Both the position numbers and the translations under genes were made by a program. A stretch of 64,000 nt of DNA from Saccharopolyspora endophytica (GTDB taxonomy: Bacteria > Actinomycetota > Actinomycetes > Mycobacteriales > Pseudonocardiaceae), in contig NZ_JAGPXE010000013.1 of the NCBI RefSeq assembly GCF_018070075.1, positions 1 to 64,000 on the forward strand. Reading direction: 5' to 3'. Every line of letters begins with the position of its first letter. Position 1 is the stretch's first letter. Below the pieces are notes generated by a model. It made no database searches, had not been told where the DNA came from, and saw only the letters and a program-made list of their open reading frames with translations. Below, piece after piece: positions 1 through 64,000 of the stretch.

Positions 1-90
1 CGCACCCGATGGACGATACGTTGGAAGCCAGTCCTCGACGCCTTCGCCATCACCTTCGGTGACCGCTGGCCGGACGCCGAAACCTACTGA
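1..90 (+). CDS. IS256-type (mutator) transposase, C-terminal end only
   Basis: The first 29 codons before a TGA read as the typical tail of mutator-type transposases, including RWKPVLDAFAITFGDRWP. The rest of the gene lies outside the window, so whether the element is intact cannot be judged. The 40 bases after the stop contain GTCTTTCGCAGGAACGG on the minus strand, which could be part of the right terminal inverted repeat, but the left end needed to confirm it is missing. Family recognition is from memory of this conserved tail. The DDE catalytic residues would lie upstream. Confidence 0.65.
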   Translation, partial: RTRWTIRWKPVLDAFAITFGDRWPDAETY

Positions 91-142
91 TCAACACGCT
101 GGAAACACCGTTCCTGCGAAAGACCCCCCCAGTGATCAGGAC

Positions 143-315
143 CCGGATTACTGCCGTAATCGGGTGCCGGATTGCGGCCGTAGTCCGGGTTGTGCCCTGA
201 ATACCGCCGTAATCGGGTGCCGGATTGCGGCCGTAGTCCGGGTTGTGCCCTGAATACCGCCGTAATCAGGTTCCCGAATACGGCCGTAATCGGGGGTCTG
301 AATGCGGTGGTTTTC
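143..315. repeat. Array of seven 16-bp near-palindromes (GATTACGGCCGTAATC family) with a 53-bp perfect duplication
   Basis: Seven units related to GATTACGGCCGTAATC start at 146, 170, 199, 223, 252, 276 and 300. Spacers between them are 8-13 bp. Bases 162-214 are repeated exactly as 215-267, so the array has grown by tandem duplication. It lies between the transposase remnant and the esterase gene. A second array of the same family is at 37051-37219. Each unit could fold as a short hairpin; its function is unknown. Confidence 0.85.
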
Positions 316-394
316 GGGGTTGGGGGTGTGGGGCCTGCGATCTTGTTAAGCTCACTCGTCCGGGTGACGAGGTGCGAGATCGTGGGAGGTCGCG

Positions 395-1318
395 GTGGCA
401 CGGCGTGTTCTCGCGGCCGGGTTGGCGCTGGTCGCGCTGGTGACTGCCGGTTGCTCGCGGTCCGAGGCCGGTGTTGCGCCCGTCGAGCCGGTTCGGGATC
501 TGGGTGCGCACCAGGTGTTCCGGCACCAGGTCTACGCCCAGCGCGACACCGGGGCGCTGCGCCTGGACCTGTACCTGCCGCCGCGCGCGGCCGTCGCGAC
601 ACCGCTGGTCGTCTACGTGCACGGCGGCGGTTGGGACGCGGGCGTCCGCACCCTCGACGCCGATCCGTCCGCTCCGGAATCCCGGGCGGCGCAACGACTT
701 CTGGAGCGCGGCTACGCCGTGGCCACGGTGGACTACCGGCTGACCGGGGTCGCGCAGTCACCCGCGCAGTTCGTCGACGTCGCCGATGCGGTGCGCTGGT
801 TGCAGGAGAACTCCTCGCGCTGGGGGCTCGACCGGAACCGGGTCGGCCTGTGGGGAGCCTCGGCCGGGGGACACCTGGTCTCGCAGCTCGGGGCGGTCGC
901 CGGGGACCCGGCCAAGCCGGGCGGTGGCCTCACCGGAATCCGGGCGGTCGTCGACTGGTTCGGCCCCAGCGACCTCAGCGCCGAGGCGCAGCACGAGCAC
1001 CCGCAGCTGCAGGACTACGCGCGCCGCGCGATCACCGGGTTGCTCGGCTGCATGCCGGTCGACTGCCCCGACGTCGCTGACGCGGCGAGCCCGGGGCGCA
1101 ACATCTCCGGCGACGAGCCGCCGTTCCTGATCCAGCAGGGCACCGCCGACTCGCTGGTCCCGCTGGACCAGAGCCTCGACTTCGCCGCGGCGCTGCGCAG
1201 CCGGGGCGTCCTCGCCGAGATGCACCCCTACCAGGGGCTCGACCACGGCTTCGGCAAGGGACCGCAGACCACGCTCATCGTCGACACACTCGACGCGTTC
1301 GTGCGCACGCACGTGTAG
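395..1318 (+). CDS. Secreted lipoprotein alpha/beta-hydrolase (esterase/lipase)
   Basis: Predicted 307-aa lipoprotein. The N-terminus is a short signal peptide ending in the lipobox VTAGC, so Cys20 would be lipidated and the enzyme anchored outside the membrane. The oxyanion-hole motif HGGGW lies at about residues 76-80, the nucleophile elbow GASAGG puts the catalytic Ser at about 156, and a late Asp (ADSLVP) and His (DHGFGKG) complete the triad. This is the arrangement of the BD-FAE/HSL-like esterases. The start is a GTG with GGGAGGT 5-11 bases upstream. The substrate cannot be told from sequence; an ester or peptide-like compound is equally possible. Confidence 0.85.
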   Translation: MARRVLAAGLALVALVTAGCSRSEAGVAPVEPVRDLGAHQVFRHQVYAQRDTGALRLDLYLPPRAAVATPLVVYVHGGGWDAGVRTLDADPSAPESRAAQRLLERGYAVATVDYRLTGVAQSPAQFVDVADAVRWLQENSSRWGLDRNRVGLWGASAGGHLVSQLGAVAGDPAKPGGGLTGIRAVVDWFGPSDLSAEAQHEHPQLQDYARRAITGLLGCMPVDCPDVADAASPGRNISGDEPPFLIQQGTADSLVPLDQSLDFAAALRSRGVLAEMHPYQGLDHGFGKGPQTTLIVDTLDAFVRTHV

Positions 1319-1325
1319 CCGTTGT

Positions 1326-2261
1326 TCAGTTCTGGGTGACGTCGGCTCCGTTGAGGGACGCGTCGTCCTCCCGGCGGATCTCCGCGATGTCGCCCGAGCC
1401 GGCGGTCTCGGCGAGCGGCTGGACCGAGTTGCGGAACGTCTCCAGGGCGTCGAGCTCCCGCCTCCGAGCCGAGACGAAGCGCTGCAGGTGGGTGCTGGAG
1501 AGGTTGACCGCGTCCACCGCGTTGGAGGCCGCGCGCTGCGAGCGGACCGCCTGGCTGCGGACCTGCTCGATGTCCTCGGCGAGGGTGCGTTCGGTCGAGG
1601 CGAACATCGCCGCCGAGGCCAGCACCGCGAAACCGGTGGGGCCGCACAGGAAAACCCGCTTGCCCAGCAGCCACGACAGCAGCTGCGGGTCGGTGTCCAG
1701 CGCCGCGACGACGGCGGCGTCGGAGGGCACGAACATGATCGAGCCGTAGATCGCGTCCGCCCAGCGCTGGTAGCCCTTGCTCGCCAGCTCGGTCGCCCGC
1801 GAGCGGATGTTGCGCACGTGCACCCGCAGGGCGTCGGCGCGCTCCTCGGCGTTGTCGGTCTCCATCGCCTCGGCCCACACCGCGAGGCTGGTCTTGGAGT
1901 CCACCGGCACCTGCCGGCCGCCGCCGACTTCGAGCACCATGTCCGGGCGTGCCGCGCCGCCGCCCGCCAGGTCGGTCTGCAGCGTGAAGTGGATGCCCTC
2001 CCGCAGCCCCAGCGACCGCGCGGTCTCCACCAGCACCTGCTCGCCCAGCTCACCGCGTCCCGTGATGGAGGCGAACGCGACCTCGTAGCGGCGCAGCGCC
2101 GCCTGCTGCGCGGTGCTGCGGGCCCGCTCGGCCTCGACCATCCGCATCGCCTCGTCGGCGCGGCGCGCGCTGTCGCTGTAGAGCCGCCAGATCAGCAACA
2201 ACGCCGCCGCGACCAGCAGGATCAGCACGACGACGAACCCGACCAGAACCCCAGTCCCCAC
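1326..2261 (-). CDS. rmuC: DNA recombination protein RmuC-like
   Basis: The 311-aa protein starts with one membrane-spanning segment (GVLVGFVVVLILLVAAALLLIW) and a short charged coiled stretch. The RmuC core follows: LQTDLAGGGAARPDMVLEVG, VPVDSKTSLAVW, a conserved GYQRWADAIYGSIMFVPSDAA region and LAEDIEQV. RmuC proteins limit recombination at inverted repeats and are nuclease-like, but the exact biochemical role is poorly known. The start is a GTG with GGAGGT just upstream. It is convergent with the esterase gene (7 bp between stops) and divergent from sbcDC, the other inverted-repeat processing system here. Confidence 0.85.
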   Translation of the reverse strand: MGTGVLVGFVVVLILLVAAALLLIWRLYSDSARRADEAMRMVEAERARSTAQQAALRRYEVAFASITGRGELGEQVLVETARSLGLREGIHFTLQTDLAGGGAARPDMVLEVGGGRQVPVDSKTSLAVWAEAMETDNAEERADALRVHVRNIRSRATELASKGYQRWADAIYGSIMFVPSDAAVVAALDTDPQLLSWLLGKRVFLCGPTGFAVLASAAMFASTERTLAEDIEQVRSQAVRSQRAASNAVDAVNLSSTHLQRFVSARRRELDALETFRNSVQPLAETAGSGDIAEIRREDDASLNGADVTQN

Positions 2262-2337
2262 ACGACCTCCATCCGCGAGATGTACCCCGCATCATCCAAG
2301 ACGCCTCCGACAAGATCACCCGAGGCGCGCAGGCCGT

Positions 2338-2397
2338 TCGAATTTCGCGCGAAATTCGAGTGCCACAGTTCGGGCTCGAATTTCGCGCGAAATTCGA
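2338..2397. repeat. Two identical perfect 22-bp palindromes (core GAATTTCGCGCGAAATTC)
   Basis: Two copies, 2338-2359 and 2376-2397, are separated by 16 bp. Each is a perfect palindrome around GAATTTCGCGCGAAATTC with TC/GA flanks. They lie in the 263-bp divergent spacer between rmuC and sbcD, in a sequence much richer in AT than the genes around it. They could be operators, cruciform-forming sites or members of the wider class of palindromes seen at other boundaries of this window. Confidence 0.9.
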
Positions 2398-2511
2398 ATT
2401 TGGCCATCCTGGCGGGTGGGATTTGATCGCGTCTGGTGAACATCGGATCACGCTGCGGTGCGACACGCCGACGTGGCCTGGGGGGTCGAGCGGCGTTGAT
2501 CGGGGCGCCGC

Positions 2512-2517
2512 TAGCTT
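2512..2517 (+). promoter_or_regulatory. -10 element of a leaderless sbcD transcript
   Basis: TAGCTT ends 7 nt before the sbcD ATG, and no Shine-Dalgarno sequence is present. This favours transcription beginning at or next to the start codon. No convincing -35 is seen. Confidence 0.5.
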
Positions 2518-2524
2518 GGGTGCC

Positions 2525-3709
2525 ATGCGGGTACTGCACACCTCGGACTGGCACGTGGGCCGGACGTTCCACGGCCGTGACCTGCTCGGAGATCAAGAAG
2601 CCGTGCTCGGCGGACTGGCCGAGCTGGTGACCGAGGAGCAGGTCGACGTCGTGGTGGTCGCCGGTGATCTCTACGACCGCGCGGTGCCCTCCGGCGAGGC
2701 CGTGCAGACCTGCGTGCGCGTGCTCTCGCGCCTCCGTGAGACCGGCGCGCAGCTGGTGATCACCTCCGGCAACCACGACTCCGCGCCCCGGGTGGGCGCT
2801 TTCGCCGAGTTCGCCGCCGCGGGCGGCCTGCACCTGCGCACCCGCATCGACCGGCTGCACGAGCCGGTGCTGATCGACGACGAGCACGGCCCGGTCGCCT
2901 TCTACGGCATCCCGTACCTCGAACCCGACCCCGCCAAGCACGCGCTCAAGGCCAGCGCCGACGCGCCGGGAGCGAGCGACGCGATCGAAAGCCGCGGCCA
3001 CACCGCGGTTCTCACCGAGGCGATGAACCGCATCCGCGCCGACCTCGCTGACCGTCCACAAGGGACTCGGTCGGTGGTGCTGGCGCACGCCTTCGTCACC
3101 GGTGGCGAGGGCAGCGAGTCCGAGCGCACCATCGCCGTCGGCGGTGTCGAGCAGGTGCCGGGCTCGGTGTTCGACGGCGTCGACTACGTCGCGCTCGGCC
3201 ACCTGCACGGTCCGCAGACCCTCGACGAGCACGTGCGCTACTCAGGCAGCCCGCTGGCCTACTCGTTCTCCGAGGCCAGGCACCACAAGTCGGTGTGGCT
3301 GGTCGACCTCGGCGCCGACGGGCTCACCGAGGTGCGCCGCCGCGAGCTGCCGGTCCCGCGCCGGTTGGCCACCGTCGAGGGCGAGCTCGACGACCTGCTG
3401 GCCGATCCCGAGCACGCCGAGGTCGAGGACTGCTACGTCTCGGCGACGCTGACCGACGAGGTCCGCCCGCTGGAGGCCATGCGCCGCCTGCAGGAACGCT
3501 TCCCGCACGCGGTGCACCTGGAATGGCGACCGGCGGCCGGCAAGGCCACCGCGCCGCTGCGCTACGCCGAGATCGTCCGGGGCCGCGACGACAACTCGCT
3601 GGCCGCCCGGTTCGTCGAGGACTGCCGGGGAGCCGAACCCAACGATTCCGAGCGCGCGCTGCTCGACCAGGCGCTGCACGCGGTCACCACCGCCGAGGGG
3701 GCCGAATGA
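2525..3709 (+). CDS. sbcD: Exonuclease SbcCD, subunit D (Mre11-like nuclease)
   Basis: The 394-aa calcineurin-like phosphoesterase carries the Mre11/SbcD metal-binding motifs in order: HTSDWHVGR at the N-terminus, VVAGDLYDR, SGNHDS, AHAFVTGG and GHLHGPQ. With SbcC it forms an ATP-dependent nuclease that opens DNA hairpins and trims blocked ends. I chose the ATG that begins MRVLHTSDWHVG because the family starts there and a TANNNT box lies 7 nt upstream; an in-frame extension to 2360 would run through the palindromes. The stop overlaps the sbcC start by 4 bp (ATGA), so the two are translationally coupled. Confidence 0.95.
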   Translation: MRVLHTSDWHVGRTFHGRDLLGDQEAVLGGLAELVTEEQVDVVVVAGDLYDRAVPSGEAVQTCVRVLSRLRETGAQLVITSGNHDSAPRVGAFAEFAAAGGLHLRTRIDRLHEPVLIDDEHGPVAFYGIPYLEPDPAKHALKASADAPGASDAIESRGHTAVLTEAMNRIRADLADRPQGTRSVVLAHAFVTGGEGSESERTIAVGGVEQVPGSVFDGVDYVALGHLHGPQTLDEHVRYSGSPLAYSFSEARHHKSVWLVDLGADGLTEVRRRELPVPRRLATVEGELDDLLADPEHAEVEDCYVSATLTDEVRPLEAMRRLQERFPHAVHLEWRPAAGKATAPLRYAEIVRGRDDNSLAARFVEDCRGAEPNDSERALLDQALHAVTTAEGAE

Positions 3710-6660
3710 GGCTGCACAGCCTGGAAGTCACCGCCTTCGGCCCGTACCGCGATCACCAGGTCGTGGACTTCGACCAGCTCGGCGCCGACGGGTTGTTCCT
3801 GCTGCACGGCGACACCGGCGCGGGCAAGACCACGCTGCTCGACGCCATCGCCTTCGCCCTCTACGGCGCCGTTCCGGGCGCGCGCAACGACGCCAAGCGG
3901 CTGCGCTGCGACACCGCCGACGACGAGGTCAACACCAGCGTCGTGCTGGAGCTGACGATCCAGGGCCAACGCTTGCGGCTGGAACGCAGCCCGGAGTACC
4001 AGCGCCCGAAGAAGCGAGGCGAGGGCTACACCACCCAGCAGGCGAAGGCGTCCCTGATCTGGATCGGCGGGACGCCGGACGCGCAGCCTCCGGAGGGCCT
4101 GACCCGCATCGACGAGGTCGGCCGCACGGTGCAGCGGCTGCTGGGCATGAGCGTCGAGCAGTTCTTCCAGGTCGTGATGCTGCCGCAGGGCGAGTTCGCG
4201 AAGTTCCTGCGCGCCGACACCGGTGAGCGCGAGAAGCTGCTGGAGCGGCTGTTCGGCACCGAGCGGTTCGGCCAGGTCGAGAACTGGTTCATCGACCGCC
4301 GCCGCGAGCGCCGCCGCGAGGTCGAAGCGCAGTCGCAGCAGGTCCGCGAGCTCAACGCCCGCATCTCCCAGGTCTCCGGGGCTCCGCAGACCTCCGAGGT
4401 GGGCGACGAGAACTGGCTGGAGGACATCGAGAAGCAGGCCCTGCGCGACCTGGAGAGCACCGGCGCCGAGCACACCCGGCTGCGCCGCGAGCGCGACCAG
4501 GCCGAAGCGGCGCTGACCGAGCGCCGCGAGCTCGCGGAGAAGGTCCGCCGCGTCCGCCAGGCCAACGCCACGCTCGCCGAGATCGACGCCAAGCAGGCCG
4601 AGCACGACGCCTGGCGGACCGAGCGCGCCGCCGCCGGCCGCGCCGTCCCGGTGATCTCCGCGCGCCGTGCCGCCGACCGCGCCGAGCAGGAGCGCGACCG
4701 CGCGCACGCCGAGGTCACCACCTGGGCCGCCCGCTGCGAGGTCGACGCCGCGACGCCGCTCGACGAGCTGCGCAGCCGCGCGGGCGCCGAGCGCGAGCGG
4801 GCCGGTGCCCTGGCGCAGCTGATTCCCGAAGCGCAGCAACAGGAATCCGACCAGCGCAAGCTCGCAGACCTGGCCACCGCGATCGCGGCGGACGAGAAGC
4901 GCGAGTCCGAGCTCGTCGCCCAGCGCGACGGCTTGCCGGACCGCATCACCGAGGCCCGCACGCGCGTCGACGAGGCCAAGCACGCCGAAGTGCGCCTGGA
5001 AACCGTGCGCACCCGGGGCACCGAGGTCGCCGCCCTGCTGACCACCGCGCGCGAGATCCCCGCCGCCCAGCGGGAACTGGAATCGGCGAAGACCCGCGCG
5101 CAGCAGGCCGTCGACGCCCACCAGCTGGCCCGCGACCGGTTGCAGGACCTGCGTTCCCGTCGCCTGGCGGGCATGGCCGCCGAACTCGCCACCCGGCTCG
5201 CCGACGGCGAACCGTGCCCGGTCTGCGGCTCGGCCGAGCACCCCGATCCGAAGCTCCCGGTCGACGACCAGGTGCGCGCCGAGGACGAAGAGGCAGCCCA
5301 GGTCGCCGAGCAGCGAGCCCAGACCGAGCGCGAGCGCGCCACGACCGCCGCCCAGCAGGCCGAACAGCAGGTCGCCCACCTGCGCGAACGCCTCGGTGAG
5401 CACACCGAGCCCGAGCTGGCCGACGAGCTGGAGCAGCTGCGCGCCGAGCAGAAGGAGCTGAGCGAGACCGCCGCAGACCTCGCCCGGCGCGAGACCGAAC
5501 TGGCCAAGCTGGAATCGGCCACCGACGAGCTCGGCGAGCAGATCTCCGCGCTGCGCACCAGGATTGCCGCCTCGCGCAGCGAGAACACCACGCTCACCAA
5601 GGCGATCGAGGAGCGCGAGGCCCGGTTGCGGGACGGGCGAGGCGATTTCGACAGCATCGCCGACCGCCGCACGCACCTGCTCGAAATCGCCGACAGGCTG
5701 GAGAAGCTGATCGCCGCCCGCGCGGCCCGCGACGACGCCGAGCAGCGGCTCGCCGAAGCGCGCACCGCGCTCGCCGAAGCCGCCACCGCAGCGGATTTCG
5801 CGAACGTCGACGAAGCCCTGGCCGCCGAGCGGGACGACCAGCGCCTCGCCGAGCTGGACGAGTCGCTGGCCGAGGTCGACCGCCGCGCCGCGGGCGCGCG
5901 GGACGCGCTGGCCAGCGCCGAGCTGTTCGGCGTGGACCCGGACACCGAGGTCGGCCTGGAGCGGGCGTCGGAGGCGGCGACGGTGGCCCGCGAGGCCGCC
6001 GAGCGCGCGGCGGCGCTGGCCCACCGCTCCGAGCAGCGGCACGCCGAGCTCGTCGACCTCGGCGGACGGCTCCGCTCGGCGTGGGCGCAGCTGGGTCCGG
6101 CGATGGCCGAGCACGCCGAGCTGGAAGCCCTGGCCGACGTGGTCAACGGGCGCGGCCAGAACGCGCGCAAGATGTCGCTGCGCGCCTACGTCCTGGCGGC
6201 CCGGCTGGAGGAGGTCGCGGTCGCCGCGACCCGCCGCCTGCAGCGGATGAGCGACGGCCGCTACTCGTTCGTGCACTCCGACGCGGCCGGTGCTCGCGGC
6301 ACGCGCGGCGGCCTCGGCCTGGACGTCCTCGACGACTACTCGGGCAAGGTCCGCCCGGCCAAGACCCTCTCCGGCGGTGAGTCGTTCCTGGCGTCGCTGT
6401 CGCTGGCGCTCGGCCTGGCCGACGTCGTCGCCGCCGAGACCGGTGGCGCGCTGCTGGACACGCTGTTCATCGACGAGGGTTTCGGCACGCTCGACGCGGA
6501 CACGTTGGACCTGGTCATGGACACCCTCGACGAACTCCGCGCAGGCGGCCGGGTCGTCGGCCTGGTCTCCCACGTCGAGGAGATGCGCCAGCGCATCGCC
6601 GTCCGCCTCAGGGTCCGCAAGTCCCGCCAAGGCTCAAGCCTGGAGCTGTCGACGTCCTAG
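3706..6660 (+). CDS. sbcC: Exonuclease SbcCD, subunit C (SMC/Rad50-like ATPase)
   Basis: The 984-aa protein has the Rad50 plan. Walker A (GDTGAGKTT) is at about residue 40. A long coiled coil rich in Glu, Arg and Ala is interrupted near residue 504 by the zinc hook CPVC. The ABC signature (SGGESFLASLSLALGLADVV) and Walker B (LFIDEGFGTLD) are near the C-terminus. It powers and positions SbcD on DNA ends. It is coupled to sbcD by an ATGA overlap. Downstream is the structured repeat element, which is in the opposite orientation and belongs to ogt. Confidence 0.95.
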   Translation: MRLHSLEVTAFGPYRDHQVVDFDQLGADGLFLLHGDTGAGKTTLLDAIAFALYGAVPGARNDAKRLRCDTADDEVNTSVVLELTIQGQRLRLERSPEYQRPKKRGEGYTTQQAKASLIWIGGTPDAQPPEGLTRIDEVGRTVQRLLGMSVEQFFQVVMLPQGEFAKFLRADTGEREKLLERLFGTERFGQVENWFIDRRRERRREVEAQSQQVRELNARISQVSGAPQTSEVGDENWLEDIEKQALRDLESTGAEHTRLRRERDQAEAALTERRELAEKVRRVRQANATLAEIDAKQAEHDAWRTERAAAGRAVPVISARRAADRAEQERDRAHAEVTTWAARCEVDAATPLDELRSRAGAERERAGALAQLIPEAQQQESDQRKLADLATAIAADEKRESELVAQRDGLPDRITEARTRVDEAKHAEVRLETVRTRGTEVAALLTTAREIPAAQRELESAKTRAQQAVDAHQLARDRLQDLRSRRLAGMAAELATRLADGEPCPVCGSAEHPDPKLPVDDQVRAEDEEAAQVAEQRAQTERERATTAAQQAEQQVAHLRERLGEHTEPELADELEQLRAEQKELSETAADLARRETELAKLESATDELGEQISALRTRIAASRSENTTLTKAIEEREARLRDGRGDFDSIADRRTHLLEIADRLEKLIAARAARDDAEQRLAEARTALAEAATAADFANVDEALAAERDDQRLAELDESLAEVDRRAAGARDALASAELFGVDPDTEVGLERASEAATVAREAAERAAALAHRSEQRHAELVDLGGRLRSAWAQLGPAMAEHAELEALADVVNGRGQNARKMSLRAYVLAARLEEVAVAATRRLQRMSDGRYSFVHSDAAGARGTRGGLGLDVLDDYSGKVRPAKTLSGGESFLASLSLALGLADVVAAETGGALLDTLFIDEGFGTLDADTLDLVMDTLDELRAGGRVVGLVSHVEEMRQRIAVRLRVRKSRQGSSLELSTS

Positions 6661-6667
6661 GTCTGCG

Positions 6668-6845
6668 TCGAAGTGGCGGAGCCACTTTCTCTTTCACCAT
6701 CTGAGCAGCTCGCACCGCCGGGGGTTCTCCAGCGGCTTCGTGGCGAGCACGCCGCGACGATGTGTAGTGGCATGCATGAGGAGTGGCGCGCGGAGTCCAC
6801 GGAGCCGCTCGGGTTCCCCCACCCGCACCGCTGAGCAGGATGACC
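6668..6845 (-). repeat. Structured 3' intergenic element, copy A
   Basis: This is one of six related elements (see 17115, 24148, 26281, 50975 and 60431). Read on the minus strand it begins about 19 nt after the ogt stop. It shows a GCGGTGCG box, the arm AGCGGCTCCGTGG pairing with CCACGAAGCCGCT (one mismatch), a GGCGGTGCGAG box, and the tail hairpin AAGTGGC-TCC-GCCACTT at 6671-6687. Stem sequences differ from other copies but still pair. It may act as the ogt transcript end; it also lies after the sbcC stop on the other strand. Confidence 0.8.
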
Positions 6846-6863
6846 CGATGAGGAGGACAACTC

Positions 6864-7364
6864 CTAGGCGTTGCGGCGCTCGTGTTCGAGGAGCCACTTC
6901 TTGCGGTCGGAGCCCCAGCGGAACTCGCCCACCGATCCGTCGCTGCGGACGATGCGGTGGCAGGGCACGAACAGCGCCGCGGCGTTGCGCGAGCAGGCCG
7001 TCGCCGCGGCCCGGACCGCGCGGGGTTTCCCGGTGAGACCGGCGAATTCGGAGTAGCTGAACAGCTTTCCGGGGGTGACGGTGCGCAGCACCTTCCACGC
7101 GTGCTGCAGGTAGGGCCCGGAGTGCTGGCTGACCGGGATGTCGTCGATGGCCTCCAGATCACCCTCGTGGTAGGCGGTGATCGCCTTGGTCACGGGGCCG
7201 AGGTCGTCGACCTGCACCAGCTCCTCGAACATCAGCGACGGCGCGACCTGCGGCAGCAGGTCATCGGTCCAGGCCGTCCAGCCGGAGGCGAGCACGACGC
7301 CGTCGGTGTCGACCACCGCGCAGAACGGTCCCGCCGGAGTTTCCACAGTGGACCACTTGATCAC
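6864..7364 (-). CDS. ogt: Methylated-DNA--protein cysteine methyltransferase
   Basis: This 166-aa suicide repair protein removes alkyl groups from O6 of guanine. The active-site motif VPCHRI is present with the acceptor Cys. Upstream are the helix-turn-helix segment (GKLFSYSEFAGLTGKPRAVRAAATACSRN) and downstream GSVGEFRWGSDRKKWLLEHE. The start is GTG, overlapping the TGA of the upstream Ada-AlkA gene (GTGA). That places it as the second gene of an alkylation-repair operon. A longer reading to 7457 would run into the glycosylase gene and is not needed. Confidence 0.93.
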   Translation of the reverse strand: MIKWSTVETPAGPFCAVVDTDGVVLASGWTAWTDDLLPQVAPSLMFEELVQVDDLGPVTKAITAYHEGDLEAIDDIPVSQHSGPYLQHAWKVLRTVTPGKLFSYSEFAGLTGKPRAVRAAATACSRNAAALFVPCHRIVRSDGSVGEFRWGSDRKKWLLEHERRNA

Positions 7365-8842
7365 GATTTCTCCCAGAGTTCGAAGGGTTCCTGCTGTGGT
7401 GCGGGGATCGCCGCCTCCCACAGCAGCACACCGGCGTAGGAGCGCCACGGGCTCCAACGCCTGGCGTGCGCGGACAGTTCGGCGGGTTCTCCGGGGATTC
7501 CTAGCAGCCCCGCGCCCCGCCTCAACGCGAGATCACCGGAAAGAAGCACATCGGGGGCCCCGAGCACCCGCATCACCACGTAGCTCGACGTCCACGGGCC
7601 CACGCCCCGGATGCGCTCCAGGTCCTCGCGCAGCTCCGCCTCGTCGCGCCCGGGGTGCAGCGCGAGCCGCCCCTCGGCGACGGCGGCCGCCACGTCCCGC
7701 ACGGTTTCCGCACGTCGCCGGGGCCCCGGCAGTGCTGCGGCCGCGTGCTCGGCGAGCACCTCGGCGGTGGGGAACAGCCTGGTCACCCCGCCTTCGGGGT
7801 GCGGCAGCTCGTCGCCGAGCTCGGTGACGAGCCGCTCGGTGGTCGAGCGCGCGGCGGCGACCGAGATCTGCTGGCCGATCACCGCCCGCACCACGATCTC
7901 CAGCCCGTCCACCGCCCCGGGCACGCGGACCCCGGGGGAGCGCTCGACGGAGTCCCGCAGCAGCGGGTCGGAGCCGAGCACCTCGCCGATCGCGACGGGA
8001 TCGGCGTCGAGGTCCAGCAGCCGGCGCAGCCTGGCCACCGCGCTGCCCAGGTCCCGCAGGTCGGACAGCCGCAGCGCGCAGGCGACGTGCTTGTCTGCGG
8101 CGCGCAGCTTCGCGATGCCGGTGCCGTGGGGGAGTCGCAGGGACCGCGCGTAGCAGCCGTCCCCGGACTCCTCCATCCCGCTCAGCGCCCGGCGGGCCAG
8201 GAACCGCAGCACACCGGCGATGTCGCACGGCGTGCGGAACGGCAGCCGCAGCTGCACGGTCCCAGCCCCGCTGGGCGCGCCGCGCTTCTGCCCGCGCAGT
8301 TCGGTGGGCGTCCGGCCGAAGATCTCGCGCATCGTGTCGTTGAACTGCCGCAGGCTCGCGAAGCCGGCCGCGAACGCGACGTCGCTGAAGGAGATGTCGG
8401 TCGTCTCGATCAGCACCCGCGCCGAGTGCGCCCGGTTCGCCCGCGCCAGCCCCAGCGGGCCCGCGCCGAGCTCCGAGGTGAGCACCCTGGTCAGGTGCCG
8501 CTCGGAGTAGCCGAGCTTGTCGGCCAACCCCTGCACCCCGCAGCGGTCGACGACTCCGTCGCTGATCAGCCGCATCGCGCGCCCGGCGAGGTCGGCCCGC
8601 AGATCCCACTCGGGGGATCCGGGGACCGCGTCGGGCAGGCAGCGGCGGCACGCCCGGTACCCGGCGGCCTGCGCGGCGGCAGCGGTCGGGTAGAACTCGC
8701 TGTTGCTGCGCTTGGGCGTGCGAGCCGGGCAGGACGGTCGGCAGTAGATCCCGGTCGACCGCACGGCGTGGATGAAGCTGCCGTCGAACCGCGCGTCACG
8801 CGCGGCCACGGCCCTGAACGCATCCTCTGTTCCCACCAGCAC
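7361..8842 (-). CDS. alkA: Ada-type methyl-sensing regulator fused to an AlkA DNA glycosylase
   Basis: The 493-aa protein joins three modules. Residues 1-75 are the Ada zinc domain, with the Cys quartet at about 34, 38, 65 and 68 (YCRPSC, CRRC). Residues 85-185 are an AraC-type DNA-binding domain. The rest is an AlkA/HhH-GPD glycosylase (IRGVGPWTSSYVVMRVLG, catalytic Asp in LSGDLALRRG). In E. coli Ada the first of these Cys accepts methyl groups from phosphotriesters and switches on the ada regulon. Here the sensor is joined to the glycosylase and followed by ogt, so an auto-inducing alkylation response is likely. The start is GTG with GAGGTC close upstream. Confidence 0.9.
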   Translation of the reverse strand: MLVGTEDAFRAVAARDARFDGSFIHAVRSTGIYCRPSCPARTPKRSNSEFYPTAAAAQAAGYRACRRCLPDAVPGSPEWDLRADLAGRAMRLISDGVVDRCGVQGLADKLGYSERHLTRVLTSELGAGPLGLARANRAHSARVLIETTDISFSDVAFAAGFASLRQFNDTMREIFGRTPTELRGQKRGAPSGAGTVQLRLPFRTPCDIAGVLRFLARRALSGMEESGDGCYARSLRLPHGTGIAKLRAADKHVACALRLSDLRDLGSAVARLRRLLDLDADPVAIGEVLGSDPLLRDSVERSPGVRVPGAVDGLEIVVRAVIGQQISVAAARSTTERLVTELGDELPHPEGGVTRLFPTAEVLAEHAAAALPGPRRRAETVRDVAAAVAEGRLALHPGRDEAELREDLERIRGVGPWTSSYVVMRVLGAPDVLLSGDLALRRGAGLLGIPGEPAELSAHARRWSPWRSYAGVLLWEAAIPAPQQEPFELWEKS

Positions 8843-8934
8843 GACCTCGATGTTCCCAGCGCGGGGGAGCGGTTACTAGCGGGAATCGGACACGACGGGG
8901 ACGACCGGGCCCGATGGTCCGGGAGCGGAACGCC

Positions 8935-8940
8935 TAAACT
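8935..8940 (+). promoter_or_regulatory. -10 element of a leaderless ychF transcript
   Basis: TAAACT ends 8 nt before the ychF GTG. No Shine-Dalgarno sequence is present and the -35 is weak. Confidence 0.5.
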
Positions 8941-8948
8941 CCCAAGGC

Positions 8949-10028
<1,080 letters not shown>

Positions 10029-10040
10029 TCAGACGCACTC

Positions 10041-10084
10041 CACCGCAGGCCCGGACCGGCTCAGATCGGTCCGGGCCTGCGGTG
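10041..10084 (+). terminator. Rho-independent terminator of ychF
   Basis: A perfect 18-bp stem (CACCGCAGGCCCGGACCG at 10041-10058, complement at 10067-10084) with an 8-nt loop is followed by TTT. It begins 13 nt after the ychF stop. Confidence 0.85.
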
Positions 10085-10167
10085 TTTGGGCGTCCGAGTG
10101 GCTGATCTTGGGGGAAACGCCTGTTTTTGTCCGTGAGTTGCTCTAGCCTCCTGCCGAGAACGGCGGT

Positions 10168-11028
10168 GTGCCATCGGTTTTGGCTGGGCGGGGGTGCGGG
10201 GCGTTGCCGGAGGGCGATGACGGCGAGCGGTCGAGGTCGACAGGGTCGGACACGCCCAGATGGGTCGCGATCATCGGTGCCGTCGGTTCGGTGGTGGCCC
10301 TCCTCGGCTTCCTGGGGTTCTCCAACATCGGGCAGCTGGGCAACGCGCTCGACAACGCTCTGGGCGGTAGCGCCTCCTCATCCGCTGAGCCGTCGAGAGC
10401 CTCGGTGACCAGCGAGGACGACGAGCCGAGCAGCACCTACAGGCCGACGCGCACCTACACGGCCGAGCCGACGAAGACCGCATCGCCGGACGACGAGTCC
10501 ACCGACGAAACCCCGTTCACGACCGCTGCGCTGCTGCCCGACGACTTCGAGGACGATCGCGGTGTCGGTTACGCCCGCGTCGCGTCGGGGGTGCACGGCT
10601 GCACCGACGCCTCCCACATGTCCGACAACGTCCGGCGAGTGCTGAGCGGCTACGACTGCGACCTGACCGTCACCGGGAACTACCTGAAGTCCGGCGACGT
10701 CTCGGAGGACGCCGACGTGCTCGTGTCGGTCCAGGTCATCCGCTTCGACGACACCTCGACGGCGAAGGCGGCCAAGGAGCGGATCGTCGCCGGTGGCTCG
10801 TGGGACTTCGGCATCTGGTGCCCGAACGAGGGGCGCGGGAGCGACGCCTGCGACGGCTACGAGCGGGCGCGGACCGAGAGCTACGTCAGCTACGACCACC
10901 GGTACGTGGTCCACGCGGTCGCGCTGTACGTGAACCTGAGCTCGTCTCCCAGCGCGGAGACCGCCACCGATGCGGCGGCCGATGCGGCCGTCACCGAGAT
11001 CGGCCCGGAGAACTACACCGGCGACTGA
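10168..11028 (+). CDS. Unknown membrane-anchored protein with a low-complexity linker
   Basis: I do not recognise this 286-aa protein. It has about 30 N-terminal residues, one transmembrane helix (WVAIIGAVGSVVALLGFLGF, residues 32-51), a Ser/Thr/Glu-rich linker to about residue 125, and a compact extracellular-looking domain. That domain holds two Cys pairs (VHGCTDASHM...GYDCDL and GIWCPNEGRGSDACDGY) that could form disulfides. The layout resembles actinobacterial sensor or substrate-binding ectodomains on a stalk. The start is uncertain: GTG 10168 has no clear ribosome site. It is a single gene between the ychF terminator and the convergent gntR gene. Confidence 0.7.
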   Translation: MPSVLAGRGCGALPEGDDGERSRSTGSDTPRWVAIIGAVGSVVALLGFLGFSNIGQLGNALDNALGGSASSSAEPSRASVTSEDDEPSSTYRPTRTYTAEPTKTASPDDESTDETPFTTAALLPDDFEDDRGVGYARVASGVHGCTDASHMSDNVRRVLSGYDCDLTVTGNYLKSGDVSEDADVLVSVQVIRFDDTSTAKAAKERIVAGGSWDFGIWCPNEGRGSDACDGYERARTESYVSYDHRYVVHAVALYVNLSSSPSAETATDAAADAAVTEIGPENYTGD

Positions 11029-11042
11029 GCCGAGTTCATCGC

Positions 11043-11303
11043 CTACGACTTTTTCGGGGCGACGAACGTTCCTTTCCCGGAGAGGACCTTGAGCAGCCCT
11101 TCGTCCCGGAGCGCGTTCACGGCTTTGATCGCGGTCAGGCGGGCGACGCCGTAGATCTCGCCGAGTTCTGGGCCGCTGGGGAGCCTGGACCCGGCCGACA
11201 GCTCACCGGACTCGATGTCGGCGCGGAGGTCGTCGGCGATCTGCTGCCAGACGTACTCGGGCGACTCGTGGTCGACACGATCAGCGCGGCTCTCCCAACT
11301 CAT
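11043..11303 (-). CDS. Small GntR-type transcription factor (HTH domain only)
   Basis: The 86-aa protein is essentially one GntR winged helix: YVWQQIADDLRADIESGELSAG, LPSGPELGEIYGVARLTAIKAVNALRDEGLLKV, and the wing GKGTFVAP. No effector-binding domain follows, unlike the usual 230-250-aa members. Ligand control would have to come from a partner or by dimerisation alone. It is divergent from a small gene at 11384, and the 80-bp spacer holds inverted and direct repeats, so it probably controls both. A TAACGT box (11315-11310) lies 6 nt before its ATG, suggesting a leaderless mRNA. Confidence 0.85.
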   Translation of the reverse strand: MSWESRADRVDHESPEYVWQQIADDLRADIESGELSAGSRLPSGPELGEIYGVARLTAIKAVNALRDEGLLKVLSGKGTFVAPKKS

Positions 11304-11309
11304 ACCGCG

Positions 11310-11377
11310 ACGTTAATCCTATAGAGCTAACTAGGCCGCGCCGATACTAGCCGTAGCTATCTACTGCTATCTAGTAT
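11310..11377. promoter_or_regulatory. Divergent promoters and operator of the gntR/small-gene pair
   Basis: An AT-rich patch contains ATACTAG (11344-11350) inverted as CTAGTAT (11371-11377), with GCTATCTA repeated directly at 11356 and 11366, exactly one helical turn apart. The -10 boxes TAACGT (minus, 11315-11310) and TAGTAT (plus, 11372-11377) flank or overlap it. This is the expected layout of an autoregulated GntR operator. Confidence 0.6.
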
Positions 11378-11383
11378 TCGGTG

Positions 11384-11650
11384 ATGGCAGCTATCGCGGT
11401 GGGCGGGTTCATGATCGACCTGGAGCTCACGGTTCTCGACGACCGCGAGTGGTGGACGTGCCCGGTCGGTGGCCTGCGGTGCGGACGTGTTCTCGTCGAC
11501 CTCGACACGATGGGGCTCGACGCCATGACCTGCCACGTCGAGATCGCTCACCCGCACGTCCTCGCGGCTTGGTGGAGTCGGCGTCAACCCGTGGGAAGTC
11601 GGAGCGGGGAGGTCAGCAGTTCGTCGAGGGGGACGGGCCTGCTCAGGTAG
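11384..11650 (+). CDS. Small unknown protein, divergent partner of GntR
   Basis: This 88-aa protein, not recognised, runs from an ATG placed 6 nt after a TAGTAT -10 box; GTG 11381 is a less likely start. It has WWTCPVGGLRCG and TCHVEIAHPHVLAAWW, with three Cys and several His that could bind a metal. No signal peptide or membrane segment is seen. The last 67 bp overlap the end of the convergent GGDEF-EAL gene, so the C-terminal 20 residues may be poorly conserved. Its reality rests mainly on the shared promoter region with gntR. Confidence 0.5.
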   Translation: MAAIAVGGFMIDLELTVLDDREWWTCPVGGLRCGRVLVDLDTMGLDAMTCHVEIAHPHVLAAWWSRRQPVGSRSGEVSSSSRGTGLLR

Positions 11651-14088
11651 TAGCCCTGGACGTGGTCGCAGCCGATGGTGCGGAGGAGGTCGAGCTGGTG
11701 GGCCGTTTCGACGCCTTCGGCCACGACGTCGAGTCCGATCGCGTGGGCCATGGTGACGATGCTGGTGACGATGACCCGGAGCTCATCCGATTCGCTCAGG
11801 TCGGTGATGAACGAGCGGTCGATCTTGAGGCTGTCCAGCGGGAGCCGTCGGATCTGGGCCAGGGACGAGTAGCCGGTGCCGAAGTCGTCGATCGCCAGTG
11901 ACACGCCCAGCTCCCGCAAGGTCTCCAGCACGCGCGCTGCCGCAGCCGGGTCCTGCATGATCGCTTCCTCGGTGATCTCCAGGCACAGGGCGCGGGCGGG
12001 CAGGCCCGAATCCGCGAGGGCGCTCTCCACGAGACCGGGCAGGCCGGGATCGTCGAGCTGGCGCGGCGAGAGGTTCGCGTTGAGCGTCAGGTCGAGGTGA
12101 TGCCGCTCCCGCTCGACGGCGAGTTGGTGGGTCGCCGAGCGCAGCATGTGCGCGCCGATGGAGTTGATCAGGTTGGTCTCCTCGGCCACCGGGATGAACT
12201 CGGCGGGCGAGATCGGTCCGTGGTCCGGGTGGCGCCACCGCAGCAATCCCTCCACGGCCACCGTGCGATCGGTGCGCAGGTCGGCGACGGGCTGGTAGGC
12301 CACCCAGAGCTGGTCCCGTCCCACGGCGTGGCGGAGGTCCTGCTCCAGATCCATGTGCCGCTGCACGCGCTTGCGGAGCTCCACGTCGAAGAACGCGTGG
12401 CACCCTCCGCCGCGCGTCTTGGCCCGGTACATCGCCACATCGGCATCGCGCAGGAGGTCCTGCCCGGACCGGTCGTCACCGGGCCGCACCATGACCACCC
12501 CGATGCTGCCGTTGATGTGGAGCTCCCTGCCCTCCATGCGGATCGGCTCGGTCAGGGCGTCGAGCAGGCGCGTGCAGCGCTCGGTGAGTGCGTGGTGATC
12601 GCTCTCGCCGTTGACGAGGACCACGAACTCGTCCCCGCCCAGCCGGCCGACCAGGCCGTTCGAAGGTGCCGCGCGCACCAGCCGCCGCCCGGCGTGGCTC
12701 AGGACGGCGTCACCGACGCCGTGCCCGAGGGAATCGTTGATGAGCTTGAAGTTGTCGAGGTCGAGGAATAGCACGGCCATCGGCTGCTCCTCGTGGAGCG
12801 ACTGCTCCAGGTGCCGGAGCACCAGCGTGCGGTTGGCCAGGCCGGTCAGCGGGTCGTGCGTGGCCTCGTGCTCCAAGCGGTTCTGGGCCGCGCGCCTCTC
12901 GGTGATGTCGGTGAACGACATGACGACCTTGGACGGCGTTCCCGTCGCGGTGTTCAACAGGCGAGAGGTGACCGCCAGCCAGACGGTGCGCCCGTCCGTT
13001 CGTTCGAGGCGGATCACCTGGGAGTTCAACAGGGGTGCGCGGTCCTCCAGTCGCAGCGCTTCCCCGGATTCGTCGAACAGGTCCCAGGAGGCCGGCGCGG
13101 AACCGACGATCTCGGATTCGCGCGCGCCGAGAATGCGTTGAGCAGCCGGGTTGGCCGACTCGATGCTGCCTGCGGAGCCGAGCACGACGACGCCTTCGTC
13201 GAGCGTGTCGACCACCGTCGCGAAGTCCTGCTCCGCCCGGTGCCGCTCGGCCTTCTCGTGGCGAGTCAGCTCCTGCTGCATCCGCGCGATGTGGCGGGTT
13301 TCGCTCACGATGCGCGCCCGCATCGCCTCCACCGCACGCGCGACCGCGGCCAACTCGGGCGGCCCGGACTCGTGGACGGGGCGGTCGAGGTCGCCCTCCG
13401 ACACCTGGTTGACCTGCGACACGAGTGTGCGCAGCGGGCGGGTGAGGGAGTTGCGGAGCAGCAGGATCGCCGTTGCCCAGGAGATGAGGCCGACCAGGGC
13501 GAGCGCCAGCGTGAGCCAGTTCGCGGCCGTGCGCGCCGCGGCGGCCCGGGCCTCTTCCGCCGCTTCGAGCGAGTCGACCCGGGCGCGCAGCTCCCTCAGC
13601 TTGCCGCGCAACGCTGCCACGTGCTGCTGTTCGGACTGCTTCTCGGATGGCGAGAGGTTCAGCGGGCCCGGACTGCGGCTGCGCGCGATCAGCGGCTCGA
13701 CGGAGTCCTGCCGCCACTCCTGCGCGGCGACGTTGATCTGGTTCAGCAGGTCCTGCACCTCGGGGTCGTCGGCGAGTCGACGCCCCACGGTCCGGTGGAA
13801 CTGGGCGGCGTTGGCCTGGTCGGCCGCGTAGGCCTGGAGGTAGGCGGGGTCGTCGGTCAGCAGGAACGCCTGCAGGCGATTCTCCTGCTGGGCGTAGGTC
13901 GTGACCAGGTTGGCGGTGCCGTTCTGCGCGGGCACGACATTGGTGATCAGCTTCTCCGTCGAGTCCTCGACCCGCTGCCGCAGGGCGAACATGCCGCCGG
14001 TGATCACCACGGTCACCACCAGCAAGGCCCCGACGAGCGCGTAGAGGCGTCCCAGCAGGGAAAACCGTCCTCGCCGTCCTGGAGCCAT
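11584..14088 (-). CDS. Membrane GGDEF-EAL cyclic-di-GMP signalling protein
   Basis: The 834-aa receptor has a transmembrane helix near residues 12-35, an extracellular helical CHASE3-like region (VEDSTEKLITN onward), and a second helix near residue 200 followed by a HAMP domain. A PAS domain comes next, then a GGDEF domain with an intact G-G-D-E-F at about 484-488 (RLGGDEFVVLVNG), and an EAL domain with the EGLLRWRH variant at about 613 and DDFGTGYSSL near its end. It can therefore make and possibly degrade c-di-GMP, gated by an external or PAS signal. The start MAPGRRGRF is preferred; GTG 14145 would add 19 residues ahead of the first helix. Confidence 0.9.
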   Translation of the reverse strand: MAPGRRGRFSLLGRLYALVGALLVVTVVITGGMFALRQRVEDSTEKLITNVVPAQNGTANLVTTYAQQENRLQAFLLTDDPAYLQAYAADQANAAQFHRTVGRRLADDPEVQDLLNQINVAAQEWRQDSVEPLIARSRSPGPLNLSPSEKQSEQQHVAALRGKLRELRARVDSLEAAEEARAAAARTAANWLTLALALVGLISWATAILLLRNSLTRPLRTLVSQVNQVSEGDLDRPVHESGPPELAAVARAVEAMRARIVSETRHIARMQQELTRHEKAERHRAEQDFATVVDTLDEGVVVLGSAGSIESANPAAQRILGARESEIVGSAPASWDLFDESGEALRLEDRAPLLNSQVIRLERTDGRTVWLAVTSRLLNTATGTPSKVVMSFTDITERRAAQNRLEHEATHDPLTGLANRTLVLRHLEQSLHEEQPMAVLFLDLDNFKLINDSLGHGVGDAVLSHAGRRLVRAAPSNGLVGRLGGDEFVVLVNGESDHHALTERCTRLLDALTEPIRMEGRELHINGSIGVVMVRPGDDRSGQDLLRDADVAMYRAKTRGGGCHAFFDVELRKRVQRHMDLEQDLRHAVGRDQLWVAYQPVADLRTDRTVAVEGLLRWRHPDHGPISPAEFIPVAEETNLINSIGAHMLRSATHQLAVERERHHLDLTLNANLSPRQLDDPGLPGLVESALADSGLPARALCLEITEEAIMQDPAAAARVLETLRELGVSLAIDDFGTGYSSLAQIRRLPLDSLKIDRSFITDLSESDELRVIVTSIVTMAHAIGLDVVAEGVETAHQLDLLRTIGCDHVQGYYLSRPVPLDELLTSPLRLPTG

Positions 14089-14248
14089 CCCACGAGTATG
14101 CGAGACCGGCGCGCACCGCACTGCCCAGGCGAACCCCCAGGTCACGCCGTCGTGGGGATGGTGGCGGCGAGGCGCCGGAAGACCTGTCGAACACCCGGCC
14201 AGGCACTCGGTCCCCGCCCGACCCGGCCGAGCGCGGAGCCGGAGGTGA

Positions 14249-14299
14249 TACTACCGCTGATGTTACTATCATTGACGGTAGTAAGTTTGGTGGTAGTAA
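14249..14299 (+). promoter_or_regulatory. Inverted- and direct-repeat operator upstream of the DUF234 ATPase
   Basis: TACTACCG (14249-14256) is perfectly inverted as CGGTAGTA (14276-14283), and GGTAGTAA recurs directly at 14277 and 14292. The patch is AT-rich for this genome and ends just before the ribosome site CTGGAGG of the ATPase. It looks like a repressor site; the cognate regulator is not adjacent. Confidence 0.55.
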
Positions 14300-14316
14300 T
14301 CCTGGAGGCGGCGCGC

Positions 14317-15735
14317 ATGGTGGACTTCGTCGGTCGGCGGGACGAGCTGGCGACGTTGGAGTGCGAGCTTCAGAAGATCGCTTCAGGGGTCGGTGGGGAG
14401 CGGCCAGGCAGGTGCGTGATGTTGCGCGGGCGGCGCCGCGTGGGCAAATCGCGCCTGGTCGAGCGCTTCGCGGAGCGTTCCGGGGTGCCGTTCCTGTTCT
14501 ACGCGGCAACCGGCGCGTCTCCCGAGGCCGATCTGATCCGGCTCGCCCGGGATGCTCAGGCGTCGAACCTCCCGCTGGCGCACCTGATGTCGGCCGCGCA
14601 GCCTCGCAACTGGGACGCCGCCTTCGACGTGCTCGCGGCCGCGCTGCCCTCGGACCAGCCGAGCGTCGTGGTCATCGACGAGGTGCCGTACCTCATGGAC
14701 GCCGATGGAGCTTTCGAAGGGATGCTGCAGCGGGCCTGGGACCGAGCCTTGGAGGCCAAACCCGTGCTGCTGATCCTCATCGGCTCCGACCTGTCGATGA
14801 TGGAGGCGCTGAACAGCTACGGCCGTCCCTTCCACCAGCGCGGACGGGAGATGGTGCTGGGTCCGCTGAACCCCGCAGAAGTCGGCCGCATGCTGGACCT
14901 GGAGTCGGCGGAAGCGTTCGACGCCGCGCTGGTCACCGGAGGACTCCCGCTGATCTGCGCTGACTGGCCGCGCGGCGCAGGCCTGTGGGACTTCCTCGAC
15001 GAGGCGCTGAACGACCCCGTATCGCCGCTGCTGGTGTCGGCGGAACGGTCGCTGGCTGCGGAATTCCCGCCGAACGCGCAGCCGCGCAGCGTCCTGTCGG
15101 CGATCGGCAGCGGGGAGCGGACCTTCACCAACATCGCACGAGCGGCCGGAGGGATCGGAGGGACGTCGCTGCAGCGATCCCTGGAAACGCTCCTCGAAAA
15201 GCGGGCGGTCGCGGCCGAACTGCCCCTGTCGACGCGTCCGTCGAAGGAGCGGCGGTACCGGGTGACGGACTCCTACCTGCGGTTCTGGCTGCACCTCGTC
15301 GGCCCGTTCATCGAAGAGATCGAGCGGGGGCGGGGCGATCTGACCCTGGCCCGGATCCGGGAGAACTGGACCAGTTGGCGTGGACGGGCGATCGAGCCCG
15401 TCATCCGCGAGGCGCTCGCTCGGACGCTGCCCGACGACAAGCTGCCGGAAGCGCCTGCCGTGGGCGGGTACTGGACCCGCAGCAACAACGTCGAGATCGA
15501 CATCGTCGGGGCGGACCGAGCTCCCATCGCCAAGGAGCTGCGCTTCGTCGGTTCCATCAAGTGGCTGGAGCAGTCCCCCTTCGACCAGCACGACCTGGTC
15601 GCCCTCCACCGCCACCGCGCAGCGCTCACCGACGAACCTGTTCCCGTCGTGGCCGTCACGCGCAGCGGGGCGGACTGCTCAGGTGTTGATGCCGTTTACG
15701 GGCCGGCCGATCTGCTCAACGCCTGGCCGCTGTAG
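14317..15735 (+). CDS. AAA ATPase with C-terminal DUF234 nuclease-like domain
   Basis: The 472-aa protein belongs to the archaeal-type ATPase/DUF234 family. It has FVGRRDELATLE, Walker A GRRRVGKSRL, and Walker B-like VVVIDEVPYLM. A winged-helix region follows (FTNIARAAGGIGGTSLQRSLETLLEKR), then YRVTDSYLRFWLHLVGPF. The C-terminal stretch NNVEIDIVGADRAPIAKELRF has the spacing of PD-(D/E)XK enzymes. Biological roles of the family are largely unknown; some members sit with mobile or defence genes. The ATG has CTGGAGG 8 nt upstream. It is a stand-alone gene with its own operator. Confidence 0.88.
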   Translation: MVDFVGRRDELATLECELQKIASGVGGERPGRCVMLRGRRRVGKSRLVERFAERSGVPFLFYAATGASPEADLIRLARDAQASNLPLAHLMSAAQPRNWDAAFDVLAAALPSDQPSVVVIDEVPYLMDADGAFEGMLQRAWDRALEAKPVLLILIGSDLSMMEALNSYGRPFHQRGREMVLGPLNPAEVGRMLDLESAEAFDAALVTGGLPLICADWPRGAGLWDFLDEALNDPVSPLLVSAERSLAAEFPPNAQPRSVLSAIGSGERTFTNIARAAGGIGGTSLQRSLETLLEKRAVAAELPLSTRPSKERRYRVTDSYLRFWLHLVGPFIEEIERGRGDLTLARIRENWTSWRGRAIEPVIREALARTLPDDKLPEAPAVGGYWTRSNNVEIDIVGADRAPIAKELRFVGSIKWLEQSPFDQHDLVALHRHRAALTDEPVPVVAVTRSGADCSGVDAVYGPADLLNAWPL

Positions 15736-15890
15736 GTGCTCTGTCCGCTCTGCTCCGTGTGGGTTGGGCGGAATTGGGGGAGGGCTCGGCGTACATCTAC
15801 TCAGCTCGGAGACGTTCTTCAACGCTGCCGAAACACCCCTGCTGACCTGCACCATCGTGGTGCGAACGACAGTCGGGCCGGGGAGCGGTG

Positions 15891-16088
15891 ATGATCGAGG
15901 AGAACCGGAGGATCGGCAGGCCCATGTGCCGTTCGGCGAACTTCGCCGTGGTGCTCAGGGTTGCCCAGTGGGAGCTCGACCAGGTGGCCTTCCGGCTGCC
16001 CAGGGGCGAGGTCTCCCGGAGCGAACGACACAAGTTGGCCGACGTGCTGACCGAACTGGCCGACCACCTCCGCGACTACGAGGGCTGA
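15891..16088 (+). CDS. Small unknown protein (65 aa)
   Basis: The protein has no motif I recognise. It is mostly helical in appearance (FAVVLRVAQWELDQVAF, SRSERHKLADVLTELADHLRDYE) with one Cys (PMCRS). GGGAG lies six bases before the ATG, better than for the overlapping GTG at 15888. It precedes the oxidase gene by 68 bp but probably has its own transcript, since that gene has a leaderless promoter. A short DNA- or protein-binding factor is possible, without evidence. Confidence 0.55.
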   Translation: MIEENRRIGRPMCRSANFAVVLRVAQWELDQVAFRLPRGEVSRSERHKLADVLTELADHLRDYEG

Positions 16089-16143
16089 CCGGCGGCCGGG
16101 TGAACCCGGGACCTTTCGGGGTTCCGTCCGACCACGGGACTGC

Positions 16144-16149
16144 TAGCGT
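16144..16149 (+). promoter_or_regulatory. -10 element of a leaderless oxidase transcript
   Basis: TAGCGT ends 7 nt before the GTG start of the FAD oxidase; no ribosome site is seen. Confidence 0.5.
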
Positions 16150-16156
16150 CGGACGG

Positions 16157-17104
16157 GTGAGTCCGGTACTCGTGATCGGCGCGGGCGTGCACGGCCTGAC
16201 CTGCGGGGTCGTGCTGGCCGAAGCGGGTCGGCACGTGCGGATCCGCACCGCTGAGCGGCCCCGCGAGACGACCTCGGCGGTCGCCGGGGCGATGTGGGGC
16301 CCAGCGCGGCTCAAACCACCGGAACGAGTCCTGTACTGGGCCACCCTCTCGCACGCCGAGTTCACCGCGCTGGCGCGCGACGAGGACTCCGGCGTGCACC
16401 TGGCCGCCGGCCGCATGGCGGCGCGCATCGACCTCGGCGACGTCGTCCCGCCCGAGACCAAGCTGATCCCCGACCTGCACCGATGCGGTGAGCAGGAGCT
16501 GCCCGAGGGCTTCGTCTGGGGATACCGGGGAACCGTCCCGCTGATCGACATGCCCCGCTACCTCGACTACCTCCTGGCCCGGTTCCAGGCGGCCGGTGGC
16601 GAGATCCTGCTGGCGTCCGTGTCGTCGCTGGCCGACGCCGTCGCCGAATCGGACACCGTCGTCAACTGCACCGGCGTCGGGGCGCACGAACTCGTCGGCG
16701 ACCCCGGCGTGCACCCGGTGCTCGGCCAGCACGTCGTGGTGCGCAACCCCGGCATCGACGAGTACTTCATCGAGCTCAGCGAAGGCGGCGAGTTCACGTC
16801 CTGGATGCCGCACGGCGATCGCGTGGTGCTCGGCGGCGTCTCCGTCGACCACGACTGGCGGCGGACACCGCGAGCCGAGATCAGCGCGCGGATCCGTCGC
16901 CGCGTCGCCCAGCTCGAACCGCGACTCGCCGACGCCGAGGTCCTGGAGGAGACCGTCGGGCTGCGGCCGGGCCGCGACTCGGTGCGGGTCGACGTCGAGC
17001 ACTTCGAAGGCGCCCGCATCATCCACGACTACGGCCACGCCGGCTGCGGCGTCGGGCTGTCCTGGGGATGCGCCTTCGAAGTAGCCGACCTCGTCGAGGG
17101 CTAG
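16157..17104 (+). CDS. FAD-dependent D-amino-acid oxidase-like protein
   Basis: The 315-aa flavoenzyme has the N-terminal dinucleotide fold VIGAGVHGLTCG and the C-terminal DAO signature HDYGHAGCGVGLSWGC, close to the HNYGHGG...WGC motif of D-amino-acid oxidases. ETVGLRPGRDSVRVD carries the conserved Arg expected to hold the substrate carboxylate. The likely reaction is oxidative deamination of a D-amino acid to the keto acid, ammonia and hydrogen peroxide; specificity for D-Ala versus other substrates cannot be read. The protein lacks a signal peptide. Its stop is followed by a short degenerate copy of the structured 3' element. Confidence 0.88.
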   Translation: MSPVLVIGAGVHGLTCGVVLAEAGRHVRIRTAERPRETTSAVAGAMWGPARLKPPERVLYWATLSHAEFTALARDEDSGVHLAAGRMAARIDLGDVVPPETKLIPDLHRCGEQELPEGFVWGYRGTVPLIDMPRYLDYLLARFQAAGGEILLASVSSLADAVAESDTVVNCTGVGAHELVGDPGVHPVLGQHVVVRNPGIDEYFIELSEGGEFTSWMPHGDRVVLGGVSVDHDWRRTPRAEISARIRRRVAQLEPRLADAEVLEETVGLRPGRDSVRVDVEHFEGARIIHDYGHAGCGVGLSWGCAFEVADLVEG

Positions 17105-17114
17105 GAGCTGTTTC

Positions 17115-17178
17115 GCGGTTGCCTTGCTCGGCGGTGCCGACCGGGTAGGTCGTGAAAAGAGAACGCGGCTCCGCCGCA
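17115..17178 (+). repeat. Structured 3' intergenic element, copy B (internally deleted)
   Basis: Only the two ends of the element remain: the 5' TTGCTCGGCGGTGCCG box and the 3' GTGAAAAGAGAAC box with its tail hairpin GCGGC-TCC-GCCGC (17165-17177). The central arm is missing. Like the others it follows a stop codon (11 nt) in the orientation of the upstream gene. Confidence 0.6.
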
Positions 17179-17189
17179 TCTTCACACCG

Positions 17190-17483
17190 CTAGCCGAACT
17201 GCTCCACGACGCTGTCGATCTCCTGCGCCAGGGACGTGTCGTTGCTGGTGATGCCGCCCTTGAAGTGCGTCGACAGGGAGAACGTCACCTTGTTGAAGCG
17301 GATGTCGATGTCGGGGTGGTGGTTCTCGTTCTCGGCGATCTCGGCGATGCGCATGACGGCCTGGATGCCCTGCGGAAACCCGGGAAATTCGACCACGCGG
17401 ACGATGTTGTCGCCATCCCGGTGCCACTCCGGCAGGTGTTCCAGGGCCTCGGCGATCTGCGCGTCGGTGAGGAGTTCGGTCAT
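17190..17483 (-). CDS. phhB: Pterin-4a-carbinolamine dehydratase
   Basis: The 97-aa protein has the family hallmark NENHHPDIDI and the flanking LPEWHRDGDNIVRVVEF and FNKVTFSLSTHFKGGIT. It dehydrates 4a-hydroxytetrahydrobiopterin, the by-product of aromatic amino-acid hydroxylases. No hydroxylase gene is nearby, so the physiological partner is unclear. The ATG that starts MTELLTDAQ is preceded by GAGGG. It is convergent with the oxidase gene and separated from it by the degenerate repeat element. Confidence 0.92.
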   Translation of the reverse strand: MTELLTDAQIAEALEHLPEWHRDGDNIVRVVEFPGFPQGIQAVMRIAEIAENENHHPDIDIRFNKVTFSLSTHFKGGITSNDTSLAQEIDSVVEQFG

Positions 17484-17625
17484 GCCCTCATGGTGCCCGA
17501 GTGAGAGCGAATCGACCGCCTGCGACGTGCCCAGTCTGAGATCGAGCTGAGAATCCGGTCGATCACTGTGAGAAGGCCCTGAGACCGGATGCTCCCGGCG
17601 GGTCGCGGTCGGCATGCTGGTGACC

Positions 17626-18309
17626 ATGTTGCCTCGGGTTCTGGTGGTCGACGACGAGCCGGGAGTGCGGACCGCGCTGCGCCGCGGGCTGTCCGCTGAA
17701 GGCATGGAGGTCAGCGTCGCCGCCGACGGCCCCGAAGCGCTGCGCCTGGCCATGACCGGCGCCTTCGACGTCGTGCTGCTCGACGTCATGCTGCCCGGCA
17801 TGTCCGGTTACCGGGTGCTGGAGCGGATGCGCGAGCAGGACGTGACCACGCCGGTGCTGCTGATCTCGGCCAAGAGCGGCGAGGTCGACCAGGCCGACGG
17901 GCTCGACCTCGGAGCCGACGGCTACCTGGTCAAGCCCTTCTCCTTCCTGGTGCTCGTGGCTCAGGTGCGGGCGCTGCTGCGGCGGCGCGACAACGCCGGC
18001 CAGCAGGCGTGCCTGCGGGTCGGGGCGCTGGAGATCGACCGCAGCAACCGCGAGGTGCACTGGGACGGCCAGCCCGTCACGCTCTCGCCGCGCGAGTTCG
18101 GGCTGCTCGTCGCGCTTGCCAGCCACCCCGAGTCGGTGGTGCCCAAGGACGACCTGCTGCGCATGGTGTGGGGCGAGGAGCAGTTCGTCACCCGCAACGT
18201 CGTCGAGGTCTACGTCGGCTACCTGCGCCGCAAGCTCACCGCCGTGGGGGCCGGGGAGCTGGTGCAGACCGTGCGCGGGCAGGGCTACCGCGTGTGCGCG
18301 CAAGCATGA
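17626..18309 (+). CDS. OmpR/PhoB-family response regulator
   Basis: The 227-aa protein has an N-terminal receiver domain with acidic pair DDE at 9-11, phospho-acceptor Asp53 (VLLDVMLPG) and the conserved Lys in LVKPF. A C-terminal winged helix follows (LSPREFGLLVALASHP, RNVVEVYVGYLRRKL, TVRGQGYRV). I start at the second ATG, giving MLPRVLVVDDE as in the family; ATG 17614 would add four residues. The stop overlaps the kinase start (ATGA). The target genes are not evident. Confidence 0.93.
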   Translation: MLPRVLVVDDEPGVRTALRRGLSAEGMEVSVAADGPEALRLAMTGAFDVVLLDVMLPGMSGYRVLERMREQDVTTPVLLISAKSGEVDQADGLDLGADGYLVKPFSFLVLVAQVRALLRRRDNAGQQACLRVGALEIDRSNREVHWDGQPVTLSPREFGLLVALASHPESVVPKDDLLRMVWGEEQFVTRNVVEVYVGYLRRKLTAVGAGELVQTVRGQGYRVCAQA

Positions 18310-19625
18310 TCAGGAGACTGCGCGGCTGGTGGCAGCGCCGCACCATCCAGTTCCGCACCAGCGTCGTGGCCACCGCCGTCGCGTTGATCGGTCTCGGAGT
18401 GGTCGCGCACGCCGGGACCGGGATCGTCAGCTGGCTGCTGATCGACTCCGTCGACGCCGACCTCAAGCGCATTGCGGGCGGCACCGCGAGCCACGTCGCC
18501 GCGGGCTCGCCCGTCGTCGGCCGACCCGACGTGCGCGTGCTCGGCGAGAACGGGGAGCCGGTCGACGGCCTGCCCAGCGCGAACCTGAGCGAGTGGCAGA
18601 TCGCCGAGCTGAGCGCGGGCAGCGGCGTGCTCGACTTCGAGGCGCCCGCCGAGCTGCACCGCTGGCGAGGCGTCCCGGTCACCGACCCCGGCGGCCGGCA
18701 CCTGCTGGTGGCCGCCGAAGCCCGCCTGGTCGGCTTCGCCGACACCGCCGGACGCACCGGGAAGCTGCTCAGCTTCGGATCGGTGCTGGCAGCGGCCCTG
18801 GTCGGCTTCGCGACCTGGCTGGTCGTGCACCGGTCGCTGCGGCCGGTCGACCGCATCCGCAGCGCCGCCGCCGGACTGCCCGAGGGCGAGCGGCTGCCGG
18901 TGCCCGAGGCCGCCGACGAGATCCGGGCACTGGCCGAGGAGCTCAACGCGATGCTCGCCCGCCGCGACGCCGACACCGAACGGCTGCGCCGGTTCACCGG
19001 CGACGCGGCCCACGAGCTGCGCAACCCCGTCGCCTCCATCCGCGCCCAGGCCGAGGTCGCGGTCATGCACCCCGACCCGGAGATCGCCCACGAGACGCTG
19101 CAGGACATCGCTCTCGAAGCGCAGCGGCTGTCCACCCTGGTGGAGAGCCTGCTCGCGCTCGCCCGCGCGGAGCGCGAGGTCGAACCGACCCGGCCGGTGG
19201 ACCTGGCGGCGGCCGTGCGCGCGGCCGCCGAACGGCTCGGCGGTGACGTCGAACTGGACGTGCCCGAGGACCCGGTGCTCGTGCTGGCCGCGCCCGCCGA
19301 GGTCTCGACGGTGCTGGAGAACATCATCGGCAACGCCCGGCGCTACAGCCGGACGCTGGTGCGGGTGTCGGTGCAGGCCGAGCCGGGGATGGGCGTGCGG
19401 CTGCTGGTCGACGACGACGGCCCCGGCATCCCGGCCGAGCACCGGCCGCGCGTGTTCGACCGGTTCTACCGGGTCGAACCCGACCGGGCCCGCAGCACCG
19501 GCGGCGCCGGGCTCGGGCTGGCGCTGGCGGCCGAGGCCGTGAACAGGCGCGGCGGGTCGGTGCGCGCCGGCGAGGCGCCCTCGGGCGGTGCGCGCATCGA
19601 GGTCCGCTGGCCGGCCGCGCGCTGA
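18306..19625 (+). CDS. Sensor histidine kinase
   Basis: The 439-aa kinase has one transmembrane helix near residues 20-45, an extracytoplasmic loop of about 110 residues with no recognised ligand fold, and a second helix (FGSVLAAALVGFATWLVVH). A HAMP domain (RSLRPVDRIRSAAAGLPEGERLPVPE), the HisKA box with phospho-His at about 236 (AAHELRNPVASIR) and a HATPase domain (NIIGNARRYSRT, DDDGPGIP, GGAGLGLALA) follow. It is translationally coupled to the response regulator, so the pair is a complete two-component system. Confidence 0.93.
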   Translation: MIRRLRGWWQRRTIQFRTSVVATAVALIGLGVVAHAGTGIVSWLLIDSVDADLKRIAGGTASHVAAGSPVVGRPDVRVLGENGEPVDGLPSANLSEWQIAELSAGSGVLDFEAPAELHRWRGVPVTDPGGRHLLVAAEARLVGFADTAGRTGKLLSFGSVLAAALVGFATWLVVHRSLRPVDRIRSAAAGLPEGERLPVPEAADEIRALAEELNAMLARRDADTERLRRFTGDAAHELRNPVASIRAQAEVAVMHPDPEIAHETLQDIALEAQRLSTLVESLLALARAEREVEPTRPVDLAAAVRAAAERLGGDVELDVPEDPVLVLAAPAEVSTVLENIIGNARRYSRTLVRVSVQAEPGMGVRLLVDDDGPGIPAEHRPRVFDRFYRVEPDRARSTGGAGLGLALAAEAVNRRGGSVRAGEAPSGGARIEVRWPAAR

Positions 19626-19640
19626 CGTCGGGCAAGATTC

Positions 19641-20480
19641 GTGAACGTGGCGGTTCTGCGGAGTACCGGTCTGATCGAGGCACCACTGGCCACCGTGGGG
19701 GCCGCGCTGCGGCACACCCCGACGGCCGAGACCGGGTTGGCCTCCCTCGGCATTCGCGGCCGGTCGCTGACCAGCCCCGATTCGCTGCTGGTGCCCGGTG
19801 ATGAACTCGCGTTCCGGCTCTCCGCGTTCACCTTGACCACGCGCATCGTGCGGGCCGACGCCGACGGGCTGAGCTCGGTGCTGGTCGCCGGGCCGCTCGC
19901 GCAGCTGCGGCACGAGACGGTCCTGGCGCAGGTCGGCCCGCGCACGCTGCTCACCGACTCGGTGCGGTGGACGAGCCCGCTCGGCCCGCTGGGCAGGCTC
20001 GGCGACGTCGCCGTGGGCCGCCGGTTGGTGCTCGACGTGCTGGCCGCCCGCATCCGCGCCGTCCGCGAGCTCGCCGAGTCCTGGGCGGCGCGGAAGATCG
20101 TCGTGGGCACCGCGATCGTGCACGAGGGACGGCTGCTCGCTCAGCAGCGCAGCTACCCGGCCTCGCACGCCGGCCAGTGGGAGCTGCCGGGCGGCCGCGT
20201 CGAACCCGGCGAGGACGAGTCCGAGGCCGTGGTCCGCGAGTGCCGCGAAGAGCTCGACGTCGCGGTCCGCCCCACAGGCCGCCTCGGCACCGACGTCCCG
20301 CTGGACAACGGCATGCTGCTGCGCATCCACACCGCGGAGCTCACCGACCCCGCCCAGCAGCCCGCAGCGGTCGAGCACCGCGAGGTCCGCTGGGTGAGCG
20401 CAGCGGACCTGCCCGCCCTCGACTGGCTCGACACCGACCGAGTCCTCCTGCACACCTTGCGCGAGCTGCTCAGCGCCTAG
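19641..20480 (+). CDS. SRPBCC-like domain fused to a NUDIX hydrolase
   Basis: The 279-aa protein has two parts. Residues 1-150 resemble polyketide-cyclase/SRPBCC proteins, ending with the typical TSPLGPLGRLGDVAVGRR helix. Residues 155-279 are a MutT-like NUDIX domain with the full box GGRVEPGEDESEAVVRECREEL. MutT-type enzymes hydrolyse oxidised or other nucleoside di/triphosphates; the lipid/small-ligand fold in front could select a substrate. The gene follows the histidine kinase by 15 bp and may share its transcript. Its stop overlaps the convergent Uma2 gene by 4 bp. Confidence 0.85.
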   Translation: MNVAVLRSTGLIEAPLATVGAALRHTPTAETGLASLGIRGRSLTSPDSLLVPGDELAFRLSAFTLTTRIVRADADGLSSVLVAGPLAQLRHETVLAQVGPRTLLTDSVRWTSPLGPLGRLGDVAVGRRLVLDVLAARIRAVRELAESWAARKIVVGTAIVHEGRLLAQQRSYPASHAGQWELPGGRVEPGEDESEAVVRECREELDVAVRPTGRLGTDVPLDNGMLLRIHTAELTDPAQQPAAVEHREVRWVSAADLPALDWLDTDRVLLHTLRELLSA

Positions 20481-21124
20481 CGTTCGAGCAGCTCAGCGGG
20501 GTCGAACGACAGCGGGAACGGCAGATCGGTCTCGAAGGGCTCCGCCTGCGCGGAGCTCGCGTGGGTGCGGTACTTGCCGTCTTCGAGGCGGAGCAGTTCG
20601 ATCTCGACGCGGCGGAGCTGGTAGTTGACTGCAACGCGCATGAAGTAGGGGATGCCTGCCTCGGCGCACTTCTCGGGCTTGTCGACGCGGTCGTTGCTCT
20701 TGCTCGATGGCGACACGCACTCTCCAGCGAGCAGCACCTCGTCCGGCGGGATCCAGGTGCGTCCGTGCCCGGGCTGCCTGAGCGCCACGAAATCGGGCTC
20801 GATCCACTTCTGGACGTCGAGCAACACGTTGACCGTCAGGTAGAAGTGGTGTCCCTCCTGCTCGGCGGCGGTTTCCAACCGCTTGCCGAGCTGCCACACG
20901 GCGAACATGTTGGCCGTACCCTCGCGCGGGCTCGTGATCAGCTTTCCGTCCAGGCACTCGTACTTGGCCGGGGGCATCCCCGGGATCGGCAGGTACCTGT
21001 CGGCGAGCTCAGGCGTCCACAGCCCGTCGAGGTCGACGAGCGGGTCGAACGGACCTTCCGGGTCGAATGCCGGTGCTGCCACGGCGGCACTCCTCTCGAC
21101 CCGGGGCTCGATGTCGCTGTGCAT
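20477..21124 (-). CDS. Uma2-family (DUF820) putative restriction-endonuclease-like protein
   Basis: The 215-aa protein has the DUF820/Uma2 core: KYECLDGKLITSPREG, WIEPDFVALRQPG, then VLLAGECVSPSSKSNDRVDKPEKCAEAGIPYFMRV. The family adopts a PD-(D/E)XK nuclease fold and is greatly expanded in actinomycetes and cyanobacteria, but its biological role is unknown. Here the Glu-Asp of IEPDFV and the E-x-V of ECV supply the expected acidic residues. The start is uncertain: MHSDIEPR (used here) or GTG 21154, ten residues longer; neither has a strong ribosome site. Confidence 0.8.
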   Translation of the reverse strand: MHSDIEPRVERSAAVAAPAFDPEGPFDPLVDLDGLWTPELADRYLPIPGMPPAKYECLDGKLITSPREGTANMFAVWQLGKRLETAAEQEGHHFYLTVNVLLDVQKWIEPDFVALRQPGHGRTWIPPDEVLLAGECVSPSSKSNDRVDKPEKCAEAGIPYFMRVAVNYQLRRVEIELLRLEDGKYRTHASSAQAEPFETDLPFPLSFDPAELLER

Positions 21125-21351
21125 CACAACAGTACCCATGCGGCCAAGTTGCACGGTGGTGATCAGCGGGCGCCAGGGGATCCACCCGGTTCCGGGTCCA
21201 ACCTCCGTGAAAGTGGTTGCTCTGAGTGAGTGAGGGGTTTCGCGGGGTGTGCGGCGGGGAGTCCGATTTCCGGTTTTTCGATCTTGTTCTCGTTGGATTC
21301 AACGGGCGAATTTGATCGGCAAATGCCAGGTGGGGGAGTTACATTGAAAGA

Positions 21352-21663
21352 ATGTTTGTAGTGCTGCTGCAATACACCGCGCCAGAATCGGATATCGATG
21401 CCCAACTGGTAGATCACTACGAATGGGTCACCCAGCATTACGACGCAGGCGACTTCATCGCCGCAGGTCACCGGCACCCGCGCAACGGGGCGGTGATCAT
21501 CGCTCGTGCGATGTCCCGCGGCAGGCTGGACGCCATCCTGGCGACCGACCCGTTCGCCCTGCACAAGCTGGTCCGCTACGAGGTCGTCGAGTTCCAGGCC
21601 TTGCGCACGATCCCGGAGCTGGCCGCCTACGCGGACCCGCTGACCACGGTCGCGCAGCGCTAG
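21352..21663 (+). CDS. YciI family protein
   Basis: The 103-aa protein is a typical single YciI domain of ferredoxin-like fold: FVVLLQYTAPESDIDAQLVDHYEWVTQHYDAGDFIAAGHRHPRNGAVIIARA. It has the conserved His in DHYEW and an Asp in ATDPF. YciI proteins are small dimeric enzymes or binders; a few have dehalogenase-like or muconolactone-isomerase-like activity but most are uncharacterised. It stands alone, tail-to-tail with the small Cys-rich gene. Confidence 0.85.
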   Translation: MFVVLLQYTAPESDIDAQLVDHYEWVTQHYDAGDFIAAGHRHPRNGAVIIARAMSRGRLDAILATDPFALHKLVRYEVVEFQALRTIPELAAYADPLTTVAQR

Positions 21664-21706
21664 CCGCCGACCTGCCCCGGGCTGCGGTGCCGGCGCCGCG
21701 GCCAGG

Positions 21707-21865
21707 TCACTTCGCGTCCTTTTTCTTGGCCTTCTTCTGCGCCTTTTTGACCTCGGCCGCTTTCTGATCCTTGAGCAGTGTGCGCAGAGCCACGATGGGG
21801 CAGCTCTTGCACGGTGGTTGCGAATGGCAACATTTTTTCTTGACCTTGATGGTGCCTTTGCCCAC
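21707..21865 (-). CDS. Small Lys- and Cys-rich protein (52 aa)
   Basis: The translation runs MGKGTIKVKKKCCHSQPPC, KSCPIVALRTLLKDQKAAEV, then a Lys-rich tail ending DAK. Four Cys in a CC-x6-C-x2-C pattern with a nearby His look like a zinc- or iron-sulfur-binding knuckle, and the basic tail suggests nucleic-acid contact. The GTG start has GGAAAGA 7 nt upstream. I have seen short actinobacterial proteins with this KCC...CKxCP pattern, but no function is known to me. It is divergent from typA across a 352-bp spacer. Base composition in the Lys-rich end is unusually low in GC. Confidence 0.7.
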   Translation of the reverse strand: MGKGTIKVKKKCCHSQPPCKSCPIVALRTLLKDQKAAEVKKAQKKAKKKDAK

Positions 21866-22217
21866 GGTGCTTCTTTCCGGCGCTGGGGACGGGGTTGCGG
21901 CCGAGCGTAGGTGAACCTAACCCGACCTGGCGAACTTGATGTTCGCCGGCTGTTCGCTGTTGCGCTGCGCACGTGCGCGTCGGTCCGGGATGTGCTTGCA
22001 CTACGCTGGAGGGGGCCGCGTGTCGACGTAGCGCCCCCGCAACCCGCGGGGTGCCGCCCGAAATGAGCTCCGCAGCAGCGGCGCAGTGGAGCCGCGGCCG
22101 GTGCCTGGAAGTCAGCAGGCGCCATGCGGGGAGATCCGCATCCGGTGCCATCGCCCAGCGGTGCATCACATCGACGAACCGCCGCGACCTTTCCGCGCCG
22201 AGCCATGGAGTACCCGC
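21866..22217. other. Divergent spacer between the Cys-rich gene and typA
   Basis: No gene is seen. It holds two inverted repeats close to the Cys-rich gene: TAGGTGAACCTA (21908-21919) and GGCGAAC-N5-GTTCGCC (21929-21947). The 180 bp before typA contain no convincing -10 box or ribosome site, which leaves the typA start (GTG 22218) supported only by protein similarity. Confidence 0.5.
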
Positions 22218-24131
22218 GTGTCCGCCACCAGCGTCGCCGCCCCCACGCGCAGTGATCTGCGCAACGTAGCCATCGTCGCGCACGTCGACCACGGCAAGAC
22301 CACCCTGGTCGACGCGATGCTGCGCCAGTCCGGTGCCTTCTCCGAACGCGCCGAGCTCGTCGACCGCGTCATGGACTCCAACGACCTGGAACGTGAGAAG
22401 GGCATCACGATCCTGGCCAAGAACACCGCGATCCGTCGCGAGACCGAAGACGGCCCGGTCACCATCAACGTCGTCGACACCCCCGGCCACGCCGACTTCG
22501 GCGGCGAGGTGGAGCGCGCGCTGTCGATGGTCGACGGCGTGACCCTGCTGGTCGACGCCAGTGAGGGCCCGCTGCCGCAGACCCGCTTCGTGCTGCGCAA
22601 GGCGCTGGCGGCGAAGCTGCCGGTCATCCTGGTCGTCAACAAGGTCGACCGCCCCGACGCGCGCTGCGCCGAGGTCGTCGAAGAGGCCCACGACCTGCTG
22701 CTGGAGCTCGCGAGCGAGCTCGACGGCGAGGTCGACCTGGACATGGAGGCCATCCTCGACCTGCCGGTCGTCTACGCCTCCGCCCGCGCCGGCCGCGCCT
22801 CGATGGAGCAGCCCGTCGACGGCGAGCTGCCCGACGAGGAGAACCTGGACGCGCTGTTCAAGGTCCTGCTCGACCACGTGCCCGCGCCCATCGCCGACTT
22901 CGACTCGCCGCTGAGCGCGCTGGTCACCAACCTCGACGCCTCGTCCTTCCTGGGCCGCATCGGCCTGTGCCGGATCCACTCCGGCACCATGCGCAAGGGC
23001 CAGACCGTCGGCTGGTGCCGCGAGGACGGCAGCGTCGAGAAGGTCCGCCTGACCGAGCTGCTGATCACCGAGAACCTCACCCGCGTGCCCGCCGAGGAAG
23101 CCTCCGCGGGCGACCTGGTGGCCATCGCCGGCGTCCCGGACATCACCATCGGTGACACCCTCACCGACCCGGACAACCCGAAGCCGCTGCCGCGGATCAC
23201 CGTCGACGACCCGGCCATCTCGATGACCATCGGCGTCAACACCTCGCCGCTGACCGGCCGCAACGGCGGCACCAAGATCACCGCCCGGCAGGTCAAGGCC
23301 CGCCTGGACTCCGAGCTGATCGGCAACGTCAGCATGAAGGTGCTGCCGACCGAGAAGCCCGACGCCTGGGAGGTCCAGGGCCGCGGTGAGCTGGCGCTGG
23401 CCATCCTGGTCGAGAACATGCGCCGCGAGGGCTTCGAGCTGACCGTCGGCAAGCCGCAGGTGGTCACCAAGACCATCGACGGCAAGCTGTGCGAGCCGTT
23501 CGAGCGGCTGACCATCGACGCCCCCGAGGAGCACCTCGGCGCCGTCACCCAGCTGCTGGCCGGCCGCAAGGGCCGCATGGAGACCATGGACGGGCACGGC
23601 ACCGGCCGCATCAAGCTGATCTACGTGATCCCCTCGCGCGGCCTGATCGGGTTCCGCACCGAGTTCCTCACCGAGACGCGCGGCACCGGTATCGCCAACC
23701 ACGTCTTCGAGGGCTACTTCCCGTGGGTGGGCGAACTGCGCACCCGCCACAGCGGCTCGTTGGTCGCCGACCGCTCCGGCCCGGCCACCAACTACGCGCT
23801 GCTGCAGCTGGCCGACCGCGGCTCGTTCTTCGTGCAGCCCACCAGCGAGGTCTACGAGGGCATGGTCGTGGGCGAGAACCCGCGCGCCGAGGACCTCGAC
23901 GTGAACATCACCAAGGAGAAGAAGCTCACCAACATGCGGTCCTCGACCGCCGATGAGCTGGAGAAGCTGGCCAAGCCGCGCACCCTCTCGCTGGAGGAGG
24001 CCCTGGAGTTCTGCTCCGGCGACGAGTGCGTCGAGGTCGGTCCGGAAGCGATCCGCGTCCGGAAGATCACCCTGGACAGCACCACCCGCGGTCGCGAGCG
24101 CTCCCGCCAGAAGGCCCGCGACAACTCTTGA
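22218..24131 (+). CDS. typA: Ribosome-associated translational GTPase TypA/BipA
   Basis: The 637-aa GTPase has G1 VDHGKTTLVDAMLRQSG, the switch region with EREKGITILAKNTAI, G3 DTPGHADFGGEV, and G4 VNKVDRPDAR. EF-G-like domains III and V follow, with a BipA-specific C-terminal domain (GLIGFRTEFLTETRGTGIANHVFEGY, ITKEKKLTNMRSS). It acts on the ribosome, mainly under cold or other stress, and in 50S assembly. The family start MSATSVAAPTRSDLRNVAIVAH sets GTG 22218. An element of the structured 3' family begins 17 nt after its stop. Confidence 0.97.
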   Translation: MSATSVAAPTRSDLRNVAIVAHVDHGKTTLVDAMLRQSGAFSERAELVDRVMDSNDLEREKGITILAKNTAIRRETEDGPVTINVVDTPGHADFGGEVERALSMVDGVTLLVDASEGPLPQTRFVLRKALAAKLPVILVVNKVDRPDARCAEVVEEAHDLLLELASELDGEVDLDMEAILDLPVVYASARAGRASMEQPVDGELPDEENLDALFKVLLDHVPAPIADFDSPLSALVTNLDASSFLGRIGLCRIHSGTMRKGQTVGWCREDGSVEKVRLTELLITENLTRVPAEEASAGDLVAIAGVPDITIGDTLTDPDNPKPLPRITVDDPAISMTIGVNTSPLTGRNGGTKITARQVKARLDSELIGNVSMKVLPTEKPDAWEVQGRGELALAILVENMRREGFELTVGKPQVVTKTIDGKLCEPFERLTIDAPEEHLGAVTQLLAGRKGRMETMDGHGTGRIKLIYVIPSRGLIGFRTEFLTETRGTGIANHVFEGYFPWVGELRTRHSGSLVADRSGPATNYALLQLADRGSFFVQPTSEVYEGMVVGENPRAEDLDVNITKEKKLTNMRSSTADELEKLAKPRTLSLEEALEFCSGDECVEVGPEAIRVRKITLDSTTRGRERSRQKARDNS

Positions 24132-24147
24132 TCTCGTTGATCGTGGT

Positions 24148-24327
24148 CGTTCTGCTTGGCGGTGCGAGCAGGGGAACCTGAGCGGCGCTGTGGACTCCGC
24201 GCGCCTCGACTTATGTATGTCCAATACACGGCGTCGAGGCGTGCTCGCCACAGCACCGCTGGAGAACCCCCGGCGGTGCGAGTTGCTCAGGTGGGGTAAG
24301 GAGAAAGCGCCTTCGGCGCTTGCCTGA
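24148..24327 (+). repeat. Structured 3' intergenic element, copy C
   Basis: This near-complete copy follows typA. It has the box GGCGGTGCGAG on both sides of the main arm, AGCGGCGCTGTGG paired with CCACAGCACCGCT (one mismatch), and a second arm CGCCTCGAC/GTCGAGGCG enclosing TGTAT-GTCCA-ATACA. The tail hairpin AAGCGCC-TTC-GGCGCTT is at 24305-24321. A further 23 bases repeat part of the tail (TTCGGCGCTTGCCTGA). The remaining spacer to the lpqW-like gene holds nothing I can name. Confidence 0.85.
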
Positions 24328-24511
24328 CGGTTCGGCGCTTGCCTGATGGTGGTGGCCGCTGGCGTTGGCGGGACCCCGGGGACGATCATCGGATCGGTTG
24401 CGGAACCATGGGGGGCTCTCGCGCGTCCTGCGTTCGGATGATGTCGTCCGGACCTGCGGGGCGCGTGGCCCGGGGTGATCCTCCGGCGGCCGATGTGAGG
24501 GGAGGTTCGGC

Positions 24512-26263
24512 GTGACCCAGGGTCGACGCCGCGCACTGGGCGCGGTTCCCCTGCTGGTGACCGTCGTCAGCCTGGTCGCGGGCTGCACGGACGCTCCACC
24601 ACCGCAGTTGGTGGAGCCGGGTCCGACGACCAGCGCACCCAGCACGAGCACTCCCGCGCAGCCGATGCCGATCGAGGTCGTCGTCGGCGTCGACGAGCTC
24701 GAAGGCGGGTTCAACCCGCACACCCTCGCCGACCTGTCGCCGACGAGCTCCGCGCTCGCCGGGCTGATGCTGCCCTCGGTGTTCCGGCCCGGCCCGGACG
24801 GCGGGCTGCAGCTGGACACCAACCTGATGGAGTCCGCCGAGATCGTCCCGGACGCGGAGAAGTTCACCGTCCGGTACCGGATCAAGCGGCAGGCCAGCTG
24901 GTCCGACGGCGCCCCGATCGCCGCCGAGGACTTCGTCTACCTGTGGGAACAGCTCCGCTCCCAGCCCGGAGTGGCGGACCCGTCCGGCTACCGGCTGATC
25001 GACGACGTCGCCTCCCGGCAGGGCGGCAAGACCGTCGACGTCACCTTCAGCAAGCCCTTCGCGGGATGGCAGACGCTGTTCAACAACCTGCTGCCCGCGC
25101 ACCTGCTGCGCGCCGCGCCGCGCGGCTGGGGAACCGTCCTCGACGACGGCTACCCGGCTTCGGGCGGCCCGTTCGCGATCCGGCAGATCGACCTGGACCG
25201 CGGCGAGATCATCCTGGAGCGCAACGACCGCTACTGGGGCCCGCCCGCGCAGTCCGACCGGATCGTGCTGCGCGCCGTCGACAAGGCCCGCCAGGTCGAG
25301 GCGCTGCGCAGCGGGGACAGCCACATGGCGCTGTTCAGCGCCGACGCCGGGACCGTGCGGTCGCTGCGCGACCTGGGCGACCAGGTGCAGATGATGACCG
25401 TTCCTCGCCCGGCGACCATGGAGATGCTGCTGCGGCAGGACAGCCGCGCGCTCGCCGACGTCAAGGTCCGGCAGGCCGTGCTGGCCGCGCTCGACCGCCC
25501 CGCGTTGATCGAGGCCGGAACCGGCGGCGGTCCCGGTGAGCAGTTGCAGGCCCACGCGCAGGTCCTCGCGCCGTCGGAGCACGGCTACACGCCCACCGAA
25601 CCCGCCGGTGCCTTGCCGAAGCGTCCCGATCCGGCGCAGGTCGAGCGGCTGCTCACCGAGGCCGGGTACCAGCGCACGGGCGGTTCGTGGATCCGCGACG
25701 GACGTCCGCTGAACCTGGTGATCGCCGCGCCCTTCGAGCACGAGGGCTACATCAGCATCGCCGAAGCCGCCGCCCAGCAGCTCCGCGCGCAGGGCATCCA
25801 GGCCACCGTGGTGACGCCGACCGGGGACCAGCTCTTCGGGGACATGCTCGCCACCGATCCGCACTCCGCCGAGGCGGGCACCTCGGGCACCGTCGACATG
25901 GCAGTCGCGCCGCGCCCGGCCGGCGGCGACCCGGCCGCCACCATGGCCTCGTCCTACGGCTGCCCGGGTGTGGACCCCGACAGCGAGCAGCCGCTGCCCT
26001 ACAACGCGGCCGGATTCTGCGACGAGCTCCTGCAACCCACCATCGACGCGGCCCTGTCCGGACGGATGTCGTTCCAGCAGGCGTCGGCGAACGTCGAATC
26101 CGTGCTGTGGCGGGACGCGATCGCCCTCCCGCTCTACCAGCAGGCGCAGGTCCTGGCGCTGAGCAACGAGGCCACCGGCGTCCAAGCGGGCAACGGGTTC
26201 GCCGGGCCGTTCTCCACGGCAGCCCAATGGCTGGGAACACCAGCAGAAAACGACGGCTATTAA
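24512..26263 (+). CDS. lpqW: LpqW-like lipoprotein, peptide-ABC substrate-binding fold
   Basis: The 583-aa lipoprotein has a signal peptide ending in the lipobox LVAGC (Cys near 28) and a Pro/Thr-rich linker. An SBP_bac_5 (DppA/OppA) fold follows: GFNPHTLADLSP, YRIKRQASWSDGAPIAAEDFVYLWE, RNDRYWGPP. No permease or ATPase gene is adjacent. In mycobacteria the orthologue beside typA, LpqW, has lost transport and tunes mannoside/lipoarabinomannan synthesis; orthology here is inferred from position and fold. The start is a GTG with GGGAGG upstream (GGGGAGGTTCGGC). Copy D of the repeat element follows. Confidence 0.8.
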   Translation: MTQGRRRALGAVPLLVTVVSLVAGCTDAPPPQLVEPGPTTSAPSTSTPAQPMPIEVVVGVDELEGGFNPHTLADLSPTSSALAGLMLPSVFRPGPDGGLQLDTNLMESAEIVPDAEKFTVRYRIKRQASWSDGAPIAAEDFVYLWEQLRSQPGVADPSGYRLIDDVASRQGGKTVDVTFSKPFAGWQTLFNNLLPAHLLRAAPRGWGTVLDDGYPASGGPFAIRQIDLDRGEIILERNDRYWGPPAQSDRIVLRAVDKARQVEALRSGDSHMALFSADAGTVRSLRDLGDQVQMMTVPRPATMEMLLRQDSRALADVKVRQAVLAALDRPALIEAGTGGGPGEQLQAHAQVLAPSEHGYTPTEPAGALPKRPDPAQVERLLTEAGYQRTGGSWIRDGRPLNLVIAAPFEHEGYISIAEAAAQQLRAQGIQATVVTPTGDQLFGDMLATDPHSAEAGTSGTVDMAVAPRPAGGDPAATMASSYGCPGVDPDSEQPLPYNAAGFCDELLQPTIDAALSGRMSFQQASANVESVLWRDAIALPLYQQAQVLALSNEATGVQAGNGFAGPFSTAAQWLGTPAENDGY

Positions 26264-26280
26264 TGCTTTGAGATCAGCCG

Positions 26281-26460
26281 TGGTCGTTGTGCGTGGTGCG
26301 GGTGGCGGAACCTGACACGCCTTCTGGCTCCGGGATCCGCGACTTGAGTATTTCTATACGCGGCGCTGCGGCTGTCCTCCCCAGAGAGCCGCTGGCGAAC
26401 CCGCGGCGGTGCCGGTTGCTCTGGTGGGGTAGTGAGAAAGCACCTTCGGTGCTTGCCTGG
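26281..26460 (+). repeat. Structured 3' intergenic element, copy D
   Basis: It starts 17 nt after the lpqW stop. The right half (CCAGAGAGCCGCT, GGCGGTGCCGGTTGCT) is nearly identical to copy F, but the left arm has diverged (ACGCCTTCTGG). The central hairpin is GTAT-TTCT-ATAC, and the tail AAGCACC-TTC-GGTGCTT (26438-26454) is perfect. Confidence 0.8.
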
Positions 26461-26495
26461 CGTTGGGGGCTTCGTTGTTGTTCTTCTGGGGCGAT

Positions 26496-26501
26496 TAGGC
26501 T
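26496..26501 (+). promoter_or_regulatory. -10 element of a leaderless mshB transcript
   Basis: TAGGCT ends 6 nt before the mshB GTG; no ribosome site is present. Confidence 0.45.
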
Positions 26502-26507
26502 GGACCG

Positions 26508-27419
26508 GTGACGCTGACGGCCCCACCGCGGTTGCTGCTGGTACACGCGCATCCAGACGACGAGACCCTGTGGACCGGCGGGACGATCGCCCGCTACGCC
26601 GCTCGCGGCGTGCAGGTCTACGTGGTGACCTGCACCCTCGGCGAGGAAGGCGAGGTCATCCCGGAGAGCCTGCAGGGGCTGGTGTCGGATCAAGCCGACC
26701 AGCTCGGTGGCTACCGGGTCGGTGAGCTCCGCTCGGCCTGCGCCGCGCTGCGGGTCGCCGACCAGCGGTTCCTGGGTGGTGTCGGCCGGTGGCGCGACTC
26801 CGGGATGCTCTGGGAGCAACCCGGCCAGGCGACCGCCCGCCCCGACGCCCATCCGCGCGCCTTCGCCATCGGCGACCGCGAACCGCAGGTCGCCGCGCTG
26901 GCCGACATCCTCGACGAGGTCAAGCCGCAGGTCGTCGTGACCTACGCGGAGGACGGCGGCTACGGGCACCCCGACCACATCCGCGCCCACGAGATCACGC
27001 GCGCGGCGGTCGAGCGCGTCCCGGACGTGGACCGGCTGTTCTACGCGGTGCCCTCGCGCGATGCGCTGGCCGCCGGTCTGGCCGACCTCGCGCGTTCCGA
27101 CGACCTGCCCTTCGACCTGCCCGAACCGCACGAGCTGGCCAGCGTCGCCGACGAGACGATCACCACCGTCATCGACATCGCCGAGCACCTGCCCGCCAAG
27201 ATCAGCGCGCTGCGGGCGCACGGCACCCAGGTCAAGGTCTGGGTCGAGCAGTGGCGCAACGGCGACGGCGTCGCCTCCTACGCGCTGTCCAACGGCGTGG
27301 CGCACCCGGTGGTGACCGCCGAGCACTACGTCCTGGCCACCGGCCCGTCCGAGGGCTGCGAGACGGACCTGTTCGGCGGGCTCGGGGTGAGCGGCACCGA
27401 ACCGGTGGGGGACCGGTGA
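26508..27419 (+). CDS. mshB: 1D-myo-inositol 2-acetamido-2-deoxy-glucopyranoside deacetylase (mycothiol)
   Basis: This 303-aa zinc hydrolase of the LmbE/MshB family carries the metal motifs HAHPDDE near residue 13-19 and GHPDHIRAHE. It removes acetate from GlcNAc-inositol in mycothiol biosynthesis, the step that sets up ligation to cysteine. Length and position next to a small membrane-protein gene match the mycobacterial locus. A GTGA overlap couples it to the following gene. The related amidase Mca has an overlapping motif set, but the gene order favours MshB. Confidence 0.92.
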   Translation: MTLTAPPRLLLVHAHPDDETLWTGGTIARYAARGVQVYVVTCTLGEEGEVIPESLQGLVSDQADQLGGYRVGELRSACAALRVADQRFLGGVGRWRDSGMLWEQPGQATARPDAHPRAFAIGDREPQVAALADILDEVKPQVVVTYAEDGGYGHPDHIRAHEITRAAVERVPDVDRLFYAVPSRDALAAGLADLARSDDLPFDLPEPHELASVADETITTVIDIAEHLPAKISALRAHGTQVKVWVEQWRNGDGVASYALSNGVAHPVVTAEHYVLATGPSEGCETDLFGGLGVSGTEPVGDR

Positions 27420-27778
27420 CGCGTCCGGAGAGGACCCTGTTCGGCTTCCTGCTGCTCGACGCGGTCCTGCTGGCGATCCTGGAGCTCATGTACCTGCCGC
27501 TCTACATCGGCTCGGTGCAGTTCCCGATCACCGCGGCCGTGGCGGCCGTGACGACTCCGCTGCTGGTCGCCGAGGCCGGCCGGATCTCCCGGAGCCGCCG
27601 CGTCGCGGGCGCACCGCTGGTCCTGTGGTTCGCGGTGGTGCTGGTGTTCGGCGTGTTCGGGCCCGGCGGTGACGTGGTGCTGCTCGGCAGCGACTGGCGC
27701 ACCCTCCTGCTCATCGCCGGAGGCGCCCTGCCCAGCGCCATGATGCTCGGCATCGTCCTCGCCAAGCCCGCGCGCTGA
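27416..27778 (+). CDS. Small integral membrane protein downstream of mshB
   Basis: The 120-aa protein has four hydrophobic segments (LFGFLLLDAVLLAILELMYLPLYIG, FPITAAVAAVTTPLLVA, LVLWFAVVLVFGVFG, LLLIAGGALPSAMMLGIVLA) and no catalytic motif. It corresponds in position and topology to the membrane protein following mshB in mycobacteria (Rv1171 as I recall). Its GTG overlaps the mshB stop, so it is made from the same mRNA. Its function is unknown. Confidence 0.85.
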   Translation: MTRPERTLFGFLLLDAVLLAILELMYLPLYIGSVQFPITAAVAAVTTPLLVAEAGRISRSRRVAGAPLVLWFAVVLVFGVFGPGGDVVLLGSDWRTLLLIAGGALPSAMMLGIVLAKPAR

Positions 27779-27876
27779 CCTCCCGGGGAGCACCGCGGAG
27801 TGTCGTGTGGGCGAACACCGCGTTCTCGCGCCCGGTCGTCGGCCCCGGTTCGGCAGAATGGGTCCCGGGAGGACCG

Positions 27877-28635
27877 ATGGCCGAAGTGTTGACCGATGAA
27901 CGCGTCGCAGCCGTGCTGCGGCCGTTCGTGCGGGCCGCGACGCCCGTGCTCGCCGCGCTGCGCGAAGCCGACCCCGTTCGGCTGCGCGGGCGGGAGATCG
28001 ACGCCCTGGGCGACGGGGCGATCCACAAGCTGCTGCGGCAGCTCGACTCGATGCAGCTGCCCGGCAGCTCCACGTGGGACGCGATGAGCGTCGACGAGCG
28101 CTGCGACTGGTGGACGCTGCGCGTCGGCCGGTTCCTGGCGCTGGCGGCGGGGCTGCCGCGGTTCGGCGGGGTGATCACGTCCCGGCTCCCGATGCGCAAC
28201 GCCCTGGGCATCACCGGGCAGAGCCTGGTGCTGTGCGCGATCGCCGGCGAGCACGGGGTGACCGATTCCGCCGTCAAGGTCCAGCTGATCGCCGAGGTGC
28301 TGCTGGGGCGGAAGATCAGCCGCGAGCTGGCCGCCGGGTCCGCCGAGGACGACGCGCGCACGCAGGAGCTCACCGAGGACCTCGACGCCTCGAAGCGCAA
28401 GCACGGTAAAGCGACCGTGAAGGCCGTCGTGCGCACGGTGTGGCGGATGGCACGTGCGGTGTGGGAGTTCGATTCCGAACTCGACAAGAGACCCCAGGGA
28501 CGGCTGCACCACCAGCTCCTGGGGAACCTTCCCGTGGTCGGTGTTGTCGGTGGTTACCTGGGAGAACGTTCGGCCCTCAAGCGGATCGGCCGGAAGGGTG
28601 CGGAGTGGTTGCACCAGAACGGTTTACGCCGTTAA
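27877..28635 (+). CDS. Unknown cytoplasmic protein between mshB and ferredoxin
   Basis: The 252-aa protein has no motif I can name with confidence. The C-terminus (LLGNLPVVGVVGGYLGERSALKRIGRKGAEWL) recalls EcsC-like amphipathic or membrane-associated proteins; the middle is helical and charged (EDDARTQELTEDLDASKRKHGK). The ATG at MAEVLTDERV is chosen because GGGAGGA lies 4-10 bases upstream; a longer reading to 27805 has no support. It may share a promoter with nothing else: 98 bp separate it from the previous stop. Confidence 0.7.
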   Translation: MAEVLTDERVAAVLRPFVRAATPVLAALREADPVRLRGREIDALGDGAIHKLLRQLDSMQLPGSSTWDAMSVDERCDWWTLRVGRFLALAAGLPRFGGVITSRLPMRNALGITGQSLVLCAIAGEHGVTDSAVKVQLIAEVLLGRKISRELAAGSAEDDARTQELTEDLDASKRKHGKATVKAVVRTVWRMARAVWEFDSELDKRPQGRLHHQLLGNLPVVGVVGGYLGERSALKRIGRKGAEWLHQNGLRR

Positions 28636-28775
28636 CGCCCCCGGCGTAGAGTCGTCGGGACTCCCGAGCTGTGGGACCAGTTACGCGCTCAGGGGGGTCC
28701 GAGAGATACTGTCAGCAGTCGCGCCAGGAGATTCCTGAGCGTGCGTTGGACAACGCTTCGAGCAGGAGTGCAACC

Positions 28776-29096
28776 GTGACCTACGTGATCGCCGAGCCCT
28801 GCGTGGACGTGCTCGACAAGGCATGCATCGAAGAGTGCCCTGTCGACTGCATCTACGAGGGCGGGCGGATGCTCTACATCCACCCCGATGAGTGCGTCGA
28901 CTGCGGTGCCTGCGAGCCGGTCTGCCCGGTCGAGGCCATCTACTACGAAGACGACGTGCCGGACGAGTGGGCCGCCTACACGAAGGCGAACGTGGACTTC
29001 TTCGACGAGCTCGGCTCGCCGGGTGGCGCTGCGAAGGTGGGCAAGGTCAACAAGGACGTCGAGCCCGTCACGAGCCTGCCGCCTCAGGGCGAATGA
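28776..29096 (+). CDS. fdxA: Seven-iron ferredoxin [3Fe-4S][4Fe-4S]
   Basis: The 106-aa ferredoxin has the N-terminal cluster signature C-x7-C-x3-C-P ([21 protein letters not shown]) and the classical [21 protein letters not shown]. It has the extra acidic C-terminal tail found in actinobacterial FdxA/FdxC. It serves as a low-potential electron carrier, for example for cytochromes P450 or reductases. The GTG start has AGGAG upstream. The ATGA overlap with dapC implies cotranslation, an arrangement also seen in mycobacteria. Confidence 0.95.
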
Positions 29097-30208
29097 GTTC
29101 CGCGACCGGCCCGGGCGCAGCAGCGTCCGGGCCACGGCTTCCTGACTTCCCCTGGGACTCGCTGGCGCCGCACAAGGCGACCGCCAACGCCCACCCGGAC
29201 GGCATCGTCGATCTGTCCGTGGGCACCCCGGTCGACCCGGTTCCGGCGAAGCTCCAGGAGGCTCTCTCGGCCGTGGCGGAGGTGCCGGGCTACCCGGCCA
29301 CGCACGGCACTCCGGCCCTGCGCGAAGCGGCCGTGGAGTCGCTGCGCAGGCGCTACGGCATCACCGGTCTGGAACCGGACGCGGTGCTGCCGACCATCGG
29401 TTCCAAGGAACTGGTCGCCTGGCTGCCGACGCTGCTGGGCGTGCGGCCCGGCGACGTCGTCGCCATCCCGGACCTGGCCTACCCGACCTACGAGGTCGGC
29501 GCGAAGATCGCCGGCGCCGAGGTCGTCCGGCTCGCCCCCGGTGAGCTGCCGCCCGCCGGGACCAGGCTGCTGTGGCTGAACTCGCCGTCCAACCCGACCG
29601 GACGCGTGCTCACCGCCGACGAGCTCGGCCGGATGGTGCGCGCCGCCCAGGACATGGGCGCCGCGGTGGCCTCCGACGAGTGCTACCTGGCGCTGGGCTG
29701 GGACGCCGAGCCGGTCTCGGTGCTGCACCCCTCGGTCGGCGCCGCGCGCGACGGCCTGCTGGCCGTGCACTCGCTGTCGAAGTCGTCGAACCTGGCCGGT
29801 TACCGGGCCGGGTTCGTCACCGGTGATCCGGCGCTGGTCGCGCGGCTTCTGGAGCTGCGCAAGCACGCCGGGATGATCGTTCCGCGGCCCGTCCAGGAGG
29901 CGGTCACCGCCGCGCTGCGCGATGACGAGCACGTCGCCGCCCAGCGCGAGCTCTACGCCGCCCGCCGCGCGGTGCTGCGTCCCGCGCTGGAATCGGCCGG
30001 GTTCACCATCGAGCACTCGCAGGCCGGGCTGTACCTGTGGTCGACCCGGGGCGAGGACGCCTGGGCGACCGTGGAATGGCTCGCGCAGCGGGGAATCCTC
30101 GCCGCGCCGGGCACGTTCTACGGGCCCGACGGCGCCCGCCACGTCCGCATCGCGATGACGGCCACCGACGAGCGGATCGCCACCGCGGCGAAGCGCTTGG
30201 GCTCCTGA
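29093..30208 (+). CDS. dapC: N-succinyldiaminopimelate aminotransferase
   Basis: This 371-aa fold-type I PLP enzyme has [31 protein letters not shown] and the PLP Lys in [16 protein letters not shown], plus the substrate-carboxylate Arg near the end (ARHVRIAMT). In the succinylase branch of lysine/diaminopimelate synthesis it transaminates succinyl-2-amino-6-ketopimelate. DapD and DapE, the steps before and after, are encoded within 7 kb. The start overlaps the ferredoxin stop by 4 bp. Confidence 0.93.
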
Positions 30209-30218
30209 TCGGACGGTT

Positions 30219-30261
30219 GGTCCGAACCGACCCGTGCGCTCGTGCCCGGTCGGTTCGGACC
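30219..30261 (+). terminator. Bidirectional hairpin terminator after dapC
   Basis: The perfect 14-bp arms GGTCCGAACCGACC and GGTCGGTTCGGACC enclose 15 nt. It lies between the convergent dapC and CHAD genes and can serve both. Confidence 0.75.
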
Positions 30262-30278
30262 ACGACCGCAGGCCGGTC

Positions 30279-31193
30279 TCACACCTCGGCCGCGGCTCCG
30301 CTGAGGGCGCTCCAGGACTCCGGCCACCGAGCGCGTCGGTCTGCTTTGCGGACCTCCTCGCGTTCCACGAGACGTCCTGCGGCGAAGGCGATTCCGGCAT
30401 CCGGGCGCGGCCCGAAGCCGTCCAGCAGCGCCCGGATCCGCTCCTCCGCGACGCAGGCGTCCTGGTGCTCGCCGAGGACGTCCTGGAAGCCCTTCGTGGT
30501 CTTGATCAGCCGCTTCACCGGAGCGCCGAGCAGCGGTTCGGCGAGCTCGGCGGTGTAGCGGACCTTCTTGCCGTCGATGCGCAGCGCGTGCAGCTCGGCG
30601 TCGGCGGGCTCGGCCGGAAGCCGTTCGACGGCCTTGCGGAGCTTGCCGCACTGCCGCCGCACCAGCCGCCGGAGCTGCGACGCGGCGTCCACATCGGAGC
30701 CCCGGCCGGGGAGTTCCCGGGTGGCGCGGGCCAGCAGTTCCAGCAGGTCCTGGTAGCGATCGCTGTCCAGCGCGGCCAGCATGTCGTCCCTGGCCCTCAG
30801 GTACTCGGTGTCGAGGCCGGAGACCAGCTGTTCGGCGGCAGCGCGCTCGGTCTCGGGGAGGTCGGCGAACTCCGAGCGGAGCCGTTCCAGCAGCACGTCC
30901 AGGTCCCGGACCGGTCCGAGAGCCCTGCCCAGCCAGCCCAGCTCGGCGCGCAGCGGCTCGGACTCCTCGCGATCCAGGAACGGGCGCGCCGAGCGCAGCA
31001 TCGCGCGCATCCGCCGCACCGACACCCGCATCTGGTGCAGCTCCTCGGGATCCTCGCCGACGCGCGTCCCGGCCTCGTGCGCTCGCAACCGCGCGTCCAG
31101 CCCGGCGCGGACGTGAGCCGCGATCGACGCCTCGCGCCCCACCTCCGCGGGCTCGGCGGAGAGCACGTCCTCCAGAAGCCGGGAAACAGCCAT
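30279..31193 (-). CDS. CHAD domain protein (polyphosphate-binding type)
   Basis: The 304-aa all-helical protein carries conserved His and basic residues: EELHQMRVSVRRMRAMLR, LGPVRDLDVLLERL, ALRIDGKKVRYTAELAEPLLG and LGEHQDACVAEERI. CHAD domains bind inorganic polyphosphate through this basic surface, sometimes with a CYTH triphosphatase, which is absent here. The ATG of MAVSRLLED is preferred; a TTG seven codons upstream is less likely. Confidence 0.88.
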   Translation of the reverse strand: MAVSRLLEDVLSAEPAEVGREASIAAHVRAGLDARLRAHEAGTRVGEDPEELHQMRVSVRRMRAMLRSARPFLDREESEPLRAELGWLGRALGPVRDLDVLLERLRSEFADLPETERAAAEQLVSGLDTEYLRARDDMLAALDSDRYQDLLELLARATRELPGRGSDVDAASQLRRLVRRQCGKLRKAVERLPAEPADAELHALRIDGKKVRYTAELAEPLLGAPVKRLIKTTKGFQDVLGEHQDACVAEERIRALLDGFGPRPDAGIAFAAGRLVEREEVRKADRRARWPESWSALSGAAAEV

Positions 31194-31255
31194 CCCCCAT
31201 GCTAAAACGGACAACTCACCCGACAGCCTGCTCCGAACGGACCAAACTCAGCGGA

Positions 31256-31290
31256 AAGGGCCCCTCCCACCTGCGGCGGAAGGGGCCCTT
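31256..31290 (-). terminator. Hairpin terminator of dapD
   Basis: The arms AAGGGCCCCT and AGGGGCCCTT pair perfectly over 10 bp, 56 nt beyond the dapD stop on the minus strand. The U-tract is short. Confidence 0.65.
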
Positions 31291-31345
31291 CTCAGGTCGA
31301 GCTCCGAGATCTCGCGCACGCGGCGGAGTCGCGAGGAGCTTCTGA

Positions 31346-32332
31346 TCAGTCGTTGGCGTGCAGCGCTGCGTTGAGCTCGACCTTGCCGCCGGAGCGGGTG
31401 GTGACCTCGACGGCGCCGGTGGTGGAGTTGCGGCGGAACAGCAGGCCGTCGTTGCCGGAGACCTCGGAGGCCTTGGTGAGCGTGCCGTCCGGCAGCGTGA
31501 TCTTGGTGCCGGCCGTGACGTACAGGCCCGCCTCGACGACGCAGTCGTCGCCCAGCGAGATGCCGATGCCGCCGTTGGCGCCGATCAGGCAGCGCTCACC
31601 GATGGAGATGACCTCCTTGCCGCCGCCGGACAGCGTGCCCATGATCGACGCGCCGCCGCCGACGTCCGAGCCGTCGCCGACCACGACACCGGCCGAGATG
31701 CGGCCCTCCACCATGGACGCGCCCAGCGTCCCGGCGTTGAAGTTCACGAAGCCCTCGTGCATCACGGTCGTGCCGCTGGCCAGGTGCGCACCCAGCCGGA
31801 CCCGGTCCGCGTCGCCGATGCGCACGCCGGAGGGCACCACGTAGTCGACCATGCGCGGGAACTTGTCGATGCTGTAGACGGTCACCGGACCGCGCGCCCG
31901 CAGCCGCAGCCGGGTCGCCTCGAAGCCCTCCACCGGGCACGGTCCGTGGTTGGTCCACACGACGTTGGCCAGCAGGCCGAACTGACCGTCGAGGCTCACC
32001 CCGTGCGGGCGCACCAGGCGGTGCGACAGCAGGTGGAGGCGCAGGTAGACGTCGTGCGCGTCGGCCGGGGCATCGGCCAGCTCAGCGATGTCGACGCGGA
32101 CCGCGATGACCTCGACGCCGCGGGCGTCATCCCGCCCGAGCAGGGCGACACCGGCCTCGCCGAGGGACTCGGCGGCCTGCTCCGCGGTCAGCTTGGTCGT
32201 GCCGGACTGGCCCGGCTCGCTCAGCTTGACGGTGGGGAACCAGGTGTCGAGAACCGTGCCGTCATCGGTCACGGTCGCCAGGCCCACGCCGTGGGCACCC
32301 GTGGTCTGCGGGTCGGGGATGTTCGCGCTCAT
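31346..32332 (-). CDS. dapD: 2,3,4,5-tetrahydropyridine-2,6-dicarboxylate N-succinyltransferase
   Basis: The 328-aa enzyme is of the actinobacterial DapD type. An N-terminal domain of about 150 residues leads into a left-handed beta-helix of hexapeptide repeats ([66 protein letters not shown]). It uses succinyl-CoA to succinylate tetrahydrodipicolinate in lysine/diaminopimelate synthesis. The ATG of MSANIPDPQ is supported by a TACCGT box 7 nt upstream, implying a leaderless mRNA. Confidence 0.94.
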
Positions 32333-32339
32333 ACCCAAA

Positions 32340-32345
32340 ACGGTA
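32340..32345 (-). promoter_or_regulatory. -10 element of a leaderless dapD transcript
   Basis: On the minus strand TACCGT ends 7 nt before the dapD ATG. Confidence 0.5.
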
Positions 32346-32385
32346 ATCGGCAACGCGGCGCTCGGCCTGCACGGGGTGGGGCGTT

Positions 32386-32835
32386 CTAGTTCTTCAGCGC
32401 ACCCGGGAGGTGACATCCGGTGGTGACCGTCAGTATCGTGCCGCGCGAGGTGCCGAAGGTGTAGACCGCGCCGTAGGAGTCGTTGCCGGTGATCTCGTGG
32501 TCGCCCGTGCGGTTGACGATGATCTCCGGTTCGCCGAACCCGTACTCCGCGGTGATCGACCGGACGATGGACACCGCGCTCGGCCAGTCCACGTCGGCGA
32601 CCGGCTGCGCGGCCCGCCAGGACTGCAGCACCCGGCTCTCGGCGTCGGCGCCGGAGAACTCCGAGCAGTCCACCTTGGTCTCGGGAGCGGACACCGTCCA
32701 GCGCAGCGGCCCGACCAGGCGATCGAGCAGGTCTCTCAGGCGCTGCTGCATCTGCTCGTACTGCGCGCTGATCTGCTCGATGCTCGGACGCTGCTGAAGC
32801 GCACTTCGCGGGTCCAACACGGGTACCCCCGTCAC
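32386..32835 (-). CDS. LppA-like protein without a visible signal peptide
   Basis: The 149-aa protein is a paralogue of the lipoprotein at 33271. Both share a QRPS(I/M)E start, Y-x-xMQQ-L, a Cys near 60, GDHxI...YGA and the C-terminal TGCHL. Unlike that copy, the reading frame shows no signal peptide or lipobox upstream of the homologous region, so the export signal seems lost or replaced. GTG 32835 is chosen as the first plausible codon; GTG 32820 is also possible and neither has a good ribosome site. It is last in the operon with the DUF1023 esterase. Confidence 0.6.
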
Positions 32836-32930
32836 GGTCGGACGTAGATCCGGACGTAGAGAAATGATGCCGGATAGCCGATCTTGACCGGACCCGGCAC
32901 CCCCTCTGAGTTCCCTGTGAGCCTCGACAC

Positions 32931-33266
32931 TCAACCGAACAGGTTCAGCACGACGCCCATCAGCACCAGCGCGACCAGCGGTCCGGCCACGAGCCCCACC
33001 AGCCCGACGACCACCGCAGTGCCCGTCGAGCCCGGCCGCCGGACCCGGAACCACAGGAACGCCGGCCCGGCCAGCAGCACGAGCACGGACACCGCCGTGG
33101 CGGCCCCGGCGGGCGTGCAGCCGCCGTGCCCGCCCGGGTGGCAGGGCACGGCCGCGCTCCAGATGCCGATGAACGCGGTGAAGGCCGCGATCGGCAGCGC
33201 CGCGAGCGTGGCCAGCACGGCGAAGACCACCGCCGCCGTGCGGCCGCTGGTGTCGGGTGCGCTCAC
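32931..33266 (-). CDS. Small three-helix membrane protein
   Basis: The 111-aa protein has hydrophobic segments at about 11-38 ([24 protein letters not shown]), 55-72 ([17 protein letters not shown]) and 83-109 ([27 protein letters not shown]). The first loop carries two Cys ([11 protein letters not shown]). The GTG start lies 4 nt after the stop of the lipoprotein gene, so it belongs to the same operon. No family is recognised. In context it could be a membrane partner or an immunity factor for the esterase; this is only inference. Confidence 0.75.
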
Positions 33267-33270
33267 GACC

Positions 33271-33786
33271 TCACCCCTTCGCCGACTGCAGCAGATGACA
33301 CCCGGTCCGCACGCTCAGGACGGTGTTGGCGGCCGCGCCGAGCTGCAACCGGGCGCCGTAGGGGTTGTGCAGCTCGATCTTGTGGTCGCCCGGCCGGTCG
33401 GTGACCACGTGCAGCTCGGTGAACCCGCGCGACGCACCCACCTCGGTGGCGATCTGCAGAGCACGCGGCCACTGCTCGTCCGGGATGCCGCCCTTCTGCA
33501 TCCACGTGGCCAGGGTGCGCTGCTCGGCACCTCGCACGTCGGCGAAGTCCGGGCACGCCGACTCACCGGTGTTGCCCTCGTCGGTGAACGCCGGTAGCCC
33601 GATCTCGGCGACCAGCCGTTCCCGCAGCTCCTGCTGCATCCGGTCGTAGTCGGCCGCGACCTCTTCCATGCTGGGGCGCTGCCGCAGTGCGTTGAGCTGG
33701 TCTTCCATGCTTTCCCCATCTCCTCCGCCGGCTGCGCACCCGGAGAGGAGCGCGGCGCTGAGGATCAGTGTGGCGAATCGCCTCAT
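33271..33786 (-). CDS. LppA-like lipoprotein
   Basis: The 171-aa lipoprotein has signal peptide MRRFATLILSAALLSGC with the lipidated Cys at 17. The mature part has a helical N-terminal stretch (RPSMEEVAADYDRMQQELRERL) and a small alpha/beta domain with two Cys (ESACPDF, RTGCHL) likely joined by a disulfide. It resembles mycobacterial LppA-type lipoproteins, whose role is unknown. Its ATG overlaps the stop of the esterase gene (ATGA), showing tight coupling. Confidence 0.8.
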   Translation of the reverse strand: MRRFATLILSAALLSGCAAGGGDGESMEDQLNALRQRPSMEEVAADYDRMQQELRERLVAEIGLPAFTDEGNTGESACPDFADVRGAEQRTLATWMQKGGIPDEQWPRALQIATEVGASRGFTELHVVTDRPGDHKIELHNPYGARLQLGAAANTVLSVRTGCHLLQSAKG

Positions 33787-35528
33787 GAGAACAGGTCCTT
33801 GATGTCCGAAACCCGGTCGCCGCCCCAGTCCTGGACCGCCGAAGCGCCTTCCTGGACCTGGTGCGGGACGTACGACAGCCCGTCGCCCACCCCGTTGGTC
33901 TTGCCCTCCACCGCGTTCTCCGGCACGCCGCCGACGACCGAGGCGATGTTGTGCTGGCTGGTGGTGTCCGGGTCGAGGTAGTCGCTGTGCCCGGTGACCT
34001 GCCCGCCCTCGTCGGACTTCTCGGTCGACAGATCGGTGAACCCGTCCATGTGCGACGGATCCCCGCCGAATCGGGCGAAGTCGGCCACCGGGTCGTCCTT
34101 GGCCTCCAGCCGGTAGGTGTGGCCCTCCGGGACGTTCAGGTCCTCGATGTCGTTGGTGCCGACGCCGGGGGAGCCGTAGATGATCGCGTCGTCCACGCCG
34201 TGCCCGCCGCCCTGCAGCGCGTAGCCGGTGGTGGAGGAGCCGTAGGAGTGGCCGATCGCGGTCAGGTGCGGATCGGTCTCACGAGAGCTGTTGATGCCCT
34301 TGTAGAACTCGTTGAGCTTCGCCCCGCCCTCCTCGGCCGACTTCGAGCTGGCGACGGAATCGCCCAGCAGATCGGTGTTCTCGGACTCCTGCGGGGCCTC
34401 GTAGCCGAGCCAGAACACACCGGCGACCTCGCCCTCCTTGCCGGACCGCATCATCTCCCGCCGGGATTCGGCGACCAGCTCCTGGGTTTCGGCGTCGGCG
34501 CCCTTCAAGCTGCCCTCGACGGTGGTGGTGTACCCGGGGGTGAACACCGAGACGTGGTCGGCGGTGTCCACGTCGCCCACGGCCACGGCGGTCTTCAGCC
34601 GCTCGCCTCCGGCGTCGAGGACCAGCAGCTGCCGGTTGTCGCGGGCGATGGTGTCCTCGACGGCGTCCAGGCCCTTGAGCTTCGCGTCGATCTGGTCGGC
34701 CTTCTCCTGCTCGTCCTCGCTGATCCCGCCCTGCGCCAAGCGGTTCCGCTCGTTGCGCAGCCGCGCCCGGGTGTCGTCGAGGTTGGCGCGGTTGGACGCG
34801 TCGCGCACGACCGCCGGGATGCCGTCGCGGTTGCCCAGCCACGCGGGCGGGTTCTCCCGCAGCGCCGAGCGCTGCTCGTCGGACAGCGACTTCCACCACT
34901 CGGCGTTGGCCTGAGCGGTGTTGTGCGGCGGCTTTCCGGCCGAGGCGGCGAGAGCCTTCAGCTCGTCGGTCTCGGCTGCGTCTGCCAGTGATGTGCCCTT
35001 GCCGGGTTTGATCTGGTCCTTGTCCGCCGCGGTGAGTGCCTTGGCGAGTTCGGCGTCGATGGCTTCGGCCTGGTCGAGGATCTTCTCGATCTCGGTGACC
35101 AGGTCGTCGCGGACGCGGGTGCGTTCGGCCTTGACCTGCTCCAGCTGGTCGCCCGGAACGTTCTCGGGCGGGGCGACGTCGCGGACGCCGCCGTCCTCGG
35201 TGATCTGGAAGCCGTGGGCCTGGGCCTCGTGGTCGGTGGTGTCGACGCGGTGCTTGAGCGCGGTGACGTCGTCGGCGGCGGTGGCGACCGCCGCCCGGAC
35301 CGTGGCGACCTCGGCGACCAGCGAGCGCATGTCCTCCAGCAACCGCCGGTGCTGCTCGGCGGAGCGCTGGGCGGCCTCGCCGGTCCAGCCGTCGGGGTTG
35401 CGGGCACCGTCGAGCTCGTCCTGGAGGTTGATCAGGTCGTCCCGGCGCTTGCCGAGGTCGCTGTGCACCGCGTCGAGGCGGTCGGCGTTCCAGTGCCGCA
35501 CGTCGGCGTAGTTGACCACCCCGCTCAC
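33783..35528 (-). CDS. DUF1023 alpha/beta-hydrolase with WXG-like N-terminal helical domain
   Basis: The 581-aa protein starts with a helical hairpin of WXG100 type containing the turn GWTGEAA at about residue 48. A long coiled region leads to about 330, and a DUF1023 alpha/beta-hydrolase follows. The nucleophile elbow GHSYGS sets the catalytic Ser at 428, with Asp in AKDDPVADF and His in VTGHSDYLD. The family is common in actinomycetes next to ESX-like genes, and a few members are lipases or esterases. The GTG overlaps the stop of the preceding ESX-like gene. Export by a type VII system is likely, but the machinery is not in this window. Confidence 0.85.
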   Translation of the reverse strand: MSGVVNYADVRHWNADRLDAVHSDLGKRRDDLINLQDELDGARNPDGWTGEAAQRSAEQHRRLLEDMRSLVAEVATVRAAVATAADDVTALKHRVDTTDHEAQAHGFQITEDGGVRDVAPPENVPGDQLEQVKAERTRVRDDLVTEIEKILDQAEAIDAELAKALTAADKDQIKPGKGTSLADAAETDELKALAASAGKPPHNTAQANAEWWKSLSDEQRSALRENPPAWLGNRDGIPAVVRDASNRANLDDTRARLRNERNRLAQGGISEDEQEKADQIDAKLKGLDAVEDTIARDNRQLLVLDAGGERLKTAVAVGDVDTADHVSVFTPGYTTTVEGSLKGADAETQELVAESRREMMRSGKEGEVAGVFWLGYEAPQESENTDLLGDSVASSKSAEEGGAKLNEFYKGINSSRETDPHLTAIGHSYGSSTTGYALQGGGHGVDDAIIYGSPGVGTNDIEDLNVPEGHTYRLEAKDDPVADFARFGGDPSHMDGFTDLSTEKSDEGGQVTGHSDYLDPDTTSQHNIASVVGGVPENAVEGKTNGVGDGLSYVPHQVQEGASAVQDWGGDRVSDIKDLFS

Positions 35529-35818
35529 CGCCCGGCCGCGTCGATGGCGCGGGCGTTGTCGGAATCGCTGCGCTCGTAGGTCTTGGCGGCCGCCGCCAGC
35601 GATTCGCCGTGCGCCGTCGCCCGGTCGCTCCACGTCGTGAGCGCGCGCTGCCAGCTCTGGGCGACCCGGGTGGCCGCGCCCTCGCTCTTCCCGCCGGGAA
35701 GGGCGTCGGCGATGTCGGCCGCCGGTTCGCCGAGCTTGATCCGCGCCGCCTGCTCACCGGCGTGGTCCGCACTGCGCCCCGCCTGGTGCAGCGCTTCCGG
35801 TTCCGCCCTCAACCCCAT
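35525..35818 (-). CDS. Small ESX/EspC-like (type VII secretion substrate-like) protein
   Basis: The 97-aa protein is predicted as two helices, with conserved features of EspC/WXG100-like proteins in the second half: SWQRALTTWSDRATAHGESLAAAAKTYERSDSDNA. The Y-x3-D pattern is reminiscent of the YxxxD/E secretion signal. It is the first gene of the operon and is coupled by a GTGA overlap to the DUF1023 hydrolase. It probably forms a complex with the helical N-terminus of that enzyme for export. Confidence 0.75.
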   Translation of the reverse strand: MGLRAEPEALHQAGRSADHAGEQAARIKLGEPAADIADALPGGKSEGAATRVAQSWQRALTTWSDRATAHGESLAAAAKTYERSDSDNARAIDAAGR

Positions 35819-35933
35819 GTCAGCCTCCGCGAGCCCACCAGTTCGATGCGGGAGCCTAGCCCGCTGATCATCGGTTCGATGGGGGTTCCGCCGATCCGGT
35901 TCCCGCCGATGCGGCCCGCGCAGGTCAGCGGGG

Positions 35934-35939
35934 TAGCCT
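35934..35939 (+). promoter_or_regulatory. -10 element of a leaderless dapE transcript
   Basis: TAGCCT ends 7 nt before the dapE GTG, with no ribosome site. Confidence 0.5.
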
Positions 35940-35946
35940 GCCGGTC

Positions 35947-37023
35947 GTGACCGCTTCGTTGGACCTCACGTCGGACCCCGTCGAGCTGACCGCCGCGCTG
36001 GTGGACATCCCCAGCGTGTCCGGGTCGGAGAAGAACATCGCGGACGCGGTGGAGGAGGCGCTGCGCGCGCAGGCCCCGCACCTGGAGGTGGTCCGCAACG
36101 GCGAAGCCGTGCTGGCGCGCACCCACCTCGGGCGCGACACCCGCGTCGTGCTGGCCGGGCACCTCGACACCGTGCCGATCAACGACAACCTGCCTTCCCG
36201 GCGCACCGGATCCGGTGACGACGAGCTGCTGCACGGGTGCGGCACCACCGACATGAAGAGCGGCGACGCCGTGATGCTGCACCTGGCGGCCACGCTCACC
36301 GAACCGCGTCACGACCTGACCTTCGTGTTCTACGACTGCGAGGAGATCGAGGCCGAGCGCAACGGTCTCGGCCGCATCGAGCGCGAGCTGCCGGAATGGC
36401 TCGACGGTGATCTGGCGGTGGTGTGCGAGCCGTCCAACGCGGCGATCGAGGCGGGCTGCCAGGGCACCATCCGCGTCGAGGTCCGCACCACCGGCACCCG
36501 CGCGCACACCGCCCGCGCCTGGATGGGGGAGAACGCGATCCACGCGGCGCAGCCGATCCTGCAGAAGCTGGTGGACCACGAGCCGCGCAACCCGGTGATC
36601 GACGGGCTCCAGTACCGCGAGGGGTTGCAGGCCGTGAAGATCACCGGCGGGATCGCGGGCAACGTCGTCCCGGACTCCTGCGTGGTCACCGTCAACCACC
36701 GCTTCGCCCCCGACAAGTCCGTCGAGCAGGCCGAGGCCGAGCTGCGGGAGCTGTTCTCCGGCTACGAGGTCGTGGTCACCGATCTGTCAGCGGGCGCCCT
36801 CCCGGGTCTCACGTCGCCGGCCGCCGCGCAGCTGGTCGAGGCGTCGAAGTCCGAGCCGGTCGCCAAGCTCGGCTGGACCGACGTCGCCCGCTTCGCCGCC
36901 CGAGGCCTCCCCGCGGTCAACTTCGGCCCGGGAAACCCCACCCTCGCCCACACCCAGCAGGAACACGTCCGCACAGCCGAGATCCGCCACTGCGCCAACA
37001 CCCTCCACCGCTTCCTCTCCTAA
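35947..37023 (+). CDS. dapE: Succinyl-diaminopimelate desuccinylase
   Basis: The 358-aa M20 metallopeptidase has the metal and catalytic motifs [36 protein letters not shown] and the late metal His in [12 protein letters not shown]. The lid domain holds [20 protein letters not shown]. It cleaves N-succinyl-LL-diaminopimelate to LL-diaminopimelate. Divergently placed from the ESX-like operon, downstream of which lies dapD, it completes the lysine pathway set of this region. Confidence 0.94.
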
Positions 37024-37050
37024 CCCCCGACCCTCACCCGAGCACAACCG

Positions 37051-37219
37051 GATTACGGCCGTATTCAGGTCCCCGATTACGGCGGTATTCCGTTCCCCGG
37101 ACACGGTGGTGGTCCGGTCGGTGCCGGATTACGGCCGTATTCAGGTCTCCGGTTACGGCGGTAATCCGGGTTGGTCCCGGAAAACCGCCGTAATCGTGGA
37201 CCTGATTACCGGCGTATTC
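37051..37219. repeat. Second array of GATTACGGCCGTAATC-family palindromes
   Basis: Six to seven units are recognisable: GATTACGGCCGTATTC at 37051 and again at 37127, GATTACGGCGGTATTC at 37075, a degenerate unit near 37100, GGTTACGGCGGTAATC at 37151, AAAACCGCCGTAATC at 37181 and GATTACCGGCGTATTC at 37204. The array lies in the 222-bp convergent gap between dapE and the slipin gene and is the only content there. Confidence 0.85.
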
Positions 37220-37245
37220 GGGTCACCCCCGGCGGGGTGGAGGGG

Positions 37246-38193
37246 TCAGGCCGTGCCCAGGACCTCGGTTTCGGTGGGTTCTTCTGTGGCGCGTTGCTTG
37301 GGGAGGGCCGGTGCGGGGGTGGGTTCCTCCGGGAGTTCGGCCGCTTGGCGTTCGGCTTCGGTGAGTTCTGGGGCTTCGGCGAGGTCCGAGGTCGCGGGTT
37401 CTTCTGGTTCTTCCGCGGGGGTTCGGGATTTTTCGGCGGCCGGCTGGTGGATGCGGTCGACGAACTGCAGGAGTTCCACCGGGAACGGCAGGACCAGGGT
37501 CGAGTTCTTCTCCGCCGCGACCTCGACGACCGTCTCCAGGAGCCGCAGCTGCAGCGCGGCCGGGGTGTCGGCCATGACGTGCGCGGCGTCGGAGAGCTTG
37601 CGGGAGGCCTGGTACTCGCCGTCCGCGGAGATCACCCGCGAGCGGCGCTCGCGCTCGGCTTCGGCCTGGCGGGCGATGGAGCGCTTCATCGACTCCGGCA
37701 GCGAGACGTCCTTGATCTCCACCCGGTCGATGTGCACGCCCCAGCCCAGCGCCGGGCTGTCGATCATCAGCTCCAGGCCCTGGTTGAGCCGCTCGCGGTT
37801 GGACAGCAGGTCGTCGAGGTCGCTCTTGCCGATGATCGACCGCAGCGAGGTCTGCGCGACCTGGCCGACCGCGAACAGGTAGTCCTCGACGTTGACCACG
37901 GCGCGCGCGGCGTCCTCGACCCGGAAGTAGACCACCGCGTCCACCCGGACCGTGACGTTGTCGCGCGTGATGCCCTCCTGCGCGGGCACGGGCATCGTGA
38001 CGATCTGCAGGTTGACCTTCTGCAGCCGGTCCACCGCGGGGATGATCAGGGTGATTCCAGGGCCGCGGGTGCGCTCCTGCAGCCGACCGAAGCGGAACAC
38101 CACGCCCCGCTCGTACTGCTTGACGACCTTGGCGCTCGCGGCGACGCAGACGACACCGACCACGAGGATTGCGATGAGCAGTTCGATGAGCAT
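37246..38193 (-). CDS. Slipin (stomatin-like SPFH/band 7 protein)
   Basis: The 315-aa protein has one N-terminal membrane helix (LIELLIAILVVGVVCVAASA) followed by a full SPFH domain: VVKQYERGVVFRFGRL, GPGITLIIPAVDRLQKVNL, GITRDNVTVRVDAVVYFRV. The coiled region RQAEAERERRSRVISADGEYQAS is next. The last 60 residues are a Pro/Glu-rich tail unlike the compact end of most slipins. Slipins form oligomeric rings in membrane microdomains. The usual partner, an NfeD-type protease, is not encoded nearby. Confidence 0.92.
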   Translation of the reverse strand: MLIELLIAILVVGVVCVAASAKVVKQYERGVVFRFGRLQERTRGPGITLIIPAVDRLQKVNLQIVTMPVPAQEGITRDNVTVRVDAVVYFRVEDAARAVVNVEDYLFAVGQVAQTSLRSIIGKSDLDDLLSNRERLNQGLELMIDSPALGWGVHIDRVEIKDVSLPESMKRSIARQAEAERERRSRVISADGEYQASRKLSDAAHVMADTPAALQLRLLETVVEVAAEKNSTLVLPFPVELLQFVDRIHQPAAEKSRTPAEEPEEPATSDLAEAPELTEAERQAAELPEEPTPAPALPKQRATEEPTETEVLGTA

Positions 38194-38414
38194 GACCGGC
38201 TCCCGGGCTCGCGGAGGAACGGCCCGACGGCGCCCGAACGCCTGCGTAGATCGCGGAGCAGATCTGCGTGTCGCGCCCGGCTCGCGTCGCCGGCGCCGCT
38301 AGATCTTTTCTTTCGATCGTACGCCGCGAGACCGCCCTGTGAATCCCCCGTGAACAGGCATTTCACCCTGGCTGTGCAGCGGCGGGGCGGTTCCGAGAAC
38401 GATCGGCGCGTGCG

Positions 38415-38420
38415 TAGGCT
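38415..38420 (+). promoter_or_regulatory. -10 element of a leaderless LOG-gene transcript
   Basis: TAGGCT ends 6 nt before the ATG of the first LOG gene. Confidence 0.45.
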
Positions 38421-38426
38421 CGACGC

Positions 38427-39212
38427 ATGACAGTCGATGGCCAGTGGGGTGAACCCAACGGTGCGGAACGTCCGCACGAGAAGCAACGCGGCCCCGTGGT
38501 GCTGCGCCGCTCGCGGCTGAGCGAGCCGACGACCACCGACCAGCGCCTGCTGGACTCCAGAGGCCCCTCCGACTGGGTGCACACCGACCCGTGGCGGGTG
38601 CTGCGCATCCAGGCCGAGTTCGTCGAGGGCTTCGGCGCGCTGGCCGAGGTGCCGCGCGCGGTCACCGTCTTCGGTTCCGCCCGCACCCCGCGGGAGCACC
38701 CCGAGTACGCCGCCGGCGTGGAGCTGGGCCGGGCGCTCGCGGGCATCGGCTGCGCGGCCATCACCGGCGGCGGTCCCGGCACGATGGAGGCCGTCAACCG
38801 CGGCGCCTCGGAGGCCGGTGGCCTGTCGATCGGGCTGGGCATCGAGCTGCCCTTCGAGCAGGGCCTGAACCCGTGGGTCGACCTGGGCGTCAACTTCCGG
38901 TACTTCTTCGTCCGCAAGACGATGTTCATGAAGTACGCGCAGGCGTTCATCTGCCTGCCAGGCGGTTTCGGCACCATGGACGAGCTGTTCGAGGCGCTGA
39001 CCCTGGTGCAGACCAAGAAGGTCACCAAGTTCCCGGTGGTGCTGTTCGGCAGCGACTACTGGCAGGGCCTGTACGACTGGATCCGGGACCGGATGCTCGA
39101 GGGCGGCAAGATCGGCGAGAAGGACATGTCGTTGCTGCACGTCACCGACGACATCGAGGACGCGGTGTCGATCGTGCAGGAGGCGTACGGGGCGTGGGAG
39201 GCGGCGCATTGA
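38427..39212 (+). CDS. LOG-family nucleotide phosphoribohydrolase, long form
   Basis: The 261-aa protein has the two LOG signatures GGGPGTMEAVNRGA and PGGFGTMDELFE. These form the nucleotide-binding and catalytic site that releases the base from a 5'-monophosphate. In plants and some actinobacteria this activates cytokinins; the bacterial role is usually uncertain. It has about 60 extra N-terminal residues compared with the second LOG protein. Overlap of TTGA with that gene makes them a coupled pair. Confidence 0.9.
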   Translation: MTVDGQWGEPNGAERPHEKQRGPVVLRRSRLSEPTTTDQRLLDSRGPSDWVHTDPWRVLRIQAEFVEGFGALAEVPRAVTVFGSARTPREHPEYAAGVELGRALAGIGCAAITGGGPGTMEAVNRGASEAGGLSIGLGIELPFEQGLNPWVDLGVNFRYFFVRKTMFMKYAQAFICLPGGFGTMDELFEALTLVQTKKVTKFPVVLFGSDYWQGLYDWIRDRMLEGGKIGEKDMSLLHVTDDIEDAVSIVQEAYGAWEAAH

Positions 39213-39751
39213 GCAACGATGTTTCGGTCTGCGTCTACTGCGCGTCCGGGCCGGTGCCGCAGCACTACCTGGACCTGGCCGCCGAGGTGGGCCGGAAGAT
39301 CGCCAAGCGCGGCTGGACCTTGGTCTCCGGTGGCGGCAAGGTCTCGATGATGGGTGAGATCGCCCGCGCCGTCCGCGCCGACGGCGGTCGCACCATCGGC
39401 GTCATCCCGCGCGCGCTGGTCGACCGCGAGGTCGGCGACACCGACTCCGACGAGCTGCTGGTCGTGGACACCATGCGCGAGCGCAAGGGCCTGATGGACG
39501 CCCACGCGAACGCGTTCCTGACGCTGCCCGGCGGCATCGGGACCTGCGAGGAGCTGTTCGAGATCTGGACCGCGCGCTACCTGGGCATGCACAGCAAGCC
39601 GGTGGTGCTGCTGGACCCCGACGGGCACTTCCAGGGCCTGCTGGACTGGCTCCGCAGCATGGTGAGCACCGGTTTCGCCTCGCAGAGCTCGTTGGACGTG
39701 CTGACCGTGACCGCCGACGTCGACGAGGCGCTGGACGCACTGGTCGCCTGA
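39209..39751 (+). CDS. LOG-family nucleotide phosphoribohydrolase, short form
   Basis: The 180-aa protein is the classical LOG length, with VCVYCASGPVP, SGGGKVSMMGEIARAV and LPGGIGTCEELFE. The start is a TTG inside the stop of the upstream LOG gene, with GGGAGG 9-14 nt before it. This rare start and overlap suggest lower, coupled expression. Position matches the single LOG gene (Rv1205 as I recall) of mycobacteria. The two paralogues share only the core motifs. Confidence 0.9.
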   Translation: MSNDVSVCVYCASGPVPQHYLDLAAEVGRKIAKRGWTLVSGGGKVSMMGEIARAVRADGGRTIGVIPRALVDREVGDTDSDELLVVDTMRERKGLMDAHANAFLTLPGGIGTCEELFEIWTARYLGMHSKPVVLLDPDGHFQGLLDWLRSMVSTGFASQSSLDVLTVTADVDEALDALVA

Positions 39752-39757
39752 GCCGGA

Positions 39758-40213
39758 TCAGGACGCGCCGACCGCCGTGCGGATCAGGTGGGTGAGCGCC
39801 GGCAGCGGGATGTCCGGGCGGACTTCGCCGAGCACCGGCGCGAGCCGGATCCAGAACGACTGGACGCGGGGAGCGCTGGGCCGCTCGGTGGCCAGCTCGT
39901 CGACGAGCTCGGCGAGCCGCCACTTCGCCTCGTCGAGGTCCAGGCCCGGCTCGGGGTGCTGGTCCAGGACCTCGACGAGCGAGTTCAGGTAGACCCGGAT
40001 CTGGTCCAGGGCGGACAGCTGGGCCGCGTGCTCGGAGTCGTCCCGGCGGTTCGGGGCGCTCCGGGCGAGCAGGCCGGCGCCGTTGGTCGTGTCGGCTTCG
40101 CGGTCGGCCACGGTATCGGCTCCTGATCGGATCGGCCGGGGAGAGCAGGTCTCCGTTTCTCGATCTCCGAGTGTGCTCGGTTCAGCCGATCGGGAGCCTC
40201 CGTTCGGGTTCAT
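39758..40213 (-). CDS. Unknown protein with a C-terminal helical domain
   Basis: The 151-aa protein has a disordered, Ser/Thr/Arg-rich first half. A conserved-looking second half follows: QIRVYLNSLVEVLDQHPEPGLDLDEAKWRLAELVDELATERPSAPRVQSFWIRLAPVLGEV. It resembles small actinobacterial proteins of unknown function with that RVQSFW pattern. An internal start near 40111 (GTG of VADREADTT) is possible. It is convergent with the second LOG gene and divergent from PadR. Confidence 0.6.
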   Translation of the reverse strand: MNPNGGSRSAEPSTLGDRETETCSPRPIRSGADTVADREADTTNGAGLLARSAPNRRDDSEHAAQLSALDQIRVYLNSLVEVLDQHPEPGLDLDEAKWRLAELVDELATERPSAPRVQSFWIRLAPVLGEVRPDIPLPALTHLIRTAVGAS

Positions 40214-40301
40214 GCCACCCGAACGGCCGACTCACGTTGTTGTGATTCACATCATGCGGGTCCTGATCGCGAAAGGACCTTGGTCCTCTTGTGCGGAGCC
40301 G

Positions 40302-40330
40302 GTGACAGTGCAGGGAAATATCCGTAGAGT
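40302..40330 (+). promoter_or_regulatory. Promoter of padR (leaderless)
   Basis: GTGACA (40302-40307), a 17-nt spacer and TAGAGT (40325-40330) end 8 nt before the padR GTG. This is the clearest two-box promoter in the window. Confidence 0.6.
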
Positions 40331-40338
40331 CACTACCT

Positions 40339-40668
40339 GTGAAGGCTGATGCGCTCCGCGGCCACTTGGACGCCCTGCTCCTGGCCACCCTCGACGGCAA
40401 GGCGTTGCACGGTTACGCGATCATCGAGGCTTTGCAGGATCGCAGTGGTGGCGCCCTCGACCTGCCCACCGGCACGGTCTACCCGGCGCTGCGCAGACTC
40501 GAGCGAGCCGGATTCGTGCAGAGCTCCTGGAGCACCGTCGGCGGACGCCAGCGGCGCACGTACCGGCTCACCCAAGCGGGATCCCAGACCCTCCAGGCCG
40601 AACGCCGCGCCTGGCGGGAGTTCACCCACGCCATCGAAGGCGTCCTGACCGCCCCGGCCAAGACCTGA
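40339..40668 (+). CDS. PadR-family transcriptional regulator
   Basis: The 109-aa protein is a PadR winged helix: LDALLLATLDGKALHGYAIIEALQDRSGGALDLPTGTVYPALRRLERAGFV, then the wing GGRQRRTYRLTQAG. A short dimerisation helix follows (AERRAWREFTHAIEGVL). PadR factors repress detoxification or transport genes; here no obvious target lies beside it, though it could regulate itself. It occupies the place where I would expect folP2 and gpgS in mycobacteria. Confidence 0.9.
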   Translation: MKADALRGHLDALLLATLDGKALHGYAIIEALQDRSGGALDLPTGTVYPALRRLERAGFVQSSWSTVGGRQRRTYRLTQAGSQTLQAERRAWREFTHAIEGVLTAPAKT

Positions 40669-40745
40669 CGGCCGCCTCGACGGTGGATCCGTTCCGGTCT
40701 CCGGCTGTCTGACGGACGGTCGGTGGGCCGTGCCACGATTGGTTC

Positions 40746-41102
40746 GTGGCTAGTGCGCTCATTTACCTGTTCGTGGTGCTGGCGGTCGCGGCCGTGGTGT
40801 ACCTGCTGGCTTCGCTGGTCTTCGGACGCGGCGAGCAGCTGGCGCCGTTGCCGCCCGGCTCCACGCCCACCCGGCTGCCCTCCGCCGACGTCGAGGGCTC
40901 CGACGTGCGCGCGGTCCGGTTCCAGCAGGTCCTGCGGGGCTACAAGGTCACCGAGGTCGACTGGGTCCTGGACCGGCTGGCCGGCGAGCTCGACGAGCTG
41001 CACGGCCGGATCGCGGTCCTGGAGCGCCAGCTCGACGTCGCCGGGCAGGAGCTGGACAAGGCCCGCAGCGCGGTGTCCGAAGGCGGTGCCGAGGATGAGT
41101 GA
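40746..41102 (+). CDS. DivIVA-domain membrane protein
   Basis: The 118-aa protein has an N-terminal membrane helix (ALIYLFVVLAVAAVVYLLASLVF), a short linker, and the DivIVA motif VRFQQVLRGYKVTEVDWVLDRLAGELDELHGRI, continuing into a coiled coil. It corresponds by position and layout to mycobacterial Rv1209. It likely associates with the cell pole or divisome; its partner is unknown. An 8-bp overlap with tag suggests one mRNA. Confidence 0.88.
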   Translation: MASALIYLFVVLAVAAVVYLLASLVFGRGEQLAPLPPGSTPTRLPSADVEGSDVRAVRFQQVLRGYKVTEVDWVLDRLAGELDELHGRIAVLERQLDVAGQELDKARSAVSEGGAEDE

Positions 41103-41673
41103 GAGCGCGGCGGTCATCGGCGAGGACGGTCGCGCGCGGTGCCCGTGGGGCGCCGGGCAGCCGGACTACATCGCCTACCACGACCAGGAGTGGGGCTTCC
41201 CGCTGCGCGGTGAACCGGAGCTCTACGAGCGGATCACACTGGAGTCGTTCCAGTCCGGCCTGTCCTGGCTGACGATCCTGCGCAAGCGGCCCGCGTTCCG
41301 GGAGGCGTTCGCGGGCTTCGACCCGGCCGCCGTCGCCCGGTTCGGCGAGGACGACCGGCAGCGGCTGCTCGGCGACGCCTCCATCGTCCGGAACCGGGCC
41401 AAGATCGACGCCGCCATCACCAACGCCCGCGCCGTCCTGGAGCTCGACCAGCCGCTGGACGACCTCCTGTGGTCGTTCGCCCCGCCGCCGCGCCCGGACT
41501 CCGAACGTCCGGTCAAGCTCGGCGACGTCCCCGCCATCACCGACGAGTCCAAGGCGATGGCCAAGGAGCTCAAGCGCCGCGGCTTCGTCTTCGTCGGCCC
41601 CACCACCTGCTACGCCCTCATGCAGGCCACCGGCATGGTCGACGACCACCTCAAGGACTGCTGGCGAGTCTGA
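41095..41673 (+). CDS. tag: DNA-3-methyladenine glycosylase I
   Basis: The 192-aa glycosylase has RCPWGAGQPDYIAYHDQEWGFPL at the N-terminus, LTLESFQ-like LESFQSGLSWLTILRKR and FVGPTTCYALMQATGMVDDH. The zinc-binding Cys and His residues of the Tag family are present. It removes 3-methyladenine from alkylated DNA, complementing the AlkA fusion in the first part of the window. The ATG lies within the end of the DivIVA gene. Confidence 0.93.
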   Translation: MSESAAVIGEDGRARCPWGAGQPDYIAYHDQEWGFPLRGEPELYERITLESFQSGLSWLTILRKRPAFREAFAGFDPAAVARFGEDDRQRLLGDASIVRNRAKIDAAITNARAVLELDQPLDDLLWSFAPPPRPDSERPVKLGDVPAITDESKAMAKELKRRGFVFVGPTTCYALMQATGMVDDHLKDCWRV

Positions 41674-41680
41674 CCCCGGC

Positions 41681-41736
41681 GGTGACCCGATTTCAGCGGA
41701 AGTCAGGAACCGGACTTCAGTGGAAATCGGGTCACC
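41681..41736. repeat. Long hairpin built from two GATTTCAGTGGAAATC-family units
   Basis: The arms GGTGACCCGATTTC and GAAATCGGGTCACC pair perfectly over 14 bp. Inside, GAAGTC and GACTTC form a second stem. It fills the gap between the convergent tag and enoyl-CoA hydratase genes, where it could terminate both. The other members of the family are at 46108-46241 and 56217-56264. Confidence 0.8.
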
Positions 41737-41753
41737 ACCGGTGGGTCGGCGGG

Positions 41754-42536
41754 TCAGCGACCGGTGAAGTTCGGGGTCCGCTTCTCGACGAAGGCGGCGA
41801 CCGCTTCCTTGTGGTCGGCGGTGAGGCCGGCTTCGTTCTGGGCGCCCGCCTCGACGGCCAGCGCCTCGTCGAGGGCCTCGGCGGAGGCGGCCTGGACGGC
41901 CTCCTTGATGCGCGCGTAGGCGAAGGTCGGGCCCGCCGCCATCCGGGTCGCCAGCTCCATCGCGACGGACAGCGCGTCATCGACGACCTGGTTGACCATG
42001 CCGATGCGCAGCGCCTCGTCGGCGGGCACCGGCTGCGCCAGCAGCAGCATCTCCATCGCCCGGCCGTAGCCGATCAGCCGCGGAAGCGTCCAGGACGCGC
42101 CGGAGTCGGTCGACAGGCCGACGTTGGCGAAGGCCATCAGGAACTTCGATCCGGTCGCGGCGATCCGCAGGTCGCTGGCGTAGGCCAGCGACGCGCCCGC
42201 GCCCGCGGCGGTGCCGTTCACGGCGGCGATCACGGGCTTGGGCATGGTCGCCAGCGCCTTGGTGATCGGGTTGTAGTGCTCCTCGACGGTCTTCAGCGGG
42301 CTCGGGTCGCCGGTGGACAGGAGCTCGATGTGCTCCTTGAGGTCCTGGCCCGCGCAGAACGCCTTGCCCGAGCCGGTGATCACCAGGGCTCGGACCGAGT
42401 CGTCCGCCGCGGCCTCGCGCAGGGCCGTCAGCAGCGCCTGCTTGAGCTCGATGTTGAGCGAGTTGAACGACTCAGGGCGGTTCAACGTGAGCAGCCGCAC
42501 ACCCGCGGTGTCCTCGGTCAGCAGTACGTCGGTCAC
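41754..42536 (-). CDS. Enoyl-CoA hydratase/isomerase (PaaG-like)
   Basis: The 260-aa crotonase has TLNRPESFNSLNIELKQ, the oxyanion-hole segment SGKAFCAGQDLKEH, NGTAAGAGASLAYASDLRIA and FANVGLSTDSGASWTLPRLIG. The Asp in STDSGAS replaces the usual Glu pair, as in PaaG-type isomerases. It acts on enoyl-CoA thioesters, perhaps in phenylacetate or fatty-acid breakdown. No pathway genes are adjacent. The GTG start has AAGGAG upstream. Confidence 0.9.
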   Translation of the reverse strand: MTDVLLTEDTAGVRLLTLNRPESFNSLNIELKQALLTALREAAADDSVRALVITGSGKAFCAGQDLKEHIELLSTGDPSPLKTVEEHYNPITKALATMPKPVIAAVNGTAAGAGASLAYASDLRIAATGSKFLMAFANVGLSTDSGASWTLPRLIGYGRAMEMLLLAQPVPADEALRIGMVNQVVDDALSVAMELATRMAAGPTFAYARIKEAVQAASAEALDEALAVEAGAQNEAGLTADHKEAVAAFVEKRTPNFTGR

Positions 42537-42911
42537 TCCAAGCTCCTTGCCTTGACGTCCGTTGTGGCGGGTCGCGCGAGCACTTCCACTGTGGACCGCG
42601 CGGCCGGCGCGCCGTCCCGGGTGGACGGTGTCCCCGCTGGTCGACGGGATGGCCGCCGCGAGATCGGTGACACGCCGGAGCGAAACGACTCCTCACGGTG
42701 ATCGCGGAAGCCTCCCGCGATGTGCCGAACGGCGTCGAAACACCCCACACGAACGGTGAGTCTGCCAGCCGTCGGCGATATTCGACCAGCGCACGGGCGA
42801 CACGAGTTGATCGGTTCGGTTTCGTCCATGCCTCGGGATAGGGGAGAATGGGCGTGGACCCGAACTGGTTGTGGCGACCAGCGGGGGAAGATTTCACGGA
42901 GGGAGCACGCT
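42537..42911. other. 375-bp spacer upstream of the DUF3117 gene
   Basis: I see no credible gene. Short open frames in it have no family features or good starts. The ribosome site GGAGGGA for DUF3117 is at 42898-42904. GATAGGGGAGAAT near 42836-42848 may hold a -10 (GAGAAT). Confidence 0.4.
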
Positions 42912-43079
42912 ATGGCGGCCATGAAGCCCCGGACCGGTGACGGTCCCCTCGAGGTGACTAAGGAGGGACGCGGCATTGTGATGCGCGTTCCGCTTGAGGG
43001 TGGTGGGCGGCTCGTCGTCGAGATGTCGGTCGAGGAGGCCAAGAACCTGGGCGACGCCCTGGAGTCGGCTACCGGCTGA
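42912..43079 (+). CDS. DUF3117 small conserved protein
   Basis: The 55-aa protein is nearly all family signature: MKPRTGDGPLEVTKEGRGIVMRVP then LEGGGRLVVEMSVEEAKNLGDAL. It is one of the most conserved small proteins of actinobacteria (Rv1211 in M. tuberculosis as I recall). A role in calcium or calmodulin-like binding has been proposed for the mycobacterial protein, but function is not settled. GGAGGGA lies 7-13 nt before the ATG. The long upstream spacer suggests elaborate control. Confidence 0.93.
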   Translation: MAAMKPRTGDGPLEVTKEGRGIVMRVPLEGGGRLVVEMSVEEAKNLGDALESATG

Positions 43080-43094
43080 GGCCGCCAGGCGGCC
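43080..43094 (+). terminator. Possible hairpin after the DUF3117 gene
   Basis: GGCCGCC and GGCGGCC start directly after the stop and can pair around a very tight loop. There is no U-tract, so it is a weak candidate. Confidence 0.3.
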
Positions 43095-43278
43095 TGGGAC
43101 GCGCTGCCGGCCGGATCCGGTCACGGCGCCTCCCGGCCGAGGCGACAACTCATGATCACGTCGACGAGTGGCGAGAACGCTTCGCCGCTGTCGGGCCCCG
43201 GTGCCGAAGGCGGCGCCGGGGCTCTCGTCGGCACCAGTTCGAGTTCGCACGGCCCGGCCCGTGCAGGAAGGTCTTCTC

Positions 43279-44856
43279 GTGCCCGGTTCCTCCGTGTTCC
43301 GTTCCGCCCAGCCCGCCCGCGGGGTGGAGCCCGAGCTGCCCGTGATCCCGACCGCTCTGGTCGAAGTGGACGTGGTGCAGCGGTGGCGGGACGGAGTTCC
43401 AGGCGCGACGGCGGTCTTCGACGGCGAGGCCGGCCCGGACCTGGCCGCTGCGGCCGAACCGTTCTTTGTGGACGCCGATGTCCTCACCGCGATCGGCGCG
43501 TCGGCGTCGGCCGGTGACGCGAAGGCGTTCCCGCTGCGCTCCGGCGGCACCGGCTGGGTCGTCGGCGTGGGTTCCGGCGAGCCGGCGAAGTGGCGCACCG
43601 CTGGTGCGGCGCTGGCCCGCTCGGTGCGCGACCGCCTCTCCAACGCCGTCGACGCCGAGTCCGAGCCCGGTGACCTCGGCGACGCGTCCGACGCCGACTA
43701 CCTGCAGGTCCAGCTGCCCGACGACGCCGGTGACGAGCTGGTCGGCGAACTGACCCTCGGCCTGGCGCTGGGCGGTTACCGGTTCAAGGTCACCGCTGAT
43801 GCCGCGCCGCCGCGCCTGCGCAAGGTCCTGCTGGTCGCGCCGGAGGGCGCCGACGTCGCCGCGCTGCGCGAGGCGGTGCGCCGCTCGCGCGAACTGGCGG
43901 CGGCCACCGCGCTGGCCCGCGACCTGGCCAACGCCCCTTCCAACGTCAAGGACCCCGCCTGGTTCACCGGGCTGGCCGCTGAGCTCGCGGGTCCGGTCCC
44001 GAACCTGACCGCGACCGTGCGGGACGAGAAGTGGCTGACCGACAACGGTTTCGGCGGCATCCTCGCGGTCGGCGGCGGTTCGTCGCGCCCGCCGCGACTG
44101 CTCCAGCTCGACTACCGGCCGCAGGACGCGACCGGACCGCACCTGGTGCTGGTCGGCAAGGGCATCACCTTCGACACCGGCGGCATCTCGCTCAAGCCCG
44201 CCGACGGCATGCACCTGATGCGCACCGACATGTCGGGTGGCGCGGCGGTCATCGGTGCGCTGCTGGCGATCGCCCGGCTCGGTCTGCCGGTGAAGGTGAC
44301 CGGCCTGGTGCCCTCCGCCGAGAACCACGTCTCCGGAACCGCGTACCGGCCCGGCGACGTCGTGCGGCACTACGGCGGCAAGACCACCGAGGTCGGCAAC
44401 ACCGACGCCGAGGGGCGGATGGTGCTGGCCGATGCCATGGCCTACGCGGTCGACAAGCTCCAGCCCGACCTGCTGGTGGACGTCGCGACGCTGACCGGGG
44501 CGATGAAGGTCGCGCTCGGGCTGCGCACCGGCGGCCTGCTGGCCACCGACGACGAGCTGGCCGAGCGGATCACCGAGGCCGGCGCCCGGGTCGGCGAGAC
44601 CTGGTGGCGGATGCCGCTGCTGGAGGACCACGCCGACGCCGTCGAGGGCTCGCTCTCCGACGTCAAGCAGACCCCGGCCGGTCCCGGTGGCATCACCGCC
44701 GCGCTGTTCCTGCGCGAGTTCACCAGCGGTGCCCGCTGGGCGCACCTGGACATCGCGGGTCCCGCGCGGGCCGACAAGGACTACTCCGAGGTGACCGTCG
44801 GAGGTACGGGCTTCGCCGCCCGCACCCTCGCCGAGCTGGCCGCTTCGCTGGCCTGA
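43279..44856 (+). CDS. pepA: Leucyl aminopeptidase (M17)
   Basis: The 525-aa cytosolic enzyme has a variable N-terminal domain. The M17 catalytic domain holds GKGITFDTGGISLKPADGMHLMRTDMSGGAAV and the signature NTDAEGRMVLADA, containing the metal-binding Asp and Glu residues, plus catalytic Arg in AEGR. It removes N-terminal residues from peptides using two metal ions. The GTG start is supported by AGGAAGG 8-14 nt upstream; GTG 43261 would lack one. Confidence 0.93.
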   Translation: MPGSSVFRSAQPARGVEPELPVIPTALVEVDVVQRWRDGVPGATAVFDGEAGPDLAAAAEPFFVDADVLTAIGASASAGDAKAFPLRSGGTGWVVGVGSGEPAKWRTAGAALARSVRDRLSNAVDAESEPGDLGDASDADYLQVQLPDDAGDELVGELTLGLALGGYRFKVTADAAPPRLRKVLLVAPEGADVAALREAVRRSRELAAATALARDLANAPSNVKDPAWFTGLAAELAGPVPNLTATVRDEKWLTDNGFGGILAVGGGSSRPPRLLQLDYRPQDATGPHLVLVGKGITFDTGGISLKPADGMHLMRTDMSGGAAVIGALLAIARLGLPVKVTGLVPSAENHVSGTAYRPGDVVRHYGGKTTEVGNTDAEGRMVLADAMAYAVDKLQPDLLVDVATLTGAMKVALGLRTGGLLATDDELAERITEAGARVGETWWRMPLLEDHADAVEGSLSDVKQTPAGPGGITAALFLREFTSGARWAHLDIAGPARADKDYSEVTVGGTGFAARTLAELAASLA

Positions 44857-44911
44857 GTCGCTCGCCACCCGTGATGACCGGCACGCTCGCGGGCGTCGGT
44901 GATCGGTCGGT

Positions 44912-44926
44912 GTTTAACGTCTAAAC
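44912..44926 (+). promoter_or_regulatory. Leaderless promoter and inverted repeat at the MFS start codon
   Basis: TAACGT (44915-44920) ends 7 nt before the ATG. GTTTA and TAAAC form a 5-5-5 inverted repeat over the same bases and could be a repressor site blocking the -10. Confidence 0.45.
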
Positions 44927-44927
44927 C

Positions 44928-46109
44928 ATGGTGTCGGCTGGACGTTTGCGCAGGATCCGGTTCGCGCTGCTGCTCGGCGCGCTGGCCCTGTTCGCCCTGC
45001 TCTACGCGCCGCAGCCGGTGCTGCCGCAGCTGGCGGACGAGTACGGCCTGAGCCCGGGCGCCGCCGCGCTGCTGGTGTCGGCCGCGACGCTCGGGCTGGC
45101 GGTCTCGGCGATCCCGCTGGGCACGCTGTCGGAGGCGATCGGCCGTCGCCGCACCATGATCACGACGTTGGTCATCGCCGAAGCCCTCGGGCTCGTGCTG
45201 CCGTGGGTGCACTCGTTCCCGCTGATGGTCGGGCTCCGGCTGGTGCAGGGCGCGGCCATCGCCGGGCTCGCCGCCGTCGCGACCGCCTACCTGGCGGACG
45301 AGACCGGTGGCGTGCGGCTCGGCACCACCGTCGGCCTCTACGTCGCCGGGACCACCATCGGCGGCATGACCGGCCGGCTGCTCGGCGGCATCGTCGGCGA
45401 CTTCTGGGGCTGGTCCGGCGGCGTGCTGGCGGTCGCCCTGCTCGCCGCCGCGTGCACCGTCGCGTTCGTCGTCCTGCTGCCGACCGAACGGCACCACCAG
45501 CGGCAACCGCTGCGGTGGAAACCGCTGCTCGGCGGCCTGAGCGCGGCGCTGCGCGATCCGGGGCTCCACCCGCCGTACCTGGTCGCGGCGCTGGGCATGG
45601 GCAGCTTCGTGACGGTCTACAACGTGCTCGGCTTCCGCATCACGGCACCGCCGCTGCTGCTGCCCCCGGCGCTGGCCGCGCTGGCGTTCCTCGCCTACGC
45701 GGCGGGCACCGTCACCTCGGCGCTGGCCGGGCGCGCGGCCGACCGCTGGGGGCGCGTGCGGGTGCTGCTGAGCAGTCTCGCGGTCACCGTCGCCGGGCTC
45801 CTGCTGATGCTGCCGGACTCGGTGCCGGTGATCCTGGTCGGACTCGTGATCTTCACCGGAGGCTTCTTCGGCGCGCACTCGGTCGCGAACGGCTGGGTCG
45901 GGACCAGGGCATCCAAGCAGGCCCGAGGCCAGGCGTCCGCCCTCTACCAGCTCGCCTACTACGGCGGCAGCAGCATCGGCGGAGTCCTCGGCGGCATCGC
46001 CTACGGCGCCTGGGGCTGGTCCGGCATGACCCTCCTGCTCACGGCCTGGCTAGCCCTGGCCGCCGCCGCAGTCCTGTTCTCCCGCCCCAGCCCAGTCCCA
46101 AGCGGTTGA
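44928..46109 (+). CDS. MFS transporter (YnfM/arabinose-efflux-like)
   Basis: The 393-aa protein has 12 predicted membrane helices. The MFS signature lies between helices 2 and 3 (GTLSEAIGRRRTMI) and is repeated in the second half (GRAADRWGRVRVLL). Helix 1 with LYAPQPVLPQLADEYGL is typical of the YnfM-type drug or metabolite exporters. The exported compound is unknown. It is a single gene with its own leaderless promoter, closed by an array of palindromes. Confidence 0.9.
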   Translation: MVSAGRLRRIRFALLLGALALFALLYAPQPVLPQLADEYGLSPGAAALLVSAATLGLAVSAIPLGTLSEAIGRRRTMITTLVIAEALGLVLPWVHSFPLMVGLRLVQGAAIAGLAAVATAYLADETGGVRLGTTVGLYVAGTTIGGMTGRLLGGIVGDFWGWSGGVLAVALLAAACTVAFVVLLPTERHHQRQPLRWKPLLGGLSAALRDPGLHPPYLVAALGMGSFVTVYNVLGFRITAPPLLLPPALAALAFLAYAAGTVTSALAGRAADRWGRVRVLLSSLAVTVAGLLLMLPDSVPVILVGLVIFTGGFFGAHSVANGWVGTRASKQARGQASALYQLAYYGGSSIGGVLGGIAYGAWGWSGMTLLLTAWLALAAAAVLFSRPSPVPSG

Positions 46110-46241
46110 CCCGATTTCAGTGGAGATCAGTCCCCCGATTTCCACTGAAATCCGTACCGGGACTTCCACTGAAATCCCGCACCCCGACCCAGGACCCCGA
46201 TTTCCACTGAAATCGGGGTCAGGATTTCCACTGAAATCGGG
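46108..46241. repeat. Array of five GATTTCCACTGAAATC palindromes
   Basis: Units begin near 46111, 46137, 46161, 46199 and 46224. Four read GATTTCCACTGAAATC or differ by one or two bases, and the first is in the reverse sense (GATTTCAGTGGAGATC). Outer flanks CCCGATTT and AAATCGGG make them longer palindromes. They fill the gap between the convergent MFS and tatB genes. Confidence 0.88.
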
Positions 46242-46296
46242 TGGAGTGGGACGGGTGTGCCCTCTGGGGAAGGGGTGGAAGGAGGGGAACGCCTGG

Positions 46297-46716
46297 TCAG
46301 GTGGCGTCTGTGTCGTACGGGGGGCGCTCGCCCGGGGAGAGGGGGCGTTCGGCCGGTTTGGGGGTGGCGGCCGGGGATTGGCCGTTGGTGCTGGTGGGGG
46401 CGGAGCCGTTGAGCGGGGAGGAGTTCTTCTTGAACTCCTCGAACGGGTTCTCGCCGTCCAGGAGGTGCTTGGTCACGGCCGTGCGCGGGTTGAAGTTCCG
46501 GACGCTGCGGAGCTCGTCGAGCGGCTTCTTCAGCTCGTCGAACTCCGGGCCGATCTCCGAACGGATCTGCTCGCGGGCACCGGTCGCGTACTCCTTGATC
46601 TGGCGGACCGCCTTGCCCAGCCACGCCGCACCCTCGGGCAGCCGCTCCGGGCCGAGCACGAACAACCCGACCAGCGCGAGGATCAGGATCTCGGGCCAGC
46701 CGACGCTATCGAACAC
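46297..46716 (-). CDS. tatB: Sec-independent translocase subunit TatB
   Basis: The 139-aa protein starts with the TatB transmembrane/amphipathic signature [31 protein letters not shown] charged amphipathic helix follows, then a Ser/Pro-rich tail that is probably disordered. TatB forms the twin-arginine receptor with TatC, encoded elsewhere. It is downstream of htrA as in mycobacteria. The start is GTG. Confidence 0.93.
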
Positions 46717-46872
46717 CTCTCGACTCCTCTGGGATCCTCGTGGCTCGCGAACCGACGCCGAGCTGCCGACATCGCCAGCGTACCGACCGGGTGACGCCGG
46801 TCGAAGGGGGGAACTGGCGCAACTTCGCGCCGTGTCCTCCCGGTGGCCCGCTGTTCATGCCCTTGTGATCGG

Positions 46873-48528
<1,656 letters not shown>

Positions 48529-48673
48529 CGCTCCCCGGGCTGTCCGATCGGGCTCGTCGCTTCGAGTGGATCACACGGGCGCGCGGCCCGCCTCACCGGC
48601 ATGGTGCCGACGACCCCATTTTGCCCGCAGCTCGGTGAAGTCCGCGTGGAGTGGGCGCGAAATCGCCAGCCCG

Positions 48674-49420
48674 CTACTTGGCGGGCGGCGCGGTGGAGGC
48701 GGTAGCCGGCGGGGCCGGCGCGGATGGCGCGGGTGAAACGGATGCGACCTGCGGTTTCGGCGCGGCGGAGCTCGCCGGAGCGCTTTCGGACGGCAGCGCG
48801 GTGCTGCCCCCGGCCGGGATGACGGCGTTGGTGAAGGCCCCACCGGGAAGCGGTACGGGAGCACCCGGCAGCGGATGCCCGTCCTCGTCGGTGATGGGCA
48901 GGTTCATGAACGCCAGAGCACCGAGCACCAGCCCGGAGAACACGACGCCGGCGCCCTGCTTGGTGCGCCGCGAGGCCCGCCGGTCGGCGGAGTCCTCCGG
49001 CGGGTCGTCGTAGGAGGTGACGCTCGTGCCCAGCGGCTGCTGCGAGCCGCCGAGCGGCGTGGACGACCCCAGCACCGGTCCGCTGCCGAAGCGCTTCAGG
49101 CGTTCCGGGCGGGACACGGTGACGAGCTGGCCGTCCTCGGTCAGAGCGAGGTTCTCGGGCTGTGCGGGGAGTTCGGCGCTGGAGGGGATGGCCTGCAGCG
49201 CCTGCAGGAGCTCCGGCGAGACCGACGGGGTGTCGGCCGCGCGGACCGCCGCGCGGGCCTGCCGCTGAGCGGCGGCGTCCGCCGTGCACGCGGGGCATCC
49301 GGCCAGGTGGGCCACCGCGCGGTCGTGGGCGCTCGGGCTGAGCTCACCGTCGACGAAAGCGACGAGAGCGTCCAGCGCGAGGTGCTGCTCGGGCAGCCCC
49401 CACCCCCGCAGAACCGTCAT
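48674..49420 (-). CDS. rseA: Anti-sigma-E factor RseA (zinc-associated anti-sigma)
   Basis: The 248-aa protein has the ZAS motif H38-x3-C42-x2-C45 (AHLAGCPAC) in its N-terminal sigma-binding part, a low-complexity middle, one membrane helix near 160-175 ([17 protein letters not shown]), and a Pro/Ala/Ser-rich outer tail. It binds and silences SigE; related RseA is released by oxidation or proteolysis. Its ATG overlaps the sigE stop by 4 bp, ensuring balanced synthesis. The long external tail is more than mycobacterial RseA has. Confidence 0.9.
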
Positions 49421-50040
49421 CCGTCAATCCTCCCGGCTTGTTCGCGACGCGCTTCGAGCGTGGACTTCAGCATCTGGCGCCCGCGGTGGATCCTGCTGCG
49501 CACGGTACCCAGCTTCACGCCCAGGGTGGTACCGATCTCCTCGTAGGAGAGGCCTTCGACGTCGCAGAGCACGATGGCCGCGCGGAACTCCGGCGGCAGC
49601 TTGTCCAGCGCCGCCTGCAGGTCGGGATCGAGGTGGGTGTCGTGGAAGACCTGCTCCGGCGTCGGACCGCCACCGGGCAACCGGTCGGTGTCCTCGGGCA
49701 GGCCCTCCATGCGCAGGCGGGACCTGCGGCGGGCCATGTCCAGGAACAGGTTGGTCGTGATCCGGTGCAGCCAGCCCTCGAACGTGCCCGGTTTGTAGGA
49801 CGCCAGGGAGCGGAACACCCGGATGAAGGTCTCCTGGGTGAGGTCCTCGGCGTCGTGCTGGTTTCCGGACAGGCGGTAGGCGAGCCGGTAGACCCGGTCC
49901 GCGTGCTGCCGAACCACTTCGTCCCAGCTGGGCGGGGTCCAGGCGGCTTCCTCCGCGCCGGGCGAGACGGTGCTCGGCGTAACGCTCTTCTCGTGGGACC
50001 GGTCGGTGCCGGGGGCCACGCTCATCGGCTGTGTTGCCAT
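49417..50040 (-). CDS. sigE: ECF RNA polymerase sigma factor SigE
   Basis: The 207-aa sigma factor has region 2 ([46 protein letters not shown]) and region 4 ([44 protein letters not shown]). It directs envelope-stress transcription with RseA as its inhibitor. The start is uncertain: ATG 50040 is used, 14 nt from AGGAGG (50060-50055); GTG 50055 overlaps that site and ATG 50025 is farther. A SigE-type promoter lies about 40 nt upstream. Confidence 0.93.
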
Positions 50041-50079
50041 CGGGCGAAAAGCCACCTCCTGTGGGCTTGCATCTACCAG

Positions 50080-50105
50080 AACGATCGGGGCGGGAGCGTT
50101 GTTCC
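50080..50105 (-). promoter_or_regulatory. SigE-type autoregulatory promoter
   Basis: On the minus strand GGAAC (50105-50101) is followed after exactly 17 nt by CGTT (50083-50080), the ECF sigma-E consensus arrangement. Transcription would start about 10 nt before the AGGAGG ribosome site of sigE. Confidence 0.65.
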
Positions 50106-50338
50106 CGCGCCCCGTTCACCGGTGAGACGCCGATGGGTGTCGGTGTATGACGGCTACTGTCGTCCTCCCTGGTGAAACCGGCATGAAAGCGGCCTGAGAA
50201 GGGCCTGAGAGTCTGGGTGAGGCTGCTCTCACCCACTCGGCCCTGCACCGTTGATCACTCAGCGTGACGGAATGTCGCGCATGGAAACGGCCGTCTAACG
50301 ATGTCGTCCGGAAACATCATTTGCGGGCGGAACGCCGA

Positions 50339-50344
50339 TAACCT
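50339..50344 (+). promoter_or_regulatory. -10 element of a leaderless O-methyltransferase transcript
   Basis: TAACCT ends 8 nt before GTG 50353; no ribosome site is seen. Confidence 0.4.
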
Positions 50345-50352
50345 TTCGCGTT

Positions 50353-50967
50353 GTGATACCCGAGAGGTCGGTGGCCCGCTACTCGATGAGCGGCTATGAG
50401 GTGGGCGAGCAGGCACGTGCCCGCCCGATCGGTGATGGTCCGCAGGGCCAGCCGGTCGGTGCGTCGTCGCTGCACGTGCTTCAGTTCCTCGCTGCCGCGC
50501 TGCGGGCCAAGGCCGTCGTCGAGATCGGCACGGGATCCGGTGAGAGCGCCCGCTGGCTGCTCCGCGGGATGGTGCCGGACGGCGTGCTGACCTCGATCGA
50601 CGCCGACCCGGCCAACCACCGCACGGCCCGGGCGGCGCTGCGCGAGGAGGGCATCGCGCCCGCGCGCACGCGGTTGATCAACGGGCGCGCGGTGGAGATG
50701 CTGCCGCGCTTCACCGAAGGCGGCTACGACCTGGTGTCGGTCGGCGTCGCCAGCACCGACTACCCCGACTACCTGGAGCTGGGCGCGCGGCTGCTGCGGC
50801 CCGGCGGGGTCATCGTGTTCGCCGGGGTCCAACTCGGCGAGCACGACCACCGCAGCGCGCTGGCCGCGGCCATCCGCGCGCTGGTCAAAGCAGTGCAGGA
50901 CGACGAGGACCTGGTCCCGGTGACGTTGCCGACCGGCCCAGGCCTCCTCGCCGTCGCGAAGCGCTGA
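50353..50967 (+). CDS. O-methyltransferase family 3 (class I SAM-dependent)
   Basis: The 204-aa enzyme has SAM motif I VEIGTGSGESARWLLRGM, the acidic residue SIDADPANH, and the later YDLVSVGVASTDYPDYLELGARLLRPGGVIVF. That last stretch has Gly-Val-Ala-Ser where most family members have a metal-binding Asp, so metal dependence is doubtful. It is divergent from sigE, the same arrangement as Rv1220c-sigE in mycobacteria. The substrate is unknown. An internal ATG at 50386 is an alternative start. Confidence 0.88.
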   Translation: MIPERSVARYSMSGYEVGEQARARPIGDGPQGQPVGASSLHVLQFLAAALRAKAVVEIGTGSGESARWLLRGMVPDGVLTSIDADPANHRTARAALREEGIAPARTRLINGRAVEMLPRFTEGGYDLVSVGVASTDYPDYLELGARLLRPGGVIVFAGVQLGEHDHRSALAAAIRALVKAVQDDEDLVPVTLPTGPGLLAVAKR

Positions 50968-50974
50968 CTTTAGT

Positions 50975-51085
50975 AGTCACACGCCGCCTGGACTCCGTGC
51001 GCCACTCCTTTGGTGTGCCAATACACGGCGTCGCGGCGTACTCGCCAGACGACGTGTGAGAACCCGCGGCGGTGCGGGCTGAGTC
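50975..51085 (+). repeat. Structured 3' intergenic element, copy E
   Basis: It begins within 10 nt of the methyltransferase stop. CGCCGCCTGG and CCAGACGACG pair with G-T wobbles, GTGT and ACAC close the central loop (GTGTGCCAATACAC), and the 3' box GGCGGTGCGGGCTGAG is present. The usual 3' tail is lost or replaced by GCGGC-T-GCCGC near 51101. It lies between convergent genes. Confidence 0.7.
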
Positions 51086-51130
51086 CCACACATGAAGCAG
51101 CGGCTGCCGCCGCAACCCCGCATCGTGCCC

Positions 51131-52270
51131 TCAGGCCGGGGACACCGACAGGAGCTTGCCCGCCAGGCCTCGGGCGCGGGTGCCGAGGCGCTTGGCGATG
51201 TCGCTGAGGGCCGCGCCCGCCGGGGAGTCCGGCTCCTGCAGCACCAGCGGTTCGCCCGCGTCGCCGCACTCGCGCAGCCTCGGGTCCAGCGGGATCTGAC
51301 CCAGCAGCGGCACCTCGGTGCCCAGGGCGCGGCTCAGCGAGTCGGCCACGATCTGGCCGCCGCCGGAGCCGAAGACCTCCATGCGCTGGCCGTCGGGCAT
51401 CTCCATCCAGGACATGTTCTCCACGACGCCCGCCAGCCGCTGGCGGGTCTGCATGGCGATCGCGCCGGCGCGCTCGGCGACCTCGGCGGCCGCCTGCTGC
51501 GGGGTGGTGACCACCAGGATCTCGGCGTTGGGGATCAGCTGGGCGGTGGACAGCGCGACGTCGCCGGTGCCCGGCGGCAGGTCGAGCAGCAGCACGTCCA
51601 GGTCGCCCCAGAAGACGTCGGAGAGGAACTGCTGCAGCGCGCGGTGCAGCATCGGTCCGCGCCAGACCACCGGGGTGTTGCCCGGGGTGAACATGCCGAT
51701 CGAGATGACCTTCACGCCGTGCGACTGCGGCGGCATGATCATCTTCTCGACCTGGGTGGGCTTGCCGCCGGCTCCCAGCATGCGCGGCACCGAGTGGCCG
51801 TAGATGTCGGCGTCGACGACGCCGACGGACAGGCCGCGGGCGGCCATCGAGGCGGCCAGGTTGACCGTGACGCTGGACTTGCCGACGCCGCCCTTGCCGG
51901 AGGCCACGCAGTACACGCGGGTCATCGAGCCCGGCTCGGCGAAGGGGATGCGCGGCTCCTCGGCGTCGCCGCGCAGGCTGCGGCGCAGCTCGGTGCGCTG
52001 CTCGTCGCTCATCACGTCGAGCTCGACCTGCACCGAGGACACGCCGTCGACGGCGGAGACGGCGTCGGTGACCCGCTGCGTGATCGTCTCGCGCATCGGG
52101 CAGCCCTGAACCGTCAGGTAGACCCCGACCTCCACCGCGCCGCCGTCGCCGATGGACACGCCCTTGACCATGCCCAGGTCGGTGATCGGCTTGCGGATCT
52201 CCGGGTCCTCGACCTTCGTGAGGGCCTGGCGGATGGCTTCCTCGGTCGGTGCGGACTGCGTACTGGTCAC
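51131..52270 (-). CDS. mrp: Iron-sulfur cluster carrier Mrp/ApbC (Nbp35-type ATPase)
   Basis: The 379-aa protein has an N-terminal MIP18/DUF59 domain (AIRQALTKVEDPEIRKPITDLGMVKG, GCPMRE). A ParA-like ATPase follows, with deviant Walker A ASGKGGVGKSSVTVNLA, DADIYGHSVPRMLG, and LLLDLPPGTGDVALS. It transfers Fe-S clusters to apo-proteins. The CxxC near the C-terminus of many ApbC proteins is not visible, as is common in actinobacteria. The GTG start has GAGGT upstream. Confidence 0.93.
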   Translation of the reverse strand: MTSTQSAPTEEAIRQALTKVEDPEIRKPITDLGMVKGVSIGDGGAVEVGVYLTVQGCPMRETITQRVTDAVSAVDGVSSVQVELDVMSDEQRTELRRSLRGDAEEPRIPFAEPGSMTRVYCVASGKGGVGKSSVTVNLAASMAARGLSVGVVDADIYGHSVPRMLGAGGKPTQVEKMIMPPQSHGVKVISIGMFTPGNTPVVWRGPMLHRALQQFLSDVFWGDLDVLLLDLPPGTGDVALSTAQLIPNAEILVVTTPQQAAAEVAERAGAIAMQTRQRLAGVVENMSWMEMPDGQRMEVFGSGGGQIVADSLSRALGTEVPLLGQIPLDPRLRECGDAGEPLVLQEPDSPAGAALSDIAKRLGTRARGLAGKLLSVSPA

Positions 52271-52469
52271 GGTTACCTCGACAAGCGTTGGTGAACGTGG
52301 TGGGGACGGGAACGAATCCCGCCGAACCAGAAAAGGGTCTCACACCCCTATTCGGCAGTTCCCATGTTACGGACGAGTAGCCCACGAGGGGAAACGTCAT
52401 CGCCGCCGGTGGGGCCGTGACCCGGTGTGCTTAGCCGGGGGCGCTGAGGAGTCAAGGGGATGCGGACAG

Positions 52470-52475
52470 TAATAT
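52470..52475 (+). promoter_or_regulatory. -10 element of a leaderless marR transcript
   Basis: TAATAT ends 7 nt before the GTG of the MarR gene. Confidence 0.5.
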
Positions 52476-52482
52476 CCGTCAC

Positions 52483-52971
52483 GTGGCCGAGACGGCTCTG
52501 GACCGATTACCGACTCGAAACGAATTGTTGGCGTACCGCAGTTTTCTGCGCGCACACGCCCGGGTCACGCGCTGCCTGGAAGGCGATCTGATCGCCGAGC
52601 AAAGGCTGACACTGGCCGCTTACGACGTGCTGGAAGCGCTGACCGAAGCGCCGGAGCAACGACTCCGGATGACCGAACTCGCCGATGTCGTGCTGCTCTC
52701 CCGCTCGGGGGTGACCCGACTGGTGGACCGGCTCGAGAAGCTCGGACTGGTGCGCCGCGTGCGGGTCGACTCCGACGGGCGCGGCGTGCAGGCGGTGATC
52801 ACCGAACGAGGTGAGGGACGGCTGCGGATGGCCGCGTCGACCCACCGCCACGGTGTCGCGCGCTACTTCCTCAACGCCGCCGACGGCGAGCTGGAGACCC
52901 TGGTGCGCGCCTGCGAACGGCTGGCGGACGGGGGTGTGCCCTCGCCCCCCGGGCAGCGTGCGCAAGCATGA
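52483..52971 (+). CDS. MarR-family transcriptional regulator
   Basis: The 162-aa protein has the MarR winged helix: LTLAAYDVLEALTEAPEQRLRMTELADVVLLSRSGVTRLVDRLEKLGLVRRVRVDSDGRGVQAVITERG. Flanking dimerisation helices are present. No Cys is in the usual redox position apart from one in RCLEGD. A likely target is the NUDIX gene 4 bp downstream or itself. The GTG start and TAATAT box indicate leaderless expression. Confidence 0.92.
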   Translation: MAETALDRLPTRNELLAYRSFLRAHARVTRCLEGDLIAEQRLTLAAYDVLEALTEAPEQRLRMTELADVVLLSRSGVTRLVDRLEKLGLVRRVRVDSDGRGVQAVITERGEGRLRMAASTHRHGVARYFLNAADGELETLVRACERLADGGVPSPPGQRAQA

Positions 52972-52975
52972 GCGG

Positions 52976-53371
52976 GTGAACTCCCCGATCAAGGCGGTCG
53001 GCCTGGTGCGGTACGTGGACCAGCGGTTGTTGCTGGTGCGCTCCCAGGACCAGGAGGCCTTCTACCTGCCCGGCGGCACGATCGAACCGGGCGAGACCGA
53101 GCAGCACGCGCTGCACCGCGAGGTCGCCGAGGAGCTCGGGGTCGTCCTGCGCGAACCCGAGTTCCTCGCCCGCTACCGCACCGACGCGGTCGGGCGCGGC
53201 GACGGCGTCCAGGTCGATCTCGCCTGCTACACGGGCGCTGTCGACGGCGAACCGGTCGCCTCGGCGGAGATCGCCGAGCTCGGCTGGTTCACCCGCGCCG
53301 AGTACGCCGTGCACCGCGTCACGGCTCCGGCGATCGTCGAGCTCTTCGCCGACCTCGACCCCGGGCTATGA
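52976..53371 (+). CDS. NUDIX hydrolase
   Basis: The 131-aa protein has the complete NUDIX box GGTIEPGETEQHALHREVAEELGV. The N-terminal strand IKAVGLVRYVDQRLLLVRS and the ending VASAEIAELGWFTRAE are MutT-like. It would hydrolyse a nucleoside-diphosphate derivative; the exact substrate is unknown. It lies 4 bp after the marR stop, so it is in one operon with it. Its last codons overlap the end of the DUF1003 gene on the other strand. Confidence 0.9.
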   Translation: MNSPIKAVGLVRYVDQRLLLVRSQDQEAFYLPGGTIEPGETEQHALHREVAEELGVVLREPEFLARYRTDAVGRGDGVQVDLACYTGAVDGEPVASAEIAELGWFTRAEYAVHRVTAPAIVELFADLDPGL

Positions 53372-53887
53372 CGTGTGCCCCCGGCCGGTGCGGGCCCTGC
53401 GCTTCTCCTGCGGGCTCTCCAGTCCGGGGATCTCCTCGCGGAGGCGGTCGAGCTCGCCGCGGATGTAGTCGCGGGTGGCGACCTCTCCGATGGCCAGCCG
53501 CAGCGCCGCGAGTTCGCGCGCGAGGTAGTCGGTGTCGGCCTTGGTCTGCGCCGCCCGCGCCCGGTCCTCCTCCAGCGAGACCCGGTCGCGGTCGTCCTGC
53601 CGGTTCTGGGCGAGCAGGATCAGCGGCGCCGCGTACGACGCCTGCGTGGAGAAGCACAGGTTCAGCAGGATGAACGGGTAGGGATCCCAGGCGAATCCGA
53701 CCGCGAGCAGGTTCACCGCGATCCAGCTGATCACCAGCACCGTCATCCAGAACAGGAACTTGCCGGTCCCCAGGAACCGGGCGATGCGCTCGGAGACCCG
53801 CCCGAACATCTCCGGGTCGAACGAGACGTTCAGCCGGCGCTCGGCGCGGGGCTGGTCCAGCCGGCGGTGGGTGAGCAGCTCGGGCAT
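53366..53887 (-). CDS. DUF1003 membrane protein
   Basis: The 173-aa protein has two membrane helices (LFWMTVLVISWIAVNLLAVGF, YPFILLNLCFSTQASYAAPLILLAQ) followed by NRQDDRDRVSLEEDR, the DUF1003 hallmark, and a coiled coil. The family is often near transporters; its function is unknown. Its ATG shares one base with the TGA of the upstream MgtE-like gene (TGATG), giving tight translational coupling, as in the Rv1231c-Rv1232c pair. Confidence 0.9.
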   Translation of the reverse strand: MPELLTHRRLDQPRAERRLNVSFDPEMFGRVSERIARFLGTGKFLFWMTVLVISWIAVNLLAVGFAWDPYPFILLNLCFSTQASYAAPLILLAQNRQDDRDRVSLEEDRARAAQTKADTDYLARELAALRLAIGEVATRDYIRGELDRLREEIPGLESPQEKRRARTGRGHTS

Positions 53888-55170
53888 CAGCGGGCCTCCT
53901 GGGACGTCGGCTCCTCCGGTTCCCGGTCGGGCAGGCCGCTGTGCCGCCATCCTCCGGGGAGCAGGTGGTCGAGCAGGTCGTCGACGGTGACCGCCCCGAT
54001 GAGGTGCTCCTCGTCGTCGAGCACCGGCCCGCACACGAGGTTGTAGGCGGCGAAGTAGCGGGTGAGCTCCGACAGCGACGCCAGCGGCGGCAGGCTCGCG
54101 AGGTCGGTGTCCAGCGCGCCGGCGACCAGCGTGGACGGCGGTTCGCGCAGCAACCGCTGCAGGTGCACGCACCCCAGGTAGCGGCCGGTCGGGGTGGCGC
54201 TGGGCGCGCGGCAGACGAAGACCATGCTGGCCACCGCGATCGGCAGTTCCGGGTTGCGGGCCATCGCCAGGGCCTCGGCGATCGTGGCGTCCGGGGTGAC
54301 CACGAGCGGTTCCGGCGTCATCAGCCCGCCCGCCGTGTCGGCGGAGAACTTCAGCAGGCGCTTGACAGGCTCGGACTCCTCCGGGGCCATCATCTCCAGC
54401 AGCCGGACCTTGTCGATCTCGGGCAGTTCGGCGAGCAGGTCGGCGGCGTCGTCGGGGTTCATCGCTTCGAGGACGTCGGCGGCGCGCTCGTCGTCGAGGT
54501 AGGCGAGCAGGTCCTTCTGGTCCTCCTCGGGGAGCTCTTCGACGATGTCGGCCAGCCGCTCGTCGTCGAGCGCTTCGGCGACCTCGTAGCGACGCTTGGT
54601 CGGCAGCTCGTGCAGGGTGCTCGCGACGTCGACCGCGCGCATCGTGTCGAACATCGACAGCAGCTGCTGCACGCCCTGCGGGCTGCCGGTGACCTCGGCG
54701 AACTCCAGGCCCTCCACCTGGTCCCAGTCCAGCACCTTCGTCGGTCCGCGCCGGCCCAGCCTGCCGGTGCGCTCGCGGACCGCGAGCTTGGTCAGCTGCC
54801 AGTCGCGGGTGCGGGTCTGCTCCAGCGCGGAGTCGACCAGCACCGCCGAGGCCGACTCGATGCGCACCTGGGCGTCGAGCAGCTCGCCGAGCACCAGCAT
54901 CTCGTTGGGGCGCTTGGTGAAGGCCCGCAGGTTCACCGAGCCGGTGGTGAGGGTGACCGCGGCGGCCTCGATGCGGGTGACCCGCAGCATCGGCACGAAG
55001 ATCCGCCGCCGGGTGGGCAGTTCCACGACCAGGCCGAGGACGCGCGGCGGTTGCCGCCGGACGCTGAGCGCGGCGACCACGTCGCGGACCCGCCCGATGG
55101 GTTCGCCGTCCGGACCGAACACGGACAGTCCTGCCATCCGGGCGGCGAAGACCCTGGTAACGGCCACCAT
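53887..55170 (-). CDS. MgtE N-domain/CBS protein without the channel
   Basis: The 427-aa protein has an N-terminal PRC-barrel-like part (FGPDGEPIGRVRDVVAAL), a second one (VLDWDQVEGLEFAEVTG), MgtE intracellular helical repeats (LDDERLADIVEELPEEDQKDLLAYLDDERAADVLEAMNPDDAADLL), and a CBS pair (GLMTPEPLVVTPDATIAEALAM, GAVTVDDLLDHLLPGG). MgtE has the Mg-sensing N and CBS domains plus five membrane helices; this protein ends after CBS and has no helix. It may be a soluble Mg sensor acting with DUF1003. It matches Rv1232c in position. Confidence 0.9.
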   Translation of the reverse strand: MVAVTRVFAARMAGLSVFGPDGEPIGRVRDVVAALSVRRQPPRVLGLVVELPTRRRIFVPMLRVTRIEAAAVTLTTGSVNLRAFTKRPNEMLVLGELLDAQVRIESASAVLVDSALEQTRTRDWQLTKLAVRERTGRLGRRGPTKVLDWDQVEGLEFAEVTGSPQGVQQLLSMFDTMRAVDVASTLHELPTKRRYEVAEALDDERLADIVEELPEEDQKDLLAYLDDERAADVLEAMNPDDAADLLAELPEIDKVRLLEMMAPEESEPVKRLLKFSADTAGGLMTPEPLVVTPDATIAEALAMARNPELPIAVASMVFVCRAPSATPTGRYLGCVHLQRLLREPPSTLVAGALDTDLASLPPLASLSELTRYFAAYNLVCGPVLDDEEHLIGAVTVDDLLDHLLPGGWRHSGLPDREPEEPTSQEAR

Positions 55171-55228
55171 GTCGATCAGGCTAGGGACAACGCGCCCACC
55201 TCGCCGGACGGCGTGATAGACACCTGGC

Positions 55229-56188
55229 ATGAGCATGGTGGAAGGTGCGCGGCGCAGCTGCCTGGCGGTGCCGGGGTCGAGCGCGAAGATGATCGACAAG
55301 GCTCGCGGGCTGGCGGTCGACCAGTTCTTCCTCGACCTGGAGGACGCGGTCGCCCCGCTGGCCAAGGCCGAGGCGCGGGACCGGATCGTCGGCGCGCTCA
55401 ACGAGGGCGGCTGGGACGGCAAGATCCGGTCGGTGCGGGTCAACGCGCTGGACACCGAGTGGACGTACCGCGACGTGGTCACCGTCGTCGAAGGCGCCGG
55501 TGCCGAGCTGGACTCGATCATCCTTCCGAAGGTCTCCGCACCCGATCACGTGCGCTGGCTGGACCTGACGCTGTCGCAGATCGAGCGCGCCCTGGGCCTG
55601 GAACCCGGGCGCATCGGCATCGAGCCGCAGATCGAGGACGCGCGCGGGCTGGTCGAGATCGACGCCATCGCCACCGCATCTCCCCGGGTGGCCGCGCTGA
55701 TCTACGGGCCCGCCGACTTCATGGCCTCGATCAACATGCGCTCGCTGGTCGTCGGGCACCAGCCGCCCGGGTACGACGTCGGCGATGCCTACCACTACGC
55801 GCTGTTCCGCATCCTCACCGCGGCGCGCGCGGCCGACGTGCAGGCCATCGACGGGCCGTACCTGCAGATCAAGGACGTCGACGGGTTGCGCGCGGTCGGC
55901 GGTCGGTCCGCCGCGCTCGGCTTCGACGGCAAGTGGGTGCTGCACCCGGCCCAGGTCGACGCGGTCAACGAGCTCTTCTCGCCGCGCCAGGAGGACTACG
56001 ACCACGCCGAGAACATCCTCGACGCCTACGAGTGGCACACCTCCGCCGCGGGCGGCAAGCGCGGTGCGGCGATGCTCGGCGACGAGATGATCGACGAGGC
56101 CTCCCGCAAGATGGCGCTGGTCATCTCGGGCAAGGGCCGCGCCGCCGGAATGTCGCGCACCGACCGCTGGACTCCGCCGGAGGAGTGA
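55229..56188 (+). CDS. HpcH/HpaI-family CoA ester lyase (citrate lyase beta-like)
   Basis: The 319-aa TIM-barrel enzyme has RRSCLAVPGSSAKMIDKARGLAVDQFFLDLEDAVAP at the start, an Arg-rich VRVNALDTEW, the metal-ligand Glu in GIEPQIEDARGL and the Asp in YGPADFMASI, and GKWVLHPAQVDAVNELFSP. It would cleave a malyl-, citramalyl- or similar CoA ester. A TAGACA box 6 nt before the ATG is compatible with a leaderless mRNA. It is not linked to a visible pathway. Confidence 0.9.
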   Translation: MSMVEGARRSCLAVPGSSAKMIDKARGLAVDQFFLDLEDAVAPLAKAEARDRIVGALNEGGWDGKIRSVRVNALDTEWTYRDVVTVVEGAGAELDSIILPKVSAPDHVRWLDLTLSQIERALGLEPGRIGIEPQIEDARGLVEIDAIATASPRVAALIYGPADFMASINMRSLVVGHQPPGYDVGDAYHYALFRILTAARAADVQAIDGPYLQIKDVDGLRAVGGRSAALGFDGKWVLHPAQVDAVNELFSPRQEDYDHAENILDAYEWHTSAAGGKRGAAMLGDEMIDEASRKMALVISGKGRAAGMSRTDRWTPPEE

Positions 56189-56216
56189 CTCGGTCGTCTC
56201 GATTCCACCCGCGGTG

Positions 56217-56264
56217 CCCCGATTTCAGTGGAAATCGGTGCCCTGGTCTCCGCTGAGATCGGGG
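56217..56264. repeat. Two GATTTCAGTGGAAATC-family palindromes
   Basis: GATTTCAGTGGAAATC (56221-56236) and the degenerate GTCTCCGCTGAGATC (56246-56260) are enclosed by CCCCGAT and ATCGGGG, so the whole can fold as one long hairpin. It follows the CoA lyase stop and precedes the patatin gene. Confidence 0.8.
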
Positions 56265-56305
56265 TCTCGCCCTGAATAGCGGCCGAATCCCCGGCCCGAT
56301 CGCGG

Positions 56306-56311
56306 TACGTT
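56306..56311 (+). promoter_or_regulatory. -10 element of a leaderless patatin-gene transcript
   Basis: TACGTT ends 7 nt before the GTG start. Confidence 0.45.
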
Positions 56312-56318
56312 CGGGATC

Positions 56319-59300
56319 GTGGATTCTGGGGACGAGCTGCGCTTGGCGCTCGCCATGCGCGGCGGTGCGAGCATGGCGGTGTGGATCGGCGGAGCCGTCG
56401 CCGAGATCAACGCGCTGCGCGAATCGTTGGACGGCACCGGGGAATCCGAGCACCCGTGGGCCGCGCTCGCGCGGCTGGCCGGGTACCGGTCGGTGAGCGT
56501 CGACGTGCTCGCGGGCGCCTCGGCCGGTGGCCTCAACGCCGCGCTGATGTCGGCGACGCTGGTCTACGGGATGCCGTTCGAGCGGATGCGGCGGACGTGG
56601 ATCCAGCTGGCCGACCTGGAGGCGATGGCCCGCCCGGTGCCGAAGTTCTGGCAGGGCGGCCCCGCTTCGCTGCTGGAAGGCGACGACTACTTCCGCGCCG
56701 AGCTCGCCCGCGTCATCCGCGACAACGCCCCGCCCGCCGAGCAGCAGCCGGGCCGCCGCGCCGACATGCTGCTCACCGCGACCCTGCTGGATCCGCTGGT
56801 GGAGCCGCACTACGACGCCCGCGTCGGGCCGATGCCGCTGGAGCGGCGGGCCGCGCGGCTGACCTTCCACCACGAAGGCCGTGCGGGGGACCCGCTCTCG
56901 GACTTCGGCGATCTCGACGACACCGCGCTGCGCCTCGCGCACGCCGCGCGCGCCACCTCGTCGTTCCCGTTCGCCTTCGAACCCGCGAAGGTGCGCTCCG
57001 GGCCTGGCGAACCACCGGCCGGCGAACCGAACATGCTGGGCCTGTTCTCCGAAACCAGCACGGGCACAACGCCGTTCCGGGTGATCGACGGCGGGGTGCT
57101 GGACAACATCCCGGTCACCGCCGCGATCGAGGCCATCGCGGCGGCCCCGGCCGACCGGCCCACCCGGCGCTTCCTGCTCTACCTCAACCCCGATCCGGTC
57201 GTCTCGCACGGCCAGCGGCGCGGTTCGGGACGTGCGGTGCCGGTGACGGTGGCGGCGCTGCGCGGCCGGTTCACCCAGGAATCCCTGCTGTCGGACCTCG
57301 ACGAGCTCGCCGAGCACAACCGGGCGGTGGACGGGAACGCGTTGCGCCGCAAGGCCTTGTTCGCCCCGGTGCGCGAACGTCCCGAGCGGTTGGCCGAGCA
57401 CGTCGCGTTCGTGGCGGCCGATCACGCGGTGGTGCGGGCGGAACTCGACGCGCAGGCGGTGCACGCGCTGCTGACCGACCCCTCGGGTTCGGAGGACGGG
57501 ACGCTGCTGCCACCGGTGATCGGTGAGCCGCTCGCGGAGTGGTCGGTGCGCGCCCGCGACCTGCTTCCCGACCGGCTCGCGGCACTCGCCCGCCAGACCG
57601 GTCCCGAGATCTTCGACGACGCGCACGGGCTGCGCACCGCCGCGCAGGAGTGCCTGGGCTGGGCCTGGGACGTCGAACGCTCCGCGCAGGTCGGTGCGTG
57701 CAAGGCGCAGCTGTACCGGCTGCGGGCCTTCGCCGGGGTCCTGGCCGGTCACGCCGACCGCTACTGGATCAACGGCGCGCGGCTGGAACCGATCGTGGAG
57801 ACCACCGAGCTCGACGACTGGATCCGCAGGGTCCAGCGCCGCCGCGAACGGCTGCAGCACCGGCTGCCCTCGCCGATCGAGCCGCTGCTGGGAGCGGTGC
57901 TGCGCGCGGTTTCCGACGGCGACGGGTTCCAGCAGGCGCTGGCCGAGTTCGCCGCCGAGCTCCAGTCCATGGTCGAGTCCTCGGGAGCGGACGCGGCCCC
58001 GGACGCCGACGGGGTGGACGCGGTGGCGAGAGCCCGGGAGGTGCTGCACGACATCGCCGACCGCCTGGCCGAAGCGGCCCCGGCCAGGCCGGGACCCGTG
58101 GCGGCCGAACAGGTCGGCTACGCGCTGCTGGAGACCACCGCACGCCGTCCCGAGGTGCTGCGGCAGCTCGTCGTGCTGACCGCGCCGCTGGACGTCGGCC
58201 GCGCTCCGACCACGCGCATCGACCTGCTCCGCGTGGTCAGCGACGAGCACACCCCGCTGCCGTTCACGGCGCTGCGCCGCGACGGCGCACTGCGCATCGA
58301 GGACAAGATCCGCGGCCTCGACCTCGGCAGCTTCGGCGCGTTCCTGTCGGCGAAGTGGCGCGCCAACGACTGGATGTGGGGCCGGATGGACGCCGCCGCC
58401 ACGCTCGTCGGCATGCTCGCCGACCCGCAGCGCCTGGTGCGGCACGGCGATCCCGAGCGGCTGAGCGAGTCGCTGCGCGCCGTCGTCAGCAGTCCGACCG
58501 AGGCCGAACTCGGTGCGCTCGACGAATCCCGGGCCGAGCGGTGGCGCGGGTTCCTCGCGGAGGTGTGGTCGCGCCACGCGGCCGAGGTCCGCGCCGAGCT
58601 CGACGCGATGTTCGCCGCGCCCGACGACCAGCACCCGCTGACCGAGACCCGCAGGCTGCTCACCGAGCGTCTGCAGTGGACTATCGCGGCGGTGGAGGTC
58701 CCGCACGTCGAGTCCGTGCCGACGGGTGCGGCCCCGGACGGCGGTGCCGAACCGCCGGTGCCGCAACCGGACGAGCTGTCCCGCTCGGTGGAGAGCTTCG
58801 ACGTCGGCCGCCAGCGGGTCCGCGACCTGGGCGAAACGCGCCTGCTGTCGCTGGCCACCCGCTTCGGCCTGCTCGGCCACCGCGCGGCGCAACCGTCCGG
58901 GGGCGGTGCCCTGCGGTTCCTGGGGCGTGCGGCGATGGCGCTGGTCAAGCCGCTGCTGATGCTCGCCGCGTTCGCGGTCGCCGCGCCGAGGCGGGCCGCG
59001 CTGCTCGGGTTCCTCACGTCCTTCGCCCTGACGATCACCGCGGATGGCCCGATGTTCGGCCCCGTAACGCTCCTCCCGGGTGACTGCCCGCCGAGGGCGA
59101 TGTGCGCGGTGCAGTCGTCGACCAGCGGATCGGCGTTGATCGACTTCTCCGGTGCCGACGTCGGCGACTGGGCTCCGCTCGCCGCGCTGTCGGTGCTGGT
59201 GTGCGCGATCTGGGCCGGCCGCTGCTTCACCAGACCCTTCGGCAGCGGACTCGCGCGCTGGGCACCGGCGCTCGCGGTCTGCGCTCTCCTGCTCGCCGCG

Positions 59301-59648
59301 GCGCTCGGCGTGCACAGCACCGGCCTGCGCCTCGGCCCGCTCGGGGTCGTGCTGGCCGCGACCGCCCTGACCTGGTTCGCCGCGGTGGCCTACCGCGTGC
59401 CCGCCAGGATCGGCGCGACGTTCCTGACCCCGCTGATCTCGCTGGGCCTGCTCTGGCTCGTCGCCGAGGACCGGGCGGACGTCGGCACCTGGCTCATCCT
59501 CACCGCGTTGGCCCTGGCCTACGTCCACGTCCTCCACGCGAGCACCGTCGACGTCCTCAACCCGCGTCCGAGACCGGCCTCCGCAGGCCCGGCCACGCCC
59601 GCGGGTTCTCGCCGAGAGCCCAGCGCCGACCTCGTGCCGCGCGCTTGA
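56319..59648 (+). CDS. Patatin-like phospholipase with DUF3376 and C-terminal membrane helices
   Basis: The 1109-aa protein has an N-terminal patatin domain. The oxyanion-hole segment is LAMRGGASMAVWIGG, the nucleophile elbow GASAGG places Ser68, and the dyad Asp257 lies in VIDGGVLDNIP. A long helical DUF3376 region fills about residues 370-870. The last 200 residues contain about five hydrophobic helices (LLMLAAFAVAAPRRAALLGFLTSFALT to WLILTALALAYVHVLHA). It is probably a membrane-bound acyl hydrolase with the active domain in the cytosol; the lipid target is unknown. A strong hairpin follows. Confidence 0.9.
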   Translation: MDSGDELRLALAMRGGASMAVWIGGAVAEINALRESLDGTGESEHPWAALARLAGYRSVSVDVLAGASAGGLNAALMSATLVYGMPFERMRRTWIQLADLEAMARPVPKFWQGGPASLLEGDDYFRAELARVIRDNAPPAEQQPGRRADMLLTATLLDPLVEPHYDARVGPMPLERRAARLTFHHEGRAGDPLSDFGDLDDTALRLAHAARATSSFPFAFEPAKVRSGPGEPPAGEPNMLGLFSETSTGTTPFRVIDGGVLDNIPVTAAIEAIAAAPADRPTRRFLLYLNPDPVVSHGQRRGSGRAVPVTVAALRGRFTQESLLSDLDELAEHNRAVDGNALRRKALFAPVRERPERLAEHVAFVAADHAVVRAELDAQAVHALLTDPSGSEDGTLLPPVIGEPLAEWSVRARDLLPDRLAALARQTGPEIFDDAHGLRTAAQECLGWAWDVERSAQVGACKAQLYRLRAFAGVLAGHADRYWINGARLEPIVETTELDDWIRRVQRRRERLQHRLPSPIEPLLGAVLRAVSDGDGFQQALAEFAAELQSMVESSGADAAPDADGVDAVARAREVLHDIADRLAEAAPARPGPVAAEQVGYALLETTARRPEVLRQLVVLTAPLDVGRAPTTRIDLLRVVSDEHTPLPFTALRRDGALRIEDKIRGLDLGSFGAFLSAKWRANDWMWGRMDAAATLVGMLADPQRLVRHGDPERLSESLRAVVSSPTEAELGALDESRAERWRGFLAEVWSRHAAEVRAELDAMFAAPDDQHPLTETRRLLTERLQWTIAAVEVPHVESVPTGAAPDGGAEPPVPQPDELSRSVESFDVGRQRVRDLGETRLLSLATRFGLLGHRAAQPSGGGALRFLGRAAMALVKPLLMLAAFAVAAPRRAALLGFLTSFALTITADGPMFGPVTLLPGDCPPRAMCAVQSSTSGSALIDFSGADVGDWAPLAALSVLVCAIWAGRCFTRPFGSGLARWAPALAVCALLLAAALGVHSTGLRLGPLGVVLAATALTWFAAVAYRVPARIGATFLTPLISLGLLWLVAEDRADVGTWLILTALALAYVHVLHASTVDVLNPRPRPASAGPATPAGSRREPSADLVPRA

Positions 59649-59652
59649 CGCA

Positions 59653-59688
59653 GGTCAGCGCCCCGCTCCCGACCCGGCGGGGCTGACC
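59653..59688 (+). terminator. Hairpin terminator of the patatin gene
   Basis: GGTCAGCGCCCCGC and GCGGGGCTGACC pair with one bulged base, 5 nt after the stop. There is no U-tract. Confidence 0.6.
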
Positions 59689-59834
59689 ACCCCGCTCAAA
59701 CCCTCACTCGAGCGGGGTGGGTATCGGGTGCGCATCAGTGCGGGGACGTTCATGATCTCGGGGGGATACTGCGAGGTAGCCTGGTCGTAGGGGCGGTTCG
59801 TCCCGGGATTTGCAGTTCAACGGAGGTGTCAGCG

Positions 59835-60353
59835 GTGTCCAACCCCTTTACCGGCGCGAGCCGGCCGGCGCCGGGCACACCCAACCTGCCCACGCCACCC
59901 ACCGGCTGGCCGATCGGTTCTTACGGCAAGTACGAAGAAGCGCAGCGGGCCGTCGACCACCTGGCCGACAGCGACTTCCCCGTCCAGGAGGTCACCATCG
60001 TCGGCGTCGACCTGATGCTGGTCGAGCGCGTGACCGGCAGGCTGACGTGGGGACGCGTGCTCGGCGGTGGGGCCGCCTCGGGCGCCTGGTTCGGCCTGTT
60101 CGTCGGCCTGATCATGGGCATGTTCACCCCGCAGGGCAGCTGGATCGCCCCGGTGCTGGCCGGTCTCGGCGCGGGCATCGTGTTCGGCCTGGTCTTCGCC
60201 GCCGTCGGCTACGCCTCCACGCGCGGCCGTCGGGACTTCTCCTCGGCCAGCCAGCTGGTCGCGGGGCGTTACGACGTGCTCGCCCAGCCGAAGCACGCCG
60301 AGCAGGGGCGTGATCTGCTCGCCAAGCTCGCCATGCGCCCTCCGGCTTCGTAG
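59835..60353 (+). CDS. General stress protein 17M-like membrane protein
   Basis: The 172-aa protein has a YflT/GSP17M-type domain (IGSYGKYEEAQRAVDHLADSDFPVQEVTIVGVDLMLVERVTGRLTWGRV). Two membrane helices follow (GAWFGLFVGLIMGMF, VLAGLGAGIVFGLVFAAVGY), then a short cytosolic tail. GTG 59835 is chosen because GGAGG (59822-59826) lies 8 nt upstream; GTG 59826 overlaps that site. It corresponds to Rv1234, next to the trehalose importer. Copy F of the repeat element follows. Confidence 0.85.
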   Translation: MSNPFTGASRPAPGTPNLPTPPTGWPIGSYGKYEEAQRAVDHLADSDFPVQEVTIVGVDLMLVERVTGRLTWGRVLGGGAASGAWFGLFVGLIMGMFTPQGSWIAPVLAGLGAGIVFGLVFAAVGYASTRGRRDFSSASQLVAGRYDVLAQPKHAEQGRDLLAKLAMRPPAS

Positions 60354-60377
60354 GTCGTTCCTGTTCACTGACAACTG

Positions 60378-60608
60378 CTCAGTGGTCTCGTTGCTTGGCG
60401 GCTCGGGTTCACTGCCACTACTCAGTGGTCTTGTTGCTTTGCGGTGCCAGAAGCGGAACCTGAGCGGCTCTCTGGCTCCGGGATCCGAGACTTGTGTATG
60501 TCCAATACACGGCGCTACGGCTGTCCTCCCCAGAGAGCCGCTCAGAACCCGCGGCGGTGCCGGTTGCTTGCTCGGGGTAGTGAGAAACCGGCTTCGCCGG
60601 TTGCCTGA
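60378..60608 (+). repeat. Structured 3' intergenic element, copy F, with duplicated 5' end
   Basis: This is the best-preserved copy. CTGAGCGGCTCTCTGG (60460-60475) pairs perfectly with CCAGAGAGCCGCTCAG (60530-60545), GTGTAT/ATACAC closes the central loop (60494-60510), and the tail AACCGGC-TTC-GCCGGTT is at 60586-60602. A 24-bp stretch at 60378-60401 recurs with two changes at 60421-60444, so the 5' end is duplicated. A second, lone tail-type hairpin GCGGC-TTC-GCCGC is at 60627-60639. Confidence 0.88.
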
Positions 60609-60639
60609 CGGGGTTCAGAAGCATCTGCGGCTTCGCCGC

Positions 60640-60945
60640 TTGCACCGAATCGGGAACCCCTTCCGGCCCCTGTTCTCGGGTTGTCGGGATCGTCTTGGTT
60701 TCAACGAAACCCCTGCTCCGGCCGCCGAAACGGCTAAGTGATCCGGGGCTAATGGGGGAGCGGTTGCATCGGTCGTTCACCGGTTCTTCACGGGTTGGCA
60801 ACAAGGCGCGGGAGTGCTTGCCCTCCGTGATCATCGGGCCTTAGCTTTCCAGCCACCGGCTGACCGCCGGTGGTCGTGGTGCGACGGAGCGTTGGCGAAT
60901 CCCGGGAGCTCGGTCGCACACGCGACCAGGGCACCGGAAGGACTG
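60640..60945. other. Spacer upstream of lpqY
   Basis: I see no gene. The ribosome site GGAAGGA (60935-60941) of lpqY is at its right end. No clear -10/-35 pair or regulator site stands out. Confidence 0.4.
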
Positions 60946-62205
60946 ATGGTGAAAGTTCGCCGCACTCGTACGGCGGCATTGCTGGGCGCGTCCCTGGTGG
61001 GCGCGTCGGCGTTGACCGCATGCGGCCAAGCCGCAAGTGCCAACACGATCAACCTCTACAGCGCACCCGAGGAGAACCTGCAGCACAACGTCGACCGCTG
61101 CAACGCCGCAGCCGCGGGCAAGTACGACATCGTCTACCACAAGCTCCCCCGAGACGCCGACGGCCAGCGCGAGCAGATGGTGCGCCGCCTCGCCGCCGGG
61201 GACACCGGCATGGACCTGCTCTACCTCGACGTCACCTGGACCGGCGAGTTCGCCGAGGCCAACTGGGTCCGCGAGTGGACCGGTGCCGACAAGGCCGAGG
61301 TCGAGCGGGACACGCTGCCCGGCCCGCTGGAGACCGCGACCTGGCAGGGCAAGCTCTACGCCGCGCCGAAGAACACCAACGTGCAGCTGCTCTGGTACCG
61401 CAAGGACCTCGTGCCCGAGCCGCCGAAGAGCTGGGGCGAGATGATCTCGACCGCCCAGCGCCTCAAGCAGGAGGGCAAACCGCACTGGATCACCCTGACC
61501 GGTGCGCAGTTCGAGGGCCTGTACGTGCACTACAACACGCTGCTGGAGTCGGCGGGCGGGCACGTGATCGGCGAGGACGGCAAGACCGCCGTCGTCGACC
61601 AGGGCGCGGTGCGCGGGCTGGAAGCCCTGCGCGACCTCGGCAACGCGGGCGTCACCAGCCCCGGCATGAACAACGCCGAGGAGGACGACGCGCGGCAGGA
61701 GTTCGAGACCGGCCAATCGGCCTTCGAGCTCAACTGGCCGTTCGTCCACGCCTCGATGCAGGAGGAGAAGCCCGAGCTGGCCGCGAAGGTCGGCTGGGCG
61801 CGCCTGCCCGGCCTCGACCCGAACGTGCCCAGCAAGTCCACCATCGGCGGCGCCAACTACGCGGTCAGCAGCTACTCCACCAAGCCGGAGCTGTCCTTCG
61901 AGGCCGCGAAGTGCCTGCGCGACAAGGAGAGCCAGAAGTTCTCCGCCATCAACGACGGCGTGCCGCCCACCATCGAATCGCTCTACAGCGACCCTGAGCT
62001 GCAGGCCGAGTACCCGATGCACGAGACGATCCTGCACGCCCTCAAGGACCCGGGGATGCGACCGGTGACCCCGGCCGCGCAGAACGTCTCGACGGTGCTG
62101 TCCAACATGCTCAGCCCGATCGCCGAGATCGATCCGCAGGCCACCGCCGAGCGGATGCGCCGCGAGGTGCAGAACGCCCTGGAGTCCAAGGGAGTGATGC
62201 CCTGA
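60946..62205 (+). CDS. lpqY: Trehalose ABC importer, substrate-binding lipoprotein
   Basis: The 419-aa lipoprotein has a basic signal peptide with lipobox LTAC (Cys26) and a sugar-binding SBP_bac_1 fold ([52 protein letters not shown]). In mycobacteria LpqY captures trehalose released from surface glycolipids. The identification rests on the fold and the following sugABC-like genes. The stop overlaps the sugA start by one base (TGATG). Confidence 0.9.
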
Positions 62206-63107
62206 TGGCGACCGCAGACGCGCTCAGCGACGGCAAGCGGGCCGAACGCCGGCTGGGGATGCTGCTGGCGGCCCCGGCCGCGCTGGTGATGATCGCCGTC
62301 ACCGGATGGCCGATCCTCTACGCGTTCTGGCTGTCCTTCCAGCGCTTCGACCTGAAGTACCCGGACCAGCGCGAGTTCATCTGGTTCGACAACTACATCA
62401 CCGTGCTCACCAACACCTACTGGTGGAGCGCGTTCTGGGTGACCATCCTCGTCACCGCCGTGTCGGTGCTGGTCGAGTTCGTGCTGGGCATGTCGCTGGC
62501 GCTGATCATGCACCGGGCGCTGGTCGGCAGGGGACTGGTGCGCACGGTCAGCCTCATCCCGTACGGCATCGTCACGGTCGTCGCCGCGTTCAGCTGGCGC
62601 TACGCCTGGACTCCGGACACCGGCTACCTGGCCAACGCCATCGCCCCCAGCGGGGCCCCGCTGACCGAGTACGGCAGCGCGCTGGCGATCGTCATCGTCG
62701 CCGAGATCTGGAAGACCACCCCGTTCATGGCGCTGCTGCTGATGTCCGGGCTCGCGCTGGTGCCCGACGACCTGCTCAAGGCCGCGGCGATGGACGGAGC
62801 GGGCGCCTGGCAGCGGTTCGTCAAGGTCATGCTGCCGGTGATGAAGCCGGCGATCCTCGTCGCGCTGCTGTTCCGGACCCTCGACGCCTTCCGCGTCTTC
62901 GACCACATCGTGGTGCTCACCGGGGGAGCGCAGGACACCTCGTCGGTATCGGTGCTCGCCTACAACAACCTCATCAAGGGACTCAACCTGGGCATCGGAT
63001 CGACGATGTCGGTGCTGATCTTCATCGCGGTCGCGCTCATCGCGTGGATCTTCGTGAAGCTCTTCGGCACCGCGGCCCCGGGCAGCGAAGAGAAGGGGAG
63101 GGGCTGA
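62205..63107 (+). CDS. sugA: Trehalose ABC importer, permease SugA
   Basis: The 300-aa permease has six predicted membrane helices and the MalF-type EAA motif near the end ([25 protein letters not shown]), which contacts the ATPase. The N-terminal helix [26 protein letters not shown] is typical of sugar permeases. It is cotranslated with lpqY and sugB through one-base stop/start overlaps. Confidence 0.93.
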
Positions 63108-63952
63108 TGGCCGGCCTCGGCGGGACACCGACGCCTGCGCGCAAAGCCAAGTGGGCCGCGCTCAACGTCATCGTGGTGGCCTACGCGCTGCTGCCGGTGC
63201 TGTGGATCCTGTCGCTGTCGTTCAAGACCTCCGACACCCTCTCCGACGGGAACCTGATCCCGCGCGAGTGGACGCTGGAGAACTACGCGGCGATCTTCTC
63301 CACCACCGAGTTCACCCGCGCGCTGCTGAACTCCATCGGCATCGCGCTGATCGCCACGGCGATCGCCGTCGTGCTGGGCACCATGGCCGCCTACGCCATC
63401 GCCCGGCTCGACTTCCCCGGCAAGCGAGCGCTGGTCGGGGCGTCCCTGCTGATCGCGATGTTCCCGCAGGTCTCGCTGGTCTCGCCGCTGTTCGACATCG
63501 AGCGGACGGTGGGCCTGTTCGACACCTGGCCGGGACTGATCCTGCCCTACATCACCTTCTCGCTGCCGCTGGCGATCTACACGCTGTCGGCGTTCTTCCG
63601 GGAGATCCCGTGGGAGCTGGAGAAGGCGGCCAAGATGGACGGCGCCACACCCGCGCAGGCGTTCCGCCGGGTGATCGCACCGCTGGCCGCACCGGGCGTG
63701 TTCACCACCGCGATCCTGGTGTTCATCTTCTGCTGGAACGACTTCCTGTTCGCCATCTCGCTGACGTCGACGGCGAACTCGCGGACGGTTCCGGTGGCGC
63801 TGCAGTTCTTCACCGGCGACTCGCAGTTCGAGGACCCGACCGGGACGATCTCCGCCGCCGCCGTGGTGATCACCATTCCGATCATCCTGTTCGTGCTGTT
63901 CTTCCAGCGACGCATCGTGTCCGGACTGACCTCCGGCGCAGTGAAGGGGTAA
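63107..63952 (+). CDS. sugB: Trehalose ABC importer, permease SugB
   Basis: The 281-aa MalG-type permease has six helices, with the EAA loop [26 protein letters not shown] and a typical [14 protein letters not shown] segment. It pairs with SugA to form the channel. The ATG is inside the sugA stop. Only 4 nt separate its stop from sugC. Confidence 0.93.
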
Positions 63953-63956
63953 GCAA

Positions 63957-64000
63957 GTGGCCGACATCGTGCTGGACAAGGTGACCAAGCGCTACCCGGA
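63957..64000 (+). CDS. sugC: Trehalose ABC importer, ATPase SugC, N-terminal start only
   Basis: Only 14 codons are in the window (MADIVLDKVTKRYP), the common start of MsmK/UgpC/SugC-type sugar ATPases. The GTG is 4 nt after sugB with AAGGGG upstream. All catalytic motifs lie beyond the edge. Confidence 0.85.
   Translation, partial: MADIVLDKVTKRYP

Follow-up and report, generated by a model that had tools for sequence, protein, structure and literature searches.

What kind of sequence is the hairpin that stands behind a stress protein gene of Saccharopolyspora endophytica, and why do its relatives in the same genome also stand behind genes? The DNA analysed, called the window here, is a stretch of 64,000 nucleotides (assembly GCF_018070075.1, contig NZ_JAGPXE010000013.1, positions 1 to 64,000). 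A preliminary description had listed six copies of a covarying structured element placed directly after stop codons, and had suggested transcript ends, mRNA stability or a transposed non-autonomous element as explanations. Our answer, held with modest confidence, is that the repeat represents a Pseudonocardiaceae-wide family of non-autonomous, MITE-like mobile elements, sited at stop codons and carrying a hairpin that is kept in shape and marked by strand.

The focal copy, on the plus strand at 60425..60614, is full-length, with head, long arm and tail hairpin (profile match, 171.4 bits). Its GCGGTGC boxes are located at about 60441-60447 and 60554-60560, and its tail stem, AACCGGC/GCCGGTT, at about 60586-60603. 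The start at 60378 given earlier belongs to a partial extra head at 60378..60424 (plus strand; head-like GCTCAGTGGTCTCGTTGCTTGGCGG, read from the sequence). Upstream lies a YflT-type stress protein gene (59835..60353, plus strand, stop TAG). Two more full-length copies were matched by the profile on the plus strand: 24143..24332, which begins 12 nt after the stop codon of typA (22218..24131, plus strand), and 26280..26465, with hybrid outer arms, behind a solute-binding protein gene (24665..26263, plus strand). The full-length copy at 6671..6845, on the minus strand, lies between convergent genes and has CTAG on both flanks, a candidate target duplication. The copy at 50979..51105 (plus strand; profile match 50979-51081) is without the 5' head and has another tail type (GGGCTGAGTCCCACAC...), and the one at 17115..17183 (plus strand; weak profile match 17127-17179) is an arm-less short form with a CTAG duplication. 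Five of the six copies thus have the long arm, and the sixth is a remnant of head and tail only.

A same-strand gene was found upstream of all six copies, as had been described. The match starts 12-23 nt after the upstream stop in five of them and 72 nt after it in the copy at 60425, where the extra partial head is nearer. Family matches agree with five of the six gene names proposed (ogt, FAD-dependent oxidase, TypA, O-methyltransferase and YflT-type stress protein); the gene called lpqW matches solute-binding families such as SBP_bac_5. The statement that pairing is perfect holds for the tail stems of five copies, with 7 bp in 6671, 24143, 26280 and 60425 and 5 bp in 17127; it fails for 50979, which has only a 4-bp stem in the stretch tested. 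In the outer arm it holds for 60425 (14/14); 6671 and 24143 have 12/14, 50979 at most 10/14 in a crude scan, and 26280 is unpaired, with 9/14 as the best match anywhere. The outer arms of 26280 do not pair because their two sides stem from different sub-families, an exchange of arms having cost this copy its outer pairing; in its orthologs in two relatives, G009 and G016, the sides match. Extra tail-like pieces were also seen behind full copies, at 60620-60649 and 24331-24350 in the window and, in G016, after the solute-binding protein gene, as though the tail module could duplicate by itself.

The repeat is not confined to the window. A profile search of 1.264 Mb of the focal genome (the window, 800 contiguous kb of contig C1 and 400 kb picked around matches) found 52 long and 12 partial copies of a dispersed unit of about 190 bp, and 26 of the long copies lie within the contiguous 800 kb. 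No coding gene was found within copies, which measure up to about 190 bp. When one window copy was used as a DNA query, 195 first-look candidates appeared in its own genome; the 40 that were scored all had E<=4.9e-34, so the repeat stands far above chance. DNA search detected it in 19 of 22 Saccharopolyspora genomes and in none of 19 others, which had suggested a repeat restricted to the genus. This was rejected when covariance model R1, in which the focal copy is represented by 60436..60567 (both GCGGTGC boxes and the long arm), found the family in 41 of 150 Pseudonocardiaceae genomes and 13 of 46 genera; a covariance search of actinobacterial genomes had been proposed in the preliminary description. 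That description had also offered no named family, and the Rfam search agrees, with no match over the gathering threshold in the window and none up to E=1 for 60330-60700. Titles and abstract openings in the literature yielded no description of the repeat, which is no proof of absence in print. Transcriptomes of S. erythraea with 190 putative intergenic ncRNAs have been published (PMC3610266), and the partial text of that paper contains the terms "motif", "hairpin" and "stop codon" 0 times.

In the consensus of the element, two GCGGTGC boxes enclose a hairpin of about 110 nt. Some 20 nt of head precede the first box, and one of several tails follows the second; many of these tails finish in a small hairpin with a TTCG-like loop. 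Arm-less forms occur at 17127 in the window, at C34 17300 and at C1 339621. At the locus A84018, compared among the window's genome (G000) and two relatives (G009 and G016), head and tail are kept and the arm differs by species or is missing. In an S. dendranthemae-like genome (G001), another palindrome takes the place of the arm between recognisable remnants of head and tail. Arms are swapped or missing between a kept head and tail; therefore, pieces of the element recombine. A second high-copy palindrome, with the core GGGGAAGTTTTCATGAAAACTTCCCC, was noted at L196:11966-12000, and in G001 it stands at sites orthologous to the window in place of the arm. With a 4-kb query that ends in the GGGGAAGTTTTCATGAAAACTTCCCC palindrome, G016 gave 103 matches and G001 gave 78; most involve the final 40 nt or so of the query, and as a rule a site is counted on both strands.

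Movement of the element can be observed in orthologous intergenic regions of six Saccharopolyspora genomes, in which it is present, absent, truncated or, at one site, inverted. By one neighbouring protein, G000 is nearest to S. aridisoli (97%). Besides G000 and G001, the labelled genomes are G007, which is S. aridisoli-like, and G009, G016 and G011, which correspond to S. ipomoeae, S. flava and S. rhizosphaerae, respectively. The site of the 26280 copy holds an element of the same orientation in three relatives, an inverted one in another and none in a fifth; at the site of 17115..17183, a full element stands in the S. aridisoli-like genome and an empty CTAG in the S. dendranthemae-like one. 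Dispersal and such filled and empty sites bear out the earlier suggestion of a transposed non-autonomous element, presumably moved by a transposase.

A clean 4-bp duplication, which is itself the stop codon, was found at 3 of 17 displayed sites: CTAG at g12/g13 of the window (an element in G000 and G007, none in G001), CTAG at 92824 of G001 (empty CTAG in G016, CTAA in G000) and TTAA at the gene pair g49/g50 (an element in G009, none in G016). At these three sites, gene pairs that overlap by 4 nt at their stops in a relative are split by the element in another species. The other 14 displayed sites are without a clean duplication, some for want of an alignable empty relative. Clean duplications form a selected sample, because an insertion into overlapping convergent genes that did not restore the stop would be lost. 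At 54388 of G009, CCAA stands on both flanks where G016 has CTAG; copy C2 76785, in tandem context, has CTAG on both flanks and a terminal inverted repeat of 10/12. Ends of the GAGCTGTT type are inverted in this copy (10/12) and at G001 92824 (7/12), and terminal inverted repeats of at least 7/12 occur in 4 of 76 copies, compared with 0-3 in shifted controls.

A scan of 64 suitable copies for a duplication with an inverted repeat did not rise above a shifted null: any 4-mer repeat was found in 31, versus a null mean of 24.3 and maximum of 33. An inverted repeat beside the duplication reached at least 5 matches in 5 of these 64 copies (null 3.6) and at least 7 matches in 2 (null 0.2). Duplication of 4 bp at insertion is supported but not proven as a general rule. 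A broader rule proposed by eye, in which Y plus any stop codon including CTGA would be duplicated, was rejected, being not above the null. Of the 64 copies that have a stop codon 15-32 nt away, 15 follow a YTAR stop: 14 of 41 in Saccharopolyspora, and 1 of 23 in G049 and G050, complete chromosomes from other Pseudonocardiaceae genera. In G000 alone the figure is 10 of 33 copies, compared with 7.9% of 1089 G000 genes (p=1.6e-4). TGA is the most common stop before copies (41/64). YTAR may be the target outside Saccharopolyspora as well, against which the 1 of 23 in G049 and G050 counts.

The placement of the repeat relative to genes, which were called with a codon-usage model made for this analysis, is highly uneven. 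Among the 52 long copies, 23 lie in tandem gaps in sense, 22 in convergent gaps and 7 in tandem gaps in antisense; none lies in a divergent gap, though such gaps make up 27% of intergenic length. The 45 copies with a same-strand upstream gene include 36 that start at most 27 nt from its stop codon and 9 at 62-421 nt, and for the seven antisense copies the opposite gene's stop codon is 5-71 nt away. Outside this sample, 67 of 78 loci are sense to the upstream gene (36 of 40 in G049 and G050, 31 of 38 further loci), and one of the 78 lies in a divergent gap. The further loci come from ten other genera, together with one genome of the G049 genus and one of the focal genus, low-scoring loci being left out; 39 were chosen, L226 was dropped as too short, and four are gatB orthologs. 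The first box begins 18-24 nt after the stop codon in 40 of the 76 copies whose sense stop is at most 70 nt away; these were drawn from 124 copies, of which some stand on short loci that have no gene calls. Of the 31 sense loci of the further set, 17 have the same spacing. Orientation in the sense of the upstream gene, as first described, therefore holds for 45 of the 52 long copies and not for the 7 antisense ones.

Such placement favors a first alternative, in which cotranscribed hairpins in the 3' UTR would protect, process or terminate the mRNA of the upstream gene, and selection on the sense RNA would keep both pairing and orientation. The excess of sense over antisense copies in tandem context (p=0.005) points the same way. 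In four genomes of genus g49 (L225, L227, L229 and L235; G129, G102, G149 and G180), which have 1-2 copies each, a copy stands immediately after gatB; this also speaks for the sense RNA, with two compensatory changes between L225 and L227. In L235, however, several outer-arm pairs were lost. The box follows the gatB stop codon by 3-4 nt in three of these four genomes. Six g49 genomes had a match, four of them with the gatB copy, and the fetched loci of the other two (G069 and G165) were without gatB. The gatB-linked copy may be domesticated.

A scan for intrinsic terminators (stem-loop and T-run) over 24100-26700, which includes two copies, gave 1 match versus 0.8 in shuffles; this match, at 26443-26469, overlaps the tail of the 26280 copy, and single copies may have a terminator role. 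At one site, judged by eye, the element lies between the stop codon and a seemingly native terminator; the element is thus not the only terminator there. At another site, also by eye, the element comes after a terminator-like hairpin in all three species. Both sites count against the sense RNA.

In an alignment of 34 copies from the focal genome, 90.7% of cells are paired, compared with 82.0% after shuffling and 30-47% after sliding, and 26 of 60 pairs have changes on both sides, compared with 16.8 and 11-13; since the structure was derived from the same alignment, the first measure is biased upward and the second less so. The covarying structured element of the preliminary description is thereby supported. 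A selected sense RNA should tolerate G.U pairs but not A.C. In the variable helices 2, 3 and 6, with commonly G.U pairs left out, G.U occupies 10 cells and A.C 57. Helices 1 and 5, which are less trusted, have 23 G.U and 5 A.C, in favor of the sense RNA; helix 4 has 1 and 1, and the whole structure 34 G.U and 63 A.C. The outer helix 1 (GCGGTGC/GCGGTGC) was dropped as evidence, as it consists mostly of constitutive G.U pairs that arise from a direct repeat.

The same asymmetry appears in a wider sample of 116 distinct 14-nt outer-arm pairs from 12 genera, limited to motif-anchored arms that match in at least 10/14 positions, so that broken copies such as 26280 are left out. Sixteen pairs are perfect, and the others contain 172 mismatches: 116 that are wobbles on the opposite strand, 14 that are wobbles on the sense strand and 42 others. 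Among the 116, 103 are C.A, and 82 fall at three neighbouring positions. Counted by arm, 76 favor the opposite strand and 7 the sense strand. The excess is present in 10 of the 12 genera; genus g30 has 2 to 2, and g62 is without a wobble mismatch. When 156 distinct arms were folded as RNA, the opposite strand had the stabler structure in 119 and the sense strand in 37; genus g30, in which the sense strand folds slightly better, contributes 18 of the 37. These strand counts are inflated by the shared ancestry of sub-families, but the flanking stem sequence differs from one sub-family to another. We read the off-centre mismatch as a conserved feature that distinguishes the strands, and the fold that matters more likely belongs to the opposite strand, whether DNA or RNA. 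The folded sense transcript as the object of selection, to which covariation alone had seemed to point, is weakened by these counts and is unlikely.

Passive forces alone might also have produced the pattern. The repeat would then be old and dead, persisting at sites where it is harmless, and template switching between the arms would have perfected its palindromes. Copies are indeed diverged, truncated and recombined; arms differ between species at one fixed locus, and the 26280 copy is a hybrid. Similar 3' placement of pneumococcal repeats is explained in this way in the part of PMC3049150 considered. The narrow spacing of 18-24 nt from the stop codon in several genera argues against this explanation, as does the conserved mismatch, which template switching should erase, so that passive forces as the whole cause appear doubtful.

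If the opposite strand folds, its transcript could be the functional molecule, as a convergent 3' UTR or as an antisense RNA. The wobble asymmetry of 116 to 14 and the stability of the bottom strand fit this possibility, and convergent gaps hold 22 of the 52 long copies, compared with 192 of 981 among convergent and tandem gaps together (p=1.6e-4). However, the 23 tandem sense copies have a bottom strand that belongs to no called gene's mRNA, and no promoter consensus match was found in 24100-26700 of the window, a weak test. A functional bottom-strand transcript is quite improbable; a mobile element whose folded strand is presumably DNA would account for the same asymmetry, and the data agree equally with a DNA fold and with an opposite-strand RNA.

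A relation with replication was also observed in the two complete chromosomes, with the origin assumed near base 1, in agreement with the GC skew of the fetched loci. In G050, 37 of the 40 copies listed (of 107 found) are oriented with replication, and in G049 29 of the 31 listed (of 45 found); as a baseline, among 140 genes close to the 40 copies fetched first, 101 are so oriented. The copies fetched were among the best-scoring listed, and 47 of 50 have both neighbours, three loci being too short. In tandem context, these 47 comprise 24 sense concordant, 0 sense discordant, 3 antisense concordant and 1 antisense discordant copies, and 14 of 18 convergent ones are concordant. Saccharopolyspora fragments gave no such bias by a weak skew proxy (22/45). 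Replication-linked orientation is therefore kept as a side finding and a lead. An element of the REP type, mobilised by a RAYT/IS200-like enzyme or by some other system that acts on single-stranded DNA during replication, would explain the bias in G049 and G050, but it is the least probable of the readings, given the absence of bias in Saccharopolyspora, the clean 4-bp duplications, which are not expected of that enzyme class, and the placement of the only Y1 transposase found in the genome within an IS605-type element without the element's ends.

Candidates for a partner enzyme of the mobile element were sought in the focal genome. No partner transposase was found among PF13586, PF13340, PF13546, PF01609 and PF01797: the first three had no match, PF01609 had one weak fragment, and the 3.3-kb locus of the sole Y1 transposase has no repeat match (E<=10). 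That locus, L219, holds the IS605-type element (Y1 transposase and a TnpB-like frame) between two genes that look, by eye, like a serine dehydratase gene and, downstream, an ACT-domain gene. In search of an autonomous copy, 156 loci (2.78 Mb) were scanned for pairs of element ends, with one mismatch allowed at each end; a single pair appeared, the known copy G001 92824. Insertion sequences of the IS701 family (PF13546) occur in 10 of 22 Saccharopolyspora genomes; those in G021 (L164, L172, L179 and L186) have TAGGACTTTGTTAG ends and CTAG on both flanks. IS5/IS4-like, IS701 and IS200 partners were rejected, as none of them fits.

A mechanism may nevertheless be proposed. The 5' end of most copies lies at a stop codon, and in the clean cases the 4-bp target YTAR (CTAG or TTAA) is the stop codon itself, in duplicate. 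Such duplication would keep the upstream reading frame, and copies would then pile up in the 3' ends of genes. The mobilising machinery would recognise the folded strand by shape, so that stem sequence would be free to drift and pairing would not; the conserved C.A mismatch away from the centre, which becomes a wobble when the other strand is read, would mark the strand that folds. Effects on mRNA ends would be secondary to mobility. In its full form, with an enzyme that recognises the folded bottom strand by its structure and off-centre wobble and inserts at stop codons, using in Saccharopolyspora a YTAR stop as duplicated target, and with insertion or survival tied to replication direction in some genera, the scheme is tentative and rather less probable than the mobile-element reading as such. 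Saccharopolyspora includes industrial producers of antibiotics; therefore, elements behind many of its genes may also shift expression.

By analogy, the repeat appears to work like YPAL, ERIC or BOX elements, its closest analogues, and membership in none of them is claimed. YPAL (Yersinia palindromic sequences, about 167 bp) are likewise short, non-coding, hairpin-forming insertions, in another phylum. A 2006 abstract reportedly describes their presence or absence at syntenic sites, their position closely downstream of stop codons and their cotranscription, and the siting close behind stop codons is shared by the present repeat. We know of no strand-marking mismatch in YPAL. Enterobacterial elements with TA ends and TA duplications are described in the part of PMC2759123 considered, and further background on YPAL in that of PMC2267715; the TA duplication of YPAL differs from the 4-bp CTAG or TTAA at the three clean sites of the repeat.

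BOX, RUP and SPRITE of the pneumococcus are also small folding repeats, BOX being modular, that are enriched between convergent genes, and the partial text of PMC3049150 reports that 36 of 58 CDSs overlapping BOX take their stop codon from it. According to the excerpts considered, about 61-63% of pneumococcal repeats lie on the leading strand, mirroring genes, whereas for the present repeat the corresponding share is 66 of 71 copies listed from G049 and G050, and 22 of 45 from the focal genus. RUP and BOX have ends similar to those of resident IS elements, whereas no such IS was found for the repeat. The IS701 family of the same genus also inserts at CTAG (four identical copies in G021), but its terminal TAGGACTTTGTTAG differs from the GAGCTGTT of the repeat, and the window's genome has no PF13546 match.

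REP sequences (GTAG and CGTC super-families) resemble the repeat as high-copy intergenic palindromes. The part of PMC3733652 considered describes stems of 8-9 bp tagged at one end, and contains "actinobacteria", "Streptomyces" and "Saccharopolyspora" 0 times. In 23 of 34 copies, the bottom strand has CGTC among its first 30 nt, ahead of the tail stem (11 are without it), and in 18 the distance from CGTC to that stem is 4 nt (17 with a 7-bp stem, one with 6 bp); CGTC at the end of an 8-9 bp stem was not found among the 34. No RAYT gene flanked by the repeat was found.

Integron attC sites are hairpins behind stop codons that are recognised by the shape of one folded strand. The repeat resembles them in its siting and would do so in its recognition, and the attC boxes RYYYAAC/GTTRRRY occur in 0 of 34 copies on either strand. 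If the mobile-element reading is correct, the 3'-end repeats of enterobacteria and pneumococcus have a family-wide counterpart in the actinobacteria, and repeats behind stop codons gain a simple rule, in which the stop codon is the target or part of it. Moreover, a conserved mismatch that separates the strands makes it testable whether hairpin repeats of bacteria are kept for reasons of RNA or of DNA.
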